NCBI GenBank assembly: GCA_019637445.1
Contig: JAHBVS010000002.1
Coordinates: 124,001 to 188,000 of the forward strand
Length of the DNA: 64,000 bases
Reading direction: 5' to 3'
Source of the DNA: Gemmatimonadaceae bacterium
GTDB lineage: Bacteria; Gemmatimonadota; Gemmatimonadetes; Gemmatimonadales; Gemmatimonadaceae
Positions 1 to 64,000 of this stretch are shown piece after piece. Below the pieces are notes generated by a model, which made no database searches, was not told where the DNA came from, and saw only the letters and a program-made list of their open reading frames with translations. The position numbers and the translations under genes are program-made. How positions within the stretch are numbered: position 1 is the stretch's first letter; every line of letters starts with the position of its first letter.

Positions 1-69
1 GCTGCCAAGAAGCCGGCGGCGAAGAAGGCGGCTGCCAAGAAGGCCCCTGCCAAGAAGAAGGGGAAGTAA
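1..69 (+). CDS. rplD: C-terminal end of a ribosomal protein, probably L4 (partial)
   Basis: Last 22 codons and TAA of a frame that enters from the left edge. The visible peptide is only a low-complexity Ala/Lys/Pro tail (repeated AAKK and APAKKK units), so the tail itself does not identify the protein. The call rests on position: it ends 3 nt before rplW, and L4 normally precedes L23 in the S10 operon. Basic C-terminal tails also occur on S19 in this same cluster, so this looks like a lineage habit. Start and core lie outside the window. Confidence 0.6.
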   Translation, partial: AAKKPAAKKAAAKKAPAKKKGK

Positions 70-72
70 CCA

Positions 73-360
73 ATGCCGACTACGCATCGCACCATCGTCC
101 GGCCCATCGTCACCGAGAAGACCTCGGCGGCGTACCAGAGCCGTGGCGAGTACACGTTCGAGGTCCATCCGACCGCGAACAAGATTGCCATCAAGCAGGC
201 CATCGAGTCGCTCTTCGGGGTGAAGGTGACGGGGGTCTGGACCTCGCAGCAGCGCGGGAAGCCGCGTCGCGTGGGGTCGACGTCCGGCCTGCGGCCGCGG
301 TGGAAGAAGGCCATCGTGACGCTCAAGGCGGGCGACACGATCGAGATCTTCGAGGGCTGA
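73..360 (+). CDS. rplW: 50S ribosomal protein L23
   Basis: L23 binds 23S rRNA beside the polypeptide exit tunnel and is the docking site for trigger factor and the signal recognition particle. The 95-residue product has the family's usual length, the N-terminal IVRPIVTEK motif and the [11 protein letters not shown] helix typical of bacterial L23. The ATG lies 3 nt after the preceding TAA, and the next gene starts 4 nt after its own stop, so it is embedded in one transcript and probably translationally coupled. Nothing unusual is seen. Confidence 0.97.
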
Positions 361-364
361 GCCA

Positions 365-1198
365 ATGGGTATCCGTCAATTCAAGCCGGTGAGCGCCGCG
401 ACGCGGTTCCGTTCCGTGTCCGACAACGCCGAGATCACGCGCAGCACGCCGGAGAAGTCGCTGACCGAGCCGCTCAAGAAGAGCGGTGGTCGTGACAACC
501 ACGGCCACATCTCGATGCGCCGCCTCGGCGGTGGTCACAAGCGCAAGTACCGCATCATCGATTTCAAGCGCAACAAGCACGGCGTCACGGCGACCGTGCA
601 GCACATCGAGTACGACCCGAACCGTTCGGCGCGCATCGCGCTGGTCGAGTACGCGGACGGCGAGAAGCGCTACATCCTGCACCCCAAGGGCCTCGCGGTG
701 GGCGACACCATCGTGAGCGGCAAGGGGTCGGACGTGCGCACGGGCAACGCGATGCCGCTCAAGGAGGTGCCGCTGGGCACCGCCGTGCACAACGTGGAGC
801 TCAAGCCGGGCAAGGGCGGCCAGATGGCCCGCTCGGCCGGCACCTCGCTGCAGGTGGTCGCGAAGGAAGGCGACTACGTGACGCTGCGCATGGCCAGCAC
901 CGAGATGCGCCTGATCCACGGCGATTGCCTCGCCACCATCGGTGAGGTCGGCAACGCCGAGCACGAGCTGGTCTCGTGGGGCAAGGCCGGCAAGACGCGC
1001 TGGATGGGGCGTCGCCCGAAGGTGCGCGGTGAAGTGATGAACCCGGTGGACCACCCGCACGGTGGCCGCACGCGCGGCGGCCGCAACGTGGTGAGCCCCT
1101 GGGGCAAGAAGGAGGGCGTCAAGACGCGCAACAAGAAGAAGGCGTCGCAGCGTCTGATTGTCCGTGGCCGGAAGCGCGGCAAGGCCACCCAGAGCTGA
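365..1198 (+). CDS. rplB: 50S ribosomal protein L2
   Basis: L2 is a primary 23S rRNA binding protein near the peptidyl-transferase centre. The 277-residue product has full family length. The N-terminal part carries the RDNHGHIS and GGGHKRKYR-type motifs, and the C-terminal part carries [10 protein letters not shown], whose histidine is the conserved residue linked to peptidyl transfer, followed by VSPWGKK. The start is the ATG 4 nt after the rplW stop. It is the longest product in the left part of the operon and shows no truncation. Confidence 0.97.
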
Positions 1199-1213
1199 TC
1201 AAGGAACCCAACT

Positions 1214-1534
1214 ATGTCACGTTCCATCAAGAAGGGCCCGTTCATCCAGGAGGCGCTGCTCAAGCGCGTCGTGGCGATGAACGCCAAGAACGAGAAGAAG
1301 GTCGTGAAGACCTGGTCGCGCGCGAGCACGGTGATCCCCGAGTTCGTCGGGCACACGTTCGCCGTGCACAACGGCAACAAGTTCATCCCGGTCTACGTGA
1401 CGGAGAACATGGTCGGGCACAAGCTCGGCGAGTTTGCCCCGACGCGCCTCTTCCGTGGCCACACCGGCAACAACAAGACCGACAAGAAGGCGGCGCCCGC
1501 TGCGGCGGCGGCCCCGGCCAAGGGAGGCAAGTAA
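1214..1534 (+). CDS. rpsS: 30S ribosomal protein S19
   Basis: S19 sits in the 30S head and contacts S13 and the A-site finger bridge. The start [10 protein letters not shown] and the core motifs [25 protein letters not shown] and FRGH are typical. At 106 residues it is somewhat longer than the usual 90 or so; the excess is a C-terminal tail of Lys, Ala and Pro from about residue 85. The ATG is preceded by AAGGA (1200-1204), a good ribosome binding site. The next gene starts 3 nt downstream. Confidence 0.97.
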
Positions 1535-1537
1535 GCC

Positions 1538-1897
1538 ATGACCGAGGCACGGGCCATCCAGCGGACGACGCGGCAGTCGCCCTACAAGATGCGGCTGGTC
1601 ATTGACCAGATCCGAGGGCTGCCGGTCAACGACGCGCTCTCGATGCTGAAGTTCAGCAAGAAGCACGCGGCGCAGCAGATCTCCAAGGTGCTGTCGTCGG
1701 CCGTCGCCAACGCCGAGCAGGCCGCGAAGCAGAACAACGCGGCGCTCGACGTGGACGCGCTGTACGTGAAGCACGCGATCGTGAACGAGGGACCGAAGCT
1801 CAAGCGGTGGACGCCGGCGGCCATGGGCCGGGCGACGCCGATGATCAAGCGAACCAGCCACGTCGAGATCGTCGTGGCCGAGAAGGAAGGTCGATAA
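1538..1897 (+). CDS. rplV: 50S ribosomal protein L22
   Basis: L22 lines the exit tunnel with its extended beta hairpin. The 119-residue product shows the N-terminal [15 protein letters not shown] helix, the [13 protein letters not shown] segment, and a C-terminal hairpin reading [19 protein letters not shown], the conserved tunnel loop. It begins 3 nt after rpsS, and its TAA shares its last A with the ATG of rpsC (TAATG), so the two are almost certainly translationally coupled. Confidence 0.97.
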
Positions 1898-2559
1898 TGG
1901 GACAGAAGACGCATCCGGTTGGCTTCCGCCTCGGCGTGAGCACCCAGCACCGGTCCAAGTGGTTCGCCAAGAAGGACTTCCCGGCGCTGCTCAAGGAAGA
2001 CGCGCTGCTCCGGAAGTACCTCAAGGCGCGTCTCTCGGGCGCGGCCATCGCCGAAGTCACCATCGAGCGGAAGCCGGGGAAGGTCGTCGTGACCATCCAC
2101 ACCGGCCGTCCGGGCGTGGTCATCGGCAAGAAGGGCCAGGCGGTCGAGGAGCTCAAGACCGAGCTCCAGCAGCTGACGGGCAAGGAAGTCGGCGTGAACG
2201 TCGAGGAGATCAAGCGCCCGGAGATCGAGGCGCAGCTCGTCGCCGACAACATCGCCGCCCAGCTGGCGCAGCGCATCTCGTTCCGTCGCGCCATGAAGCG
2301 CGCGGTGCAGAGCGCGATGCGCATGGGCGCCGAGGGCATCAAGGTGAAGTGCTCGGGCCGCCTCGGTGGCGCCGAGATCGCACGCGTCGAGGGCTACCAC
2401 GAGGGGCGGGTGCCCCTCCACACGCTCCGCGCGGACATTGACTACGCGACGTCGACCGCGAAGACCACCTTCGGCACCATCGGTGTGAAGGTCTGGATCT
2501 TCAAGGGCGAGGTCATCGAGGGTCGTCGGGGCAACTCGACGTACTCCTCGGACGCCTAA
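1897..2559 (+). CDS. rpsC: 30S ribosomal protein S3
   Basis: S3 lies at the mRNA entry channel. The 220-residue product begins [13 protein letters not shown], the canonical S3 start, so I place the start at the ATG overlapping the rplV stop rather than at an earlier in-frame ATG at 1807 inside rplV. A type II KH domain is visible with its GxxG loop in VVIGKKGQ (around residues 70-78). The C-terminal domain carries the [20 protein letters not shown] stretch that ends the family core. Length is within the family range. Confidence 0.97.
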
Positions 2560-2572
2560 GGAGAGCTGACCA

Positions 2573-3001
2573 ATGCTGGCACCGAAGCGGGTCAAGTTCC
2601 GCAAGATGTTCAAGGGGCGCACGACGGGTCTGGCCCGTCGCGGCGCGACGGTGGCCTTTGGCCACTTTGGATTGCAGGCGCTGGAGCCGGGCTGGATCAC
2701 GGCGCGCCAGATCGAGGCCGCGCGCGTGGCGCTCACGCGCCACATCAAGCGCGGCGGCAAGGTCTGGATCCGGATCTTCCCCGACAAGCCGGTGACGAAG
2801 AAGCCCGCCGAGACCCGCATGGGTAAGGGCAAGGGCTCGCCGGAACTCTGGGTGGCGGTGGTCAAGCCTGGCCGCGTGCTGTTCGAGATCGAGGGTGTGA
2901 CGAAGGAGATCGCGCAGCAGGCGTTGGGATTGGCCGCCGCCAAGCTGGGCGTGAAGACCAAGTTCGTGGTGCGCGAGGAGGCGCAGGGCAATGAAGGCTG
3001 A
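2573..3001 (+). CDS. rplP: 50S ribosomal protein L16
   Basis: L16 organises the A-site region of 23S rRNA. The 142-residue product contains the family core: [10 protein letters not shown] near the start, [37 protein letters not shown], and [17 protein letters not shown]. It starts with ATG after a GGAGA ribosome binding site (2560-2564). Its 3' end overlaps rpmC by 11 nt, in a different frame, which ties translation of the two together. Confidence 0.97.
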
Positions 3002-3197
3002 TCAGATTCGGGAACTGAGTGTGGACGAGATCCGCACGCGTCTCGGCGAGCTGGAGGAGGAGAAGTTCCGTCTCCGCTTCCGCGGCGCCACGGAGGCGCT
3101 CGAGAACCCGCTGCGCCTGCGCACCATCCGCCGCGACATCGCGCGGCTTCAGACGGTGCTCCGCGAGAAGGCCCAGAAGATGGAGGCCGCGCGCTAA
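2991..3197 (+). CDS. rpmC: 50S ribosomal protein L29
   Basis: Small helical protein of the exit-tunnel rim, next to L23. The 68-residue product starts [10 protein letters not shown] and has the family's central [31 protein letters not shown]-like two-helix hairpin, followed by a conserved ARLQT turn. Its ATG lies 11 nt inside the end of rplP. Its TAA is followed by a GAGAGGAGA Shine-Dalgarno stretch serving rpsQ. Size and neighbours leave little doubt. Confidence 0.95.
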
Positions 3198-3218
3198 GGC
3201 GCGCGAGAGGAGACCCAG

Positions 3219-3500
3219 ATGGCTGAAACCGTGAATTCCGCCGCCGCGAGCCGGGCCACCCGCAAGGTGCGTCAGGGCCTGGTCGTGAGCGACAAGATGG
3301 CCAAGACAATCGTGGTCGCGATCGAGCGTCGCGTGCCGCACCCCGTGTACGGGAAGATGGTGACGCGGACCAAGCGCCTGAAGGCGCACGACGAGGAGAA
3401 CTCGGCGAAGGTCGGCGACACCGTCCGCATCGTGGAGACCCGCCCGCTGTCGAAGGACAAGCGCTGGCGCCTCCTCGAGATCGTCGAGCGCGCGCGCTAA
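3219..3500 (+). CDS. rpsQ: 30S ribosomal protein S17
   Basis: Primary 16S rRNA binding protein with an OB fold. The 93-residue product has the S17 signatures [36 protein letters not shown] and [18 protein letters not shown]. There is a short extra N-terminus of about 15 residues ([15 protein letters not shown]) ahead of the usual start. A strong GGAGA ribosome binding site at 3209-3213 supports the chosen ATG over later ones. Confidence 0.97.
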
Positions 3501-3515
3501 GGGAGACCGACTACC

Positions 3516-3884
3516 ATGATCCAGCAAGAGAGTGTGGTGAAGGTGGCGGACAACTCGGGCGCCAAGCGGGCGCTCGTGATCCGCGTGCTCGGCGGGACGC
3601 GCCGTCGCTATGCCGGCCTTGGCGACAAGGTCGTCGTGGCGGTGAAGGACGCGCTCCCCAACGGCACCGTGAAGAAGAGCGACGTGGCCAAGGCCGTCGT
3701 CGTCCGCACCGTCAAGGAGACCCGCCGCAAGGACGGGTCCTACATCAAGTTCGACGAGAACGCCGTGGTCATCATCGATGACAAGGGCGAGCCGCGTGCC
3801 ACGCGCATCTTCGGGCCCGTCGCCCGCGAGCTGCGTGACAAGCGCTATATGAAGATCGTGTCGCTGGCCCCTGAGGTGCTGTAA
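3516..3884 (+). CDS. rplN: 50S ribosomal protein L14
   Basis: L14 lies at the subunit interface and is the binding site of silencing factor RsfS. The 122-residue product is exactly the family length, begins [17 protein letters not shown] and contains [17 protein letters not shown] and [10 protein letters not shown], all hallmark segments. It is preceded by GGGAGA. rplX begins at the very next base after its TAA, so the two are tightly coupled. No anomalies. Confidence 0.98.
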
Positions 3885-4283
3885 ATGCGTATCCTGACCC
3901 ATCGCAAGACGCGCGGGAAGAAGAACGTCCTGCGCCACGCCCGCAACGCCGATCGCGTCGAGACCAAGATCACCAAGGGTGATACGGTCCGCGTGATGCG
4001 CGGCGACGACGCCGGCAAGGACGGCAAGGTCATCCGCGTCTACCTGAAGACGGGCCGCGTGACGATCGAGGGCATCAACATCGTGAAGAAGCACCGTCGC
4101 GCGCGCACGGCCGACGAGCAGTCGGGCATCATCGAGATGCCGGCGCCCGTCGCGCTGTCGAACGTGATGCTGCTGGACCCCAAGTCGGGCGAGCCGACGC
4201 GCGTGCGCGCGAAGATCGACGCCGACGGTACGAAGGAGCGCATCAGCGCCAAGAGCGGGTCTCCCATCCCGCGCAGCCGCTGA
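3885..4283 (+). CDS. rplX: 50S ribosomal protein L24
   Basis: L24 initiates 50S assembly. The N-terminal half has a KOW motif (KGDTVRVMRGDDAGKDGKV region, roughly residues 26-45), then GINIVKKHRRAR and GIIEMPAPVALSNVMLLDP. The family is usually about 100-105 residues; this one is 132, the extra part being a basic/polar C-terminal tail (KERISAKSGSPIPRSR) of unknown role. The ATG is contiguous with the rplN stop codon. Confidence 0.96.
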   Translation: MRILTHRKTRGKKNVLRHARNADRVETKITKGDTVRVMRGDDAGKDGKVIRVYLKTGRVTIEGINIVKKHRRARTADEQSGIIEMPAPVALSNVMLLDPKSGEPTRVRAKIDADGTKERISAKSGSPIPRSR

Positions 4284-4297
4284 GCGAGGACTGACCA

Positions 4298-4969
4298 ATG
4301 GCAACGACCAAGACGCAGGGCAAGAAGAGCGGTGGCCAGGGCGGCGAGAAGCGCGCCTCGATGCTGCCGAAGGACCATAAGGGAGTGGGGCTGCCGGTGC
4401 CGGCGCCCCGCCTCCAGAAGCACTACCAGTCGGTGGTGCGCGCGAAGCTGATGCAGCAGTTCGGGCTCAAGAACCCGCACCAGCTGCCCAACCTCTCGAA
4501 GATCACGCTGAACGTCGGCATGGGCGAGGCCATCAAGCAGCCCAAGGTGCTCGACGCGATCGTGGACGAGATGGCCACCATCACCGGCCAGAAGCCGGTG
4601 CGCACCAAGGCCAAGAAGTCCATCGCGAACTTCGGCCAGCGCGAAGGCCAGGAGATCGGCGTGTCGGTGACGCTGCGCGGCGCGCGGATGTGGGAGTTCA
4701 TGGACCGCTTCGTGTCCACGGCCATCCCGCGCATCCGTGACTTCCGTGGGCTGTCCACCCGCTCGTTCGACGGCCGTGGCAACTACAGCCTCGGCGTGAA
4801 GGAGCAGATGATCTTCCCCGAGATCAACTATGACCTCGTGGAGCAGATCCACGGCATGGACATCACGTTCGTGACGACCACGAACCGCGACGACCTGGCC
4901 TTCGCGCTCCTCCGGGAGCTCGGGATGCCGTTCCGCGGCGATGACAAGCCCATCGTCGTCCAGGGCTGA
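4298..4969 (+). CDS. rplE: 50S ribosomal protein L5 with N-terminal extension
   Basis: L5 binds 5S rRNA and contacts the P-site tRNA. The family core starts around residue 40 ([19 protein letters not shown]) and includes [55 protein letters not shown] and FPEINYD. Ahead of it lies a Lys/Gly-rich stretch of about 38 residues that normal L5 (about 180 residues) lacks, giving 223. The ATG has SD-like GAGGA upstream (4284-4288), and no better start is seen at the core. Confidence 0.95.
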
Positions 4970-4976
4970 GGATTCT

Positions 4977-5282
4977 ATGGCAAAGAAGAGCACGATCGAG
5001 AAGAACGAGCGCCGCAAGGCGATGGCGGCCAAGCAGGCCGCGAAGCGTGCCGCGCTCGGCGCCGTGGTGAAGAGCGTCACGGCCAGCGACGAGGAGAAGC
5101 GGGCGGCGCAGGTCGCGCTGCAGAAGCTGCCTCGGAACGGTGCCAAGGCCCGTATCCGCAACCGCTGCCAAATGACCGGCCGCAGCCGCGGAAACATCCG
5201 CACCTTCGGCCTGAGCCGTATCGCGTTCCGCGAGATGGCGCTGCAGGGGCTGATTCCGGGGGTTCGGAAGGCGTCGTGGTAG
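4977..5282 (+). CDS. rpsN: 30S ribosomal protein S14, zinc-independent form
   Basis: Assembly protein of the 30S head. The 101-residue product starts [14 protein letters not shown] and ends in the family signature [12 protein letters not shown]...[12 protein letters not shown]...GVRKASW. The CxxC pairs of the short zinc-binding form are absent, so this is the long C-minus type. I chose the ATG 7 nt after rplE (GAGGA upstream) rather than an in-frame ATG at 4941 inside rplE. An unusual inverted repeat follows before rpsH. Confidence 0.97.
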
Positions 5283-5287
5283 GACGG

Positions 5288-5362
5288 CAGTTGTGAGTTA
5301 TGAGTTATGAGTAGTGAGTCGTTGCCGTTCACTCACAACTCACCACTCACAACTCACAACTG
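5288..5362. repeat. Stutter-arm inverted repeat A (inside the spc operon)
   Basis: Left arm 5288-5319 and right arm 5331-5362 are 32 nt each and complementary at 28 positions, with an 11-nt loop. Each arm is four copies of a 7-nt word (GTTRTGA-like) in tandem. It sits in the 160-nt gap between rpsN and rpsH, where other gaps in the operon are 0-21 nt. Either an RNA hairpin in the transcript or a DNA repeat; no T-run follows, so it is not a standard terminator. Same architecture as repeats B-E in this window. Confidence 0.85.
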
Positions 5363-5442
5363 TGGTTCAGCAGTTCAACGGATGAAGGCCCGGACCGCAC
5401 AATGCCCCGGGAACCACATCCATACTCAGTGAGAGTCACCAA

Positions 5443-5841
5443 ATGAGCATGACCGACCCGATCGCCGATATGCTCACGCGGATCCGCAATGCTGTCGGTT
5501 CGAAGCATCGCCGCGTGGACATTCCGGCGTCCAAGATGAAGGTGGAGATCGCACGCCTGCTGAAGGAGTCGAACTTCATCACGGACTACAAGACGCTCGA
5601 GACGCCCGAGGGGAAGAAGGTCCTCCGCGTGGCGCTCAAGTATGCCGGCAACACGCCGGTCATCCGCGAGCTGAAGCGCGTGTCTTCGCCCGGCCTCCGG
5701 CAGTATGTCGGCGCCGCCGAGATCCCGCGCGTGCGCAATGGGCTGGGGGTCGCGATCCTCAGCACGTCGAAGGGCCTGATGACGGACCGCGAGGCGCGCC
5801 AGCAGCGCACCGGCGGTGAGCTCCTCGCCTACGTCTGGTAA
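5443..5841 (+). CDS. rpsH: 30S ribosomal protein S8
   Basis: S8 binds the central domain of 16S rRNA and, in Escherichia coli, also represses the spc operon. The 132-residue product begins [17 protein letters not shown] and ends with the signature [19 protein letters not shown] and GGELLAYVW. It lies downstream of inverted repeat A, 160 nt after rpsN. This is the only sizeable gap in the cluster, so translation of rpsH must initiate independently here; weak purine-rich sequence (GAGAG) precedes the ATG. Confidence 0.97.
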
Positions 5842-5853
5842 GGAGACCCCATC

Positions 5854-6393
5854 ATGTCGCGTATTGGCAAGCTGCCTATCAACGTCCCGTCGGGCGTGAC
5901 GGTGAAGGTCGAGGGGAATGCGGTGTCGGCGAAGGGCCCCAAGGGGGAACTGTCGCGGACCATCCACCCCGAGATGTCCGTCAAGCTCGAGGGCAATGTC
6001 ATCACCGTGGCGCGGCCGTCGGATGAGCCAGGCCACAAGTCGCTGCACGGCCTCTCGCGCACCCTGATCGCCAACATGGTCGAGGGCGTGTCGAAGGGCT
6101 ACAAGAAGGAGCTGGAGATCACGGGCGTCGGCTTCAAGGCGGAGCCGAAGCCGTTCGGGCTGCAGCTCGCGCTGGGCTTCTCGCACCAGGTGCAGTACAA
6201 GGCACCGGCGGGGATCAAGCTCTCGGCGCCGCAGCCGACGCAGGTCGTCATCGAGGGCGCGGACAAGGAGAAGGTGGGCCAGGTGGCCGCCGAGATCCGG
6301 TCGCTGCGTCCGCCCGAGCCGTACAAGGGCAAGGGCATCAAGTATGTGGGCGAGACCATCCGCCGGAAGGCCGGCAAGGCCGGAGGTAAGTAA
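5854..6393 (+). CDS. rplF: 50S ribosomal protein L6
   Basis: L6 stabilises the sarcin-ricin region next to the factor-binding site. The 179-residue product shows the N-terminal [15 protein letters not shown], the middle [22 protein letters not shown] region, and the C-terminal signature [12 protein letters not shown]. Length matches the family. A GGAGA ribosome binding site (5841-5845) precedes the ATG. Its TAA overlaps the ATG of rplR by one base (TAATG). Confidence 0.98.
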
Positions 6394-6749
6394 TGCCTGG
6401 GAAGCGAGTTCCGAAGACGCGCGCCGCGCTGCGGCAGCGCCGTCATGCCCGGGTGCGGGCCAAGGTGGCGGGCACGGCCGAGCGGCCGCGTCTCGTCGTG
6501 TTCCGGTCGCTGAAGCACATCACCGCCCAGCTGGTGGACGATGTGCAGCGCAAGACCCTGATGACCGTGACGGACAGCGGCCTGACGGGCAAGAAGTCGG
6601 AGAAGTCGGTCGAGGTCGGCAAGCGTGTGGCCGAGCAGGCGAAGGCCGCCGGCATCACGAAGGTCGTGTTCGATCGTGGTGGTTACCAGTATCACGGCCG
6701 CGTGAAGGCGGTGGCCGACGGAGCCCGCAACGGCGGGCTGGAGTTCTAA
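6393..6749 (+). CDS. rplR: 50S ribosomal protein L18
   Basis: Binds 5S rRNA together with L5. The 118-residue product has [18 protein letters not shown] at the N-terminus, [15 protein letters not shown] in the middle, and the C-terminal [22 protein letters not shown] signature with its final GGLEF. Start overlaps the rplF stop; rpsE begins at the base directly after the stop. Fully ordinary apart from the tight spacing. Confidence 0.97.
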
Positions 6750-7484
6750 ATGGCTGAACAGAGTGGAGCATTCGGAGGGGGCGCGGGCGGTCCTGGTGGC
6801 CGTGGCCGTGGTGGACCGGGTGGCGGGCGCGGGCGCGGTGGCCCGGGCGGCGGCCGCGGTGGTCCGGGCGGTGGCCGTGGTCCCGGCGGCGGTCGCGGTG
6901 GTCCGGGCGGTGGTCGCGATGGTCGCGGCGGCCGTGACGGCGGCCGTGGCGGCGCCCCGATGCAGGAGCGCGAAGGCAGCGACCTGCTGGAGAACGTGAT
7001 CGCCATCAACCGCGTCGCCAAGGTCGTGAAGGGCGGCCGGCGCTTCAGCTTCAACGCCCTCGTCGCCGTCGGTGACGGTCAGGGCAAGGTTGGCGTGGCG
7101 ACGGGCAAGGCGAACGAGGTGTCCGAGGCGGTCCGCAAGGCCGTCGACGCCGCGCGTCGCCACATGGTGAGCGTGCCGATGACCGGCGCGACCATCCCGC
7201 ACGAGATCGTCGGGCGTCACGGGGCCGGCAAGGTCCTGATGAAGCCGGCGGCCCCCGGTGCCGGCGTGATCGCCGGTGGCGCGGTGCGTGCGGTGCTGGA
7301 GTGCGTGGGCATCCACGACATCCTCACCAAGTCGCTGGGTTCGACCAACCCGCACAACATGGTGCTCGCCGCGCTCGAAGGGCTGACCAGCCTGACGACG
7401 GTGGAGCAGATCGCGCGCGAGCGCGGCGTCGAGGTCTCCTCGCTGCCGTACAAGTCGCGGGCGAAGTCGAAGGAGGTTGTGTAA
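6750..7484 (+). CDS. rpsE: 30S ribosomal protein S5 with Gly/Arg-rich N-terminal extension
   Basis: S5 shapes the mRNA entry site and decoding fidelity. The normal core begins near residue 75 ([21 protein letters not shown]) and continues through [14 protein letters not shown], the C-terminal [18 protein letters not shown] and [10 protein letters not shown], all standard. In front of it are about 65 residues built almost only of Gly, Arg and Pro in GGRGGPG-like repeats (6775-6960), an RGG-box-like tract. Total 244 residues against about 165 usually. The ATG is the base after rplR, and no alternative start lies between the tract and the core except Met71 (6960). Confidence 0.96.
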
Positions 7485-7736
7485 ATGCCGCGCACGTTCG
7501 TGTGGCACCGCACCCGCGGGCCCAAGCACACCGAGCCGAACACCCTCACCGAGGGGAAGGTCCGCATCACGCAGGTGCGGTCCGGCATCGGCCATGACAA
7601 GAAGATGAACGCCACCCTCGAGGCGCTCGGCCTCAAGCACCACCAGGATTCGGTGGTGCACCAGGACAGCCCGAGCCTGCGCGGGATGATCAAGCGCGTG
7701 CGGCACCTCGTGTCCGTCACGCCGGAGAAGGAGTAA
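7485..7736 (+). CDS. rpmD: 50S ribosomal protein L30, N-terminally extended
   Basis: The L30 core (usually about 60 residues) starts near residue 24: KVRITQVRSGIGHDKKMNATLEALGL, with the family pattern of a short strand, basic IG turn and helix, then SLRGMIKRVRHLVSV at the end. The 83-residue product therefore carries about 23 extra N-terminal residues rich in His, Arg and Thr. The ATG directly follows the rpsE stop. The gene order rpsE-rpmD-rplO supports the call. Confidence 0.9.
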   Translation: MPRTFVWHRTRGPKHTEPNTLTEGKVRITQVRSGIGHDKKMNATLEALGLKHHQDSVVHQDSPSLRGMIKRVRHLVSVTPEKE

Positions 7737-7739
7737 GCG

Positions 7740-8201
7740 ATGAGCGACGAGAAGATCACCCTGGGCACCCTGGCGCGTACGCCGGGCTCGCACCGGAACC
7801 GCAAGCGCCTCGGGCGCGGCCCCGGCTCCGGCACGGGCAAGACGTCGGGCAAGGGTCACAAGGGCATCAAGGCCCGCGCCGGCCACCACGGCCCGGGCGG
7901 CAACAAGCCGCACTTCGAGGGCGGCCAGATGCCGCTCACGCGTCGCGTGCCGAAGCGTGGCTTCCATAATCCGTTCCGCGTCGAGGCCCAGGTCATCGGG
8001 CTCGATGAGCTTGCGCTGCTGTCGGGCACGGACGTGACCATGGAGACGCTGGAGGCCGCTGGCCTCGCCAAGGCGTCGAAGGGGCCGGCCAAGGTCCTCG
8101 CCAACGGCGAGGTCACCAAGGCCTTCACGGTCAAGGGACTCAAGGTCAGCGCCGCGGCGAAGGCCAAGATCGTCGCCGCTGGCGGCGCGGTCGAGGCGTA
8201 A
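7740..8201 (+). CDS. rplO: 50S ribosomal protein L15
   Basis: Late-assembly protein of the large subunit. The 153-residue product carries the conserved basic Gly-rich N-terminus (RKRLGRGPGSGTGKTSGKGHKG), the GGQMPLTRRVPKRGF motif, and a C-terminal domain ending LKVSAAAKAKIVAAGGAVE, the family signature. The ATG lies 3 nt after rpmD, with GGAG just upstream. The last 3 nt before secY complete a continuous coupled block. Confidence 0.97.
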   Translation: MSDEKITLGTLARTPGSHRNRKRLGRGPGSGTGKTSGKGHKGIKARAGHHGPGGNKPHFEGGQMPLTRRVPKRGFHNPFRVEAQVIGLDELALLSGTDVTMETLEAAGLAKASKGPAKVLANGEVTKAFTVKGLKVSAAAKAKIVAAGGAVEA

Positions 8202-8204
8202 GCA

Positions 8205-9536
8205 ATGGCCCAGCCGAACCCGATGGCGGCGGTGGGGAACATCTACCGCACGCCGGAGCTCTGGCAGAAGATCACGTTCACGTTCCTCTGCCTGGTGATC
8301 TACCGGGTGGGCTCGCACGTCACCGCCCCCGGCGTGGACGTGACGGCGATGCTGGACTTCTTCGCCAGCCAGGGCGGTGGGCTGCTCGGGCTGTATGACC
8401 TGTTCGTGGGCGGGAACCTCTCCCGCTCCACGATCTTCGCCCTGGGCATCATGCCCTACATCTCGGCGTCGATCTTCATGCAGATCGCGGCCGCGGTGGT
8501 CCCCTCGATGGACAAGCTCCAGAAGGACGAGGAGGGGCGCAAGAAGATCACCCAGTGGACGCGCTACGGCACCGTCGCCCTCGCCGCCGTGCAGGGCTAT
8601 GGCTACGCGCTGTTCACCTCGGGCGTGCAGGGCGCCGTGCTCAACCCGGGCACGGGCTTTGTCTTCCAGATGGTGCTCTTCCTCACCACGGGCGCGCTGT
8701 TCGTGATGTGGCTGGGCGAGCAGATCACCGAGCGCGGCCTCGGCAACGGCGCCTCGCTGCTGATCTTCTTCAGCATCGTCGAGCGCTTCATCCCGGGCAT
8801 CTTCCAGACGTTCTCCTTCGTGAGCACGGGCGCGGTCTCGCTGCTCTCGCTCATCGGGATGACGATCACGATGCTCCTGGTGGTGGCCGGCACCGTGGCG
8901 ATGACCCTCGCCGCGCGCCGCATCGCCATCCAGATCCCGCAGCGCACGATGGCCCGCGGCCGTCAGCGCGAGGCGGCGAAGAACTTCATCCCGCTGCGCA
9001 TCAACACCGCCGGCGTGATGCCGATCATCTTCGCCCAGTCCATCATCGTGGTGCCGGGCGCGATCGCGCAGTTCTCCGGCAACCCGGCGCTGGCCCAGTT
9101 CTCCGAGATGTTCGCGCCCGGGACGTGGCTCTACTTCACGCTCTCGGCCGTGCTCATCATGTTCTTCACGTACTTCTACACGTCCATCATCTTCAATCCG
9201 GTGGACCTGGCGGAGAACCTGAAGAAGCAGGGCGGCTTCATCCCGGGCATCAAGCCGGGCTCGAAGACGGCCGAGTACATCGACCACGTGGTCTCGCGCA
9301 TCACCCTGCCGGGTGCGGCGTTCCTGACCGTGATCGCGCTGCTCCCGATCTGGCTGGCCGACATCTTTGGCGTGCCGTTCCAGTTCGGCGGCACCTCGCT
9401 GCTTATCGTGGTCGGCGTGGCGCTCGACACGATGGCCCAGATGCAGAACCACCTGCTGCTCCGCAAGTACGACGGCTTCATGAAGAAGGGTGGCCGCGTG
9501 CGTTTCCGGGGTCGCAACGTCACGCAGGGCTTCTAG
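8205..9536 (+). CDS. secY: Preprotein translocase subunit SecY
   Basis: Central channel of the Sec translocon in the inner membrane. The 443-residue product shows about ten hydrophobic segments. Signatures visible: NLSRSTIFALGIMPYISASIFMQ around residues 70-90 (plug and TM2), QITERGLGNGASLLIF, the cytoplasmic loop region NFIPLRINTAGVMPIIFAQS, and GGTSLLIVVGVALDTMAQ near the end. ATG lies 3 nt after rplO. Adjacent secY and adk after rplO is the classic spc operon order. Confidence 0.98.
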   Translation: MAQPNPMAAVGNIYRTPELWQKITFTFLCLVIYRVGSHVTAPGVDVTAMLDFFASQGGGLLGLYDLFVGGNLSRSTIFALGIMPYISASIFMQIAAAVVPSMDKLQKDEEGRKKITQWTRYGTVALAAVQGYGYALFTSGVQGAVLNPGTGFVFQMVLFLTTGALFVMWLGEQITERGLGNGASLLIFFSIVERFIPGIFQTFSFVSTGAVSLLSLIGMTITMLLVVAGTVAMTLAARRIAIQIPQRTMARGRQREAAKNFIPLRINTAGVMPIIFAQSIIVVPGAIAQFSGNPALAQFSEMFAPGTWLYFTLSAVLIMFFTYFYTSIIFNPVDLAENLKKQGGFIPGIKPGSKTAEYIDHVVSRITLPGAAFLTVIALLPIWLADIFGVPFQFGGTSLLIVVGVALDTMAQMQNHLLLRKYDGFMKKGGRVRFRGRNVTQGF

Positions 9537-10175
9537 GTGCTGGTCGTCCTGCTCGGACCACCCGGTGCAGGCAAGGGGACGCAGGGGGAGCGGATCGCCG
9601 CGACCCTCGGCGTCCCCAAGCTCGCTACAGGGGATGTGCTCCGCGCCGCGGTGAAGGACGGCACGAAGCTGGGTCTCGAGGCCAAGGGCTTCATGGACCG
9701 CGGTGACCTGGTCCCCGACAGCGTGATTCTCGGGATCATCAAGGAAGCGCTGCTGTCGAGCACCTACGCGAAGGGCGCGATCCTCGACGGCGTCGTGCGC
9801 ACGGTGCCGCAGGCCGAGGGCCTCAAGGGGCTCACGAAGGAGATCGGCAAGCAGGTCGACGTGGTGCTCAACTTCGAGATCGCCGACGAACTGCTCGTGG
9901 AGCGCCTCTCCGGCCGCACCACCTGCGACAAGACGCAGAAGCCGTTCACGGGCGAGCAGCCCGGCACCCCCTGCCCGGATGGCTGCGGCGGCACCCTGGT
10001 GCGTCGCAAGGACGACGAGCCCGAGGCCATCCGCAACCGGCTCAGCGTGTACCACGCGCAGACCAAGCCCGTGCTGGACTGGTATGTCGGCGAGAAGGCG
10101 AATGTGCAGCACATCGATGCCGTGGGCTCGTTCGACGACGTGACGGCGCGCGCGCTCAAGGCTGTAGGGAAGTGA
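9537..10175 (+). CDS. adk: Adenylate kinase
   Basis: Interconverts ATP plus AMP with two ADP in the cytoplasm. The P-loop GPPGAGKGT lies at residues 7-15, followed by the AMP-site segment LATGDVLRAAV. The LID domain (about residues 125-160) carries four cysteines (CDKT...CPDGCGG), as in lid-zinc types, though one expected position cannot be confirmed. The start is a GTG immediately after the secY stop; the P-loop begins 6 residues in, so no later start is possible. 212 residues, normal length. Confidence 0.96.
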   Translation: MLVVLLGPPGAGKGTQGERIAATLGVPKLATGDVLRAAVKDGTKLGLEAKGFMDRGDLVPDSVILGIIKEALLSSTYAKGAILDGVVRTVPQAEGLKGLTKEIGKQVDVVLNFEIADELLVERLSGRTTCDKTQKPFTGEQPGTPCPDGCGGTLVRRKDDEPEAIRNRLSVYHAQTKPVLDWYVGEKANVQHIDAVGSFDDVTARALKAVGK

Positions 10176-10224
10176 CGGCGCGAGCCGTCCGCGCCATACC
10201 GCGTACTGCCGTGGGCCTGACGCG

Positions 10225-10980
10225 ATGATCCAGCTCAAGAGCCCACGCGAGCTCGAGACGATGGCCGCCGGCGGCCGCATCCTCGCCGCCACGCATCAGC
10301 ACATCAAGCCTGCCCTCGTCGACGGCGCCAGCACGCTGGAGATCGACGCGATGGTGGAGTCGTTCATCCGCTCGCACGCGGGTGCCACGCCGTCCTTCAA
10401 GGGTCTCTACGGCTTCCCCGGCTCGGCCTGCATCTCGCTCAACGAGGAGATCGTTCACGGCATCCCCAGCGCCAAGCGCATCCTGAAGGACGGGGACATC
10501 ATCACCGTGGATATCGGCGTGCACTATGGCGGCTTCCACACCGACTCGGCCTGGACCTACGCCGTGGGTGAGATTTCGTCAGAGGCCAAGAAGCTGATGG
10601 AGGTCACGGAAGCGTCGCTGTGGGCCGGCATCCGCGAGACCAAGCTTGGCAACCACATCGGCGACATCGGCCATGCGGTCGAGGGCGTGGTGACGAAGGC
10701 GGGCTTCAGCGTGGTCCGTGATCTGGTCGGGCACGGTGTCGGGGCGGCGATGCACGAGGAGCCGCAGGTGCCGAATCACGGCAAGCCGAAGCGGGGGCCG
10801 CGCTTGCAGGCCGGGATGACGCTGGCGATCGAGCCGATGGTGAACGCGGGTGCGGCAGCCACCAAGACGCTGTCGGACAAGTGGACCATCGTCACGCTCG
10901 ATGGGGCGCTGAGTGCGCACTTCGAGCATACGGTGGCGATCACGGCCGATGGGCCGCGGGTGCTGACGACGCTGGACTAG
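10225..10980 (+). CDS. map: Methionine aminopeptidase, type I
   Basis: Removes the initiator methionine from nascent proteins. The 251-residue product shows the five metal ligands in order: two Asp in TVDIGVHYGGFHTDSAW, His in DLVGHGVGAAMHEEP, Glu in TLAIEPMV, and Glu in FEHTVAIT. No N-terminal zinc-finger extension, so it is the short bacterial type. Usually infA, rpmJ, rpsM, rpsK and rpoA follow; here the strand flips to an unrelated gene, so the cluster ends at map. Confidence 0.97.
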   Translation: MIQLKSPRELETMAAGGRILAATHQHIKPALVDGASTLEIDAMVESFIRSHAGATPSFKGLYGFPGSACISLNEEIVHGIPSAKRILKDGDIITVDIGVHYGGFHTDSAWTYAVGEISSEAKKLMEVTEASLWAGIRETKLGNHIGDIGHAVEGVVTKAGFSVVRDLVGHGVGAAMHEEPQVPNHGKPKRGPRLQAGMTLAIEPMVNAGAAATKTLSDKWTIVTLDGALSAHFEHTVAITADGPRVLTTLD

Positions 10981-10990
10981 TCGCTGCTGT

Positions 10991-11007
10991 CGCCGCCGAT
11001 GGCGGCG
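10991..11007. terminator. Small hairpin between convergent map and the CopC-CopD gene
   Basis: Perfect 7-bp GC stem (10991-10997 with 11001-11007) around a 3-nt GAT loop, in the 33-nt gap between two convergent stop codons. Position suits a bidirectional stop signal. There is no T-run on either strand, so intrinsic termination is doubtful. Confidence 0.3.
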
Positions 11008-11013
11008 CAGCCG

Positions 11014-12501
11014 TCAGTGCGGCAGCGGCGTCGCCACCAGCACGGCTGTCGCGATCAACACCAGCGCACCGCCGAGCAGTTCAACCGACGTCGTCCTCAC
11101 CAGCGCCCGCGTACCCTCCGCGCCGCCCAGCCGCGGCCGCACACGCTTCCAGTTCCAGAACCCCGCCGCCAGCACAATCGCCAGCGCGGCCATCTTCGTC
11201 TGCAGCGCCGTGGCGTAGGGCCCGGTCCAGGCTGCGGCGTCTGAGCCCACTCGCAGCCAGGCCCCGGCCACGCCGGTTACGCCCAGCACGGCCGCAGCCG
11301 TGAGCGCCATCGGCGTGAACGACTCCGCCAGCGCGGCGATCTGCGGGCCGCTGATGGCGTTCGGCAGCCTGCGCAGGGCAGGGATGGCCGCCACGAACAT
11401 CACGACGAGCGCGCCCAGCCAGGCCGAGGCGGAAAGCACGTGCAGCGCGTCGAGGATCAGGCCTGCCGTGCGTGGCTCCGTACTCGCCGCGTGGCCCGCA
11501 AAGCCGGGCGCGGCCACGAAGACGGGCACTGCGAGGGCCGCGACCCACCAGCCCCAGCGTACTCCCCGCCGTGCCATCACGAAGCCGATTAGCGAGACAA
11601 TGGACGCGTAGGCCTGCCAGACCAGCGCGCGCATCCAGGGCATGCCCTGCAGCGAGGCGATGAACGCCCGCGCGCCCGCCTCACCGCCGCCGAAGGCCTC
11701 GAAGAGCGCATTGGCCTGCACGTCGATCCGCAGGTCGGTGGCCAGGGCCAGCAGGCCAGAGGCAAACATCCCAACGACCGCGACGCGCTTGGACAACGCT
11801 GGCACCGCGGCCGGCTCCAAGGGCGCCGACTCGGCGAGCACGCGGCGCTGCGCACCCGGCATCACGACCAACGCGAAGACCACCACACCCACGGTGACCA
11901 GCAGGAATCCGAAGTGCGCCGTGCGCACGGTGACGGCCCAGGGCGTGTTCAGCGCGGCGGTAGACTCTACGTCCGACAGGGCGGCTGGCGGTCCGGCGGG
12001 AATAGGCCGCAACCCCTCGAGCGGATCGGCCGGAGGCGGCGCCTGCTGCACACCGGCGACCACGAAGCGGATTTCGCCCGTGACCGGATGCCCATCTGCG
12101 CCCACCACGTGCCACTCGAGCCGGTAGTCGCCGTCCCAGAGCACGGGGCCGGCGTGCACCACGAAATCGCGCAGCGAGCTTTCGACGTAGCGCAGGCCAC
12201 CGAGCGGGATCTCGCGACCGGTGGCATCCGAGAGCCGCAGGCGGATGACATCAAGCGTGAGGTTCTGGGTGAATCCGAGATGCAGTTCGGTGATGCGCGT
12301 GCGGACGGTGTCGCCTGCGGCCGGCGATGAACTGCGCAGGCCGAGGTGGGCGCGAGCATCTGACGCGGAGGTCGCCAGGAGCAGCAGCGCGAGCAACGCC
12401 GCGCGACCAAAGCTGCGAAGCACTCGCATCGCGCCTGCGCTACGTTGTGCACTCACGCCCAGGGCGCCCACGCAGAGTGCGGTCGCGCGCGGCGCACTCA
12501 C
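11014..12501 (-). CDS. CopC-CopD fusion, copper resistance/uptake membrane protein
   Basis: The N-terminal part has a signal peptide (RAALLALLLLATSASDARA) that on cleavage would expose HLGLRSSSPAAGDT, the mature N-terminal His of CopC copper(II) proteins, followed by a beta domain ending in HPVTGEIRFVVAG. From about residue 195 it becomes a CopD-type membrane domain with about eight hydrophobic segments. The GTG at 12501 overlaps the upstream ftcD stop (GTGA) and has GAGAAG in front; an ATG at 12429 would give a more typical signal peptide, so the start is uncertain. Role: periplasmic copper binding and passage. Confidence 0.85.
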   Translation of the reverse strand: MSAPRATALCVGALGVSAQRSAGAMRVLRSFGRAALLALLLLATSASDARAHLGLRSSSPAAGDTVRTRITELHLGFTQNLTLDVIRLRLSDATGREIPLGGLRYVESSLRDFVVHAGPVLWDGDYRLEWHVVGADGHPVTGEIRFVVAGVQQAPPPADPLEGLRPIPAGPPAALSDVESTAALNTPWAVTVRTAHFGFLLVTVGVVVFALVVMPGAQRRVLAESAPLEPAAVPALSKRVAVVGMFASGLLALATDLRIDVQANALFEAFGGGEAGARAFIASLQGMPWMRALVWQAYASIVSLIGFVMARRGVRWGWWVAALAVPVFVAAPGFAGHAASTEPRTAGLILDALHVLSASAWLGALVVMFVAAIPALRRLPNAISGPQIAALAESFTPMALTAAAVLGVTGVAGAWLRVGSDAAAWTGPYATALQTKMAALAIVLAAGFWNWKRVRPRLGGAEGTRALVRTTSVELLGGALVLIATAVLVATPLPH

Positions 12502-14018
12502 GCGAGTTGCTTCTCAACCGCTGCCGTCGCCCGCGCCGCCGCTTCACTTGCCGTCTTCACCAGACGCTCGGACTCCTTCGCCATCGGCGCGCCAGCGGCC
12601 TTGTCCGGCATCCCGACCACATTGATGCGCACGTTGTACGCGGCACCCTTGGCCGCGGCCTCGGCGAGCAGTGCGGCAACGCCAGCATCGCTGGCCGCAT
12701 TGGTGTTCCCCTTCTCGGCGCAGATCGCTGCCAGCTCCGCCACCTCGGCGCACCAGCGCGCCGTCTCCAGCGGCACCTCGGCGGCCTTCATCAGACCGGC
12801 CTGGATGGCGGCGTCGCGCGCGGTCACCTGCTCGGGCGATTCCTTCGGCAGCTTGTATGCATCACTGACCAAAGTGTACGCGGCCGCATCCTCATCCTTG
12901 AGCTGACGCAGCCGCTTCACCAACGCAGCAGCGCGCAGCCCGAGCTCCTTCATTTGCTCCTCGACGGCGACGTACTTCTTCCGGCCCACCGTGAGTCCAG
13001 CCACCATCTGCGCCAACGCCGCCGCGAGCGAGCCGGTGAGTGCCACCACGGAGCCGCCACCTGGCACGGGCGCCGAGCTCGCGACGTCGGCCGTGAAGCC
13101 GGCGACGCTCTCGCCGCCCGAAGCCGCCGCGCGCACCTTCCGCTCGAGCACGGCCTCGGGCGAGTACCCACGCCAACGCAGATGCCGCGCCGCGGCCTCG
13201 AACAGCGCGCGCTCGGGCACGAGCCCGACGATCTCGCTCCAGGTTGGCGTGACGCCCTGCGCCTCGGCTTCCATCTTCACCATCTCGTAGGCGCGGTGCA
13301 GGGGCGTGGCGTCGAGGTCCACGAGGTTCATCGACACCTGCGCCTGGCCGTCCACTTCAAGCCCGAGTCCCTTCACGCCCTTGAGCCCGCCGCTGGATCC
13401 GCGCACGGCCTTGGCGACGCTCTTGGCGACGGCAATGTTCTCCTTGCTGCCGAGGTAGACGTTGAAGGCGACGAGGAACGGCCGCGCGCCGATGACGGTG
13501 GCGCCGGCGGTGGCGTGGATCTTGTTGGGCCCGTAGTCGGGCGTGCGCTTGGGATCCTTGCCGATCTCCTCGCGCGCGGCCTCGAACTCACCGCGGCGGA
13601 TGTCCGCGAGGTTGACGCGATCCGGCCGCGAGGCGGCGCGCTCATAGAGGAACACGGGGATCTGCAGCTCATTGCCCACGCGCTCGCCGAGTTGGCGGGC
13701 GAGGACGATGCAGTCCTCCATCGACGTCCCTTCGAGCGGGATGAAGGGGCAGACGTCGGTGGCCCCGATGCGCGGATGCTCGCCCTGGTGCTGGGTGAGG
13801 TCGATGCGCTCGCTGGCGACCTTGATGCCACGGAACGCGGCCTCGGCGGCCACGTCCGTGGGCGCCACGAAGGTCACGACGGTGCGGTTATGGTCGTGGT
13901 CGCTGGAGACATCGAGCACCACGACGCCCTGCACACTGGCGATGGCATCGCGGATGGCATTGATGACCGCAGGGTCGCGGCCTTCGGAGAAGTTCGGGAC
14001 GCACTCGACTAGGGACAT
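12498..14018 (-). CDS. ftcD: Glutamate formimidoyltransferase / formimidoyltetrahydrofolate cyclodeaminase
   Basis: Bifunctional histidine-degradation enzyme that moves the formimino group to tetrahydrofolate and then releases ammonia. The N-terminal transferase domain (residues 1 to about 300) starts MSLVECVPNFSEGRD and holds the catalytic-His segment GEHPRIGATDVCPF near residue 83. The C-terminal cyclodeaminase domain (about 305-506) is all-alpha with VPGGGSVVALTGSLAAALAQMV. Full fused length, as in animals and some bacteria. No other hut gene is nearby. The stop overlaps the next gene's GTG. Confidence 0.93.
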   Translation of the reverse strand: MSLVECVPNFSEGRDPAVINAIRDAIASVQGVVVLDVSSDHDHNRTVVTFVAPTDVAAEAAFRGIKVASERIDLTQHQGEHPRIGATDVCPFIPLEGTSMEDCIVLARQLGERVGNELQIPVFLYERAASRPDRVNLADIRRGEFEAAREEIGKDPKRTPDYGPNKIHATAGATVIGARPFLVAFNVYLGSKENIAVAKSVAKAVRGSSGGLKGVKGLGLEVDGQAQVSMNLVDLDATPLHRAYEMVKMEAEAQGVTPTWSEIVGLVPERALFEAAARHLRWRGYSPEAVLERKVRAAASGGESVAGFTADVASSAPVPGGGSVVALTGSLAAALAQMVAGLTVGRKKYVAVEEQMKELGLRAAALVKRLRQLKDEDAAAYTLVSDAYKLPKESPEQVTARDAAIQAGLMKAAEVPLETARWCAEVAELAAICAEKGNTNAASDAGVAALLAEAAAKGAAYNVRINVVGMPDKAAGAPMAKESERLVKTASEAAARATAAVEKQLA

Positions 14019-14071
14019 TTCGCTCTTGTTGTGGATTCGGGGTGGTGCTTGAATCTAGCCCTTGTGGAGGG

Positions 14072-14224
14072 GGGGAACTGCATTGCCACAGAGGCACAGA
14101 GACACAGAGAACTACAAGTGCATTCGGAGGCGGTCGCCCCGCTGGGATCCGCCCGAGGGACCCCCAAGGAAGTTGAAGTTGCGGTTCTCTGTGTCTCTGT
14201 GTCTCTGTGGCAAAGCAGTTCCCC
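14072..14224. repeat. Stutter-arm inverted repeat B
   Basis: Left arm 14072-14112 and right arm 14184-14224 are 41 nt each and complementary at 39 positions, around a 71-nt spacer. The inner part of each arm is three tandem 8-nt words (RCACAGAG-like); the outer part reads GGGGAACTGC. It fills the gap between ftcD and the downstream inositol-phosphatase-like gene, both on the minus strand, and its right arm ends on the first base of the latter's stop codon. Nothing else is seen between 14019 and 14223. Confidence 0.9.
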
Positions 14225-15072
14225 TAAGCCCGCGCCAAAGCCTCAGCCAGCCACCGATGCATCACGGCGGAACCGGCCAAAACGGATGACCTCCCGAAGG
14301 CCCTGAGGTGGGCTCCCGACAGGTCCGTCACGATGCCGCCGGCCTCGCGCACGAGCAGCATCCCGGCGGCGAAGTCCCAGGGCGAGAGCATCTGCTCCCA
14401 GAAGCCATCGAAGCGGCCGGCGGCGACGCTGGCCAGGTCCAGGGCGGCCGCGCCGGGGCGGCGGACGCCGGCAACTTCTGCCATGACAGACGCCATCTGC
14501 CGGTGGTAGGGCCCGATGTCGTCCGCGTCTTTGAACGGGAAGCCCGTGCCGATCAGGGCCCGCTCGGGCTGGGAGATGGTCGAGACGCGCAGGCGCTCGC
14601 GGCCAGCGGACCCATTCGCGGCTGTCGAGCTGTCCCCGACAAAGGCGCCTCCCCCGGCGGTGGCCGTGAAGACCTCGCCACGAGGGACATCGTGCACCAC
14701 CGCCGCCACCGGCTCCCCGTCCCGCAGGATCGCGATGGAGACCGCGTAGGCCGGAAATCCGTGCAGGAAGTTCGTCGTGCCGTCCAACGGGTCCACCACC
14801 AGCGCCAGGCCGCGCTGCAGGCGCTCGGGGGGCAGGGAGGTCGCGGACTCCTCGGCCAGGACCGCCGCCTCGGGGAGCTCGGCCGTCAGCAGCCCCAGAA
14901 TCGCCCGCTCGGCGGCCACATCCACCTCCGAGACGAAGTCCGTCGGCGCGGCCTTTGAGTGCCAGTCCAGCTCCCGCACCCGTGGCGCCGCCTCGGCGAT
15001 CACCGCCGCGCCCGCCGCCGCGGCCCGGACCGCCATCGCCAACAGCTCCGCGTTCTCCCGTTGATGCCCCAC
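14224..15072 (-). CDS. Inositol monophosphatase family protein
   Basis: Mg-dependent, Li-sensitive phosphatase family (IMPase/SuhB/CysQ). Motifs in order: AEESA metal-binding Glu (about residue 74), DPLDGTTNF (about residues 92-100) with two metal Asp, and WDFAAGMLLVREAGG (about residue 230) with the third metal Asp. 282 residues, slightly longer than SuhB. The GTG start lies only 23 nt from the divergent trpS start, so the two promoters must overlap. The true substrate (inositol phosphate, PAP, histidinol phosphate) cannot be told from sequence; SuhB-like is the closest. Confidence 0.9.
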   Translation of the reverse strand: MGHQRENAELLAMAVRAAAAGAAVIAEAAPRVRELDWHSKAAPTDFVSEVDVAAERAILGLLTAELPEAAVLAEESATSLPPERLQRGLALVVDPLDGTTNFLHGFPAYAVSIAILRDGEPVAAVVHDVPRGEVFTATAGGGAFVGDSSTAANGSAGRERLRVSTISQPERALIGTGFPFKDADDIGPYHRQMASVMAEVAGVRRPGAAALDLASVAAGRFDGFWEQMLSPWDFAAGMLLVREAGGIVTDLSGAHLRAFGRSSVLAGSAVMHRWLAEALARA

Positions 15073-15095
15073 TCTACGCTCCGTAACTTCGTGTG

Positions 15096-16088
15096 ATGAC
15101 GCGTGTCTTCAGCGGGATCCAGCCCTCCGGCGAACTCCACATCGGCAACTACCTGGGGGCCGTGAAGAATTGGGTCGCGCTGCAGCACGAGCACGAGTCG
15201 TTCTTCTGCATCGTAAACTACCACGCCATCACCATCGCCTACGCGCCAGAGGACCTGCGGCGCCGCACGCGCGACATGGCGATCTCGCTGCTGGCCTCGG
15301 GGCTCGACCCCGCCAAGTGCACGCTCTTCGTGCAGAGCGACGTGCCGCAGCACACCGAGCTGCAGTGGGTCTTTAACACCGTGACCCCACTCGGCGAGCT
15401 CGAACGCCAGGTGCAATTCAAGGACAAGTCCGCCAAGCAGGAGCAGGTGATGGCCGGCCTGCTCAACTATCCCGTGCTGCAGGCGGCGGACATCCTGCTG
15501 TATCTCGCGGACACCGTGCCCGTGGGCGAGGACCAGGTGCAGCACCTGGAACTCTCGCGCGTGGTGGCCCGCAACTGGAATGCGCGCTTCTCGCCCGACG
15601 CGCCGTTCTTCCCCGAGCCCAAGCCAAAGCTCACCGCGACGCGGCGCATCGTGGGTCTCGACGGGCAGGCGAAGATGAGCAAGTCGCTGGGCAACACCAT
15701 CGGCCTGCTGGAGACGCCGGACGAGATGTGGGCCAAGCTGCGGCCCGCCATCACCGATCCCGCGCGCCAGCGGAAGACCGATCCCGGCACGCCCGAGCAG
15801 TGCAAGACGATCTTCGAGCTGCACAAGGCCTTCTCGCCCGAGGCGACGGTCGCCGAGGTGGATGCGAACTGTCGCGGCGCCAAGTGGGGCTGCATCGACT
15901 GCAAGAAGGTGCTGCACGCGAACATGGTCGAGGAACTGACGCCCATCCGCTCGCGCGCCGAGTCGTTGCAGGCCAACCCGGCCGAAGTGGATGCACTGCT
16001 CGGCAAGGGCGCGGCGCGCGCGCGCGAGGTGGCGAGAGCCACGATGAACACCGTGCGCGACAAGATGGGGCTCGACGCGCGTGGCTGA
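15096..16088 (+). CDS. trpS: Tryptophanyl-tRNA synthetase
   Basis: Class I aminoacyl-tRNA synthetase. The HIGH-type motif is HIGN (GELHIGNYLGA, about residues 11-21), the KMSKS loop is AKMSKS (about residue 190), and PVLQAADILLY plus VPVGEDQVQHLEL are typical TrpS segments. About 330 residues, normal. I take the ATG at 15096; a GTG one codon earlier is equally possible. The 3' end overlaps the following MgtC gene by 8 nt. No T-box-like leader could exist in the 23-nt upstream gap. Confidence 0.97.
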   Translation: MTRVFSGIQPSGELHIGNYLGAVKNWVALQHEHESFFCIVNYHAITIAYAPEDLRRRTRDMAISLLASGLDPAKCTLFVQSDVPQHTELQWVFNTVTPLGELERQVQFKDKSAKQEQVMAGLLNYPVLQAADILLYLADTVPVGEDQVQHLELSRVVARNWNARFSPDAPFFPEPKPKLTATRRIVGLDGQAKMSKSLGNTIGLLETPDEMWAKLRPAITDPARQRKTDPGTPEQCKTIFELHKAFSPEATVAEVDANCRGAKWGCIDCKKVLHANMVEELTPIRSRAESLQANPAEVDALLGKGAARAREVARATMNTVRDKMGLDARG

Positions 16089-16662
16089 CTTCCTTGCGCT
16101 CGTCGAGACGCTGCGCCTCGACCTGGGGGCGAAGATCCTCGTCGCCATCCTGGCGGGCGGCGGCATCGGGCTCGAGCGCGAGATGCGGGGCAAGCCGGCA
16201 GGCCTGCGCACGAACATCCTCATCTGCATCGGCTCGACGTTGTTGATGGATCTCTCGATTCGCATCACGCAGGACAGCGGTGTGGGTGACCCTGGCCGCA
16301 TCGCCGCACAGGTGGTCACGGGGATCGGCTTCCTCGGCGCGGGCACCATTCTGCACACGCGCGGGGCCATCACCGGGCTTACCTCCGCGGCGACGATCTG
16401 GGTCGTGGCGGCGATTGGGCTCACGGTCGGCGCGGGCTACCACTTCGAGGCGCTGGCCGCGACGGCGACGGTGATGATCGTGTTGCGCGGGCTTGGGTGG
16501 ATCGAGGGGCGCTTCCTCGCGCGGCACGACGACAATCATCATCCGCACGCGGAGCGCAGTGAGGATCGCAGCGCGGCGGACACGCCGCCGCGTGGCGGAC
16601 GTCGGGCCGCCGATCGCGACCCGAGTGCGGCGCGCGGCACGATAGCCGATCGTGATGCCTAA
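16081..16662 (+). CDS. MgtC/SapB family membrane protein
   Basis: Four to five hydrophobic segments with the family signatures GGGIGLEREMRGKPAGLRTNILICIG near residue 25, DPGRIAAQVVTGIGFLGAGTI around residues 70-90, and GLTSAATIWVVAAIGL. MgtC proteins act at the inner membrane in low-Mg adaptation and virulence, and also modulate the F-type ATPase in Salmonella; the local role is unknown. 193 residues with a charged His/Arg-rich tail of about 45 residues. Starts at GTG overlapping the trpS stop by 8 nt. Confidence 0.9.
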   Translation: MADFLALVETLRLDLGAKILVAILAGGGIGLEREMRGKPAGLRTNILICIGSTLLMDLSIRITQDSGVGDPGRIAAQVVTGIGFLGAGTILHTRGAITGLTSAATIWVVAAIGLTVGAGYHFEALAATATVMIVLRGLGWIEGRFLARHDDNHHPHAERSEDRSAADTPPRGGRRAADRDPSAARGTIADRDA

Positions 16663-16697
16663 GACCTGCGCCAACGGCGCTCGTAGTCTCCCGCGCG

Positions 16698-17735
16698 ATG
16701 TCTGATCGCCTGCTGGTCGTGGACCTCCGCTCCAAGGCGGAGGCCTTCAACCTGCCTGACCGCGTGGCTGCGGCGATCCGCGAGGCCACGCCGGACGGCT
16801 GGCGCACGCACATCGTGGAGGCCGAGACCGATTCCTTCGGCGATGGCGCGCAGCAGCCGAGTGACGAGTCTCTGCGCGTCATTCCCGACGCCGAGGTCTA
16901 CTTCGGTTTTGGGATGCCGCGCTCGCTGTTCCTCGCGGGCAAGCAGCTCAAGTGGGTGCAGACGGGCACGGCGGGCGTCGCGACGCTCTTGTTCGACGAA
17001 GTGCGTGAGGGCGATGTGCTGCTGACCAACGCCGCCGGCACCTACGGCCCGACCATCGCCGAGCACGTGCTGGCGGGTGTGCTGCACTTCCTGCGTGCGT
17101 TGGATCTCGCCGCCGAGATGCGTCGCGACCGAAACTGGGACCAGAGCGCCTTCGCCACCTCGCGCGCTTTGGTGCGTGAGATTGACGAGTGCCACGTGCT
17201 GGTCATCGGCGCGGGTGGACTTGGCAGCGAGATCTCCTGGCGCTTCGAGGCCTTGGGCGCGCGTGTCACCGGTATCCGTCGACGGCCGGGACTCGGCGCG
17301 CCACACGGCTTCGCGGCCATCCACGGACTCAGCGAACTCGATGGCCTGCTGCCGCACGCGGACGTGATTGTCCTCTCGACGCCGCTGACCGACGAGACGC
17401 GGCAGCTGCTCGACGCCAAGCGGCTCAAGGCACTGCGGCCGGGCGCGATCGTGGTAAACGTCGCACGAGGTGCGTTGCTGGACGAAGCGGCCTTGGCCGA
17501 GGGGCTCGAGGCCGGCCGTATCCGTGGGGCGGTATTGGACGTCTTTGCCAAGGAACCGCTGGCGGCGGACAGCCCGCTATGGCACCTTCCGCAGGTTCTC
17601 TGGACCCCGCACGTCAGTGGTGTGTCGCCGCGGCGTTTCTGGGACCGGTTGCAGGCGTTGTTCCTCGACAATTGGGCGCGCTATCGGGCGGGGGAACCCC
17701 TCCGCAACGTGGTGGACAAGCGCGCCGGCTACTGA
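16698..17735 (+). CDS. D-2-hydroxyacid dehydrogenase (NAD-dependent)
   Basis: Oxidises a D-2-hydroxyacid or reduces the corresponding 2-oxo acid. The Rossmann fold carries VIGAGGLGSEI (about residues 173-183). Catalytic residues are visible as Arg in NVARGALLDE, Glu in AKEPLAADS, and His in WTPHVSG. 345 residues, typical. Substrate (glyoxylate, phosphoglycerate, hydroxypyruvate, others) cannot be assigned. It has its own start 35 nt after the MgtC gene and is followed after 13 nt by pilT. Confidence 0.9.
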   Translation: MSDRLLVVDLRSKAEAFNLPDRVAAAIREATPDGWRTHIVEAETDSFGDGAQQPSDESLRVIPDAEVYFGFGMPRSLFLAGKQLKWVQTGTAGVATLLFDEVREGDVLLTNAAGTYGPTIAEHVLAGVLHFLRALDLAAEMRRDRNWDQSAFATSRALVREIDECHVLVIGAGGLGSEISWRFEALGARVTGIRRRPGLGAPHGFAAIHGLSELDGLLPHADVIVLSTPLTDETRQLLDAKRLKALRPGAIVVNVARGALLDEAALAEGLEAGRIRGAVLDVFAKEPLAADSPLWHLPQVLWTPHVSGVSPRRFWDRLQALFLDNWARYRAGEPLRNVVDKRAGY

Positions 17736-17748
17736 CCCGACGGAGCCG

Positions 17749-18813
17749 ATGGAAAAGATCATCAAGGCGGCGGTGGAGCGCGGCGCAAGCGACCTGCACA
17801 TCAAGGCCGGCGACGTCTTTCGCGCGCGCATCGACGGCAAGCTGGTGCCGCTCACCAAGCAGTCGCTCACGCCCGAGCAGACCAAGAGCATCGCGCTGCG
17901 GCTGATTGCCAACGAGGACGACCGGGCGCGCATCGACAAGATCAACGACTACGACTGCTCCTGGGGCGCGCCGGGCATCGGGCGCTTCCGCGTAAACATC
18001 CTGCGGCAGCGCTCGAGCTTCATGATCGTGATGCGCGTCATTCCCTTCGAGGTGCCGAGCTTCGAGCGGCTGGCCGTGCCGCCCGTGCTCAAGCAGATCT
18101 CCGAGGCCGAGCGCGGGATGATCCTCGTCACCGGTGTGACGGGCTCGGGCAAGAGCACGACGATGGCGGCGATGATCAACCACATCAACCAGCACGCCAA
18201 CAAGCACATCGTCACGCTGGAGAACCCGATCGAGTTCCTGCATCGCGACCTGCAGAGCTCGGTGACGCAGCGCGAGATCGGCGTGGACACCGCCGACTTC
18301 CGGATGGGCCTGCGCGCGGCACTGCGCCAGGATCCCGACGTCGTGCTCATCGGCGAGATGCGTGATGCTGAGACCATCGACACGGCGATGAAGGCGGCTG
18401 AGACGGGGCACCTGTTGATCTCGACCGTGCACACGCCCGATGCGCAGAGCACGGTGCTGCGCATCATGGCGATGTTTCCGCCCGAGGAGCAGGACGTCGT
18501 GCGCGTGCGGCTCGCCGAGTCGCTGCACGCCGTCGTGTCTCAGCGGCTGCTGCCGCGCAAGGATGGGAACGGGCGCGTGGCCGCGTTGGAGATCATGATC
18601 GTGACACCGACGATCCGCGACTTGATGCTCGACCGTGACCGGGTCAACGAGATCCGCGACTACATCGCCGCCGGCCGCGAGCAGTATGGGATGCAGACCT
18701 TCGACCAGCATCTGGAGCAGCTGGTGCAGGAGGAACAGATCGAGCTCAAGGTGGCACTGGCGGCATCGACGCGGCCGAGTGACTTGGCGCTCAAGTTCAA
18801 CATGGGTGGATGA
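17749..18813 (+). CDS. pilT: Type IV pilus retraction ATPase PilT
   Basis: Hexameric ATPase that depolymerises the pilus for twitching motility. It begins MEKIIKAAVERGASDLHIKAGD, the PilT N-terminal domain. Walker A GVTGSGKST is at about residues 129-137; the Walker B region is DPDVVLIGEMRDAETI; and TGHLLISTVHT is the His-box region. 354 residues, normal. The start is the ATG at 17749 rather than upstream in-frame codons inside the dehydrogenase gene. No other pil gene is in the window. The next gene overlaps its stop. Confidence 0.94.
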   Translation: MEKIIKAAVERGASDLHIKAGDVFRARIDGKLVPLTKQSLTPEQTKSIALRLIANEDDRARIDKINDYDCSWGAPGIGRFRVNILRQRSSFMIVMRVIPFEVPSFERLAVPPVLKQISEAERGMILVTGVTGSGKSTTMAAMINHINQHANKHIVTLENPIEFLHRDLQSSVTQREIGVDTADFRMGLRAALRQDPDVVLIGEMRDAETIDTAMKAAETGHLLISTVHTPDAQSTVLRIMAMFPPEEQDVVRVRLAESLHAVVSQRLLPRKDGNGRVAALEIMIVTPTIRDLMLDRDRVNEIRDYIAAGREQYGMQTFDQHLEQLVQEEQIELKVALAASTRPSDLALKFNMGG

Positions 18814-19688
18814 TGCGCAGCCTGAGCGGGGTGTTTGGACCGGTCACGACGCCGTTCGTGACAGGGTCGGAGGATCTGGACCTTGAGGGCTTCGCGGCGA
18901 ACGTGCGCGCGCACCTGGCGGAGGGGCTATCGGGAATCGTCGTTGCTGGCTCGACGGGTGAGGCAGCGCTGCTCGCAGAGGATGAGCGGGTACGGCTACT
19001 CTCGACGGCGCGGCCGCTGATTGCTGCCGACCAGTGGCTCATTGCGGGCTGCGGGGCGGAGAGCACGCGGCAGACGGTCGCGCGCTGCGCCGCCGCGAAG
19101 GGCGCCGGCGCGGATGCGGTGCTCGTCGTGGCGCCGCACTACTACGCGTCCTCGATGCAGATGGCGGAGCTGCGGACGCACTATCGGCGCGTGGCGGACG
19201 AGTCGCCGCTTCCGGTGATGCTCTACAACATCCCGAAGTACATGCATTTCGCGTTGCCGGCGGAATTGGTGGCGGAGCTGGCCGAGCACGAGAACGTGAT
19301 TGGGATCAAGGACAGCTCGGGGTCGCTGGATCAGCTCGCGGGGTTCCTGAAGGCGCAGTCGGATTCCTTCTCCGTGATCACGGGGTCTGGGTCGACGTTC
19401 CGGGCGGCGCTGGAGGCTGGGGCACGCGGCGGGATTCTCGCCGTCTCACTCTTTGCCGCAGACCTCACGCTCAAGGTGTTGCGCGGCGTGCAGACTGCGA
19501 ATGCGCACGGGATCACGGAGGCGCAGGCGGCGCTCAAGCCGATGGCGGACGTGATTGTCGCGAAGCTCGGCGTGCCCGGAGTGAAGGCGGCGTTGGATGC
19601 GGTGGGGAAGGTTGGTGGGGTGCCGCGTCAGCCGTTGTTGGCGTTGGATGCGGGGGGACGAGCCGAAGTGGCGGGGGTGTTGGCGTAG
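18810..19688 (+). CDS. Dihydrodipicolinate synthase (DapA) family aldolase
   Basis: Class I aldolase with a TIM barrel. Visible: GSTGEAALL near residue 47, YNIPKYM with the catalytic Tyr around residue 135, and the Schiff-base lysine in GIKDSSG around residue 163. 292 residues. The family includes DapA, N-acetylneuraminate lyase and 4-hydroxy-2-oxoglutarate aldolase; the product here may be any, and no dap neighbours help. Two overlapping ATG codons (18810 and 18813) overlap the pilT stop. Its end marks the left border of the accessory region. Confidence 0.88.
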   Translation: MMRSLSGVFGPVTTPFVTGSEDLDLEGFAANVRAHLAEGLSGIVVAGSTGEAALLAEDERVRLLSTARPLIAADQWLIAGCGAESTRQTVARCAAAKGAGADAVLVVAPHYYASSMQMAELRTHYRRVADESPLPVMLYNIPKYMHFALPAELVAELAEHENVIGIKDSSGSLDQLAGFLKAQSDSFSVITGSGSTFRAALEAGARGGILAVSLFAADLTLKVLRGVQTANAHGITEAQAALKPMADVIVAKLGVPGVKAALDAVGKVGGVPRQPLLALDAGGRAEVAGVLA

Positions 19689-19818
19689 GGCTGTTTCGTC
19701 CTGCTCACAGCTTTGCATTCACAGGCGGGGCAGGCATGGATGCGCCGCTGGGGCGCGTCGGGCGCGCGGTTGGCAAGTGATTGGATTGGTGGAGCTTGCG
19801 CGCCGGCGTGTGTGGCAG

Positions 19819-19867
19819 ACCTACCGGTGCATATAGCACCTGGCGCGTGCGAGATGCACTTGTAGGT
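19819..19867. other. Three-stem junction-like inverted repeats upstream of the first cassette junction
   Basis: In the 264-nt gap after the aldolase gene, an outer stem ACCTAC/GTAGGT (19819-19824 with 19862-19867) encloses two small hairpins with the same 4-nt stem sequence, GTGC/GCAC (19827-19840 region and 19847-19859 region). It could be an RNA element or a decayed recombination site. No coding frame is seen in 19689-19952. Confidence 0.35.
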
Positions 19868-19893
19868 GTGAATGATGCTGCTTGCTAATTCAC

Positions 19894-19900
19894 GTTAGGG
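19894..19900. other. Integron-type core site at the left cassette junction
   Basis: GTTAGGG, matching the consensus GTTRRRY except for the last base. Its next base is C, so the run GTTAGGGC is the exact complement of the GCCCTAAC that opens attC 1 at 20393. No RYYYAAC partner exists in the 200 nt upstream, so this is not a foldable attC. It may be an attI-like point, a scar, or the border of the array. Confidence 0.6.
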
Positions 19901-20526
19901 CGGTCGGTTTGCGTTCGTGACCGCCGACAATGTGCACGGGTAGTTCTCAGCGATGCGACAACGGCCCCTCATCCTTGCGGCTCCGTCAGGCTGGCGCTGG
20001 GTTGCCCGCGTTTCGAGCGCAGTTGTGGCGTCCTTCGGGCTCGCAAGCTGCAATCCGGACAACTTGACCGTGTGCAACGGCGGCGCCCCAAACTGGGACC
20101 GCCCCTCGATTCAGGTGCGGGTCACGGACACTGCCTGGTCCGAGGTGAACGCAGCGGGCTTCACGCTGACGCAGCGTGCGGACGGCTTCCTCGACTCTCT
20201 TGTCGTGCCAGTTGACACATCAGCTTACGGTTGGCTTCACGTGGAGAGCGCGGTGGGACGCCCTGGCGTCTATGACATTTCCATTTCGCATCCGGCGTAC
20301 GAGACCTGGGTGAGAACGGGACTTCGCGTGACCAGTGGCAGCTGCGGCCTGCGCACCTGGAGACTAGCAGCGCTTATGGTGCCGCGCGCGACGCCCTAAC
20401 GACGCTTGCAGCAGATGGCCGTGCGTCGGAGGCGGCGGCGGGGCCGCCGCCTGTTGGCCTAGGGCGAGGTGTTTGCGGCGGCCCCGCCGCCGCGTCTTAT
20501 TTGAACGGCCACAGCTGAAGCAAACG
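19895..20526 (+). mobile_element. Integron gene cassette 1
   Basis: Cassette unit running from the base after the G of the left core site to the G of the core at 20526. It contains one gene in the usual orientation, with its stop inside the attC core, and ends in a full attC. The end sequences are complementary (TTAGGGC at the left, GCCCTAA at attC R''), as a circular cassette intermediate demands. No integrase gene lies in the window. Confidence 0.7.
19953..20399 (+). CDS. Cassette-borne predicted lipoprotein of unknown function
   Basis: 148 residues. The N-terminus has an Arg-containing n-region, a hydrophobic stretch (about residues 17-31) and a lipobox-like FGLASC, so it is probably exported and lipid-anchored. 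The rest alternates short beta-like strands (VRVTDTAWSEVNAAGFTL, YDISISHPAYETWV), reminiscent of carboxypeptidase-regulatory-like or Ig-like folds. I do not recognise the family. It starts 58 nt into the cassette, and its TAA lies inside the attC core (20397-20399), a common arrangement in integron cassettes. Confidence 0.65.
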   Translation: MRQRPLILAAPSGWRWVARVSSAVVASFGLASCNPDNLTVCNGGAPNWDRPSIQVRVTDTAWSEVNAAGFTLTQRADGFLDSLVVPVDTSAYGWLHVESAVGRPGVYDISISHPAYETWVRTGLRVTSGSCGLRTWRLAALMVPRATP

Positions 20527-20532
20527 TTAGGC
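20393..20532. other. attC site 1 (long, with GC-rich internal stem)
   Basis: R'' GCCCTAAC (20393-20400) and R' GTTAGGC (20526-20532) bracket a 140-nt imperfect palindrome. Stem segments: TAACG with CGTTA, GCTT with AAGC, CAGC with GCTG, GGCC with GGCC, with an extra unpaired G at 20408, as attC bottom-strand folding uses. The interior has a perfect 19-bp stem (20432-20450 with 20475-20493), making a large variable terminal structure. R'' matches the left core at 19894, R' matches the end of cassette 2. Confidence 0.8.
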
Positions 20533-20540
20533 GGACTGGG

Positions 20541-21757
20541 TTCAAAGGGTCGATGCAACACCTTCATGGGTCCCTTCTATATGGAGGCAGTTGCGATGTT
20601 CATCCCCAGCGCGCACGGCTACACCTGGCAGCAGCGCACCGAGCTCTGGCGGCGCTACCGCGCCGGCGACTCGATCCGTGAGATCGCCGCCGACCTCGCC
20701 AAGAACCCCGGCGCCGTCCACGGCGTGATCCGCCTGGAGGGCGGCATCTCGCCGCGCCTCCGCGCCCGCTCGGAGCGCGTGCTGTCGTTCGAGGAGCGCG
20801 AGGTCGTCTCGCGGGCGCTGGCCGCGGGCGAGTCCTTCCGCGCCATCGGGCGTCGCCTCGGCCGCGCGGCGTCGACCATCAGCCGTGAGGTCGCGCGGCA
20901 CGGCGGCCGCACGAGGTACCGTGCGATTCGCGCCGACGGCCGCGCGTGGGAGTTCGCGCGCCGGCCGAAGGCCTGCCGCCTCGCGTCCCGGCCGCGCCTG
21001 CGCTATCTCATTGCCGTGAAGCTCAAGGCCCAGTGGTCGCCGGAGCAGATCAGCGGCTGGCTGCGCCGCGAGTTCCCCCACGCGCCGGAGCTGCAGGTGT
21101 CGCACGAGACGATCTATCGCTCGCTCTACGTCCAGGCGCGCGGCGTGCTCAAGAAGGAGCTGCTCACGCACCTCCGCACGGGGCGCGTCGTGCGGCGCTC
21201 CCGCGCGTCGACGCGCAAGGGGCAGGGGCGCGGCCAGATCGTCGACGCCGTCCCCATCAGCGCGCGCCCGGCGGAGGCCGCGGACCGCGCCGTGCCGGGC
21301 CACTGGGAGGGCGACCTCCTCGCGGGCGGCGGCAACACGCACATCGCCACGCTCGTCGAGCGCAGCTCGCGCTTCGCCATCCTCGTGAAGGTCGCGAGCA
21401 AGGAGCCGAGCCAGGTGGTGCCCGCGCTCATCCGGCAGATCCGCCGGCTGCCGACGCACGTCACGCGCTCCCTCACCTGGGACCGCGGCACGGAGCTCGC
21501 GCACCACCGGCGTTTCGCCGTGGCCACCGGCGTGCAGGTCTACTTCTGCGACCCCTACAGTCCCTGGCAGCGCGGCACGAACGAGAACACCAACGGCCTG
21601 CTGCGGCAGTACTTCCCGACCGGCGCGAGCCTCGCCAACGTTACGCAGCGGCAGCTCGACGCCGTCGCCGACCGGCTCAACGGCCGGCCCCGCAAGACGC
21701 TCGACTTCCACACGCCGGCGGAAGTGTTCGACGAAGCCGTTGCATTGATTGCTTGAA
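20541..21757 (+). mobile_element. IS30-family insertion sequence
   Basis: A complete element of about 1.2 kb. Candidate terminal inverted repeats are 20541-20565 and 21733-21757, 25 nt each with 18 matches, including an identical ATGCAAC block and CTTC/TTCAA ends. It holds one intact transposase. No clear 2-3 bp target duplication is visible, so the exact ends may be off by a few bases. Confidence 0.75.
20596..21756 (+). CDS. IS30-family transposase
   Basis: 386 residues, the usual size. An N-terminal helix-turn-helix (GDSIREIAADLAKNPGAVH) and a second helix pair (AIGRRLGRAASTISREVARHG) match IS30 DNA-binding regions. The DDE triad is Asp240 (HWEGDLL), Asp296 (TWDRGTE) and Glu330 (NENTNG), with 33 residues between the last two, the IS30 spacing. 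I chose the ATG at 20596 because GGAGG lies 8 nt upstream; ATGs at 20566 and 20581 are in frame too. It appears intact and could be active. Confidence 0.92.
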   Translation: MFIPSAHGYTWQQRTELWRRYRAGDSIREIAADLAKNPGAVHGVIRLEGGISPRLRARSERVLSFEEREVVSRALAAGESFRAIGRRLGRAASTISREVARHGGRTRYRAIRADGRAWEFARRPKACRLASRPRLRYLIAVKLKAQWSPEQISGWLRREFPHAPELQVSHETIYRSLYVQARGVLKKELLTHLRTGRVVRRSRASTRKGQGRGQIVDAVPISARPAEAADRAVPGHWEGDLLAGGGNTHIATLVERSSRFAILVKVASKEPSQVVPALIRQIRRLPTHVTRSLTWDRGTELAHHRRFAVATGVQVYFCDPYSPWQRGTNENTNGLLRQYFPTGASLANVTQRQLDAVADRLNGRPRKTLDFHTPAEVFDEAVALIA

Positions 21758-21799
21758 TTCACCGGACATCAGAGACCTTCGTGTCATAGGAGATGCGCA

Positions 21800-22312
21800 G
21801 TGAGAGTCTTCGGCCTCCTCCTCTTCCTGCTCCCGTGGCACGCCCTCGCAGCGCAGACACCGGCGGTCGAGTGCGCCGCCGTGCCGCCAGACTCCGTGCG
21901 ATTCGGATCACAGCCGGTGTTTGCGGCTTGCGAGGTCGAGACGCCAGCCCGCCCGCGTGGAGGCGGGCGCCCCACAGGGGTGGTATTTCCAGACGGCATT
22001 CAATGCCTCGTCGCCGAACTCGAATTCGTGGTCGACGAGCGCGGTGTACCTGCTCTCGAGCGCGCGCGCGTACTCTTTGCGACCTCGCCGGAGTTCGGGG
22101 AGGCGGCCCTGCGGGCGCTCCGTCGCCGACGCTTCACACCCGCCCGACGCGAGGCGACGGCGGTTCGGCAGCTCGTCACCGATCGCATCGTTGTCGAGGA
22201 TGAGCGCGTGCCCTTCGTGGCTGGGCGTCCGGGGGATCAGCGCCCCCCAGCTTGCCCCCGTCCCGGTGCCGCTAGCAATGGTTCTCGCTTCACGCCGTAC
22301 CGCCTAACGTGA
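21800..22312 (+). CDS. Cassette-borne secreted protein with a TonB C-terminal-like domain
   Basis: 170 residues. Signal peptide VRVFGLLLFLLPWHALAAQ with cleavage near AAQ. The middle and C-terminal part (about residues 70-130) has VAELEFVVDERGVPALERARVLFATSPEFGEAALRALRRRRFTPA followed by a V-rich strand, the pattern of TonB C-terminal/energy-transducer modules, here without a transmembrane anchor. The start is GTG at 21800 with AGGAGA 6 nt before. The TGA lies inside attC 2, typical for a cassette. Function unknown. Confidence 0.65.
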   Translation: MRVFGLLLFLLPWHALAAQTPAVECAAVPPDSVRFGSQPVFAACEVETPARPRGGGRPTGVVFPDGIQCLVAELEFVVDERGVPALERARVLFATSPEFGEAALRALRRRRFTPARREATAVRQLVTDRIVVEDERVPFVAGRPGDQRPPACPRPGAASNGSRFTPYRLT

Positions 22313-22356
22313 CTTGATGGGCTGACAACCGGCTGCGGCACAAGCGCACGTTATGC
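22302..22356. other. attC site 2 (short form)
   Basis: 55 nt from R'' GCCTAAC (22302-22308) to R' GTTATGC (22350-22356). TAACGTG (22305-22311) pairs with CACGTTA (22347-22353), and CTTG (22313-22316) pairs with CAAG (22341-22344), with an unpaired base between the two helices. Size and layout are those of classical attC sites. R'' complements the start of cassette 2; R' belongs to whatever cassette followed. Confidence 0.8.
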
Positions 22357-22365
22357 GCCCTGGGC

Positions 22366-22494
22366 TCAGAAGGTCGATGCGGCGAACGCCAGCGCTGCAT
22401 ATGAACACCCGGCGACGACGGCGCAGAAGAGCACGCGAAGGTGCGATCTCCTTTGGAGGTCCGCGAGTGGCACGATCACTTTGGATGTCTCCAT
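22366..22494 (-). CDS. Possible small membrane protein
   Basis: A 42-residue frame starting METSKVIVPLADLQRR and ending in one hydrophobic helix (about 20 residues, VLFCAVVAGCSYAALAFA). AGGGG lies 4 nt before the ATG. It falls in the 206-nt gap right after attC 2, on the minus strand, downstream of the amidohydrolase gene. The high GC content makes chance frames common, so this is tentative. No other gene is seen in 22313-22562. Confidence 0.25.
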   Translation of the reverse strand: METSKVIVPLADLQRRSHLRVLFCAVVAGCSYAALAFAASTF

Positions 22495-22562
22495 TCGGTC
22501 CCCTGGGGTTGCAGCGTGGCATATGTCGATTCCGAGCTTCGCTCGGCAAGCCTGCTTGCAGG

Positions 22563-23861
22563 CTATCTCGCCTTTGCTTCGGCCAGCATCTCGTCCAGTC
22601 GCACCCGATCGAGCCACCATCCCGCGGCCATCACACCAACTGGGGCGCGAAGCGTGGCGAGGTCTTTCAGCGGGTTGCCCCGGAGAAGAATAAGGTCGGC
22701 CCGCGCTCCCACGCGAATGATCCCACCTGTCGAATCGCCGAGAAACATCGCCGGGTTGCGCGTTGCTGCGACGAGCGCTTCCCATCTGGTGAAGCCCGCG
22801 TCACGCACCAGTGTCTCCAGCTCATCGTGCACCGAGAATCCGAGGACCATCAGTGGATTCGGAGCATCCGTTCCCAGCAGAAAGCGCGTATCGCTGTCGC
22901 GCAGTGTCTTGAGCAGCGCGGTCTGGAAGTGATAGTACGGCGACAACCTCACCGGCCGTCGGTCTCCGCGCCGCAGCGTCGACCACCACGCCAGTGTCGT
23001 AGAGTCCACATAGGCCATCTCCGGCCGCTCGAACGCGGCCGCGTACTCCGATGTGCCGGCGCCGTCGAGTGCGCGCAGCGATGCCAGAGTTGGCGTCAGC
23101 CAGACGCCCTTGCCCGCGAACAGCGCGCGTGCTTCCGGCAGCCTGGCCGAATCGGGATTGTGGCCGGCCAGGGCGAACGCAACCTTGTCCGTGTGCTGTA
23201 TCGCCTGGCCCGCAGCGATGACGCGCTTCAGGCCAACGCTGGCTGGCACATGGCCGTCTAGCGGAAGGCCGAGCGTTCGGCCAGCCGCTTCGAGTGCCTC
23301 ATAGGCTTCGGGCGACAGGTCGTCGTAGATCTTCAGGAACTGGTATCCCGCGTCCTTCGCTTCATGTGCCGCCTCGTATGCATCCTGCTCCGAGACGATC
23401 AGCCGGTGTCTGACACGCAGTGGGATGCCAGTCAGCAGCGGCGATGCGACGACAAGCCGCGGGCCGACAACCTGACCTGTCGCGATCTGGTCGCGAAGCT
23501 CGATGTGCGCGGGACTTCCGTTCATCTCGCGGACGAGCGTGACGCCGTTCGCGAGGAACAGAGGAATCGATGAGCGGGTCATGTGCGCGTGCATGTCCGA
23601 CAGGCCGGGCATCAGCACCTGTCCGGTGGCGTCGATGCGACACGCGTCCGGCGGCACCTGCACAGACCCCATGGCGGTGATGCGACCGTCGCGCACGAGC
23701 ACCGTCTGCCGCCGCAGCAGCGCAGAATCGATCATCGTCAGCACGTCGGCGCCGACGAATGCGACGGGGACGCCCGGCGCGCAGGTCTGCTCCACCACCA
23801 AAGCCGGCCACATGCTCATGGTGGTCAGAGCAACCAGTGCGGAAGTGAATGCAGGCTTCAT
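22563..23861 (-). CDS. Exported amidohydrolase family protein
   Basis: 432 residues of the metal-dependent hydrolase superfamily (imidazolonepropionase/prolidase-like branch). The N-terminus has a signal-like hydrophobic segment. The HxH motif is MPGLSDMHAH (about residues 86-95), a metal-bridging lysine is likely in FLKIYDD, a His in DGHVPAS, and the catalytic Asp in LLGTDAPNP (about residue 350). It ends in a typical beta-sandwich IRVGARADLILL. Its ATG overlaps the end of paaX by 4 nt, so both form one minus-strand operon. Substrate unknown. Confidence 0.85.
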   Translation of the reverse strand: MKPAFTSALVALTTMSMWPALVVEQTCAPGVPVAFVGADVLTMIDSALLRRQTVLVRDGRITAMGSVQVPPDACRIDATGQVLMPGLSDMHAHMTRSSIPLFLANGVTLVREMNGSPAHIELRDQIATGQVVGPRLVVASPLLTGIPLRVRHRLIVSEQDAYEAAHEAKDAGYQFLKIYDDLSPEAYEALEAAGRTLGLPLDGHVPASVGLKRVIAAGQAIQHTDKVAFALAGHNPDSARLPEARALFAGKGVWLTPTLASLRALDGAGTSEYAAAFERPEMAYVDSTTLAWWSTLRRGDRRPVRLSPYYHFQTALLKTLRDSDTRFLLGTDAPNPLMVLGFSVHDELETLVRDAGFTRWEALVAATRNPAMFLGDSTGGIIRVGARADLILLRGNPLKDLATLRAPVGVMAAGWWLDRVRLDEMLAEAKAR

Positions 23862-24724
23862 CGTGACGCTCCCTCGGTGATAGTTGAGGCTTCGGTTTCG
23901 GCGTAAATCGCGTCGCCGTATCGCACCGCGCCCGGCAGCAGCTTCCGATAGAGGCGCGCCGCCAGATCGCGCGCGCGCTCACCGGGCCAATCCGGCGGGA
24001 GCAGTTCCCCCGGCACGTTCGGGTCGTCCCACGCAACGCCGAGGAATCCGAAGACGACGGCAAATCGCCATCGGAACGCGTCGGCGTCGTCGATTCTCCG
24101 TGCTGCGGTCCGCTCGAGTCTCTGAAGCTGCGCTTCGACCTTTGCGTACCGCCGTCCCAGCTCCCCCACCTTCCAGAGGGCCGTGAGGGCGGCGGTGGAT
24201 TCGGCGTTGCCCGGCACGCCGCGTAGAATGACGACTTCCCGCCTGCTGGCCGCTGGCAACGCCTCGTACAGGCGACGCTCCGCCCGTCGTGGATGGGCGT
24301 AGAGGTTCGCGTCCACGCTCGCAAACCCCTCCACCGCCAGCAGCGCAATCACGCGTTCACGCTGCTTCGCCACTGCCGGCCGCCGCAGCCCGACGTGCAC
24401 GAACGTCCACTGGCCATCCCACCGCTCGTCGCGTGCGGCGAACAGTTTCTCGGTTCCCGCATCGATCTCCGCGCGCGCGTACGCCGACGGGCGATAGAAC
24501 TTGGTGCGCCGCGCCCTGCGGCCGATCAGCTCACCATCCTGCTCCATGCGGTAGAGCGTTTGCCGCACGGCGTCCTCGTTTCGGCCGAGCGCAGTCAGGG
24601 CGCGCACGAACCAGCTGCCGGGCAGCTGTCCGCCGTGGCGCCCGCCGTAGTAGCTGAACGCCGAGTAGACGAAGTAGCTGATCGGGACTCGGGCAATACC
24701 TGACAGCAAATCGACAGTTGACAT
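23858..24724 (-). CDS. PaaX-family transcriptional regulator
   Basis: 288 residues. The N-terminal winged-helix part has PISYFVYSAFSYYGGR, LPGSWFVRALTALGRNEDAVRQTLYRM and GRRARRTKFYRPS, closely resembling PaaX. The C-terminal part (PAASRREVVILRGVP onward) matches the PaaX-type effector domain. PaaX represses phenylacetate catabolism in E. coli with phenylacetyl-CoA as inducer; here the partner gene is an exported amidohydrolase, so the ligand is probably different. An inverted repeat overlaps its start codon and suggests self-repression. Confidence 0.85.
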   Translation of the reverse strand: MSTVDLLSGIARVPISYFVYSAFSYYGGRHGGQLPGSWFVRALTALGRNEDAVRQTLYRMEQDGELIGRRARRTKFYRPSAYARAEIDAGTEKLFAARDERWDGQWTFVHVGLRRPAVAKQRERVIALLAVEGFASVDANLYAHPRRAERRLYEALPAASRREVVILRGVPGNAESTAALTALWKVGELGRRYAKVEAQLQRLERTAARRIDDADAFRWRFAVVFGFLGVAWDDPNVPGELLPPDWPGERARDLAARLYRKLLPGAVRYGDAIYAETEASTITEGASR

Positions 24725-24736
24725 GATTTATGTCAA
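24718..24736 (-). promoter_or_regulatory. Palindromic operator candidate at the paaX start
   Basis: Perfect 7-bp inverted repeat TTGACAT-5 nt-ATGTCAA that covers the first codon of the paaX-type gene and the bases just upstream. On the minus strand its distal half supplies TTGACA, a -35-like hexamer. The layout suits autorepression by the encoded regulator. No other feature is seen between it and 24810. Confidence 0.5.
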
Positions 24737-24809
24737 GTATATCTGCCGGACTGCGCCCCCGCAAGGCTGTGCAGCGACCCGACCACCGGTCACGCCGGCC
24801 CCGCACAGA

Positions 24810-25605
24810 CTATAGCGGGATAGGACGTGCAATCGGGGTCGGTCGAGTACACCGTCCGATCGCCGACCGCGCGAGCACCGATGAACGGGTTGCGGCGGGG
24901 CGTCGGGGCCGTGCTCGGGGGGCGCGGGAGGCTGCCGTCGCTTGGCGCGCGGCGCCCAGTCCGGACGGTCTTCGGGTCGAGGAGGAACACCGCGCGCCGC
25001 AAGGTGCGGCCGTGGACGCGCGTGCGCGGAGGTGCGTGAGGATCCGGTCGATCACCGACGCCTGCGTGATGAAGGCGACGATCCGCATCGTGCCGTGGCA
25101 GGATGGGCACGCGAGGGGGGCGACTTTACAGATCTGGCGCGAGTCGTCCCGCGGGCACGATCGGCGGCGGCACCGCCATGGCCGTGGACTCCGCCTGCCG
25201 TCGCATCCCGCGCGGGCGGCTGGCAGACCAGCCGTAGCAGCGCGTGGTGACGTGCCCCTTCTCAGGGGTGTGGACCAGCTCCCGGGCCAGGAACTCCAGC
25301 GGGTCCACGGTCTCGGTCCCCGCCGTTGGCCCCTCCGACTTGTCGGAGCGATACGCCGCCGCCTGCGCGGTGTCGAACAGATCCAGGCTGAAGCGCCGGA
25401 GCACGGCGCGGCGGAACGCCTCGGTCAACGGAGCGGTGTCATGCACGGCCCATGCGACGAGCGTCCCGTCGGGCCGAAAGCCGCCGTCGGTGACGAGCGG
25501 ATGGAGGTGCGGATGCCAGTTTGCCCCTTGCCGTGCGTCTTCAAGCAGGCCACGATGCCCACCGCGCGCTCCGGGACCGGGCAGCGCCGAGCATACGCCC
25601 GACTC
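24810..25605 (-). pseudogene. IS91-family transposase remnant
   Basis: Pieces of one transposase in several minus-strand frames: VACLKTHG near 25560, then (shifted) NWHPHLHPLVTDGGFRPDG and AWAVHDTAPLTEAFRRAVL, then YRSDKSEGPTAGTETVDP and HVTTRCYGWSASRPRGMRRQ (25126-25446), then (shifted again) MRIVAFITQASVIDRILTHL near 25050. The N-terminal zinc-finger half is missing, an internal segment after DLFDTAQAA is deleted, and at least two frameshifts are needed. The catalytic HPHLH-type region is present but out of frame, so the gene is dead. Confidence 0.8.
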
Positions 25606-25780
25606 GGGTGCGGCCCGTCATCGTTCCGTTGCGCGGCGGGCCCTCTGGTCGCAACGTTCGCGAGGCGCCGGAATGGCGATGATTGCTGCAGACGGGCGTC
25701 TATGGAAGCGCGCTGCGCGCGCATGTTATTGGAGCGCCCGCTGCAGAAGCTGACGCCTTGCGGGCCGTCCACACATCTCC

Positions 25781-26341
25781 ATGAGAACACAGTACTATAC
25801 GGCTGCGAGCCTTGATGGGTTCCTCGCCACCGATGACCACTCGATCGACTGGCTGTTCCCGCTCGCCGACTTGAATGCCACCGGCTACCCGGAGTTCTTC
25901 GCTCAGGTCGGTGCGCTGGCCATGGGATCCGCCACCTACGAGTGGATTCTGCGGAATGTCGCCACGGTTGCCGCGCAGACGGGCTCACGCTGGCCCTACA
26001 CCCAGCCGACGTGGGTCTATACCACTCGCCGGCTTCCTACGGTCCCGGGCGCTGACCTCCGCTTTGTGCAGGGACCGGTCCCGCCCGTGCATGCCGCGAT
26101 GGTCGCTGCGGCGGGTCAACGCAATCGCTGGGTCGTTGGTGGCGGTGAACTCGCGGGCCAGTTCTACGATGCGGGCCTGCTGGACGAGCTCATCATCCAG
26201 GTCGGTTCCGTCACGCTCGGGCGCGGCAAGCCGCTGTTCCCTCGGCAGGTGCTGAGTCCCACACTCCGGCTCCGTGGCGCCCGCATGATTGGCGAAGGAA
26301 TGGCGGAGTTGCGATACTCGGTCGAGTGCTCACCTCGGTGA
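25781..26341 (+). CDS. Dihydrofolate reductase / RibD C-terminal-like protein
   Basis: 186 residues with the RibD-C fold: MRTQYYTAASLDGFLATDDHSIDWL at the start, the ALAMGSATYEWIL loop (about residues 45-57), PTWVYTTRRLP, and the cofactor-binding RWVVGGGELAGQFYDAGLLDELIIQVGSVTLGRGKPLF. Likely NADPH-dependent reductase of unknown substrate; members of this group are frequent on mobile regions. It starts 175 nt after the IS91 remnant; 25606-25780 holds nothing recognisable. Confidence 0.85.
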   Translation: MRTQYYTAASLDGFLATDDHSIDWLFPLADLNATGYPEFFAQVGALAMGSATYEWILRNVATVAAQTGSRWPYTQPTWVYTTRRLPTVPGADLRFVQGPVPPVHAAMVAAAGQRNRWVVGGGELAGQFYDAGLLDELIIQVGSVTLGRGKPLFPRQVLSPTLRLRGARMIGEGMAELRYSVECSPR

Positions 26342-26385
26342 GTGCCGCATTACGACTTTGACGCCATGGATTACCGCGAGACGCA

Positions 26386-26955
26386 ATGAAACTACTTTGG
26401 CCACCCCGCCCGCTTGGACTGGGAACGCCGCTTGGGCTCGCCGCACCGTCCGGTCGCACGCGGCCAGATCTGCTCCGAGACCTGCGCCTCGTTCCGGTGT
26501 TCGGCATTTTCACTGCGCTACTGATCGTCGCCGTTGACGTCCTGCTGTTCTACGGGGCCACGATTGGCCGCATGCCCTCGCTCGACGATCATCCCGCGGT
26601 TGTATCCCGCGTCTTCGTGTCACTGTTCGGAGGCGTGCTTGAAGAAGTGATGTTTCGCCTCATGCTCGCCACGTTCATTGCGTGGTTGGCATATCTCGCG
26701 CTCTCTCGCGTCGTGGAGAAGCCGAAAGAGTAGGCGCAGTGGTGTGGCACTCTCGCGGCGGCGGCGATCACCGGCCTGTGGTGGCACCTCAGCAGTATGG
26801 ATGATCCGTTCACCGTTGCGCGCGTGCTGACCGTGAACATGATTGCCGGCGTCATGTATGGCTGGCTCTACTGGTCCAGAGGGCTCGAGGTCTCAGTGAT
26901 GACCCATACGGTCGTTTATCTTTGCCTCTACATCGCAGTCCCGGCACTTCGCTGA
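26386..26955 (+). pseudogene. CPBP-family intramembrane protease interrupted by in-frame TAG
   Basis: The first frame (115 residues) has a membrane segment and the CPBP motif 1 as EEVMFR (residues 86-91). A TAG stop stands at 26731-26733. The same frame then continues for 73 more codons with LAAAAITGLWWHL (motif 2-like, His) and VSVMTHTVVYLCLYIAVPALR (motif 3-like, His), ending at 26955. The product without readthrough lacks two of the conserved motifs. It is a pseudogene, or an amber readthrough case. CPBP proteases process CAAX-like proteins or confer bacteriocin immunity. Confidence 0.7.
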
Positions 26956-27093
26956 CGCTGACAGGCTCGCAGTGCAGTCGCCCGTAGCTGGAGAGAACTC
27001 GTATCGCAGTTCGATCGCGTGGTGGGGTGATGTTCACCCGATTTAGTGGACACCGCAACGGTCCAGAGAGAGCTTCTGGACAGGAGGTGATCC

Positions 27094-27387
27094 ATGCGGA
27101 AGAAGCAGCCGAAGGCGTACAGCCTGGAGTTCCGGGAGGAGGCGCTGCGACGGGTGCTGGAGGGCTCGACCCCGATCCGGGCGCTCGCGCAGGAGCTGGG
27201 CGTGCACGTGGAGACGCTCCGCAATTGGCGCCGCGACGCGCGGGTGGCGGGGTATGCGGAGCCGGACCAGCGTCCCAAGACGTTGGCGGAGGAGAACCGC
27301 GAGCTGCGGCGCGAGAACGCGCGCTTGAAGGAGGAGCGCGACATCCTAAAAAAAGCGACGGCCTTCTTCGCCAGGGATGCCCGCTGA
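27094..27387 (+). CDS. IS3-family transposase OrfA
   Basis: 97 residues. A helix-turn-helix at the start (SLEFREEALRRVLEGSTPIRALAQELGVH... ETLRNWRR) and a C-terminal leucine-zipper-like coiled coil (TLAEENRELRRENARLKEERDILKKA) are typical of IS3 OrfA. AGGAGG lies 5 nt before the ATG. The frame crosses the A7 run at 27348, where OrfAB fusion would form by a -1 shift. Confidence 0.88.
   Translation: MRKKQPKAYSLEFREEALRRVLEGSTPIRALAQELGVHVETLRNWRRDARVAGYAEPDQRPKTLAEENRELRRENARLKEERDILKKATAFFARDAR
27348..27354 (+). other. Putative -1 frameshift site for OrfAB
   Basis: Seven A residues read in the OrfA frame as the heptamer A AAA AAA, a slippery sequence. A -1 slip leads into the frame that encodes KYAFIRAHARTWRV, the standard N-terminus of IS3 OrfB. 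Confidence 0.6.
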
Positions 27388-28252
27388 AGTATGCGTTCAT
27401 CCGCGCGCACGCCCGCACGTGGCGCGTAAGCACGCTGTGCCGCGTGCTCGGGGTGTCGAGGGCCGGCTCAAGTGGCGGGCGGAGCCGTTCAGCAAGCGCC
27501 GACAGTCGGACGCGGCGCTGCTAGTGCACGTGCGGAAGCACTTTTACCGACTGCGCCGGCGCTACGGCAGCCCACGGCTCTGCCGCGAGCTCCGGGCAGA
27601 GGGCCACGTGTGCAGCGAGAAGCGCGTGGCGCGGCTGATGCGGCTCGCGGGGCTGCGGGCGAAAGGCGCGCACCGCTTCGTGGTGACGACGAACTCCGAG
27701 CACACGCAGCCCGTCGCGCCCAACCGGCTCGGCCGGCGTTTCGCGGTCGGCACCCGGACGGACCTCAATCGCCGCTGGGCGGCCGACATCACCTACATCC
27801 CCACGCACCAAGGATGGCTCTACCTGGCCGTGATCCTCGACGTGGCGTCCCGCCGCGTCGTCGGCTGGGCGACGAGCGTCCGGCTCGATCAGGAGCTGGT
27901 GCTCGCGGCGCTCAAGATGGCGCGCTGGCGCCGCGGGGCCTGCGGCGCGCTGCACCACTCCGACCGGGGATCGCAGTACGCGAGCGCGGCCTACCAGCGG
28001 GCGCTCCGGGACGGCGGCATGGTCTGCAGCATGAGTCGGACGGGCGACTGCTGGGACAACGCGGTGGTGGAGAGCTTCTTCGCGACGCTGACGAAGGAGC
28101 TGCTCGATGACGGCGTATTCGAGACGCGCGAGGACGCGCGCCACGAGCTTGGCACCTTCATCGAGGCGTGGTACAATCGGGAGCGGCGACACTCGTCACT
28201 GGGCTTCCGCTCGCCGGTCGAGTACGAAACGCAGGTCTGTCGGGCAGGCTAA
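27377..28252 (+). pseudogene. IS3-family transposase OrfB, frameshifted
   Basis: The body (from about 27468) is a normal integrase core with Asp137 (WAADITYIPT), Asp196 (HHSDRGSQYAS) and Glu232 (VVESFF), with 35 residues between the last two (DD35E), ending RRHSSLGFRSPVEYE. However, the usual OrfB N-terminus (KYAFIRAHARTW...GVSRAG) lies in another frame, 27354 to about 27467, so one base appears lost near 27465. The listed frame starts with an unrelated Arg/His-rich stretch. Alternatively translation starts internally and the enzyme is shortened. Confidence 0.7.
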
Positions 28253-28281
28253 CATGGGTGTCCACGGGAGCGGGTGAACTC

Positions 28282-29571
28282 CAGAATATCACTTACGACG
28301 CCTCCGGCAACGTTGCGACTCAGAAGAGCATTCGACGCGTCTGGACCCCAGTCATGTGCGAGGATACGTTCTCGCGTGCGACTGGCGGCCATCTCTGGAC
28401 CTGGAACTTCTACGATGCGAACGAGAAGCCCCGACGGGTCCAGCAGTATCGGGTTGTCAATGACACTGTTGGTGGCGTAGCGCAGACGCACGACTATTGG
28501 TATGACGCGCTGGGGCGTCGGGTGCTGGCGCACACGTACGCAGACACGCTTGGTTGCGGTGATCCTCCGACCACCAGCCCGCATCCTGAGGCGTGCCAGC
28601 AGTCGCTGACGCGCGCCGCGTGGGACGGTGACTTCCTTCTCTGGGAGTCGCGGCGGCCTGCGGCCTGGAATCTGTCGCCAGCAACGCTAGACGTTTCTCC
28701 CTCGAACGATGCGTGGTACGGCCAGCGACGGAACATGCAGGCGGGCGCCATCGACGTGCCTCTGCTGGTCTGGAACGGCAGCGGGGTCGGGCTCTCGATC
28801 ATTCGAAACTGGCGCGGGAACGCAGCAGGCGAGATCCAGATCTCGGGAACGACACTCGGCTACGAACCCGTTTGGCCAGCTGCGCAGGTCGACATTCGGC
28901 ACGCTCCAGATGCGAGGACCAGCCCCCCACAGACCAACAGCTGGTGGGGGAGCCTCGTGAGCGATCAGGCTGATGCCACGGGGCTGCTCTATCGCCGAAA
29001 TCGATACTACGATCCGCAGACGGGTCGATTCACGCAGGAGGACCCGATCGGGCTCGCGGGCGGGCTGAATCTGTACGGATATGGGGATGGCGACCCCGTC
29101 AACTCGGGCGATCCGTTTGGGCTATGTCCAGACTGCCTCTTCGATGTTGCCATGATCGTCGCAGGAATCGCCGACATCAAGAAGAACGGGCTAGGGATCG
29201 GGAACGGTCTCGCACTCGCGATCGACGTCGTCGCAGCGGTCGTTCCGATGGTTCCGGCGGTCGCCGGGGCAGGAATGCGCAACGCACGTGTCGCGGCGGC
29301 GGTGCGGCGCGGCAACCAAGCGCATGACGCTTACTTCGCGGAGAAGACTGCCGAGGGAGGCTGGAACGTCAACAAGACCCTTGGGAAGGAACGCTTGAGA
29401 CCTGATGCGTGGAAACGCGACGGCAACCACATTATCGTTGAGGACCTCAAACCCAACACCGAGAGCGGACGGCGGGCGGCAGCCGCGTCAGCGAGGAAGT
29501 ACGAGCGCGCCGCTGCGCAGCAGTGCCCGGAATGCACGTACGAGTTTCGTGCCAAGTACTATGACCCTTGA
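28282..29571 (+). CDS. Truncated Rhs protein with C-terminal nuclease-like toxin domain
   Basis: Only the 3' part of an Rhs gene remains; the frame enters from the IS3 end with no natural start (first internal ATG 28354). It holds YD repeats (ITYDASGNV, YWYDALGRRV) and the Rhs core hallmark GLLYRRNRYYDPQTGRF...DPIGLAGGLNLYGYGDGDPVN, closing at DPFGL (29111-29125). The variable tip of about 147 residues has a hydrophobic stretch, then RPD (29398-29406) and EDLK (29440-29451), a pattern like PD-(D/E)xK nucleases. Likely a displaced polymorphic toxin tip. Confidence 0.7.
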   Translation, partial: QNITYDASGNVATQKSIRRVWTPVMCEDTFSRATGGHLWTWNFYDANEKPRRVQQYRVVNDTVGGVAQTHDYWYDALGRRVLAHTYADTLGCGDPPTTSPHPEACQQSLTRAAWDGDFLLWESRRPAAWNLSPATLDVSPSNDAWYGQRRNMQAGAIDVPLLVWNGSGVGLSIIRNWRGNAAGEIQISGTTLGYEPVWPAAQVDIRHAPDARTSPPQTNSWWGSLVSDQADATGLLYRRNRYYDPQTGRFTQEDPIGLAGGLNLYGYGDGDPVNSGDPFGLCPDCLFDVAMIVAGIADIKKNGLGIGNGLALAIDVVAAVVPMVPAVAGAGMRNARVAAAVRRGNQAHDAYFAEKTAEGGWNVNKTLGKERLRPDAWKRDGNHIIVEDLKPNTESGRRAAAASARKYERAAAQQCPECTYEFRAKYYDP

Positions 29572-29577
29572 TCGCCG

Positions 29578-30402
29578 ATGCTAGCCTCCATCATCTATCA
29601 CTCAACAGATTTTTCGGAGCGTTCCACTCATCTCGCTGGCCTGATACAGAGTCTGAGCGCTGCATCTGGTCGCCGGACGGTCGTTGGGTGCAAACATGTG
29701 CGGCGCGAGTCGACCCGTCCGTCGCGACGAGTTCGCCTAACTACCGAAATCGAGCGGACTCTGATTGCGGATGCAGCTGCTGGCGAACTGTCAGCCGTAA
29801 TGCTGGATTTTGAGGGCGATGCGTTGGAAGGTTCTCGCCTTGAAGTGGATCTCTGGTTGTCGACCGCCGTAACGTCTCGGCGTGCGGCCTATCCGTTCGA
29901 GGTCAAGCTGATACTTCGGCCGGGCGACGGGACGCGTGCGCTCGGCAGTTTTTCGACGATCACGATCGAATGCTTCGCCCAGCTTCGCGCATCCTACGGC
30001 TTCATTCATCGCGCGAGAACGTACGCGGAGGCTCAGATGGAGTTGGACGCGATTCCCTCATCGTTGCTAGGCAGTGAACCTTCGGACGACGAGCGAGAGC
30101 ACTGGGCCTGGCTTGGGTTCTGGCAGCGTTATCGCCATGAGGTTGGCGACTACGTTCGAACTGCGTACTTGGGCAACCTTCTGGGTTCTGCGCTGGTTGA
30201 CCGACTAGGCGGCTTGTCCACGCTGCAGGCTGAGGCCCCGGCGGCGGTTATCGAGGCCATTCCGTCGGGAGGTGTGTACTTGCAGGCTGAAGTCGAGGGA
30301 GACTGGGTTTCGAGAGACTCGATCGATTCTCTCGCGAGGTATCTGCGCCACGTCTCGCTGGAGGCACAGCACCCTGAGTTCGCGCCGACCCGCGGATCGT
30401 AG
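29578..30402 (+). CDS. Candidate immunity protein for the adjacent Rhs toxin
   Basis: 274 residues of unknown family, predicted soluble, no signal or membrane segment. It starts 6 nt after the Rhs stop, the place where an immunity gene is expected, and is followed by a strong terminator. Charged and aromatic residues are frequent (EHWAWLGFWQRYRHEVGDYV). Codon use is visibly less GC-biased than in the flanking housekeeping genes, fitting recent acquisition. The immunity role is inferred from position only. Confidence 0.55.
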   Translation: MLASIIYHSTDFSERSTHLAGLIQSLSAASGRRTVVGCKHVRRESTRPSRRVRLTTEIERTLIADAAAGELSAVMLDFEGDALEGSRLEVDLWLSTAVTSRRAAYPFEVKLILRPGDGTRALGSFSTITIECFAQLRASYGFIHRARTYAEAQMELDAIPSSLLGSEPSDDEREHWAWLGFWQRYRHEVGDYVRTAYLGNLLGSALVDRLGGLSTLQAEAPAAVIEAIPSGGVYLQAEVEGDWVSRDSIDSLARYLRHVSLEAQHPEFAPTRGS

Positions 30403-30564
30403 CGAGGCGGGTTTCCTTCGGGGCTGCGACCGATTTCGATGGCCGCGTCCCGATTGCGCGTGGCCTACGTGTCGAGGGCCTCGTGCTCATTGGCGAACAG
30501 TGAGCGCCGATCCGGGGTACTCAGACCTTGGTTGCCTCCGACGGCACTCTCCGTAGATTTCTTC

Positions 30565-30592
30565 AACGCCCCGCCTGCCGGGGCGTTTTTTT
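30565..30592 (+). terminator. Intrinsic terminator upstream of purA
   Basis: 9-bp stem AACGCCCCG/CGGGGCGTT around a 5-nt loop (30574-30578), directly followed by seven T. It ends the Rhs/immunity unit and marks the right border of the accessory region; purA starts 66 nt later. It is the clearest intrinsic terminator in the window. Confidence 0.88.
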
Positions 30593-30658
30593 GTGGTTTT
30601 TCGCCGCCCCTCCACTGGGCCGGCCGCGCGCCCCCCTCGCCGCCCTCGCAGACCAAGA

Positions 30659-31924
<1,266 letters not shown>

Positions 31925-31939
<15 letters not shown>

Positions 31940-31985
31940 GCGACACCGGCTCCGCCTGCATCATCGGGCTGTGAGCAGCACCGGC
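31925..31985 (+). repeat. Direct duplication of the purA stop / ypdA start junction
   Basis: 26-nt copies at 31925-31950 and 31960-31985 with 24 identical positions, period 35. Copy 1 carries the purA stop; copy 2 carries the GTG start of the next gene. A 12-codon mini-frame (31936-31974) between them repeats the purA C-terminal residues IIGL. Confidence 0.75.
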
Positions 31986-32993
31986 CCCGACCGCGCGGTG
32001 CTGCACGCCGTGAAGGACGCCGGCCCGCTGCCGGTGGCCGTGGTCGGGGCAGGGCCCTGTGGTCTCGCGGCGGCCGCGGCCATCGAGAAGATCGGCATTC
32101 CGGCCGTGGTGTTTGACCGCGGCTGCGTGGTGAGTTCGATCGCCTCGTACCCGTCGTTCATCACTTTCTTCTCCACCGCCGAGAAGATTGCGATCGCCGA
32201 TGTGCCCTTCGCGCTGGCCGGCGAGAAGCCGACGCGTCGCGACGCCCTCGCCTATTATCGCGGCGTGGTGAATCATCTCGGCCTTCGGGTGCGGCAGTAC
32301 GAGCCGGTGGTGCACATCCGTCGAGAGGGCGATGGCTTCCTCCTGCACTCCAAGCCGCGCGGCAGCGAAATCGTCTCCACCCACGCCCGCGCCGTGGTCC
32401 TCGCCACCGGCTACTTCGGGACGCCCAATCTCCTCAAGGTCCCGGGAGAGGAACTGCCGCACGTGACGCACCTCTACCGCGAGGGCCACGAGGCCTTCCA
32501 GCGCGAGGCCATCGTCGTCGGCGGCGGCAACTCAGCGGCCGAGGCGGCGCTGGATCTGTATCGCCACGGCGCGCGCGTGACACTGGTGCATTTCGGGCCG
32601 ACCTTCGACAAGAACATCAAGCCCTGGGTGCTGCCCGATCTTGAGAACCGGATGAAGGACGGCAGCATCGCGGTGCGTTGGAACACGCGCGTGACGGCCA
32701 TCGAGCCTGGGCGCGTGCACGTCGAGGGGCCGGACGGGGAAGGGATCCTACCGGGCCAACACGTCTATCTGATGACCGGATTCACGCCCGACTCGGAGTT
32801 GCTGCGTGAGCTCGGTGTGCGGATCGATGACAAGACAGGCATCCCCAAGCACGACCCGTCGACGATGGAAACCAATGTGAAGGGCGTGTTCCTGGCCGGT
32901 GTGCTGGCCAGCGGCTACGACGCCAACAAGGTGTTCATCGAGAACGGGCGAGGGCACGGGGCGCAGATTGCTGCGGCGCTCGCGGCAGGGTGA
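31971..32993 (+). CDS. ypdA: YpdA-like FAD/NAD(P)-binding reductase
   Basis: 340 residues with two Rossmann motifs, VVGAGPCGLAAA (about residues 24-35) for FAD and VVGGGNSAAEAAL (about residues 180-192) for NAD(P)H. There is no CxxC active site, which separates it from thioredoxin reductases and fits the YpdA (Bdr) group proposed as bacillithiol disulfide reductases. [25 protein letters not shown] near the end is typical of that group. GTG start. Its 3' end overlaps the convergent kinase gene by 59 nt. Confidence 0.85.
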   Translation: MSSTGPDRAVLHAVKDAGPLPVAVVGAGPCGLAAAAAIEKIGIPAVVFDRGCVVSSIASYPSFITFFSTAEKIAIADVPFALAGEKPTRRDALAYYRGVVNHLGLRVRQYEPVVHIRREGDGFLLHSKPRGSEIVSTHARAVVLATGYFGTPNLLKVPGEELPHVTHLYREGHEAFQREAIVVGGGNSAAEAALDLYRHGARVTLVHFGPTFDKNIKPWVLPDLENRMKDGSIAVRWNTRVTAIEPGRVHVEGPDGEGILPGQHVYLMTGFTPDSELLRELGVRIDDKTGIPKHDPSTMETNVKGVFLAGVLASGYDANKVFIENGRGHGAQIAAALAAG

Positions 32994-35202
32994 ATGTGAA
33001 CACGCTGCCGCGGCCTTCGGCCGGCGCGACAGCGATGGTTCCGCCGTGGCCTTCCACGGCCAGCTTGCAGAAGGCGAGGCCGAGTCCCGAGGAGTGATAC
33101 CGCGGGTCGTGCCGGCCCGTTGCGTATTTCTCGAAGAGTCGCGGGCGTAGGTCGTCCGGAATGCCGTCGCCCTCGTCGCGGACCGAGACGGCAACGCCGT
33201 CTGCATCCTCCCGCACGTCCAGCGTGATGGTACCGCCTGCCGGCGTGTGCTTCAGCGCGTTGCTCACCAGGTTCTCGAGGACGCGCCGTACGAGGTCGGC
33301 GTCGCAGTCGACCGTAACGCGGACCGTTGACTCGCAGCGGATGCTCCGCGAGCGGTCCATCACCGCAAAGGTCCGCGCCGTCTCCCGCGCCAGTTCGCAG
33401 AGCTCCGTCGGCGTGCGGTTGATCGGCATCTGCCCCGACTCGAGCCGGCTCACGTCGAGGATCGTGTTGGCCATCCGATTCACGGCCTGCGCGGCGCCGA
33501 GCGCATCCATCACCACGCCGTCGGGCCCGTCGCCAGACTCGGCCTGCGCCATCTCCAGGTTGGCGATGATCACGGTGAGGAAACCGCGGAGGTCGTGCAC
33601 GATCATCTTCGACAGGTCGTCGCGCAGTCGCTCGAGGTCCTGCAGCTGGTGCAGCTGCTCGGCGAGCCGCTGGCGCGCCTGGTGCAGTTCCTCGGTGCGC
33701 TTGTCCACCTGCTCCTCCAGCAGTTGCTGCGTCTGGCGGCTCTCGAGCACGGCGGAGAGCATCTCGACCAGCGAGGCGAGGAGATCGCGTTCCTCCCGGA
33801 GAAACGGACCTTCGTCCGCGTCGGGCTTCTGCTCCGTGTAGGCCACCGCGACGGAGCCGCTCCGCCCAATCGCCGTGAGCGGGGCAGATTGCATCCAGGC
33901 GGTCTCGCGCCAGCCGGGCGTTGCGACCTCGACCTCGCCGAGCACAATGCGCGCTTCGGTGCACTCCGGGTACTGCCAAGCGGCGGGCATCAATGCCACC
34001 ACGTGCCCGAGCAGCTCGCGCGTATCCGACCACGCGCGCTGCGAGGTGACGGCCGTGGCGTGGAGCAGGCGCAACGCCTTCACCCGTTCGCCAAGGTCGT
34101 GCACGAGTCGCGCGCGCTCGAGCTCGGCCACGGTGCGGTCGGTGACATCGACGCTGATGCCGAGGATCTGTGTGATGTCGCCGGCAGCATTGCGAATGGG
34201 GGTCGCGGAGCTGACGATGTGTCGGGTCGCACCGTCGGCTCCCAGCGTGCGCAGCGCGATGTGCAGCGGAGCGCCGTGTCTCAGCGTGAGCTCGAATTCC
34301 GCCCAGGATTGGTCGCGGTCCTCGGGATGAATCCAGCTGCGCCATTCCGCGCGATCAAAGCTGCGGCGTTCGGTCCCAGCGATACCGCGCGCTCTGAGCG
34401 TCCGCTCATCGACGTGGAACTGGCCGGTCGCCAAGTCATAGGTCCAAATGCCGATCTCGCCGAGCTCGAGTGCGAGGTCGAGCCGCGCCTGGGTCGCGGC
34501 GCGCTCGCGGATCTCCGACTCGGCCCTGTTCAGCGCGCCCTGGAATGCGGCGGCTGCCATGCCCTGCAGTAGCAGGGAGACGCCGATGACGAGCAGCGTC
34601 TGGATCAGCACGGCCAACGGAGGCTCACTGCCGCTCGCGGGGAGAATCCAGCCCGAGAGGTGTCCGAGGGCGAACACGCCGGCGATGACGGCGCCAGCCG
34701 CTGCCGCGGCAATCGCTCCCCGCCGCTGCAGCAACACGCTGCCCATCAGCACGAAGACGATGAGATAGGCCGGCATCACCGAGTACAGCCCGCCGTTGAA
34801 CCAGGCGCGCTCCGTGACGAGGGCCAGCAGCCCCGCGATCAGCAGCCAGCTGGCCAGCGCCACGCGGCCGCTGCGGGCCACGGCGACGACCACCGCCGCG
34901 ACCACGAGGAGCACGGCCAGCGCGCTCAGGCGGCGGCCGGCGGTCTCGGGCAGCAGCAGGGCCAGGGGAACCATGGTCACCGTGGCGATCGCACAGGTGC
35001 CAACGACGACCGTGAGGAGACGCCGCAGCCGAACGCTGCTGTTGCCCGGGGGCGTGAGCCAGCCCAGCGCCCTCGCGAGAGGAGTGCTGGGCCCTGCAGG
35101 CGGAGGGGCTGGCGTGGTCGGCAAGGGAGGCGGCTTGGACCTTGTCGGGGGAGCATATCCGCGCACCGGGCAGGTCGCCAGCAGGACGTTAGATTCCCGC
35201 AT
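32935..35202 (-). CDS. Membrane sensor histidine kinase with PAS domain
   Basis: 755 residues. An N-terminal Pro-rich leader, then about six hydrophobic helices (residues 60-220), a PAS domain ([23 protein letters not shown] to [15 protein letters not shown]), a GAF-like segment, a long coiled coil ([20 protein letters not shown]), and the kinase core. The phospho-acceptor is His536 in [13 protein letters not shown]-binding boxes: [24 protein letters not shown], and [18 protein letters not shown]. No response regulator lies nearby, so it is an orphan. The substrate signal is unknown. Confidence 0.88.
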
Positions 35203-35207
35203 CCATC

Positions 35208-35241
35208 GCGTTCGTCCTTCGACCTCCGTCCTCCGTCCGCA
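35208..35241 (+). other. Pyrimidine stutter tract (solo repeat arm) before glyS
   Basis: Four degenerate 7-nt words of the CGTCCTT type run from about 35213 to 35238, next to the glyS start codon at 35242. The tract resembles the right arm of inverted repeat E, but no left arm is present. It replaces any visible Shine-Dalgarno sequence for glyS. Confidence 0.4.
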
Positions 35242-36621
35242 GTGTCACGCCCCGACGTCCTCGAAACCCTCGTCAGCCTCGCCAAGCGCCGCGGCTTCAT
35301 CTTCCAGTCCTCCGAGATCTACGGCGGCACCGGATCCGTCTGGGACTACGGCCCGCTGGGCGTCGAGCTCAAGAACAACGTCAAGCAGCGCTGGTGGAAC
35401 GCCCTCGTGCGCGAGCGCGATGACGTCGAGGGCCTCGACGCCGCGATTCTGATGCATCCCAAGGTCTGGGAAGCCTCCGGCCACGTGTCCGGCTTCTCTG
35501 ACCCGCTGGTGGACTGCAAGGCCTGCAAGGCGCGCTTCCGCGCCGACAAGCTCGCCGACGCCCAGTGCCCCAGAAAGCCGAGCAAGAAGCCGGGCGAGCA
35601 CACAGACTGCCAGCTCACCGAGCCGCGGCAGTTCAACTTGATGTTCAAGACCTTCATGGGCCCCGTCGAGGACTCGGCGGCCGTGGTCTACCTGCGCCCC
35701 GAGACGGCGCAGGGCATCTTCGTGAACTTCCTGAACGTGCAGCAGGCCACGCGCCAGAAGGTGCCCTTCGGCATCGCGCAGATCGGCAAGGCGTTCCGCA
35801 ACGAGATCACGCCCGGGAACTTCACGTTCCGCACGCGCGAGTTCGAGCAGATGGAGATGCAGTTCTTCGTCGAGCCGGGCACGGACATGGAGTGGTTCGA
35901 GAAGTGGAAGCAGGCGCGGCTCGACTGGCACCTCGGCCTCGGCCTCGAGCGCGACCGCCTCGAGTTCCACCAACACACCGACAAGGAACTCGCGCACTAC
36001 GCGCGCGCGGCCTTCGACATCAACTTCGACTTCGGTGGCTCGCTGGGCTTCCAGGAGATCGAGGGCGTGCACAACCGCAGCGACTTTGACCTCTCCCAGC
36101 ACCAGCAGTTCTCGTCGAAGAAGCTGGAGTACGTGGACCAGGCGGCCAACAAGCGCTATCTGCCGTACGTGATCGAGACCTCCGTCGGCGCGGACCGCGT
36201 GACGCTCGCGGTGATGGTCAACGCCCTGCGCGAAGAGGCCGTCCCCGGCGAGCAGGAAGGCCGCACGGTGCTGGGCTTCCATCCCGCGTTGGCGCCGATC
36301 AAGGCCGGCGTGTTCCCGCTGACCAAGAAGGACGGACAGCCGGAGATGGCCGAGAAGCTAGCGACGGCGCTGCGGAAGAAGTTCAACGTGTTTTACGACG
36401 AAGCGGGCGCGATCGGCCGGCGGTATCGCCGGCAGGATGAAGCGGGCACGCCGTTTGGCATCACCATCGACGGCGACTCCACCGCCAACGACGACGTGAC
36501 GATCCGATTCCGCGACGACATGGGCCAGATCCGCGTCTCGACGTCGAAGGTGGTTGAGATCATCGGCAAGTACATCGAGGCCGACCACGCGAGCGCGCGT
36601 GCGTCGCTCGTCGATGGCTGA
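35242..36621 (+). CDS. glyS: Glycyl-tRNA synthetase, dimeric type
   Basis: Class II synthetase of the alpha2 type. The N-terminus has [20 protein letters not shown] and the motif [16 protein letters not shown]. Motif 2 is within [16 protein letters not shown], and motif 3 includes [12 protein letters not shown]. 459 residues, normal. The start is GTG at 35242; an upstream open frame over the kinase gene is an artefact. Cys-containing insert [11 protein letters not shown]. It overlaps the peptidase gene by 8 nt, so the two are coupled. Confidence 0.95.
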
Positions 36622-38215
36622 CCGCGACGAGTCGCTCGACGCCCTCCGGCAGCGCGGCGAGGCCTTCCTCGAGGCCATCTCCGAGGAGTACCACGCCGCG
36701 TATGCGGGGCTGAAGGGGGAGCCGAAGCTTCAGCCGATCTATGCGGCGCACGAGGCCGCGTACAACGACGAGGCGTTTGCGCAGGCTCTGGAGCTGTTCA
36801 AGGCGACGCAGCCGACTGATGGCGGTTCGGGTGCTGGCGCGGGCACTCGCCCAGGCGCTGCGACCACCGCCGGCGCCTTTGCCGAGTCGGCCAGCGCCGC
36901 CGCCCATCGCTCGTCCCGCATCCTGCTCGACTGGCTGATCGAATCCCGCATCGGTCGCGAGCTCGCCGCACTGGACGAGCGCGAGATTGCCTGGGAGAAC
37001 AAGGCCGTCGTCCGCACACCGGACGGTGCCGAGCAGCCCTACCAGAAAGTGCCGATCACGCTGGGCAACACGCGTGACGCCGCTACGCGTCGCGCGCTCG
37101 ACAACGCCCGCTCCACATTGGTCGAGCGCGAGCTGGCCCCGATGCGCCTCGAGAAGTTCCAGCGCGAACACGAGCTGGTCGCGTCCTTCGGCATCGCCAC
37201 GGGCTACAACGCCAGCTGGGAAGCCCTGAGCGGCGTCTCGCTCGACGCCCTGCGCGCCGAGTGCGAGGCCTTCTTGCGCGACACGCAGGCCATGTGGGAC
37301 GAGATCTTCCCTGAGTTCCTCAAGCGTGGCCTCGACCTCACGCCCACCGACGCCACGCGCGCCGACGTCGCCGCGCTGATGCGCGCGCCGCAGTTCGATC
37401 CGTATTTCACGGCCGAGGAGATGGAGCGTCAGGTGCGCCGCCAGGTCACGGAGATGGGCACGAGCCCCGACGCCAACGGCCGCGTGCGCTACGACACGGC
37501 CGAGCGGGAAGGAAAGCGGCCCCGGGCGTTCTGCGCGCCGGTGCGCATCCCGGACGTGGTGCACCTCGTGCTGCGCCCGCACGGTGGCCAGAACGACTGG
37601 ATGACCTTGCTCCACGAACTCGGCCACGCGCTGCATTTCGCCAACATGGACCGCGCGCTGCCCTTCGAGTTCCGTTGGCTCGGCGACAACTCGGTCACCG
37701 AAGGCTACGCGATGCTCTTCGACCATCGCCTCAAGGACCGTGGCTGGCTCGCGCGTTACAGCGGACTCGGCAAGACAGAACTCGGCGAGTTCCTGCGGTA
37801 TATGGGCTTTGAGGAACTGCACTTCGTGCGACGCTACTGCGCGAAGCTCATCTACGAGACGCAACTGCACTCTGGTACGGTGGCGTGGAGTGCGCTGCCG
37901 GACCTTTTCGTGCAGACGCTCTCGGACGCGACGGGCTTCCGCTACCAGCGCAGTGATGCGTTCGTGGACGTGGACCCGCGCTACTACGCCGCCCGCTACC
38001 TCCGCGCCTGGCAGCTGCAGGCCGTGCTCGATGAATCGCTGCGCGAGCGATTCGACGCAGACTGGTGGCGCAATCCGCGTGCGGGCCCGTGGATGGTCGA
38101 GGAACTCTTCGCGCACGGCCAGCGCGAGTTGGCGCACGAGCAGGCGCAGCGCGTGGCAGGCAAGGGGCTGTCCTTCGCGCCGGTGATCGCCGGCATCGAA
38201 CGCATGGTGGGCTGA
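36614..38215 (+). CDS. M3-type zinc metallopeptidase
   Basis: 533 residues. Zinc site HELGHALHF (about residues 336-344), with a downstream Glu in [10 protein letters not shown] (about residue 365), the pattern of oligopeptidases of family M3 and related gluzincins. Mostly helical, no signal peptide, so probably cytosolic peptide degradation. I chose the ATG overlapping the glyS stop (ATGGCTGA). An internal Gly/Ala/Thr-rich linker near residues 73-90 is unusual. The exact subfamily is uncertain. Confidence 0.8.
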
Positions 38216-38222
38216 GTCGCAT

Positions 38223-39074
38223 ATGAGCATCGTCTATCTCAACGGCAAGTTCGTCCCGAAAGCGGACGCGATGATCCCGGTGGAGGATCGCGGCTTCATC
38301 TTCGGCGACGGCATCTATGAAGTGGTGCGCGTGATCAACGGGCGCATCTTCGCCTGGGACGCGCACGCCGCCCGGATGGCGCAGGGCCTCGCCGGCCTGC
38401 GTATCGACGCCAGCGGCGCCGACTCGGCCACGATGCGCGGCGTCTGCGAGCGGCTCGTCACCGAGAACGGACTCGGCGATGGCGAGGCCACGGTCTACCT
38501 GCAGGTGAGTCGCGGCGCCGCCCCGCGCACGCATCACTTCCCGCCCGCCGGAACGGCCACGACGATCTACGGCTCGGCCGCGGCCTTCGTGCCGAATCAG
38601 CAGATGCGCCAGCGCGGCGCCAAGGGCATCACCTACGCAGACCAACGCTGGGCCCGCTGCGACCTCAAGACTGTGAACCTCCTGGGTCCGGTGCTGGCCC
38701 GGCAGGCGGCCGCGGAAGCGGGCGCCTACGAGGCGATCCTGCATCGCGATGGCATGATCACCGAGGGCGCGGCGACGAACTGCTTCGCGGTCATCGATGG
38801 TGTCCTCCGCACGGCCCCGCTCACGAACTACATCCTCCCGGGCATCACCCGGGCGATCCTGATGGAGATCGTCCGCGAACACGGCATCCGCTGCGAGGAG
38901 CGCCCGTTCACGCTGCGCGAGCTGCCGAACGTGCAGGAGCTCTTCGTCTGCGGCACCACCACCGACGTGCAGGCCATCGTCACGCTCGACGAGCGACCCG
39001 TGGCTGGCGGTGTGGTCGGACCGATCACGATGACTCTGCGCGACTCATTGGCGGCTCGGCTGTACGCGGACTAA
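38223..39074 (+). CDS. dat: D-amino-acid transaminase (class IV aminotransferase)
   Basis: PLP enzyme of fold type IV. MSIVYLNGKFVPKADAMIPVEDRGFIFGDGIYEVVRV is typical of D-alanine aminotransferases. The catalytic lysine is in RCDLKTVNLLGPVLAR (about residue 145), the cofactor phosphate region in EGAATNCFAVIDG, and NYILPGITRAILM follows. 283 residues. It would supply D-glutamate or D-alanine for peptidoglycan. A branched-chain or aminodeoxychorismate role is less likely. It lies 7 nt after the peptidase. Confidence 0.88.
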   Translation: MSIVYLNGKFVPKADAMIPVEDRGFIFGDGIYEVVRVINGRIFAWDAHAARMAQGLAGLRIDASGADSATMRGVCERLVTENGLGDGEATVYLQVSRGAAPRTHHFPPAGTATTIYGSAAAFVPNQQMRQRGAKGITYADQRWARCDLKTVNLLGPVLARQAAAEAGAYEAILHRDGMITEGAATNCFAVIDGVLRTAPLTNYILPGITRAILMEIVREHGIRCEERPFTLRELPNVQELFVCGTTTDVQAIVTLDERPVAGGVVGPITMTLRDSLAARLYAD

Positions 39075-39083
39075 CTGCAACTG

Positions 39084-39274
39084 ATTGCCACAGTGGCACA
39101 GAGGCACAGAGGGGTCGGGGCACGCGCTGGCCTCTGCGCCAATCTTGGTCAAGTTTCTTTGGGGGTGTGGCGGACAGTATTGTCCGCCACACCCCCTTAA
39201 GAGATTCAGGAGAGAAGTCACAGAGGTCGAAGTGCGGTGATGCACCCTCTGTGTCTCTGTGCCTCTGTGGCAAT
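39084..39274. repeat. Stutter-arm inverted repeat C with nested hairpin
   Basis: Left arm 39084-39113 and right arm 39245-39274, 30 nt each with 28 complementary positions, made of three 8-nt words (CACAGAGR-like), closely related to repeat B. The 131-nt spacer carries a perfect 16-bp hairpin (39161-39176 with 39181-39196, loop GTAT). It fills the 224-nt gap between dat and the GAF gene and contains nothing else recognisable. Confidence 0.9.
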
Positions 39275-39298
39275 CGCACGAGCCCCAGCCCAACACGA

Positions 39299-39955
39299 AT
39301 GCCCGCCCGCCGAAACAGATGGCAGCTCAAGCCAGCCCCTGAGCCCACCAAAGAGGACAGCCAGGCCATCGAGGCCATCCGAGGCATCGCTCACGCGGCC
39401 GCCAGGGCTATCGACCCAGCGGAAGGTTATCAGGACGCCCTCGACCGCCTCTGCCCGGCCGCCGGCGCCACGGCCGGCGCCGTGTTCGTACTGGACCGCA
39501 ACAGCGAACTGATGCTCCTCGCCGCCGCCCACGGCTGGCCCGAGCGCTGGCGGCCCTGGCTCGGCGAAATGCGCGTCCGACTCGGCTTCGGCCCCTCCGG
39601 CGAGGCCGCCGCCGAGCGACGGACCATCGAGGTCGGGGACGTCTTCGCCGACCCGGAGATGGAGGACTGGCAGGAGGTCGCCGGCGAGCTCGGCATTCGC
39701 TCCCTCGTCGCTATCCCCCTCGAGGCCACGGAGGGCGTGTTGGGCGTGGCCGCGTTCTATTTCGAGGCCGCCGGACTGCGCAGCAGCGGCATCCGAGGGC
39801 TCTTGGCCGCGGGCGCAGACCTCATGGCCCTGATGGCTGAGCGTGCCGCCCTGCGCACCCGACTCCGCCGTGCCGAGGCCGCCCTCGAGGACGAACGCCC
39901 GGACCACTCCGCGCGTAAGTCCCAGACCGACGACATCGACGCAACCGTCGAATAG
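39299..39955 (+). CDS. GAF-domain protein
   Basis: 218 residues, single GAF domain (about residues 30-180): AAGATAGAVFVLDRNSELMLLAAAHGWPERW, GPSGEAAAERRTIEVGDVFADPE, and LGIRSLVAIPLEATEGVLGVAAFYF. No enzymatic output domain; a short C-terminal coiled coil (ERAALRTRLRRAEAALEDER) may mediate dimerisation. Probably a small-molecule or redox sensor or partner subunit. The ATG at 39299 lies just after repeat C; longer in-frame starts would run through the repeat and are rejected. Confidence 0.75.
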   Translation: MPARRNRWQLKPAPEPTKEDSQAIEAIRGIAHAAARAIDPAEGYQDALDRLCPAAGATAGAVFVLDRNSELMLLAAAHGWPERWRPWLGEMRVRLGFGPSGEAAAERRTIEVGDVFADPEMEDWQEVAGELGIRSLVAIPLEATEGVLGVAAFYFEAAGLRSSGIRGLLAAGADLMALMAERAALRTRLRRAEAALEDERPDHSARKSQTDDIDATVE

Positions 39956-39997
39956 ATTTCAGGTGTCTGACCGACATCGAATAGGAGAGCACCACTC

Positions 39998-40312
39998 GTG
40001 ACGCGTCATCAGCAGTCCGGCCGCACCCTGCAGCACCAGCGCACCGTCCTCAGCACCGCCGATGTCCTTGAAGCCGCGCGCGATTTCTTCGCCCGCCGCT
40101 CGGGCATTTACGCGGCCTTCCTCGAGAAGCAGGGGCCCAACTGGATGAGCCTCCGCGGCCAGGGCGGCGAGGAGATCGTCATCGCCGCCACCGAGGAAGC
40201 CGGCGGCACCGCCGTCAGCGCCTCGTCGTATCTCTTCGACGCGCAGGTCGCGCAGTTCCTCGCCTCGCTGCCGCCGGCAGCCGAGGCCGCGACCGCCGGA
40301 GCCGTCGCGTGA
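39998..40312 (+). CDS. Small hypothetical protein heading the MoxR operon
   Basis: 104 residues, soluble, unknown family. Core: TADVLEAARDFFARRSGIYAAFLEKQGPNWMSLRGQGGEEIVIAA, then an Ala-rich tail. The GTG at 39998 has AGGAGAG upstream (39982-39988). It overlaps the next gene by 4 nt (GTGA), so it is co-translated with the ubiquitin-like protein and probably belongs to the MoxR operon. Confidence 0.7.
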   Translation: MTRHQQSGRTLQHQRTVLSTADVLEAARDFFARRSGIYAAFLEKQGPNWMSLRGQGGEEIVIAATEEAGGTAVSASSYLFDAQVAQFLASLPPAAEAATAGAVA

Positions 40313-40632
40313 GCGCGCTCGTCAACTCCCTCCGCGCCCGCCCGGGCCTGATCGGACTCGGCGCCGAGGCCGCGGACGCGTTCACCGTGCGCGTGCAGAT
40401 GCCCGAGGTCTGGGACACCATCGCCGTGCGCTGTGCGAGCGACACCAGCGTCACCGCGCTCAAGCAGGCCGCGCTGGAGGCCTTCGGCCAGCAGCATCAC
40501 CCGCTGGAGGAGTTCGTGCTCAAGCTGCGCGGCTTCGAGGTGCTCGATGAAGGCGCGCCCGTGAGCGTGGCCGGCGCCCGCGACGGCTCGACCTTCCTCC
40601 TCACGTACCGCCACCGGCGGCCCGTCCGCTGA
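40309..40632 (+). CDS. Small protein with ubiquitin-like (beta-grasp) pattern
   Basis: 107 residues. The pattern AFTVRVQMPEVWDTIAVRCASDTSVTALKQAALEAFG - - EEFVLKLRGFEVLDEGAPVSVAGARDGSTFLLTYR follows ubiquitin: paired N-terminal strands, a central helix beginning TSVTALK, then short strands and a final strand. It ends in RRHRRPVR-like basic residues, not diglycine, so conjugation is not expected. It overlaps the previous gene by 4 nt and ends next to the MoxR gene. Fold is inferred from the pattern only. Confidence 0.65.
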   Translation: MSALVNSLRARPGLIGLGAEAADAFTVRVQMPEVWDTIAVRCASDTSVTALKQAALEAFGQQHHPLEEFVLKLRGFEVLDEGAPVSVAGARDGSTFLLTYRHRRPVR

Positions 40633-40706
40633 CCACCGCCGCGCGAGTTCCGACCGCAGCTGATCGCGAACAGCTGCTGGCCGCCGCGGCGTCGCTGCGC
40701 GCCGAG

Positions 40707-41651
<945 letters not shown>

Positions 41652-41652
41652 C

Positions 41653-42522
41653 GTGCCGGTCGGCCCGTACGGCGCGTTGCTCGACGCCGTGCGCGGCGTG
41701 CGCTGGCCCGCGCGTCGGCCCGTGCCGCAGGGTGCGCCGGGTGCGCACCAAGCGAGGTCACGCGGCGCGGCGCCGGAGTTTGCCGAGTACCGGCCCTACC
41801 GGCAGGGTGATGACCCGCGTCGACTCGACTGGAAACTGCTCGCCCGCAGCGATCGGGCCTTCATCCGGCTTGCGCCGGACCACGCCACGCTGGGGACGAC
41901 GTTTGTCGTGGACGCGAGCGCGTCGATGGGATTCCCCGCGGCCGACGCCAACAAGTGGACGACCGCCAAGGCGGTGGCCGTCGGCCTCGCGGCGGTGGCG
42001 CACGCCAGCGGTGACCCCGTTGGACTGCTCGTCAACGCAAACACTGGCCCGATCCGCCTGCAGCCGCGCACGCGGGCCGGCGTGCTCGCGGACATCACGC
42101 GCACGCTGAATGGCGTGGAGCCTTCGGGCGCGCGGCCGCTGACGCCGCTGTTGGCCGCGAGCGCCGCGCGTTGCGTGCTTATCACCGACTGCCTCGGCGA
42201 CTTCGACAGCTGGCGCGCCGCGCTGGCCCAGCACGTGGTGCGCGGTGGCGAGGCGTATCTCGTGCACGTGGTGTCGCGGCAGGAACTCGAGCCGCCGCCG
42301 ACCGATGTGATGGCGCGGGATCCCGAGGACCCGAGCCTTGAACGTCCGCTCGTGCCGTTCACGCGCGATGGGTATCGCCAGCGCTTCGCCGCGTTCCGAA
42401 CCGATGTCGCGCAGCGTTGCCGCCGCGATGGCGTGGTCGTGCACGAGATCGTGGATGACGAGCCGGTAGAGCTCGTCGTGCGCCGCGTGGCCCGGGCAGG
42501 CGTGCTTGAGGTCACGCGATGA
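41653..42522 (+). CDS. DUF58 domain protein
   Basis: 289 residues with the DUF58 signature [32 protein letters not shown] (about residues 36-68), then a von Willebrand-like domain starting [16 protein letters not shown]58 proteins regularly follow MoxR ATPases and may recruit them to the membrane operon. GTG start 1 nt after the MoxR stop; the 3' end overlaps the next gene by 4 nt (ATGA). Confidence 0.88.
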
Positions 42523-43829
42523 GCTTCCTCGCGCCCTGGATACTTGCCTTCGGTGCCGCGGCCGCAGCTGCCGTCGTGGCAATCCACCTGCTCACGACGC
42601 GTCGTCCGCCCACGGCACCGCTCCCCACGGCGCGATTCGTACCGGAGGCGGAGGCGCGCGCGGTCTCACGTGCAGCGAGGCCGACCGACCTGTTGCTGCT
42701 GGCGCTGCGATTGCTCGCCGTGGCCGCGCTCGCGCTCGCCTTCGCGCGGCCGCTATTGGATGCGCCCGGGCCAAGCGTGCGCGCGGTGGTCGCGCTGGAA
42801 TGGACTACGGCAGTCGCCGACGTTGAGGCTGCGCGACACGCGGCGCGCGAACAGCTCGGCGAGGGCGCCGCGCTTGTGGTGTTCGATACAGCAGCACGCA
42901 TCGTGCCGGTTGACGCCTTGGACAGCCTCTCGTCGCCATCCGTGCGCCGCGCCAGTTGGTCGCCGGCACTGGTCGCCGCCGGCGATGCCGCTGCGCAGAT
43001 CGCGCGCGGTGCCGACTCGCTGCGACTGGTGCTGGTTGGTACCTCCCGACGAGACGCGCTCGATGCGGCCACGGCGACCCTCCGTGCCGCCTGGCCGGGT
43101 CGTGTGGAGTTCGTTGAGCTGCGCGCTGGCCGCGACAGCACTCGCGGCCTTCGTGCTGGTCTGCGTTCGTCGATGCGGGACGATCCACTGGCACCGGCAC
43201 TCGCGGCGTGGTCGCGGCGCCGAGGCTCGCATCCGTTGCGGGTGACGCGGGATGCGCCCGGCCCAGCGGACTCGGCGTGGGCGCGGGGGACGACGGGGGC
43301 CGTGCTTGTGCACTGGCCTGCGCGGGGCGAAGGCACTGTCGTCAGGCCAGACGGTGTCGTGGCGTTCGGCAGCGAGGCCGCGTCGGTGGTCGCACCGCTC
43401 ATTCGAGTCCCCCTCGGCGACTCGGCAGCGGCCGAATCTGCTATGGGCTCGGGTCAGGGCGGCGCCGCGACCAGTCGATCCATCGCCCGCTGGCGCGACG
43501 GCACCATAGCAGCCACTGAACGCGCACTCGGCGCGGGCTGCGCCAAGACTGTCGGCGTCGGCCTGCCGATCGAAGGCGACCTGACGCTGCGGCAGCCCTT
43601 CGCCGAGTTCCTTGATGTGGTGCTTGCACCGTGCGGTGGCGACGTCGCGCCGGCCTTGCCCGACTCCACGCTTGAGTGGTTGCGTGGCCCCGATCACCTG
43701 GCGTCGGCGCAGCAACTACTGCCGCTGCGCGCGGATGCGTCACCGCTAGCCGCCTGGCTGCTGCTGCTCGCGGCATTGGCGCTCGTGAGCGAACAGCTGC
43801 TGCGCCGTCGTACGGAGGCCAAGGCGTGA
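42519..43829 (+). CDS. BatA-type membrane protein
   Basis: 436 residues. It begins [30 protein letters not shown], the N-terminal membrane region of the BatA/aerotolerance family (two helices including LLLLALRLLAVAALALAFARPLL at about residues 57-80). A large periplasmic-type domain follows with a weak von Willebrand pattern, and one more helix near the C-terminus (LAAWLLLLAALALVSEQLL). The MIDAS motif DxSxS is not clear, so metal binding is doubtful. Confidence 0.8.
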   Translation: MSFLAPWILAFGAAAAAAVVAIHLLTTRRPPTAPLPTARFVPEAEARAVSRAARPTDLLLLALRLLAVAALALAFARPLLDAPGPSVRAVVALEWTTAVADVEAARHAAREQLGEGAALVVFDTAARIVPVDALDSLSSPSVRRASWSPALVAAGDAAAQIARGADSLRLVLVGTSRRDALDAATATLRAAWPGRVEFVELRAGRDSTRGLRAGLRSSMRDDPLAPALAAWSRRRGSHPLRVTRDAPGPADSAWARGTTGAVLVHWPARGEGTVVRPDGVVAFGSEAASVVAPLIRVPLGDSAAAESAMGSGQGGAATSRSIARWRDGTIAATERALGAGCAKTVGVGLPIEGDLTLRQPFAEFLDVVLAPCGGDVAPALPDSTLEWLRGPDHLASAQQLLPLRADASPLAAWLLLLAALALVSEQLLRRRTEAKA

Positions 43830-45958
43830 CCACAAGCCAGCGCCTGCAGCGCGCCAAGCGCCAACTCGTGCTCGTCGCCGCGGGGCGCGCAGCGCTCTAC
43901 GCCGCGCTCGCGGCTGCGCTGGCCGCGCTCCTGCTCGTGGCGCTCGATGCCGTGATCGGCCTCGGCCTCACGGCGCGCACGCGGCTCGCGCCAGCCCCGT
44001 GTCTTGCGGCGCTCGCGGTGGGCCTGTGGCAGTTGGCTGGCCCACTGCGCGACGTGCTGCGGGCGACGGACGAGCAGATCGCGCTGTGGTTCGAGCGTCG
44101 GCTCCCGGCACTGCGCTATACGCTGGTCACGCAGGCGGGGCTCGCCGCGCCCTCGCCGACGCTGCAGTCAACGACAGACGCCGTGCCGCTCGAGCGCGAA
44201 CTGCGCGACGCTGCGAAGGCCTCGCTCACGAAGCCGGCATTCGCTCTGCTCTTGGTCGCCGCGCTCCTCCTCCTGCTGCCAGCGGGCGTGATGCAGCGCA
44301 TTAGCGCTCCCGCAGCTGGTGACGCCCTGAACCGTGTCGGCGCGGGCAGCGCCGCCGCCGCGAATCCCCTGGCGACCATCGTCGTGCGGCTCCTGCCGCC
44401 AGCCTACAGCGGACTGCAAAGCGAAGTCGTGGACAACCCCGCCACGGTGCAGGCGTTGGTAGGCAGCCGCGTGACCGTTGAAGGGCGGGGCAGCGGCGTG
44501 ACGGCGCGAGCGGCGGGGGCGGGCACGGGCGCAGACGCAACGTCGGGCGGCAACTCAAGCGATGCGGGCGGGTCTGCGGCTGAGATCCGCGCGCTGGCAT
44601 CCGGTGACCGCTGGACCATCACCCTGCCGATGCCAGCCGCCGCCACGGCGCTTCGTCTCCAGGGCCCCGCCGGCGAGCGCGTGCTGCTGCTCGACCCACT
44701 GATCGATTCTGTACCGAGCGTGCGTCTCGAAGCTCCAGCCCGTGACTCGGTGCTGCGCGAACCGCGAGGCGAGCTGCCACTGGCCGCCGAGCTGCGCGAC
44801 GACCTCGGCCTGCAGGACGCCGCCTTCGAGCTCATCATCTCGGCGGGCAGCGGCGAGCTCTACACCTTCCGCACGGTGCGAGCCGCTGCGCAGCGCTTCC
44901 AACCGCGCACCCGGGAGGGGCGCATCGCCGGCACGCTGCGTCTCGATACGCTGGGCCTCAAGCCGGGTGACATGATCCACCTGCGCGCCCTCGCCCGCGA
45001 CTTCAACGACGTGACCGGCCCGGGGCAGGGCAGCTCCGAGACACGCACGCTGCGCATCGCGCGCGCGGACGAATACGACTCAGTCTCCGTGGAGCCACTG
45101 CCACCCGCCGAGCCGGAAAAGGACGCGCTCTCCCAGCGGATGATCCTGATGCAGACGCAGGAGCTGGTCGAGCTCTCGCGTCGACTGCGCGAGGCCGAGA
45201 CCACGCGTCGCTCCCGCGTCATCGCCGTGGACCAGACCAAGCTGCGCAAAAAAGTTGGTGAGGTCGTCTTCCTCCGACTCGGCGGCGACGAGGACGGCGG
45301 GGAACACTCGCACTACGCCGGGGACGGGCACGACCACTCGCCGGACTCCGAAGTCAACGTCGATGACATCCTCGCCGCTGCCGAACGTGCCGCGAACGCC
45401 GATGTCACACGCAGCCTCGACAACCACGGCGACGAGACGCCGATCGTGGCGATCAATCGCCCGCTGCTCGAGGCCTACAACCACATGTGGCGAGCCTCGA
45501 GCGAACTCGAGACCGGACGCCCTGCCGCCGCGATTCCGTGGATGGAGCGCGCGATCGAGGCACTGCAGCGCGCCCGTGCCGCCGAGCGCATCTACCTGCG
45601 CGGGCGCCCGCCGCGGGTCGTGGTGGACCTCGCCCGCGTGCGCCTCGCCGGCAAGGACGAGGCCAGGCCAGGCCAGCGCAGTCCACGTGCCGCGCTCGAC
45701 CCCGAGCGCGCGGCCCGCTTGGCGCGCTTCGACAACGCATTGGCCAACGCGAGCCTTGACCCCGCGGCCACTGCGGACTCGTTGCTGCTGATCCGTGTCG
45801 GACTGCCGGAACAGGAGCGCAGCGCAGCCATTGCCCTCGACGCAGCCGCCGACGCCCTGCGCCGCGGTGGCGACGTCACCACGCCGCTCGCCGCCGCTCG
45901 TCGCGCCCTGCTCAGCGCGCCGCCTCGCCGCGGAACTCTAACGCCGTGGGGCGAGTGA
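43826..45958 (+). CDS. Large membrane protein of the MoxR operon with His-rich insert
   Basis: 710 residues. Three or four helices in the N-terminal 170 residues, then a long periplasmic-type region with beta segments (VRLEAPARDSVLREPRGELPLAAELRDDLGLQDAAFEL), resembling DUF4175-like proteins found beside DUF4159. Around residues 492-505 there is a histidine/acidic insert (HSHYAGDGHDH). Coiled-coil stretch QELVELSRRLREAETTRRS. GTG overlaps the BatA-type gene's stop (GTGA). No enzymatic motif recognised. Confidence 0.65.
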   Translation: MTTSQRLQRAKRQLVLVAAGRAALYAALAAALAALLLVALDAVIGLGLTARTRLAPAPCLAALAVGLWQLAGPLRDVLRATDEQIALWFERRLPALRYTLVTQAGLAAPSPTLQSTTDAVPLERELRDAAKASLTKPAFALLLVAALLLLLPAGVMQRISAPAAGDALNRVGAGSAAAANPLATIVVRLLPPAYSGLQSEVVDNPATVQALVGSRVTVEGRGSGVTARAAGAGTGADATSGGNSSDAGGSAAEIRALASGDRWTITLPMPAAATALRLQGPAGERVLLLDPLIDSVPSVRLEAPARDSVLREPRGELPLAAELRDDLGLQDAAFELIISAGSGELYTFRTVRAAAQRFQPRTREGRIAGTLRLDTLGLKPGDMIHLRALARDFNDVTGPGQGSSETRTLRIARADEYDSVSVEPLPPAEPEKDALSQRMILMQTQELVELSRRLREAETTRRSRVIAVDQTKLRKKVGEVVFLRLGGDEDGGEHSHYAGDGHDHSPDSEVNVDDILAAAERAANADVTRSLDNHGDETPIVAINRPLLEAYNHMWRASSELETGRPAAAIPWMERAIEALQRARAAERIYLRGRPPRVVVDLARVRLAGKDEARPGQRSPRAALDPERAARLARFDNALANASLDPAATADSLLLIRVGLPEQERSAAIALDAAADALRRGGDVTTPLAAARRALLSAPPRRGTLTPWGE

Positions 45959-46569
45959 TGGCCGAGTTCATCTGGGCCACCGCGCAGTACGACTCCGGTG
46001 ACTGGGACTCGGCGCCAATGGTGCCGCCGAATCTCATCGACTCCGTGGCGCGATACACCGCCATCGACGTGTCGCCAACGGGCGTGGTGGTGCCGCTGGG
46101 TTCGCGCGATCTGCTGCGCTATCCGCTCGTCTATCTCACCGGCCATCTGCCCGTGCGATTCAGCACCGCCGAGCGCACGATGCTGCGCGAGTATGTGCGG
46201 CGCGGTGGGCTGCTGTTTGTCGATGACCACAACCACGATATCGACGGCGAGTTCCACCGCACGGCCTGGGAGGAGATCGCGGCAACGCTCTCTCCGTTGC
46301 AGGACCTGCCGAACGATCACGACCTCTACCGTTGCTTCTTCCAGTTTCCTGATGGCCCGCCAACCACGAGCCACGAGCTGAACGGCTGGGGCGACAACCT
46401 CATCCACAAGCATCTGCAGGCGGTGATGCACGAGGGGCGCATCGCGGTGCTCTATTCGAGCAAGGACTACAGCTCGGAATGGAACTATCACCCCGACAAC
46501 AAGCGCTTCCTGTCGGTGGACAACACGCGCTTCGGCGTGAACCTGGTGGTGTATGCACTCACCCGCTGA
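45958..46569 (+). CDS. DUF4159 domain protein
   Basis: 203 residues. FIWATAQYDSGDWDSAPMVPPNLIDSVARYT at the start, LLRYPLVYLTGHLPVRFSTAERTMLREYVRRGGLLFVDDHNHDIDG in the middle, and WNYHPDNKRFLSVDNTRFGVNLVVYALTR at the end follow DUF4159, a glutamine-amidotransferase-like fold without the catalytic Cys. I take the ATG overlapping the previous stop (TGATG) over a GTG 12 nt earlier. It overlaps the next gene by 17 nt. Confidence 0.82.
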   Translation: MAEFIWATAQYDSGDWDSAPMVPPNLIDSVARYTAIDVSPTGVVVPLGSRDLLRYPLVYLTGHLPVRFSTAERTMLREYVRRGGLLFVDDHNHDIDGEFHRTAWEEIAATLSPLQDLPNDHDLYRCFFQFPDGPPTTSHELNGWGDNLIHKHLQAVMHEGRIAVLYSSKDYSSEWNYHPDNKRFLSVDNTRFGVNLVVYALTR

Positions 46570-47863
46570 GCTTCGCTGGCGTCGAGTGCTCGTCGAGCGC
46601 AGTCTTCGGGCCGCGGCGGCGGCTGGGCTCGTGCTGGCGTTGCTGCTCGCGTGGTGGCCGGCACTAAGCGCCTCGCGCGGTGCGGCGCCGGCAATGCTCG
46701 AGTTCACCACGGCACCCTCGGCGGCGACGCGCGATTCCTTGGCGGCGCTGCAACGCAGCGGGCGCGAGGTCCATTGGCACGGCCGCGTCGGCGCGACGGC
46801 GGCGAGCGTGGAGATGCTGCGCGAACCCGGGAACCGCTGGCAGGTTGCGGTCGTGGCGGACTCCGCCCTCGTGCTGCGAGACTCGCTTGGCGTGCTCGAC
46901 TCGATCGCGTCCGGTGTCGGCACCTTGACCACCGATCCATTGCGTGGCGCGCTGCGGGTGGACGGCGCGGCGGCGATCGCCACTCTCCTTGCACCCGAGC
47001 CCGTCGCGCTGCGTCGGGTGTTGGTGCTGGGGCGCGCCACGTGGGAGTCGCGCTTTGTCATCGTCGCACTTGAGGAAGCCGGCTGGGCGGTCGATGCGCA
47101 ACTGACCGTCGGGCGCGAGCGCGACGTGCAGCAGGGCGTGATCGTCCCCAACGTCACGCGACACGCGGCCGTCGTCGTGCTCGACACGGCCTCTCTGCGA
47201 GCGCAGGCCGCTGCCATCGCACGCGCCGTGCGTGCCGGCACGGGCCTCGTGCTCGCCGGTGAGGCCGCGCTCGCCACGCCGCCGGCTATCCGCGCGATTG
47301 CTGCAGCATCGGTCAGCGGTCGTGACGAACCCGAGGCGCGCCGGCTAGAAGGCATCCCGCCACTGGAAGCACTGCCACTCCTCACGCTGGCGGCGGGTTC
47401 CGATGCGTCCACGGTGCTGGAGCGTCGCGCAGGCAGCGCGGCGCTGGTGGCGCGCCGCGTCGAAGCAGGCCGCGTGATCCAACTTGGCTACACCGACACC
47501 TGGCGTTGGCGAATGGAGGGCGAGGGCCGAGGCCCCGCCGAGCATCGGGCGTACTGGTCGCGGATTGTTGGGCTCGCGGCGGCGGCTGAACTGGCGCGCG
47601 CCGGCGACGGTGCCAACTCGACAGAGGCTGCCGCTGGCTCACGAGGCGCAGTGGGGCCCGACACGGCATCCCAAGGCGAAGATCCCCTCACGCTCGCGGA
47701 TCCCGCGCCGCGTGCGGCGCTTGTTCAGGCACTCGGCCCCGCTCAGGACGTGCCTGTGGCCGAGCCGCGCGGCCTGCCCGCACTGCCTACCTGGCTCGGC
47801 GCGCTCCTGCTCCTACTCTTCGTTGGAGAGTGGTCCTCACGCCGAGCCCGAGGGGCACGCTAG
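46553..47863 (+). CDS. Membrane protein, GATase-like, last gene of the MoxR operon
   Basis: 436 residues with one N-terminal helix (AAAAAGLVLALLLAWWPAL) and one C-terminal helix (PTWLGALLLLLFVGEWSSRR), a large region between in the periplasm. The middle section (RRVLVLGRATWESRFVIVALEEAGW, TGLVLAGEAAL, ELARAGD) is like the glutamine-amidotransferase-type domain of operon partners of DUF4159. Starts with ATG inside the end of the DUF4159 gene. Function unknown; probably works with the rest of the operon at the envelope. Confidence 0.6.
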   Translation: MHSPAELRWRRVLVERSLRAAAAAGLVLALLLAWWPALSASRGAAPAMLEFTTAPSAATRDSLAALQRSGREVHWHGRVGATAASVEMLREPGNRWQVAVVADSALVLRDSLGVLDSIASGVGTLTTDPLRGALRVDGAAAIATLLAPEPVALRRVLVLGRATWESRFVIVALEEAGWAVDAQLTVGRERDVQQGVIVPNVTRHAAVVVLDTASLRAQAAAIARAVRAGTGLVLAGEAALATPPAIRAIAAASVSGRDEPEARRLEGIPPLEALPLLTLAAGSDASTVLERRAGSAALVARRVEAGRVIQLGYTDTWRWRMEGEGRGPAEHRAYWSRIVGLAAAAELARAGDGANSTEAAAGSRGAVGPDTASQGEDPLTLADPAPRAALVQALGPAQDVPVAEPRGLPALPTWLGALLLLLFVGEWSSRRARGAR

Positions 47864-48787
47864 GTGTCGCTGGCCTTTATCTCCCACTCCGACTGCGGCC
47901 GGCACGACAACGGCTGGAACCATCCTGAGCACGTGGGGCGCGTCCGCGCCATCACGAGCAAGATGAAGTACCACCCCGAGTTGTTCATGGCGCTGGAACT
48001 GCTCGAAGGCCGCCACGCCACCGAGGACGAGCTCGCGCTTGCGCACGATCGTGCGTACATCGATAGGGTGCGCGAGCTCGCGGAGAGCGGTGGCGGGCGC
48101 TTCGACGCCGACACCATCGTCAGCGAGGGCAGTTGGGATGCCGCGCGGGCGGCGGCCGGTTCGGTGCTCGATGCCGTTGAGCGCGCGCTCGACGGACGCA
48201 ATGCGCGCAGCTTCTGCGCCGTACGGCCTCCCGGCCACCACGCCCTGCGCGACCAAGGCATGGGATTCTGCTTGTTCGGAAGTGTTGCCATCGCCGCGCA
48301 CTTTGCGCGGCAGAAGGGTGCCAATCGCGTCCTCATCGTCGACTGGGACGTGCACCACGGCAACGGCACGCAGGCGCTGGTGGAGCAGGAAGCCGAGATC
48401 CGGTTTGTGTCGATGCATCAGTGGCCCTGGTATCCGGGCTCCGGCGCGGCCGACGACCGCGGGCCGCACCAGAATGTCTTGAACGTCCCGATGCCGCCTG
48501 GCCTCGAGGCCGGGCGCTATCTCGACGCCCTGCTCGGCGCCGTCGACGCCGCGACCGCTAATTGGGCGCCGGACATCGTACTGGTGAGCTCAGGCTTCGA
48601 CAGCATGGCCGGCGACCCGCTCGGCGGCTTCACGCTTGAGCCGACTGACATCGAGACGCTGACGCGCCAACTGGTGACGCGCGCCGATCGCTGGTGCGGC
48701 GGGCGGCTCGTGAGCGCGCTCGAAGGCGGCTACGCGCCGCAGCGCCTGGCCGAGGGCGTCATCGCGCACTTGGAGGCACTGCGGTAG
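47864..48787 (+). CDS. Histone-deacetylase-family (acetoin utilisation/APAH-like) protein
   Basis: 307 residues of the zinc-dependent arginase/deacetylase fold. Motifs: HPEHVGR near the start, RPPGHHA (about residues 123-129) with the His dyad, DWDVHHGNGT (about 161-170) with zinc Asp/His, SGFDSMAGDPLGG with zinc Asp (about 244-256), and EGGY near the end carrying the transition-state Tyr. Bacterial members deacetylate polyamines, acetoin-related or protein lysine substrates; the substrate here is unknown. GTG start directly after the previous stop. Confidence 0.9.
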   Translation: MSLAFISHSDCGRHDNGWNHPEHVGRVRAITSKMKYHPELFMALELLEGRHATEDELALAHDRAYIDRVRELAESGGGRFDADTIVSEGSWDAARAAAGSVLDAVERALDGRNARSFCAVRPPGHHALRDQGMGFCLFGSVAIAAHFARQKGANRVLIVDWDVHHGNGTQALVEQEAEIRFVSMHQWPWYPGSGAADDRGPHQNVLNVPMPPGLEAGRYLDALLGAVDAATANWAPDIVLVSSGFDSMAGDPLGGFTLEPTDIETLTRQLVTRADRWCGGRLVSALEGGYAPQRLAEGVIAHLEALR

Positions 48788-48796
48788 CTTCTCGGC

Positions 48797-49843
48797 ATGC
48801 CCAAGCGCAGCCCGGCGCTCCGCATCAAGAAGGCCCGCAAGCAGGCCGTGCCCACGGCCTCCGACGCCCCGCGCTCCTGGTACCGTGACGACGGCGGCGC
48901 GATGCGCCGCGATATCGATCCCGCTGAGTTCGCGGCAATCCTTGAGAGCGGGACGGGCCTGCTCTGGGTGGACCTCGACGCCAACAGCGCATCGCAGCAG
49001 CAGTTGCTGGCGAAGGTCTTCAAGTTCCACCCGCTGAGCGTCGAGGATACGACCTCCTCCGAGGGACGCACGAAGTTCGAGGAGTTCCCGCACTACACCT
49101 TCACCGTGGTGCGTGGCGTCCGCTTCGTGACCGAGACCGAGGATCTCTACGACATCGAGACCTTCAACCTCTGGAGCTTCGTCGGCCGGAACTTCGTGGT
49201 GACGGTGCACGGAGCACACGCCCCCGGCGTGGACGCGACCATCGCGCGCTTGGACCGCGCGCCCGAGACGATGGGCCGCGGCGCCGCGAGGCTGTTGCAT
49301 CACATCCTCGATGCGACGGTCGACGCGTACTTTCCCATCATCGACCAGCTCGACGAGTTCGTGGACCAGCTGGAGGCGCGCGTGTTCGTCCAGTTCGACC
49401 ACGAGGCCATGCGTGACATCTTCAGCGTCAAGCGGCTGGTGCTGCAGCTCAAGCGCCATCTCTCGCCGATGCGTGAGGTGTTTAACATCCTGCAGAGCCG
49501 TCCCTGCGCCCACGTCTCGCCCGAGGCGCAGATCTACTTCCGTGACGTCTACGACCACGTGATCCGCCAGAACGAATCGCTGGACACCTATCGCGAATTG
49601 ATCTCCAGCACCTTGGACGCGTATCTCACGCAGGTGTCGAACCGGATGGGCCTGGTGACCAAGGGGCTCACCGTCGTCGCCACGCTCAGCGTGCCATTTG
49701 TGGTCGTCAGCGGGATGTGGGGGATGAACTTCAACGACATCCCCCTCTCCAACTGGCCGCACGGCTTCTGGGTGATGCTCGCCCTGCAGCTCGGGTTGGG
49801 CGGCGGATTCATCTGGTTCCTCCGTCGCAACGGCTGGCTCTAG
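48797..49843 (+). CDS. corA: CorA-family magnesium/cobalt transporter
   Basis: 348 residues. The large N-terminal cytoplasmic domain is alpha/beta, ending in a long helix. The C-terminus has two membrane helices (LTVVATLSVPFVVVSGMWGMNF and FWVMLALQLGLGGGFIWFLRR), with the pore signature GMN inside GMWGMN. A basic N-terminal leader of about 20 residues (RIKKARKQAVP) precedes the domain. It starts 9 nt after the deacetylase gene. No Mg riboswitch-like leader is present. Confidence 0.92.
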   Translation: MPKRSPALRIKKARKQAVPTASDAPRSWYRDDGGAMRRDIDPAEFAAILESGTGLLWVDLDANSASQQQLLAKVFKFHPLSVEDTTSSEGRTKFEEFPHYTFTVVRGVRFVTETEDLYDIETFNLWSFVGRNFVVTVHGAHAPGVDATIARLDRAPETMGRGAARLLHHILDATVDAYFPIIDQLDEFVDQLEARVFVQFDHEAMRDIFSVKRLVLQLKRHLSPMREVFNILQSRPCAHVSPEAQIYFRDVYDHVIRQNESLDTYRELISSTLDAYLTQVSNRMGLVTKGLTVVATLSVPFVVVSGMWGMNFNDIPLSNWPHGFWVMLALQLGLGGGFIWFLRRNGWL

Positions 49844-49859
49844 GCCCCATATTCCATAA

Positions 49860-50845
49860 GTGTTCTGCCCTGACTGCGGTACCTGGAACCGGAGCAACGT
49901 CCGCGCCTGCCTGCAGTGTGGGGAGACGCTGCCGGACATCCCCTCCGCCGTTGATGCGCCGGATCACCTGATCACGTCGCTGCGCCACGCCACGGGCCAT
50001 CGCTACAAGGTCGTGCGCCGCATCGGCAGCGGTGGCATGGCGGACGTGTACGAGGCCCGGCACCACCTGCTCAGTCGCCCGCTGGCCGTGAAGGTGATGC
50101 ACGCCCACCTCGCCCGCGACACGGAGATGAAGGTGCGCTTTCGCCGAGAGGCGGAGTCGGCGAGTCGACTGCTGCATCCCTTCATCTGCGCGCCGCTGGA
50201 CTACGGCGAGACGGACGAGGCCGTGTACCTTGTGCTGCCGTTCCTGAACGGCGGCTGCCTCGCCGACGACCTCACGCGCACACGGACGATCGAGACCGTC
50301 CGCGCCGCGCGCATCTGCGCGCAGGTGGCTACCGCGCTGGACTACGCCGCGCGCCAAGGCGTCATCCACCGCGACGTGAAGCCGGACAACGTGCTCTTCG
50401 ACACCGACGGCAACGCCATTCTCACCGACTTCGGCATCGCCACGGCGTACTTCCACGGCCGAATGACGGCCGGTGGCCGCGCGATGGGTACGCCGCACTA
50501 CATGGCCCCGGAACAGGCGATGGGCCGCTTCGTTGACGGCCGTGCCGACCTCTACGCCATCGGCGTGATGCTCTACGAGTGCCTCGCCGGCGTTACGCCC
50601 TTCGACGGGCCCGACGGCTACTCGATCGGCTACAAGCACGTGCACGAGGCGCCGCCGGCCATCCAGACCTTGGTGCCCGACGTCCCGGACCGGCTCGCCG
50701 GCATCATCATGAAGTGCCTCGAGAAGAACCCCGACAAGCGCTACCAGCGCGGGCACGAGCTGGCCGACGACATCTACGCGTGGATGCACGCCGAGGGCGC
50801 GCGGTCCACGCCCCCGGTGCGGGCCACGCGCCCGACCAGCGTGGG

Positions 50846-50849
<4 letters not shown>
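49860..50849 (+). CDS. Serine/threonine protein kinase with N-terminal zinc ribbon
   Basis: 329 residues. The N-terminus is a short zinc ribbon, CPDCGTWN...CLQCGE (residues 3-22). The kinase domain follows: Gly loop IGSGGMADVYEA (about residues 53-64), Lys in AVKVMH, catalytic loop HRDVKPDNVLF, DFG as DFGIA, and APEQ. There is no transmembrane helix, so it is cytosolic, unlike most bacterial PASTA-type kinases. GTG start. It overlaps priA by 4 nt (GTGA). Target unknown. Confidence 0.9.
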
Positions 50850-53101
<2,252 letters not shown>

Positions 53102-53137
53102 CCGACCCGTTGGCAGCCGGTTCTGGAACTGCTGGTT

Positions 53138-53322
53138 ACCACGGAGACACGGAGACTCGGAGAACGTCAGCGTGGGCGATCTACTCCGTGTCCACTTTGA
53201 CCCTCTTCTCTGGACGCTCGGCGGACGGATCTGTCTCCGAGGCTTTCAAAGAACTCACTTGAAGAAGGCGTAGAGCTTTCCTGGGCGCGCGCAGTATCTC
53301 CGTGTCTCCGTGTCTCCGTGGT
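53138..53322. repeat. Stutter-arm inverted repeat D
   Basis: Left arm 53138-53163 and right arm 53297-53322, 26 nt each with 25 complementary positions; three tandem 8-nt words (CACGGAGA). Beyond the arms, weaker pairing of AACTGC-like and GCAGTT flanks extends the symmetry. The 133-nt spacer is unremarkable. It lies in the 283-nt gap after priA. Confidence 0.88.
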
Positions 53323-53384
53323 TGAAGGCAGTTTTCCAGCACCCCACGCGTTGAATAAGCCCCTCAAACCGGCGAGATTTCAGG

Positions 53385-53855
53385 ATGACGCAGAGCATCC
53401 CCCTCGCCTCGGACGCCCGCGAGCGCTTCCTGATGGAAATCGCCGCCGTGGTCCCGCCGCAGCGCCTGGCAGAGGTCCATCTGTTTCCACCGCTTCGCCA
53501 GGGCACCATCGAGACCGGCGTGGCTGTGATCGCCGCGATGCCGGAAGGAGCGAGCCCGGCCGGCGACGAGCCAACCGAGCCCGCCGCAGCCGAGGAGTTC
53601 CCCGAGGGCGCCACCATCTCCTCGCGCCACGTCGTCTACACGGCCCGCTATCGCTGGACCCGCAAGGGGCCAGACCGCGGCAAGTGGGAGTCCGAGGTCA
53701 TCGCCGAGGCCGATGTGCCCCTGTTGACCGTGGACACCGTGGTCCAGGGCGTGAAGGCCCGCGCCGACGAGCCCTACGAGTCCGAGCGGATGAGCGGCGA
53801 CGCCGCCCGCGCCCTCATTGCCCAGGCCCAGCGGCGGTGGCAGACCACCCCGTAG
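53385..53855 (+). CDS. Hypothetical protein upstream of the Fur-family gene
   Basis: 156 residues, soluble, no signal or helix. Central part has ATISSRHVVYTARYRWTRKGPDRGKWESEVIAEADVPLLTVDTVVQGV, an alternating beta pattern; a low-complexity Ala/Glu/Pro segment (about residues 50-65) comes before it. Family not recognised. Its end overlaps the Fur-like gene by 19 nt in another frame, so the two are probably co-expressed. It might be a partner of the regulator, but nothing in sequence shows this. Confidence 0.55.
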   Translation: MTQSIPLASDARERFLMEIAAVVPPQRLAEVHLFPPLRQGTIETGVAVIAAMPEGASPAGDEPTEPAAAEEFPEGATISSRHVVYTARYRWTRKGPDRGKWESEVIAEADVPLLTVDTVVQGVKARADEPYESERMSGDAARALIAQAQRRWQTTP

Positions 53856-54313
53856 TCGAGCGCTTCATCGGCTACCTGCGCGAGCACAACCTGCCCGTGA
53901 CGGCGCAGCGGCTCGCCATCGCCGAGGTGCTGCTCACCGCCGATCGCCACCTTTCGGCCGAGGAGATCGCCGAGGAGGTCTCGGCACGCGGTCGGAAGGT
54001 CGGCACCGCGACCGTGTACCGCGCCATCGACACGCTGCTGGAAAGCGGGCTGATCACCGAGCGCGACTTTGGTGAGGGCTTCCGGCGCTTCGAGCCCACG
54101 CGCGATGTGCCGAACCACGAGCACCTCGTCTGCACGCAGTGCGGCAAGGTTGAGGAGTTCCGCGACGAGCGCCTCGAACGCATGACGACCATCGTGGCCG
54201 AGTCGCGGGGCTTCGCGCGGCAGCGGCATCGATTGGTCATCCACGGGATCTGCAGCGGCTGCCAGCGTGGCGGCGCGCGCCCCTCCGCTTCAACCCCTTG
54301 GGGTCGCCAGTAA
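53837..54313 (+). CDS. Fur-family metalloregulator
   Basis: 158 residues. Winged helix: FIGYLREHNLPVTAQRLAIAEVLLTADRHLSAEEIAEEV and GTATVYRAIDTLLESGL (DNA-recognition helix TVYR). The dimerisation domain has HEHLVCTQCGKVEEF and a second cysteine pair CSGC near the C-terminus, so the structural zinc site is present. It could be Fur, PerR or Zur; the sequence does not decide. GTG start inside the previous gene. ccdA starts on the next base after its stop. Confidence 0.9.
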   Translation: MADHPVVERFIGYLREHNLPVTAQRLAIAEVLLTADRHLSAEEIAEEVSARGRKVGTATVYRAIDTLLESGLITERDFGEGFRRFEPTRDVPNHEHLVCTQCGKVEEFRDERLERMTTIVAESRGFARQRHRLVIHGICSGCQRGGARPSASTPWGRQ

Positions 54314-55042
54314 ATGGAATCCGGAGCTTCGCTCGGCCTCTTCATCGCCTTTGCCGGCGGCTTGCTGAGCTTCCTCAGCCCCTGCGTGCTGCCGCTGGTG
54401 CCGAGCTACGTCACGTTCATCACGGGGATGAACCTCGAGGACCTGCAGCGCTCCAAGCGCACGACGCTGATCCACGCGACGCTGTTCGTGGCGGGCTTCA
54501 CGCTGATCTTCCTCGCGCTGGGCGCCGGGGCCACCGTCTTCGGCCAGCTGATGCTGCGCTATCGCGACGTGATCGCGCGGGCGGGCGGGGTGTTGATCAT
54601 CATCTTTGGCCTGTACCTGATGGGCGTGTTCAACCTCTCCTTCCTGATGAAGGACACGCGGCTGCACCTGGCCGACAAGCCGCTGGGCTTCCTTGGGACC
54701 ATTGTGGTTGGGATTGCCTTCGGCGCCGGCTGGTCGCCCTGTATCGGGCCTATCCTCGGGGCCATCCTGACGATGGCGGCCAACGAGGCCGACTTGGGGC
54801 GTGGACTGACGCTGCTCTTTGCCTACTCCCTGGGCCTGGCGGTGCCCTTCCTGTTCGCCGCGCTGATGGTGGAACGCTTCCTGGCACTCTTCCAGCGTGT
54901 GCGGCAGTACATGGTCTGGGTGAACCGTACGGCGGGCGCCCTGCTGGTCTTCGTCGGGGTGCTGATGGCGACCAACCGGTTCACGATGCTTTCGAATTGG
55001 CTACAGGACTTCACGCCGGAGTTCATCCTGAACCGGATATAA
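54314..55042 (+). CDS. ccdA: Cytochrome c biogenesis protein CcdA
   Basis: 242 residues, six to seven membrane helices. The two redox cysteines are in FLSPCVLPLVPSYVTFITG (about residue 22) and GWSPCIGPILGAIL (about residue 141), the CcdA/DsbD-beta signature. It passes electrons from cytosolic thioredoxin to the periplasm for cytochrome c maturation or disulfide isomerisation. It starts right after the Fur-like gene, so redox/metal regulation is plausible. A terminator-like hairpin follows. Confidence 0.93.
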   Translation: MESGASLGLFIAFAGGLLSFLSPCVLPLVPSYVTFITGMNLEDLQRSKRTTLIHATLFVAGFTLIFLALGAGATVFGQLMLRYRDVIARAGGVLIIIFGLYLMGVFNLSFLMKDTRLHLADKPLGFLGTIVVGIAFGAGWSPCIGPILGAILTMAANEADLGRGLTLLFAYSLGLAVPFLFAALMVERFLALFQRVRQYMVWVNRTAGALLVFVGVLMATNRFTMLSNWLQDFTPEFILNRI

Positions 55043-55070
55043 GGTCCGGCGACGAGTGGTCCGGACGCAA

Positions 55071-55105
55071 AGACGCCCCGCCGCGCTGAGCGCGGCGGGG
55101 CGTCT
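55071..55105. terminator. Bidirectional terminator hairpin between ccdA and the barrel gene
   Basis: Perfect 15-bp GC-rich stem (55071-55085 with 55091-55105) around the 5-nt loop CTGAG, in the 80-nt gap between two convergent genes. There is no long T-run, but stem length and place fit a shared terminator. Confidence 0.7.
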
Positions 55106-55122
55106 GCCTGCAGGAGCGTCGC

Positions 55123-55635
55123 TTAGAAGCGGATGCCGACGCGGACGGGGAGCGACGTGGTGGCGTCGCCTTCGCTCATGATGCTGCGATACACAACTTC
55201 GGCGAACAGCTTGGCGCTGGACATCTCGAAGTTGAAGCCGGCGCCGACGTTCCAGGCCAGATCCGACTCGTCGAACACGTCAAGCTTCTGCTGGTAGTAG
55301 CCGATGCCGACGAGCGCATAGGGCATCAGGCCCGTGCCCGTGTTGATCGGAATCATGCCGTTGACCATCACGCCGAGCTGGGTCCAGTTCTCGTCGACGC
55401 CGTCGAGCGAGAAGGTCGACCAGTCGAGGTCGACGCGCAGGCTGAGCTTGTCGTTGATCGGCTGATAGAAGTTGCCACCGATGCTGAAGCCCATGTCGGC
55501 GAAGTCACCGAACTCGCCAGTCGGCAGCGCGATACCCGCCATCGCACCGAAACGGCCCTGGGCCTCCGCGGTGGACGAAACAGCCACGAGGAGGGCGGTG
55601 GCGGCAATGGCGCCGCGAACAAAACGAGCGATCAT
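55123..55635 (-). CDS. Outer-membrane beta-barrel protein
   Basis: 170 residues with a signal peptide (GAIAATALLVAVSSTAEAQ, cleavage after AEA). The mature part alternates polar/aromatic strands (FSIGGNFYQPINDKLSLRVDLDWSTFSL, VGAGFNFEMSSAKLFAEVVYRSIM) and ends in VGIRF with C-terminal Phe, the classic barrel end. About eight strands, OmpX/OmpA-like size. Function unknown. Region 55636-55914 upstream (shared with the divergent lipoprotein gene) should hold both promoters; I cannot assign them. Confidence 0.8.
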   Translation of the reverse strand: MIARFVRGAIAATALLVAVSSTAEAQGRFGAMAGIALPTGEFGDFADMGFSIGGNFYQPINDKLSLRVDLDWSTFSLDGVDENWTQLGVMVNGMIPINTGTGLMPYALVGIGYYQQKLDVFDESDLAWNVGAGFNFEMSSAKLFAEVVYRSIMSEGDATTSLPVRVGIRF

Positions 55636-55914
55636 CAGAGTCCTCTCTAGGAGAAGTGTTCACGGCGCCCTTCGGACCCGTCGGACGACGAGACCAGGGT
55701 GCCGGCCCTGCATTCTTGCCCTTCTGACGCGCGGAAATCGTAAAGGTTTCACCTATACATCACCGGTGTACTAATCCTTGCCACCCCGGCATCTGGAGGT
55801 CGACTGGCGGTCCGCCTCGTGAGCCAGGTCACACCCGCTGCCCTCGGTTGTGGCTAGCTGTGTACCCACCGAGATTTAGGCGTCCGAAACTCCCCATCAC
55901 GATTGAGGTTTGCC

Positions 55915-56691
55915 ATGATTGCCACCACGACGCGTCGAGTAGCCCTCGCGTTCGCCGCCCTGACCCTCATTGCCGCCTGCGGTGGCGGTGATCCCGCCGC
56001 CGACGAGGGGCGCGAGATCGAACTCGCCCCTGCCGCCGCCGACGCCCCGATGAACGACGCCGCGGCCACGCCGCCATCCTCCTCGACCTCGACCCCGGCG
56101 CCGGCCCCGACGAAGTCCGCCGCCCCCGCGCCTGCCCGCCCGTCGACCAGCACGGCCAGCAACCGCAGCGCCTCGCTCGCCGTCGGTACTGCCATCACGG
56201 TCGCCTCCGCCGACAAGATCTGCACCAACACCCACAAGGTCGGTGACCGCTTCACCGCCACGGTCACCGAGGCCGTCGCCGGGTCCAACGGCGGCTCGCT
56301 CGCGGCCGGAACGGCCGTGACGCTCGAAGTCGTGGAGTCCGAGCGCGGCGAGAACTCTCAGGAGAAGGTCAAGCTGGCCTTCAAGCCGATCTCGATTGAT
56401 GTCGCCGGACAGACCCGGACCCTCGCAGCTGACATCACCCAAGTCGCGAAGCTCGAGTATGTGCGCGTCCAGAGCACCGGCACCCAGGCCAAGAAGGTCG
56501 CCACCGGTGCCGCCATCGGCGCCGTCGCCGGCCAGCTGCTGGGCAAGGACACCAAGAGCACCGTCGCCGGCGCCGCTGTCGGCGCCGTGGCCGGTGGCGC
56601 CGTCGCCGCCGCGACCACGGACTATAACGGCTGCCTCGCCGCCAATGCGCCGATCACGGTGACGCTGACCGAGGCGATGAATCTTCGGTAG
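55915..56691 (+). CDS. Glycine-zipper lipoprotein
   Basis: 258 residues. Lipobox LIAAC near residue 20 after a hydrophobic stretch. A Pro/Ala/Ser linker (about residues 40-85) leads to a beta-rich domain (VGDRFTATVTEAVAGSNGGSLAAGTAVTLEVVE), then a glycine zipper (TGAAIGAVAGQLLGK...VAGAAVGAVAGGAVAAATT, about residues 198-235). Likely lipid-anchored in the outer membrane or periplasm. I chose the ATG at 55915; a TTG four codons earlier is possible. Its TAG is the first codon of repeat E. Confidence 0.72.
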   Translation: MIATTTRRVALAFAALTLIAACGGGDPAADEGREIELAPAAADAPMNDAAATPPSSSTSTPAPAPTKSAAPAPARPSTSTASNRSASLAVGTAITVASADKICTNTHKVGDRFTATVTEAVAGSNGGSLAAGTAVTLEVVESERGENSQEKVKLAFKPISIDVAGQTRTLAADITQVAKLEYVRVQSTGTQAKKVATGAAIGAVAGQLLGKDTKSTVAGAAVGAVAGGAVAAATTDYNGCLAANAPITVTLTEAMNLR

Positions 56692-56793
56692 GACAAAGGT
56701 TGTAGGACGAAGGACGAAAGAGAACGGCGATGCGGAGCCTCGAGCCCCGCATCGCCGTTCTCTTTCGTCCTTCGTCCTTCAACCTCCGACCTA
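56689..56793. repeat. Stutter-arm inverted repeat E between convergent genes
   Basis: Left arm 56689-56735 and right arm 56747-56793, 47 nt each with 43 complementary positions and an 11-nt loop. Outer parts are 7-nt words (AGGACGA-like), inner part is a perfect GC-rich stem. The arms begin and end exactly on the TAG codons of the two convergent genes. Could double as a terminator; no T-run. Confidence 0.92.
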
Positions 56794-58536
56794 GTATCCC
56801 ACCGCGCCCCCGCTCCCGCGCGGCTCATGCACCCCGTGCCAGCCCCCCGGCACCCGCATCACCGCATTCACGTTCGCAATCCCTTGCTGCATCGTGAGCG
56901 TGTGTCCCATCCGCTCCAGCCGCCGCAGCTCCCGCGGCGCAAAGCCCTGCGCCTCATAACGGATCGCATCCGGTAGCGCCTGGTGGTGCATCCGCGGTGC
57001 CCGCATCGCGTCCACCAACGACATCCCGTGCTCGATCACGTTCAGGATCACCTGCGAGGTGGCTGTGATGATCGTCGGCCCCCCCGCCGCGCCGACCACG
57101 AGCAGCACCTGCCCTTCGCGGTCCAGCACGATCGTCGGTGACATCGCGCTGAGCATGCGCTTGCTAGGCTGGATGGCGTTGGCCTCGCCCTGCACCAGCC
57201 CGAACATGTTCGCCGTGCCCGGCTGCGCGGCGAAGTCGTCCATCTCGTTGTTCATGAAGAAGCCGCCGCCCGGTACCCACACCGCCGAGCCATAGCCGCC
57301 GTTGATCGTCGTCGTCGTCGCGACGGCGTTGCCCTTGGCATCCACCACGGAGTAGTGCGTCGTGTGCTCTGGCTCGGGCGCGGCGTCGAATGCCGGCGTC
57401 TCCGAGGCTTTCCGCGGATTGATGTCCGACGCCAGCTTCGCGGCGTAGTCCTTGGAGGTCAGCTCATCGCGCGGCACGGGCACAAAATCGGCATCGGCCA
57501 GCTTCGCGTTGCGATCCATGAACGACCGCCGGAACGTCTCGGCCAAGAGGTGCACGTACTGCGCCGTGCCGAACGGCGGCAGCGGCGCGAATTGTTCGAG
57601 GATGTTGAAGCTCTCCGTCATCGTGATGCCACCCGAGCTCGCCGGCGGCATCGTGATCAGCGTGTAGCCGCGGTAGGTCGAGATCACGGGCTCGCGCCAC
57701 TTGGCCTCGTAGCGCCGCAGGTCCTCGCGCGTGATGATGCCACCGCCGCGCTGCATCTCATCCACGATGGTCTGGCCCACCGGCCCATCGTAGAACGCCT
57801 TGGGGCCCTGGTCGGCAATCAGCTGCAGCGAGCGAGCCAGGTCGGACTGCACGAGCATCCCGCCGGGCGGCACGGGCGCACCGCCGGGATAGAACAGCGC
57901 GCAGCCGGCGAAGCGGCAGAGGCGTTCCTGGCTGCCACGCAACGACCGGAAGAGCGCGCTGTCCACCGCGAAGCCATCACGCGCCAAGCGGATCGCCGGC
58001 GCCATCACCTGCGCCAGACGCATCGTGCCGAAGCGCTCCAACGCCGCGTTCATTCCAGCCACCGCGCCGGGTACGCCGGACGCCAAGTGTCCGACCACGC
58101 TGCGGTCGGTGAGCTTGCCCATCGAGTCCACGTACATATCGCGCGTGGCCGCCAACGGGGCGATCTCGCGGTAGTCGAGCGCCGCCGTCCGCCCGTCGGC
58201 CATGCGGATCGTCATGAATCCGCCGCCGCCGATGTTCCCGGCAAACGGATACGTCACCGCCAGCGCGAAGCCCACGGCCACGGCGGCATCCACCGCGTTG
58301 CCACCGGCTTCGAGGATCTCCTTGCCCGCCTCGGACGCCAGGTCGCTGTTGCTCGAGACCATTGCCGAGGCCCCGAACGATGCTTCCTTGACGTCGTTGA
58401 GGCGCCAGCCCCCGGGGAAGGTGCCCGAGTAGCGCGCATCAGTGGTGGAACTCGTCGAGCGGCAGGCCGTCAGCGCAAAGGTCGCTGCCAGCAGCAGCGC
58501 GCCGGGCCGCCGCATTCCGCGAAAGAAGGCCAACAT
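56791..58536 (-). CDS. ggt: Gamma-glutamyltransferase
   Basis: 581 residues. Signal/lipobox-like start (LLLAATFALTACRS). N-terminal nucleophile hydrolase: GNAVDAAVAVGFALAVTYPFAGNIGGGGFM, then the autoprocessing Thr in EHTTHYSVVDAKGNAV (about residue 391), and MSPTIVLDREGQVLLVVGAAGG near the C-terminus, all GGT hallmarks. It hydrolyses glutathione and gamma-glutamyl peptides in the periplasm. The lid loop is short. Stop lies inside repeat E. Confidence 0.94.
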   Translation of the reverse strand: MLAFFRGMRRPGALLLAATFALTACRSTSSTTDARYSGTFPGGWRLNDVKEASFGASAMVSSNSDLASEAGKEILEAGGNAVDAAVAVGFALAVTYPFAGNIGGGGFMTIRMADGRTAALDYREIAPLAATRDMYVDSMGKLTDRSVVGHLASGVPGAVAGMNAALERFGTMRLAQVMAPAIRLARDGFAVDSALFRSLRGSQERLCRFAGCALFYPGGAPVPPGGMLVQSDLARSLQLIADQGPKAFYDGPVGQTIVDEMQRGGGIITREDLRRYEAKWREPVISTYRGYTLITMPPASSGGITMTESFNILEQFAPLPPFGTAQYVHLLAETFRRSFMDRNAKLADADFVPVPRDELTSKDYAAKLASDINPRKASETPAFDAAPEPEHTTHYSVVDAKGNAVATTTTINGGYGSAVWVPGGGFFMNNEMDDFAAQPGTANMFGLVQGEANAIQPSKRMLSAMSPTIVLDREGQVLLVVGAAGGPTIITATSQVILNVIEHGMSLVDAMRAPRMHHQALPDAIRYEAQGFAPRELRRLERMGHTLTMQQGIANVNAVMRVPGGWHGVHEPRGSGGAVGY

Positions 58537-58539
58537 CGT

Positions 58540-59193
58540 CTACCGTCCTCCCCGGAGCCGGTACCGCAGCCCCAGTCTCGTGGCGTACTGCGTCTGCGAG
58601 CGCCGCGCGCCCGCCGGAAGTCCTTCCTTGGAGCCAATCGTCGTGCCGGCGTCCTGGACCAGCGTGACCGCCGCGCGCTCGCCAAGCGGGAAGGCGAAAC
58701 CGTAGCCGATCACGATCGACAGCGCATTGCGTGGCTTGCTCTCCTCGCTCGAGAGGACGGCCTCGCCCGAGTAGTTGGTCCACTGCGCCCAGCCCGCGCT
58801 GACCTCGAGCAGTTGGTGGAACACCCGCGCCTCAGGCGAACGGAACGTCGCCATCACTTGGCGGAACTGGATCTCGCCGTCGGCGCCCGGTGCGCTGCTG
58901 AAGGCCACCGGCACGGTGGCGATGGTTCCGGTCACTCCGAGGCTGCCGGAACGCAGGCCGAAGTCGACGCCCAGTCGGTACTGGAACGCCTCGCCGAAGG
59001 CCCAAAGCGCGCCACTCTGGCCGTCCACTCGATCCGTGGTTTGGAAGTAGCCGACGTGCGCCTGGATGCCGATGGGGCGGTCCGACGCGTCCGAGGAGGG
59101 GACACGAATGATCTGGGCGGCACTCGAGGTGCCGATGGCGGCGTTGCAGACTGCCGCGGCGCCGAGGAGGCGCAACCGGGTGCGGAGGCTCAT
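58540..59193 (-). CDS. Predicted exported beta-barrel-like protein
   Basis: 217 residues. Signal peptide (RLLGAAAVCNAAIGTSSAAQ) followed by alternating strands (IGIQAHVGYFQTTDRV, YRLGVDFGLRSGSLGVTGTIA, NALSIVIGYGFAFPL) and an ending TRLGLRYRLRGGR. Probably outer membrane. I chose the ATG 59193 for the signal peptide; an open frame extends further upstream over murQ. It sits 3 nt before the ggt gene on the same strand, so they may be co-transcribed. Family not recognised. Confidence 0.6.
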   Translation of the reverse strand: MSLRTRLRLLGAAAVCNAAIGTSSAAQIIRVPSSDASDRPIGIQAHVGYFQTTDRVDGQSGALWAFGEAFQYRLGVDFGLRSGSLGVTGTIATVPVAFSSAPGADGEIQFRQVMATFRSPEARVFHQLLEVSAGWAQWTNYSGEAVLSSEESKPRNALSIVIGYGFAFPLGERAAVTLVQDAGTTIGSKEGLPAGARRSQTQYATRLGLRYRLRGGR

Positions 59194-59257
59194 CACGCCC
59201 GATAACTTAGGGCGCAGGTCGCCACCGCGACACCGAGCCCACCCCGACTCCCCCATC

Positions 59258-60175
59258 GTGCTCGATCCCAGGGTCACCGAGCGTCGCAATCCCCGCAGCG
59301 CCGACATCGATCTCGCCTCGCCGCTCGAGATCGTGGACCTGATGAACGCCGAGGACCGGACCGTGGCCGACGCCGTGGCCACGCAGCGCGAGGCCATCGC
59401 CAGCGCCATCGCGTTGGTGGAGCAGGCCTTCCGCGCGGGGCATCGGCTCTACTATGTCGGCGCCGGGACCTCTGGCCGACTTGGCGTGCTGGACGCCTCA
59501 GAGTGTCCGCCAACCTTCGGCAGCGATCCCGAACTGGTGCAGGGCATCATCGCGGGCGGACCCGCGGCTCTGACGCGTTCTCAGGAGGGCGCCGAGGACC
59601 GGCTGGAAGACGCCGCCCGCGACCTGACTGCCGCGGGCGTGGCGGCGGGCGATGTCGTGATCGGCATCGCGGCGAGCGGCACCACGCCATACGTGCGTGC
59701 TTCACTGCGGCACGCCAAGGGGATCGGCGCCCACCCGGTGATCCTCGCCTGCTCACCGCCGCCGGCGGACGCCCTGGCCGACTGCGAGATCGCCATCCTG
59801 CCCATCACCGGACCAGAGGTCGTCACGGGCTCCACGCGGCTCAAGGCAGGAACGGCCACCAAGCTCGTGCTCAACACAATCACGACGGGTGCGATGATCC
59901 GCATCGGCAAGACCTACGGCAACCTGATGGTGGACCTGAAGGCGACGAACGACAAGCTGCGCGATCGTGCCGTACGGATGGTCCTCACGCTCTGCGGCGG
60001 ATCACGCGATGGCGCGCGCGAACTGCTTGGGCGCGCCGATGGTTCGGTGAAGCTGGCGCTGGTGATGCAGAAGCTGGGCGTGTCCGCCGACGAGGCGCGT
60101 GCGAAGCTCGAGCAGGCCGGCGGCGTCGTACGACGTGTCATCCTCGACGCCCCGCCTGCCGTGGAGCGCGAGTGA
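59258..60175 (+). CDS. murQ: N-acetylmuramic acid 6-phosphate etherase
   Basis: Cleaves the lactyl ether of MurNAc-6-P to GlcNAc-6-P in peptidoglycan recycling. SIS domain: YYVGAGTSGRLGVLDASECPPTFG (about residues 67-90), then VVIGIAASGTTPYV, GSTRLKAGTATKLVLNTITTGAMIRIGKTY and NLMVDLKATNDKL. 305 residues, normal. GTG at 59258 gives the standard MLDPRVTERRN start. Coupled to anmK by GTGA overlap. Confidence 0.95.
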   Translation: MLDPRVTERRNPRSADIDLASPLEIVDLMNAEDRTVADAVATQREAIASAIALVEQAFRAGHRLYYVGAGTSGRLGVLDASECPPTFGSDPELVQGIIAGGPAALTRSQEGAEDRLEDAARDLTAAGVAAGDVVIGIAASGTTPYVRASLRHAKGIGAHPVILACSPPPADALADCEIAILPITGPEVVTGSTRLKAGTATKLVLNTITTGAMIRIGKTYGNLMVDLKATNDKLRDRAVRMVLTLCGGSRDGARELLGRADGSVKLALVMQKLGVSADEARAKLEQAGGVVRRVILDAPPAVERE

Positions 60176-61317
60176 TCGGCGACGTGCTTGTCGGCTTGAT
60201 GTCCGGCACTTCGCTCGACGGCATCACCGCTGCTGTCGTGCGCTTTGAGGAAGACGAGCAGGGGAATCCCTCGCCGTCGCTGCTCGCCCACGTGACGCGC
60301 CCCTACGCCGCTGCCGAACGCGCGCGACTCGCCGCCGCGCTCTCGGGCGTCTCGCCCGCCGAGTACGCGGCCCTCGACTTCGCGCTCGGTGGCTGGCTCG
60401 CCGAGGCGGCCCTCGCCGCCGTCGCCGAGTCCGGTGTGGCGCGCGAGGACATCCGTGCCATCGCCTCGCACGGCCACACGGTGTGGCACAGCCCGCGTGA
60501 GGCCACCTGGCAGTTCGGCCAGCCGGCGGTCATCGCCGAGCGGCTCGGCGTCGACGTCATCGCCGACTTCCGCGTGCGCGACGTAGCCGCCGGTGGCGAA
60601 GGTGCCCCGCTGGTGCCGATCGCCGACGCGATGCTTTTCTCGCGCGACGACGGCTGGCGGCTGCTGCAGAACCTCGGCGGCATCGGCAACGTCACCGTAC
60701 TGCCGCCGCGCGCTTCGGGAGACGACGCCCTCACCGCCGTGCGCGCCTTCGACACGGGCCCCGGCGTCTGCGTGATCGACGGCGTCGTGCGCCTGCTGCG
60801 TCCCGAGATGGACTTCGATCGCGACGGCAAGCTGGCCGCAGCAGGGCGACCCATCGAGTCGGTAGTCGAGTTCCTCCTCGCCGACCCCTGGTTCGACGCC
60901 CCGCCGCCCAAGAGCACCGGCCGCGAACGCTTCACCGCCGCGTACATCGCCGACGTCATCGCGCGCTGCCGCAGTGCCAAGCCGCACTGCAGCGACGAGG
61001 ACATCGTGGCCACGGCCACCTGGCTCACCGCGCGCAGCATCGCCCGCGCTGTCGAGCGCTTCGTGCCGCAGCCAGTGGCCGACGTGCTGCTCTCCGGCGG
61101 CGGTGCGCGGAATCCAGCCCTGCGCGAAGCCATCGCAATGTCGCTGAGCCCGCGACTCGTGCGGCCCTTCGGCGAGCTCTACTTCGACGGCGACGCCAAG
61201 GAAGCCGTTGCATTTGCCTTCCTCGGCTGGCTGCACCTACGCGGCCTGCCGGGGAACGTGGTCGGCGCCACGGGCGCGCGTGGCCCACGCGTCCTCGGCG
61301 CCCGCTACCCGGCGTGA
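60172..61317 (+). CDS. anmK: Anhydro-N-acetylmuramic acid kinase
   Basis: Phosphorylates and opens 1,6-anhydro-MurNAc, giving the MurQ substrate. LVGLMSGTSLDGI at the start (ATPase loop), IASHGHTVWHSP (about residues 98-109), LQNLGGIGNVTVLP, FDTGPGVCVIDG, and LSGGGARNPALREAIA near the end. 381 residues, normal. GTG overlaps the murQ stop and its own end overlaps the GH3 gene by 4 nt. Confidence 0.95.
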   Translation: MIGDVLVGLMSGTSLDGITAAVVRFEEDEQGNPSPSLLAHVTRPYAAAERARLAAALSGVSPAEYAALDFALGGWLAEAALAAVAESGVAREDIRAIASHGHTVWHSPREATWQFGQPAVIAERLGVDVIADFRVRDVAAGGEGAPLVPIADAMLFSRDDGWRLLQNLGGIGNVTVLPPRASGDDALTAVRAFDTGPGVCVIDGVVRLLRPEMDFDRDGKLAAAGRPIESVVEFLLADPWFDAPPPKSTGRERFTAAYIADVIARCRSAKPHCSDEDIVATATWLTARSIARAVERFVPQPVADVLLSGGGARNPALREAIAMSLSPRLVRPFGELYFDGDAKEAVAFAFLGWLHLRGLPGNVVGATGARGPRVLGARYPA

Positions 61318-62777
61318 GCGACCCACTCGCCGCGCTGTTCGTTCCCGAACTGCGCTGGGACCGCGATCACGGCTTCTCCCATCTCATCGAGTTGGTCGAG
61401 GAATGCCTCGCGCTCGGCGTCGGGGGATTCGTGCTGCGCGGCGGGCCCCGCGAGGCGGCGCGTGCGTTCATTGCGGAGTTGCAGTCGGCGTCGCGCCTGG
61501 GATTGCTCATTGCCGCGGAGGCGGAGCGCGGGGCGGGGCAGGCGTTCACCGATGCGACGGGCCTGCCGCCTGCCGCCGCACTCGGCGTGCTGCGCGACGA
61601 ACAGCTCGTGCGCCGCGCCGCGAGGCTCACTGCGCGCGAACTGCGCGCGATCGGCGTGAACTGGGCGCTGGCGCCCTGCGCCGACCTTGCCCTGACAACG
61701 GAGAACCCACTGCTCGGCTCGCGTAGCTTCGGTGCCGACGTGCAGAAGGTGGCCGAGTGGGTCGTGGCCTGGAGCGACACTTGCCAGGCCGAGGGCGTGA
61801 TGGCCTGCGGCCTGCATCTGCCGGGAGTCGGTCGACTCCACACTGATCCGGCGCTCGACACCAACGCCGCGATCACCGCGTCCGGAGAAACGCTTTGGAA
61901 CGCAGATCTGGTCCCGTTCCGCGCGCTGGTGGACGCCGGCGTGGCAACGCTTCTCGTCTCACAGGTGTCGTATCCCCAGTTGGATACGAGTGCCGTCCCC
62001 GCCGCGCAGTCGGCGCTTGTGCTGGAGCGACTCCTGCGCGGCGAACTCGGCTTCGAGGGACTGTTGGTGAGCGATGCGCCTGGCCAGGCCGCCGCGATGC
62101 GCGGTGGCACCGAAGCGGATGCAGCGCTGCGAGCGATCGCGGCGGGCTGTGATCTCGCGCTCGCGCCCAGCGATGTCGCCGCGGCGGTCGAAGGCGTGGA
62201 TGCCGCGTTGCGCGATGGCGCGCTGCATCCCGACCGCGTGGACGCCGCGCTTGAGCGGCGGCACTTCTGGGCCGAGTGGGCTCGCGGCGAGGTGCTGCGT
62301 GAGGCCACACTCGACGATGTGCTCTGGGCACGCCAGGTTGCCGACACCGTCGTGCACGCCACGCGCGGCGTCATCGCAAACGTTGGGCCCGTGGTCGACG
62401 TCATACTGGTGGACGACGACGCCGATCGGGCTTGGGAGAATGCCGAGCGGCGCTGTGCGCCGTTGCTCGAGACGCTGCGCGCCGTGGGTCTCGCGCCGCG
62501 TGTGGTCGAGGGTCCGACGGACGAGGGCCGCGGCGCCGTGCTGGTGGTTGTGCTGGGAGAGCCGCGGCAAGGTCGCGGTCGTGCGGGGTACCGCGAGGAC
62601 ACGCGTCGACGCGTGGCCCGCGCGGTGTCGGAGTCGCGTGCGGCACGACGGTCGGTGCTGGGACTGGTGTTCGGGCCACCCGCGCTGGCCGAGGAACTCC
62701 CGGAGTTGCCGAATCTCGTCTGCGCGTGGAGCGGCGATCGCGCGATGCAAGCAGCGGCTGCGCGGCGATTGGCGTAA
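61314..62777 (+). CDS. NagZ-like family 3 glycoside hydrolase with altered acid/base motif
   Basis: 487 residues. The N-terminal TIM barrel follows NagZ: LGVGGFVLRGGP, ALGVLRDEQLVRRAARLTARELRAIGVNWALAPCADL and NPLLGSRSFGAD. The nucleophile region LLVSDAPGQ keeps Asp. However, the usual KHFPGHG motif reads GLHLPGVG, so Lys and the second His are replaced, and the usual DSH follows as LDTN. A C-terminal domain (about residues 345-487) with a Rossmann-like pattern is extra. Position after murQ-anmK argues for muropeptide recycling, but activity is doubtful. Confidence 0.75.
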   Translation: MSDPLAALFVPELRWDRDHGFSHLIELVEECLALGVGGFVLRGGPREAARAFIAELQSASRLGLLIAAEAERGAGQAFTDATGLPPAAALGVLRDEQLVRRAARLTARELRAIGVNWALAPCADLALTTENPLLGSRSFGADVQKVAEWVVAWSDTCQAEGVMACGLHLPGVGRLHTDPALDTNAAITASGETLWNADLVPFRALVDAGVATLLVSQVSYPQLDTSAVPAAQSALVLERLLRGELGFEGLLVSDAPGQAAAMRGGTEADAALRAIAAGCDLALAPSDVAAAVEGVDAALRDGALHPDRVDAALERRHFWAEWARGEVLREATLDDVLWARQVADTVVHATRGVIANVGPVVDVILVDDDADRAWENAERRCAPLLETLRAVGLAPRVVEGPTDEGRGAVLVVVLGEPRQGRGRAGYREDTRRRVARAVSESRAARRSVLGLVFGPPALAEELPELPNLVCAWSGDRAMQAAAARRLA

Positions 62778-62840
62778 CAATCCGAACCTCGCAGCGACGT
62801 TGTTCCGTACGTACCTTAGCAAGCCAAGACTGAGTAGACA

Positions 62841-64000
62841 TTGACCGACGACTTCACCCAGACCCTGCAGGACGCACTCGCCCCGGGCTACACGCTCGAG
62901 CGGGAGCTGTCTGGTGGCGGGATGAGTCGAGTGTTCGTGGCCACGGACACGGCGCTGGGCCGCAAGGTGGTCGTGAAGGTGCTGCCGCCCGAGCTCGCCG
63001 CGGGCGTGAACCACGAGCGGTTCCGCCGCGAGATCCAGGTCGCCGCGCAGCTGCAGCATCCGCACATCGTGCCGCTGCTCTCCGCCGGTGAGCAGGGCGC
63101 GCTGATCTGGTACACGATGCCCTATATCAACGGGCACTCGTTGCGCGACGCACTGGCCCGCGGCGAGACCTACTCGCCAAAGGATGTCATCCGCTTGATG
63201 CGCGAGGTGGCCGAGGGCCTTGAGTACGCGCACGGGCTCGGCGTGGTGCACCGCGATATCAAGCCGGGCAACGTATTGGTGCAGGGCACTCACGCACTGG
63301 TCACCGACTTCGGCGTGAGCAAGGCCATCTCGGCGGCGATGCCGACCTCCGGCTACACAAGCGCCGGCATGGCAATTGGCACGCCGGCGTATATGGCGCC
63401 GGAGCAGATCGCGGCGGACCCCGCCGCCGACCATCGCATGGATCTCTATGCGTTGGGCCTGCTCGCCTACGAACTGCTGTCGGGCAAGGTGCCGTTCAAG
63501 GAGGCCTCGCCGCAGCAGACGATGGCGGCGCAGCTCACGCGCGATCCCGAGCCCATCGAGAAGATCCGGCCGGATGTGCCGGCGCCGCTGGCCGCGCTGG
63601 TGCGCCAGTTGCTCGCCAAGCTGCCCTCCGAGCGGCCGGCCAGCGCGCAGGCGGTGGTCGAGGCGCTGGATGGCATTCCGCTCTCGGGTGAGACGGCGGC
63701 CTTCCGGGCGATGCCGCGCCCGCGACGGCAGCGGGCGCAGACCGCCGTCGCGGCCTTGGTCGGCCTCGCGCTTGTTGCGGCCGCGTGGGCGATGGGGCAG
63801 CGACAGGGCTCCGAGGCCGTCGTGACGCAACTGCGCGACTCGCTGGCCGCAGCGGAGTCCCTGCAAGCCTGGGCGCCGACCGCGGCATTGCTCACACGTG
63901 AAGACTCCATCGCAATTGCCAACGCCGTGAGCGAGCGGATGGCGGCGCGGCCCACGCCGACGACCACGCGTGGCCGTCGCGACGATGCGCGCAACAACCT
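62841..64000 (+). CDS. Membrane serine/threonine protein kinase (partial)
   Basis: Frame open at the right edge; at least 386 residues. Kinase core: Gly loop LSGGGMSRVFVA (about residues 23-34), Lys in VVVKVLP, catalytic loop HRDIKPGNV, DFGVS, and APEQ. After it comes one membrane helix (AVAALVGLALVAAAWAMG, near residue 300), then a predicted extracytoplasmic region with coiled-coil potential. The start appears to be TTG at 62841, 63 nt after the GH3 gene; no ATG or GTG lies closer to the conserved N-terminus. The C-terminal sensor part is missing. Confidence 0.85.
   Translation, partial: MTDDFTQTLQDALAPGYTLERELSGGGMSRVFVATDTALGRKVVVKVLPPELAAGVNHERFRREIQVAAQLQHPHIVPLLSAGEQGALIWYTMPYINGHSLRDALARGETYSPKDVIRLMREVAEGLEYAHGLGVVHRDIKPGNVLVQGTHALVTDFGVSKAISAAMPTSGYTSAGMAIGTPAYMAPEQIAADPAADHRMDLYALGLLAYELLSGKVPFKEASPQQTMAAQLTRDPEPIEKIRPDVPAPLAALVRQLLAKLPSERPASAQAVVEALDGIPLSGETAAFRAMPRPRRQRAQTAVAALVGLALVAAAWAMGQRQGSEAVVTQLRDSLAAAESLQAWAPTAALLTREDSIAIANAVSERMAARPTPTTTRGRRDDARNN

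Follow-up and report, generated by a model that had tools for sequence, protein, structure and literature searches.

A probable integrase-less integron platform and an IS30-family insertion sequence specific for attC sites in a Gemmatimonadaceae genome

Cassette arrays of the CALIN type, clusters of attC sites that lack an integron integrase, occur in about half of Xanthomonas genomes alongside an intI elsewhere (PMC12444791). Insertion sequences may also be associated with cassettes. The IS1111-attC group of the IS110/IS1111 type, which includes ISKpn4 and ISPst6, targets one end of the attC (Tetu & Holmes 2008 and Post & Hall 2009, as summarised in PMC11187229). IS30 from Escherichia coli makes a 2-bp target duplication and has preferred target sequences (PMC9333248). 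In the Gemmatimonadaceae locus reported here, a short cassette array with no integrase gene nearby carries an insertion sequence of the IS30 family.

The source genome (G000) is 3.35 Mb in 7 contigs (C1, C2, C3 and so on). The window, meaning the whole 64-kb stretch that was analysed, is C2:124001-188000; coordinates without a contig are window positions, and all of the genes and sites located by them are on the forward strand. The left chromosomal flank of the locus is a dapA-like gene of the DHDPS family (18810-19688; Pfam DHDPS, 1.2e-51), with synteny conserved in congeners. The right flank is purA (30659-31939; Adenylsucc_synt, 1.9e-173), which adjoins dapA in the congeners. The gap between these genes is 10.97 kb in G000 versus about 0.12-0.3 kb in congeners G015, G010, G011, G012, and G008, and no attC was found between dapA and purA in these five short-spacer genomes. 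A comparison with related genomes lacking the array had been proposed in a reading of this DNA made from its sequence only. The array is indeed absent from these congeners, and neither of the outcomes named in that reading as evidence against cassettes was encountered, these being a lack of covariance-model support and the same sequence in genomes with no cassette mobility there. Other DNA is present between dapA and purA in G003 and G005 (1.4-1.5 kb) and in G001 (4.9 kb); the attC model R1, described below, had zero matches in the inserts of G001 (4.9 kb), G003, and G005 (1.4 kb). In addition to the array, the 11-kb insertion in G000 holds an amidohydrolase, a PaaX-like regulator, a Y2 (IS91-type) transposase remnant, a RibD_C gene, an IS3-type pair, and an RHS fragment. 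A large share of it (the amidohydrolase, PaaX, the IS91 remnant, IS3, and the RHS fragment) is non-cassette DNA. No Rfam family matched the window.

Three cores and two attC sites are present at the positions given by the sequence-only reading, with the exact correspondence between R'' and core that it described. When reverse-complemented, core 1 at 19894, GTTAGGG(C), gives exactly the attC1 R'', (G)CCCTAAC (20394-20400), and core 2, GTTAGGC at 20526, is the complement of the attC2 R'', GCCTAAC (22302). A third core, GTTATGC, follows at 22350. The R'' is therefore complementary to the cassette's own 5' core in both of the window cassettes, and R''/core complementarity is kept by every consecutive cassette pair that was read by eye in the main array of this genome. 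Cassette 1, delimited by this bookkeeping, is 19895-20526. Cassette 2, delimited by the bookkeeping, the insertion sequence ends, and the target duplication, is 20527-22350 including the insertion sequence, and its native length is ~593 bp.

The attC sites were assessed with covariance models from which the window attCs were excluded, a check that the earlier reading had proposed, and both are supported. Model R1 was made from 17 attCs, which come from the main array and from one satellite. Its score for attC1 (20394-20532) is 117.7 bits (E 1e-25). This site shares 93-96% identity with attCs of the main array and folds as a single strand with a z of -7. The short attC2 (22302-22356) is weak under this full-length model (16 bits, E 0.07). 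Since attC2 is only 55 nt, a second model, R2, was made of the attC base, using the outer 27 nt at each end of 31 attCs of the genus. The stem of these 31 attCs covaries, with 99.8% of cells paired and 34 two-sided changes, and 0 of 500 shuffles were as high. For R2, attC2 is the top-scoring match in the 64-kb window (27.3 bits, E 1e-5); its folding is modestly better than that of shuffles (z about -2). Exact R''/R' bookkeeping at the attC2 spacing was seen in 12 of 3000 dinucleotide shuffles (p about 0.004). The weakness of attC2 under R1 is what might suggest chance hairpins and no real cassettes. Given the independent models, the bookkeeping, and the presence of homologues of the cassettes in congener attC arrays, this is next to impossible, and for attC1 it is excluded. 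A Python attC scan for arm complementarity at fixed offsets had no matches, its criteria being too strict. Judged by their sequences, attC1 and attC2 look like working sites, at which excision and integration by IntI are putative.

Both of the cassette genes named in the sequence-only reading stop inside an attC, as it had stated. The cassette 1 gene (19953-20399) ends with a TAA at 20397-20399 within the R'' of attC1. It encodes a putative lipoprotein without a Pfam or NCBIfam family, in which a lipobox, LASC, was recognised by eye only. The cassette 2 gene (21800-22312), encoding a putative exported protein with weak similarity to TonB_C, ends with a TGA at 22310-22312 within attC2 and has a signal-like N-terminus, also by eye only. 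These features agree with the earlier suggestion that the products are exported. Congeners have homologues of both genes at other loci, within or next to attC arrays: that of the cassette 1 gene (41%) is in G002 on contig C9, adjoining two attCs, and that of the cassette 2 gene (50%) is in G015 on contig C5, flanked by decayed attCs.

Another site is present further into the insertion, at 25671-25761 (R1 56.4 bits, E 2e-11), with both of its cores gone. The corresponding sequence in congener G002, 89% identical over 187 bp, has an intact attC (GCATAAC...GTTATGC) and ~100 bp of cassette tail, and the window site is therefore a decayed attC. With attC1, attC2, and this decayed site, the array has at least two attCs and no intI nearby, as in a CALIN. 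The decayed attC, like the IS30 element at 20535-21763, had been missed in the earlier reading.

The description of the array as being without an integrase is correct for the window, but does not extend to the genome. A search of the whole of G000 with TIGR02249 found no integron integrase inside C2:124001-188000. One full-length, intact-looking IntI is encoded at C2:622959-623900 (394 bits against a cut-off of 265), about 479-480 kb from the window array, and the attCs downstream of it are of the same family as those in the window. This intI is co-oriented with the main cassette array. The array runs off the end of C2 and probably resumes at the beginning of C3. The search for intI and further attCs suggested by the sequence-only reading has yielded the decayed attC, satellite arrays, the main array, and a distant IntI. 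In all, 25 forward-scored attC places were mapped over the main array and satellites of G000. Other attC clusters are at C2:382-385 kb and C1:1061-1065 kb, and a single attC is at C1:1699 kb. Across the genus, intI is above the cut-off in 11 of 17 congener genomes, and R1 has matches in 12 of 17 genomes. The closed genome of G012 has 91 model-detected attCs, with intI at 2.333 Mb and large arrays at 2.335-2.409, 3.121-3.157, and 1.337-1.343 Mb. Satellite arrays are found in both G000 and closed G012 and are therefore a habit of the genus.

The start of the array had been taken for a plain cassette junction. It is instead an attI-like L-R site, CTAATTCAC^GTTAGGG (19885-19900), at the end of a leader (19689-19893) with a homologue ahead of the satellite array at C1:1060 kb. 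The two leaders are 60% identical over ~183 bp, with a local alignment z of 12.6 (500 shuffles), or 11.0 without the last 14 nt. Congeners have no such leader in the spacer between dapA and purA. The pattern at this first junction is shared with known array starts, including the main attI of G000, CTAATACAC^GTTAGCT, and that of G012, CTAATCCAC^GTTAGGT. In the 2.08 Mb searched, CTAAYNCAM^GTTA occurs at 7 distinct places, and all 7 are array starts. Four of these are beside intI (G000, G012, G002, and G011) and three are satellites (the window, C1:1060 kb, and G012 at 3.12 Mb). The motif was derived from some of these same 7 places, those in G002, G011, and the G012 satellite being new. In G012, the attI and the 3.12-Mb satellite have homologous leaders (z 23.5). 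The window leader is unalignable with the attI region of G000 itself beyond ~10 bp (z -1.2). For this reason the site is called attI-like, not attI, and its function as an attI rests on the L-R motif and the analogy with G012. Given the attI-like junction and a leader homologous to that of a second satellite, the window array is read as an attI platform without intI; from its sequence, it looks like a platform served in trans and not a random cassette insertion.

Two other origins for the array were considered. The distant IntI might have put cassettes into a non-att (attG) site between dapA and purA, without a prior platform. Satellites do coexist with a distant intI in this genome, off-target insertion is one of the proposed routes to CALINs (PMC8618304), and insertion at attG has been reported (Loot 2024, as cited in PMC12444791). 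However, the 200 bp ahead of the first core have a homologue in the leader of another satellite and end in an attI-like L-R motif. Cassette insertion would bring no shared leader, and ectopic insertion is unlikely. The array might otherwise be what is left of a second, once complete integron after the loss of its intI. In this genus, intI immediately precedes attI and points the same way as the array, and its deletion would leave exactly a leader, attI, and cassettes; the decayed third attC also suggests age. Against this, no remnant of intI was found by tblastn in the sequence ahead of the window array or ahead of the other satellites, and the end of dapA at 19688 leaves just 205 bp. A relic is possible, but doubtful.

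In speaking of both cassette genes, the sequence-only reading overlooked an IS30 transposase that, with its element, fills two thirds of cassette 2. The insertion sequence is 1229 bp (20535-21763), starts 2 bp past the R' core of attC1, and interrupts the native ~0.6-kb cassette. It is flanked by a GG target duplication (20533-20534 and 21764-21765). Its transposase gene (20596-21756) is a 386-aa frame with an rve (DDE-type) domain and matches NF033563 with 277.5 bits, where the curated cut-off is 80. This match, the related terminal inverted repeats, and the 2-bp duplication place it in the IS30 family. Membership of the IS1111-attC group was rejected, the transposase being IS30 with rve and not the DEDD type of IS110/IS1111. 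The array is short, as had been proposed, yet its third core does not begin a clean third cassette; it leads into a solo left end of the same IS30 clade (22359-22380, 22 nt). This solo end is again 2 bp past the R' core, here that of attC2 at 22350, and the window therefore records two such insertions. A 51-nt direct repeat, at first a candidate cassette leader, was rejected as it is made up of attC L'/R' and the IS30 end at both sites. The pattern of the 22-nt end has 13 distinct contexts in 2.08 Mb, all 13 of which are insertion sequence ends or the window solo end, and the reversed pattern, used as a control over the same 2.08 Mb, had 0 matches.

The survey of this element started from a BLAST of congener DNA, in which an attC and the insertion sequence matched together in G012. 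Thirteen copies with an intact left end were compared from five genomes: G000, G012 (seven copies), G005 (three), G003, and G175, which is of another genus. Ten of the 13 are exactly 2 bp past the R' core of an attC, and all ten have the left end towards the attC. In G012, 5 of 7 copies are at this position, which by our own arithmetic has a chance of the order of 1e-21 under uniform insertion with 91 attCs. The 2-bp target duplication is exact in 8 of the 12 copies that have both ends and is not exact in the other 4. An empty site is available for the copy at 3143 kb in G012, where GTTATGG-CG-[IS]-CG-ACCAG corresponds to GTTATGG-CG-ACCAG in G005, the same cassette being present there without the insertion sequence. 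The transposases form one monophyletic clade (support 0.994), apart from other IS30 relatives, and R1 found no attC at the loci of the relatives outside this clade. Searches of plasmids and viruses found nothing or distant IS30s (66-69% in the best rows).

As the insertion sequence lies in a cassette, IntI would carry it, and its common position could reflect one such cassette having been copied around by IntI instead of targeting by the transposase. This is highly improbable and is in the main refuted by what lies around the copies. The 300 bp beyond the right end are unrelated across all 12 complete copies, and the attC sequences and cores differ among the sites. The 2-bp duplications and the empty site also speak against copying, as does the presence of identical copies outside arrays: five G012 copies are 100% identical, three at attC and two elsewhere. 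This IS30 clade inserts specifically at the R' end of attC, with the target ...ACGTTRRRY-NG^, a 2-bp duplication, and the left end facing the attC.

Three of the 13 copies are not at an attC. At two of these sites ACACGT or CACG is found at the equivalent distance; the third site retains TATGCGG. Because sequence is shared by non-attC sites, recognition of sequence is preferred over recognition of the hairpin. This suggests that the transposase may read the duplex sequence ACGTTRRRYNG, a candidate target that can be represented by the short duplex ACGTTATGCNG.

To our knowledge, targeting of attC by insertion sequences is otherwise known only in the IS1111/IS110 type, which is unrelated to IS30. 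In the open PMC library, a literature search found no precedent for IS30 at attC, nor for extra attI sites. While CALIN arrays in genomes with intI elsewhere are already known, the attI-like platforms and above all the attC-targeting IS30 group appear to be new.

The locus is probably best explained as a small integrase-less integron platform, with an attI-like leader, two cassettes, and a decayed remainder, within the 11 kb inserted between dapA and purA, in which an IS30 element specific for the attC R' end has separately entered cassette 2. The platform is supported by the site anatomy, the common attC family, the full-length IntI domains, the satellites, and the absence of the array in congeners. 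A broader scheme is favoured by a modest degree. In it, a single IntI acts in trans on several attI platforms spread along one chromosome, and an IS30 clade that has adapted to the R' end of attC leaves the recombination site unharmed on insertion and is thereby carried as cargo by the cassette. IntI made ~479 kb away would act in trans on the bottom strands of folded attCs, recombining them, and could swap cassettes between the main array and the satellite platforms. The IS30-family element would have entered cassette 2 at the R' end of attC1, at a point within the 5' end of the downstream cassette that spares the attC and the G^TT crossover. With these intact, the insertion sequence should ride with cassette 2, presumably travelling whenever its host cassette moves.

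An insertion sequence that is outside the attC but inside the cassette leader can cut the gene off from promoters ahead of it or provide a new promoter, and its ability to move with the cassette would give transposons a direct route to shape cassette arrays. If the reading is true, this IS30 clade is a second, independently evolved transposon lineage homing on cassette recombination sites. The attI-like satellites, the one IntI, and the congeners with an empty locus provide a natural test bed for the exit of cassettes from the main integron.

Compared with known systems, the window array resembles a CALIN in having two intact attCs and no nearby intI, but differs in that it starts at an attI-like site, has a leader common to satellites, and bears an attC-targeted insertion sequence. 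With sedentary chromosomal integrons it shares the attC family of the main array and a majority of cassettes of unknown function, although it has no intI at the locus and only two intact cassettes. As in the attG insertion of Loot et al. (2024), at least as that work is described in the citing article, cassettes are outside the main array of an IntI-bearing genome; there, however, the site is lone and degenerate, whereas the left boundary here is attI-like with a shared leader. The insertion sequence is like IS30 of E. coli in its family (NF033563), its 2-bp duplication, and its having preferred targets. The known targets of the E. coli element are hot spots of near-palindromic sequence together with its own inverted repeats; that of the present one is the attC R' end. 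Like the IS1111-attC group, the IS30 clade is aimed at one end of cassette attCs. Unlike that group, it has an IS30 transposase with an rve (DDE-type) domain, makes a 2-bp duplication, and sits 2 bp outside the R' core, in the next cassette, leaving the attC whole.

The decayed attC of the window (25671-25761) has lost its cores, and its stem is still paired because the paired core bases have changed together. Relative to the homologue in the congener genome G002, the core pair AAC/GTT has become GGC/GCC, with both partners altered. A frameshifted remnant of a Y2 (IS91-type) transposase lies on the reverse strand at 24800-25650 and stops shortly before this site.

Further along the dapA-purA insertion there is an IS3-type transposase pair (27094-28252). 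Next comes an RHS core fragment (28276-29571, TIGR03696) whose C-terminus is divergent. The ORF after it (29578-30402) could be its immunity gene. Immediately 5' of purA, an element at 30547-30595 is conserved across many congeners. It comprises a TAGATT-like -10 box, directly followed by CCAACGCCCCG..CGGGGCGTTTTTTTGTG, an intrinsic-terminator-like hairpin where the purA transcript presumably starts, and which is possibly an attenuator.

 The satellite array of the same genome at C2:381-384 kb (locus extract L019, 6091-9379) has a cassette gene with a SIR2_2 domain and two further cassette ORFs that have no Pfam match; the cassette genes of this array are possibly defence genes. In the satellite array at C1:1060-1062 kb (L020, 6249-8494), the first cassettes code for a protein of the DUF4268 type and for one of the GIY-YIG-like T5orf172 type. 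In the closed congener genome G012, the cassette following one IS30 copy (C1:3143-3145 kb, L253) opens with a short ORF that resembles an addiction-module antitoxin. Two copies of this cassette without the IS are present in the congener G005.

In locus extract L017 (7888-11905) and in G012 (C1:2333039), intI and the cassette array are co-directional, with attI located 3' of the intI stop. This layout is the reverse of the usual integron arrangement.

Follow-up and report, generated by a model that had tools for sequence, protein, structure and literature searches.

An Rhs gene remnant at the end of an IS3-family element probably keeps a nuclease-like toxin tip and its immunity gene

The 3' end of an rhs gene, followed closely by a second gene, stands in a 64,000-nucleotide stretch of Gemmatimonadaceae DNA (hereafter the window) without the rest of the gene to which it must once have belonged. 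In polymorphic toxins generally, a shell delivers a tip, the tip cuts nucleic acid, and a partner protein blocks the tip. A preliminary description of the locus read it as a displaced toxin tip with an immunity gene, possibly of a new type. We asked how the locus came to its present form, what its two genes encode, and whether they are likely to act today. The features on which the answer depends are the following.

27028–28283, + strand: IS3-family insertion sequence with 27-bp imperfect terminal repeats (21/27 matching) and TG...CA ends; right end placed by a related element at C1:1964849
27094–27387, + strand: IS3 orfA (HTH_Tnp_1, E = 5e-18)
27377–28252, + strand: IS3 orfB transposase (rve, E = 3.9e-24)
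28149–28177, + strand: TTGGCA-17-TACAAT, which resembles an extended -10 promoter and points outward from within the IS end (by consensus only; 1 found, 0.3 expected)
28284–29124, + strand: truncated Rhs core end, up to DPFGL (Rhs matches; N-terminal part absent from the genome)
29031–29048, + strand: site-like sequence CACGCAGGAGGACCCGAT, with two mismatches to the start site of orphan cassettes described below (sequence comparison)
29125–29571, + strand: toxin tip of 148 aa, divergent Tox-REase-9 / PD-(D/E)xK-like (family score, motifs)
29578–30402, + strand: probable immunity protein of 274 aa, a remote TsiV/DUF3396 relative (profile matches of its relatives, linkage)
30565–30587, + strand: terminator-like hairpin and T run, 3' of the pair (sequence scan)

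One open frame runs from the Rhs core end through DPFGL (29110–29124) and the 148-residue tip to a TGA at 29569–29571. The TIGR03696 Rhs-associated core domain scores 64.8 bits on it against a cut-off of 32.5, and the protein is 48% and 40% identical to the two full-length Rhs proteins of its own genome. The GTG start listed for this frame (28168) falls within the IS3 transposase gene; genuine Rhs sequence begins at 28284, and the Rhs 3' end comprises 428 codons. The partner ATG at 29578 starts 6 nt after the tip stop codon, and both frames (428 and 274 codons) are intact. The continuous frame, the 274-residue gene and its 6-nt spacing, and the RPD and EDLK motifs (29398–29406 and 29440–29451) are thus all as the preliminary description gave them. 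Upstream of the tip, about 280 core residues are retained, and the N-terminal delivery part and shell (~1,400 codons) are missing. We did not find these codons elsewhere in the genome: the 1,324 N-terminal residues of a full-length Rhs, used as a query, matched just that gene itself and the second full-length gene. Neither the tip nor the immunity gene has a second copy in the genome.

The Rhs sequence breaks off where a mobile element ends. Consistent with assignment to the IS3 family, the element has overlapping orfA and orfB, an rve core and inverted TG..CA ends, reading TGATGTTCACCC.. on the left and ..GGGTGAACTCCA on the right. We placed the right end at 28283 because the related element loses similarity after the same ..GGGTGAACTCCA. 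The first Rhs base, 28284, is the next base, and Rhs homology begins immediately thereafter (I-T-Y-D from 28288; alignment from residue 12 on). Left of the element lies not Rhs but a CPBP/Rce1-like protease gene (window 26386–26955; the Rce1-like match has E = 0.081), which seems to be a frameshifted pseudogene split in two frames. No matching target duplication of 3–5 bp flanks the element (GGGG / GAAT). The start at the IS end, the non-Rhs left flank and the genome-wide absence of the N-terminus together indicate an rhs gene truncated at the IS end rather than a tip displaced by recombination. As a target duplication is absent, we favor a route in which the IS3-family element would have removed the 5' ~1,400 codons through an IS-adjacent deletion or rearrangement.

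We next consider the tip. Residues past DPFGL match PF15650 (Tox-REase-9) with E = 0.0016 and 19.1 bits, under the Pfam gathering cut-off of 27.3, and two of their relatives exceed this cut-off (46.3 bits in genome G285 and 92.7 bits in genome G284). These two tips end large Rhs frames of 1,816 and 1,616 residues, respectively. Tip matches are present in 4 of the 298 sampled genomes of the phylum, including the genome studied here. Columns conserved between the tip and its relatives include G63, H67, P93, D94, K109, P110 and N111, with G..H, PDA and LKPN common to them. In the portions of a 2012 survey that bear on this family, the Tox-REase-9 motif is given as GxxxH, E, D, ELKP and YxxE, and Imm54 is the sole listed partner (PMC3482391). 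The window tip contains GNQAH (29311–29325) and RPD, carries DLKP in place of ELKP, and has no YxxE. We conclude that the tip is probably a divergent Tox-REase-9 (PD-(D/E)xK) domain and a putative DNA-cutting nuclease, a reading that rests on family resemblance and motifs.

Structure prediction, which the preliminary description had proposed as a check, yielded a confident strand-strand-helix-strand unit in the last ~50 residues of the tip and did not confirm a nuclease fold. AlphaFold single-sequence models were poor (pLDDT 56 for the tip and 37 for the immunity protein), and that of the tip was confident just at ~95–148 (strands 95–99 and 102–110, helix 113–133, strand 138–146). Foldseek with the tip model returned nothing at E ≤ 0.001. 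Fold comparison with the same poor model gave a best Z of 5.3, with arenavirus endonucleases, which are of the PD-(D/E)xK type, tied with unrelated ferredoxin-like MamB-type domains.

Other searches delimit the distribution of the two genes. There were no relatives of either in viral contigs, plasmids and wider genome contigs, no match to either in PDB sequence searches, and no match in PADLOC. Compared with 21 other tips from its own genome and from G125, a set whose valid members include neither the tip of the second full-length rhs nor that of G285, the window tip had no blastp match at E ≤ 1. A candidate toxin relative in G031 was dropped, the match covering residues 5–75 (the linker helix) only and its tip being HNH-like by eye. 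A wider homologue search also gave a match in G095 (E = 0.001 over 64 positions).

The preliminary description assigned the 274-residue partner to no recognisable family. This holds for direct searches, in which we found no Pfam match at E ≤ 1 and no match to any other family, but relatives of the protein give weak TsiV matches. Such relatives are encoded in 3 of the 298 sampled genomes, including the one studied here; the others are a 259-aa gene in G285 and a 280-aa gene in G038. These two match PF11876 (TsiV) over nearly the same profile region with E = 5e-4 and 0.006 (19.9 and 16.4 bits; cut-off 25). Aligned by hhalign with four TsiV proteins, the immunity family reaches a probability of 78 (E = 1.8e-5) over 76 columns, in the C-terminal third. 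When a profile of the family was used to rank 1,140 reading frames and as many reversed decoys, a TsiV protein of genome G244 came first after the family's own members (E = 1.6e-4; best reversed decoy 1.5). The reverse test, with a TsiV profile run onto the three immunity relatives, was weak (E about 1.1–1.2). The matches below the cut-off, the profile comparison and the decoy ranking therefore point to a remote TsiV-like immunity protein, not to a member of TsiV.

TsiV is described as a DUF3396 immunity protein to VRR-Nuc effectors, members of the PD-(D/E)xK superfamily (PMC9635880). Searching G244 for the VRR-Nuc family turned up a single match, below threshold, which sits at another locus and is not the gene preceding its TsiV; we therefore do not claim a VRR-Nuc identity for that partner. 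Relatives of the G244 TsiV were absent from the viral contigs. In G038, no Rhs tip was recognised beside the 280-aa relative. There the orphan TsiV-like gene lies between repeats that look like tRNA-Gln 3' ends, and the locus (L044:4381–8866) has the appearance of small insertions placed in tandem at a tRNA gene.

The association of tip and partner is seen in a second genome. In G285, from another family of the class, a relative of the tip ends a large Rhs and a relative of the immunity gene follows it, 20 nt apart; the two were recovered by independent searches, each as a weak match (tip E = 1.6e-5, immunity E = 1.5e-7, per genome; the genome is 7.5 Mb). This adjacency indicates that toxin and immunity gene travel as a pair, and we conclude that the 274-aa protein probably neutralises the tip as its immunity protein. 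The pair is rare: besides the genome studied here, 2 of the 298 have an immunity relative and just one has both genes. In G284, a tip of the same family adjoins a different gene (DUF4304), so Tox-REase-9-like toxins are not always found with TsiV-like immunity. The expectation that another Rhs locus would carry one of the genes is thus borne out by G285, and the Tox-REase-9-like relatives lend support, from sequence comparison, to a nuclease-type tip with an immunity gene. To call it a 'new toxin/immunity type' would go too far: a Pfam family lies close to the tip, and the partner is distantly related to TsiV. The novelty seems to lie in the pairing of genes that are each near known families; judged by title or abstract start, none of the papers found on VRR-Nuc/TsiV, DUF3396 or Tox-REase-9 couples an Rhs Tox-REase-9 tip with TsiV-like immunity.

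We regard it as likely that the locus is a truncated polymorphic-toxin locus: a third rhs gene was broken at the IS3 element, and its 3' part survives with a nuclease tip and the cognate immunity gene. The complete gene would have encoded an Rhs shell bearing the ~148-aa tip at its C-terminus, to be freed past DPFGL. Inside a neighbouring cell, the tip may then have cleaved nucleic acid by means of a PD-(D/E)xK site formed by D94 and D107-x-K109, and the TsiV-like protein, judging by family knowledge and the linkage in G285, would have bound the tip and inhibited it in the producing cell. Having lost its signal, its shell and its native promoter, the toxin is probably silent or undeliverable today. 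The intact immunity gene may still protect against relatives with the full toxin.

Alternatively, the two genes could be decaying pseudogenes that no longer function. We consider this possible but on balance unlikely: promoter and N-terminus are lost and the adjoining CPBP-like gene seems frameshifted, but the intact 428- and 274-codon frames suggest that the loss is recent or that the immunity gene is still used.

Another reading draws on Rhs tips elsewhere in the genome. The two full-length rhs genes have other tips, and 5 and 11 orphan tips lie near them in the orientation opposite to rhs. The first array (L021:3229–17120; C2:233228–247119) comprises a full-length rhs, a gene, a tyrosine recombinase, and then five opposite-orientation orphan tip cassettes, all of which begin sharply at CACGCAGCCGGACCCGAT. 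This recombinase (L021:9498–11315) matches PF00589 with E = 1e-39; its N-terminal ~300 residues (L021:9498–10400) have no Pfam match at E ≤ 0.05 and, by eye, may resemble a Toprim-like domain. The second array (L024:2337–17704; C2:578336–593703) holds eleven orphan tip cassettes of differing sequence and the same start site, some of which resemble peptidases or a GIY-YIG nuclease by eye. It ends at a convergent tyrosine recombinase (E = 5e-44) that is 45% identical to the enzyme of the first array; the second full-length rhs is divergently oriented at a distance of about 10 kb. Each array has a tyrosine recombinase at its end and converging with it, and the orphan tips start at a fixed CACGCAG with no core before them.

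At a third site (L027:6121–7231; C1, about 1516120–1517230), a lone 1.1-kb cassette, by eye a peptidase-like tip and a lipoprotein-like gene, has a perfect 16-bp direct repeat, CCACGCAGCCGGACCC, on either side, which gives it the look of a site-specific insertion. In G125, of the same genus, a homologue of the recombinase (L074:11856–13589, 44% identical) is accompanied by an rhs end and by three orphan tips around it that do not all point the same way (L074:7766–17475), an arrangement compatible with inversion.

The arrays and the lone cassette suggest site-specific exchange of Rhs tips. Extending this to the window is tentative and, in our estimate, rather doubtful: rhs genes would be docking platforms, a tyrosine recombinase would move ~1-kb cassettes of tip and immunity gene at CCACGCAGCCGGACCC within conserved codons of the core, much as happens in integrons or shufflons, and the window pair would be a cassette captured on a third platform and stranded by the IS3 element. 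Arguing against such a system, an rhs in G072, of the same genus, carries the site with no array or recombinase within the 40 kb read around it. The 64-kb window has no relative of the first array's recombinase at E ≤ 1e-3, and the cassette site shows no supported attC-like hairpin over the 16 array cassettes (z +0.6 to -2.1). Among the titles listed on both Rhs and shufflons, none treats tip exchange.

An expressed toxin-antitoxin-like unit, in which the IS end gives promoter and start and the pair serves as an addiction or stress module, is quite improbable. The frame is open into the element and one outward extended -10 promoter-like match lies in the IS end, but promoter support is weak, with one consensus match against 0.3 expected.

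Least probable, and very unlikely, is the displaced tip of the preliminary description, in which recombination of a new tip into a complete rhs nearby would have stranded the old tip with its immunity gene, as in Salmonella and E. coli. In its favor, orphan tips are abundant in this genome, in arrays of 5 and 11, and a sequence resembling their start site occupies the corresponding codons of the window rhs. But no complete rhs lies upstream, the CPBP-like pseudogene occupies the left side of the IS, and about 280 residues of core remain in the fragment, which begins exactly at the IS end, whereas array tips begin at CACGCAG without core.

Read as the remnant of a third rhs, the locus offers a concrete and testable pair of putative nuclease and immunity genes in a bacterium from the environment, and it suggests that the use of TsiV-like immunity extends to Rhs tips from another PD-(D/E)xK family. 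The context of cassette exchange is perhaps more interesting than the window pair, as the recombinase-associated arrays could reveal a form of Rhs tip exchange that does not rely solely on homologous recombination.

Orphan Rhs toxin/immunity pairs are reportedly found in Salmonella Typhimurium LT2. The window locus is like these in having an Rhs tip and immunity gene without the N-terminus, and unlike them in being truncated by an IS3 element with no intact rhs adjoining. It shares with Tox-REase-9 (PF15650) a C-terminal position on Rhs, the GxxxH, D and (D/E)LKP motifs, and relatives above the family cut-off, though the window tip itself falls below it, with DLKP for ELKP and without YxxE. 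Compared with TsiV/DUF3396 (PF11876), the immunity to T6SS VRR-Nuc effectors, the partner scores far under membership and accompanies an Rhs Tox-REase-9-like tip rather than a PAAR-VRR-Nuc effector; like TsiV, it adjoins a toxin of putative PD-(D/E)xK type, and it is similar in its C-terminal third.
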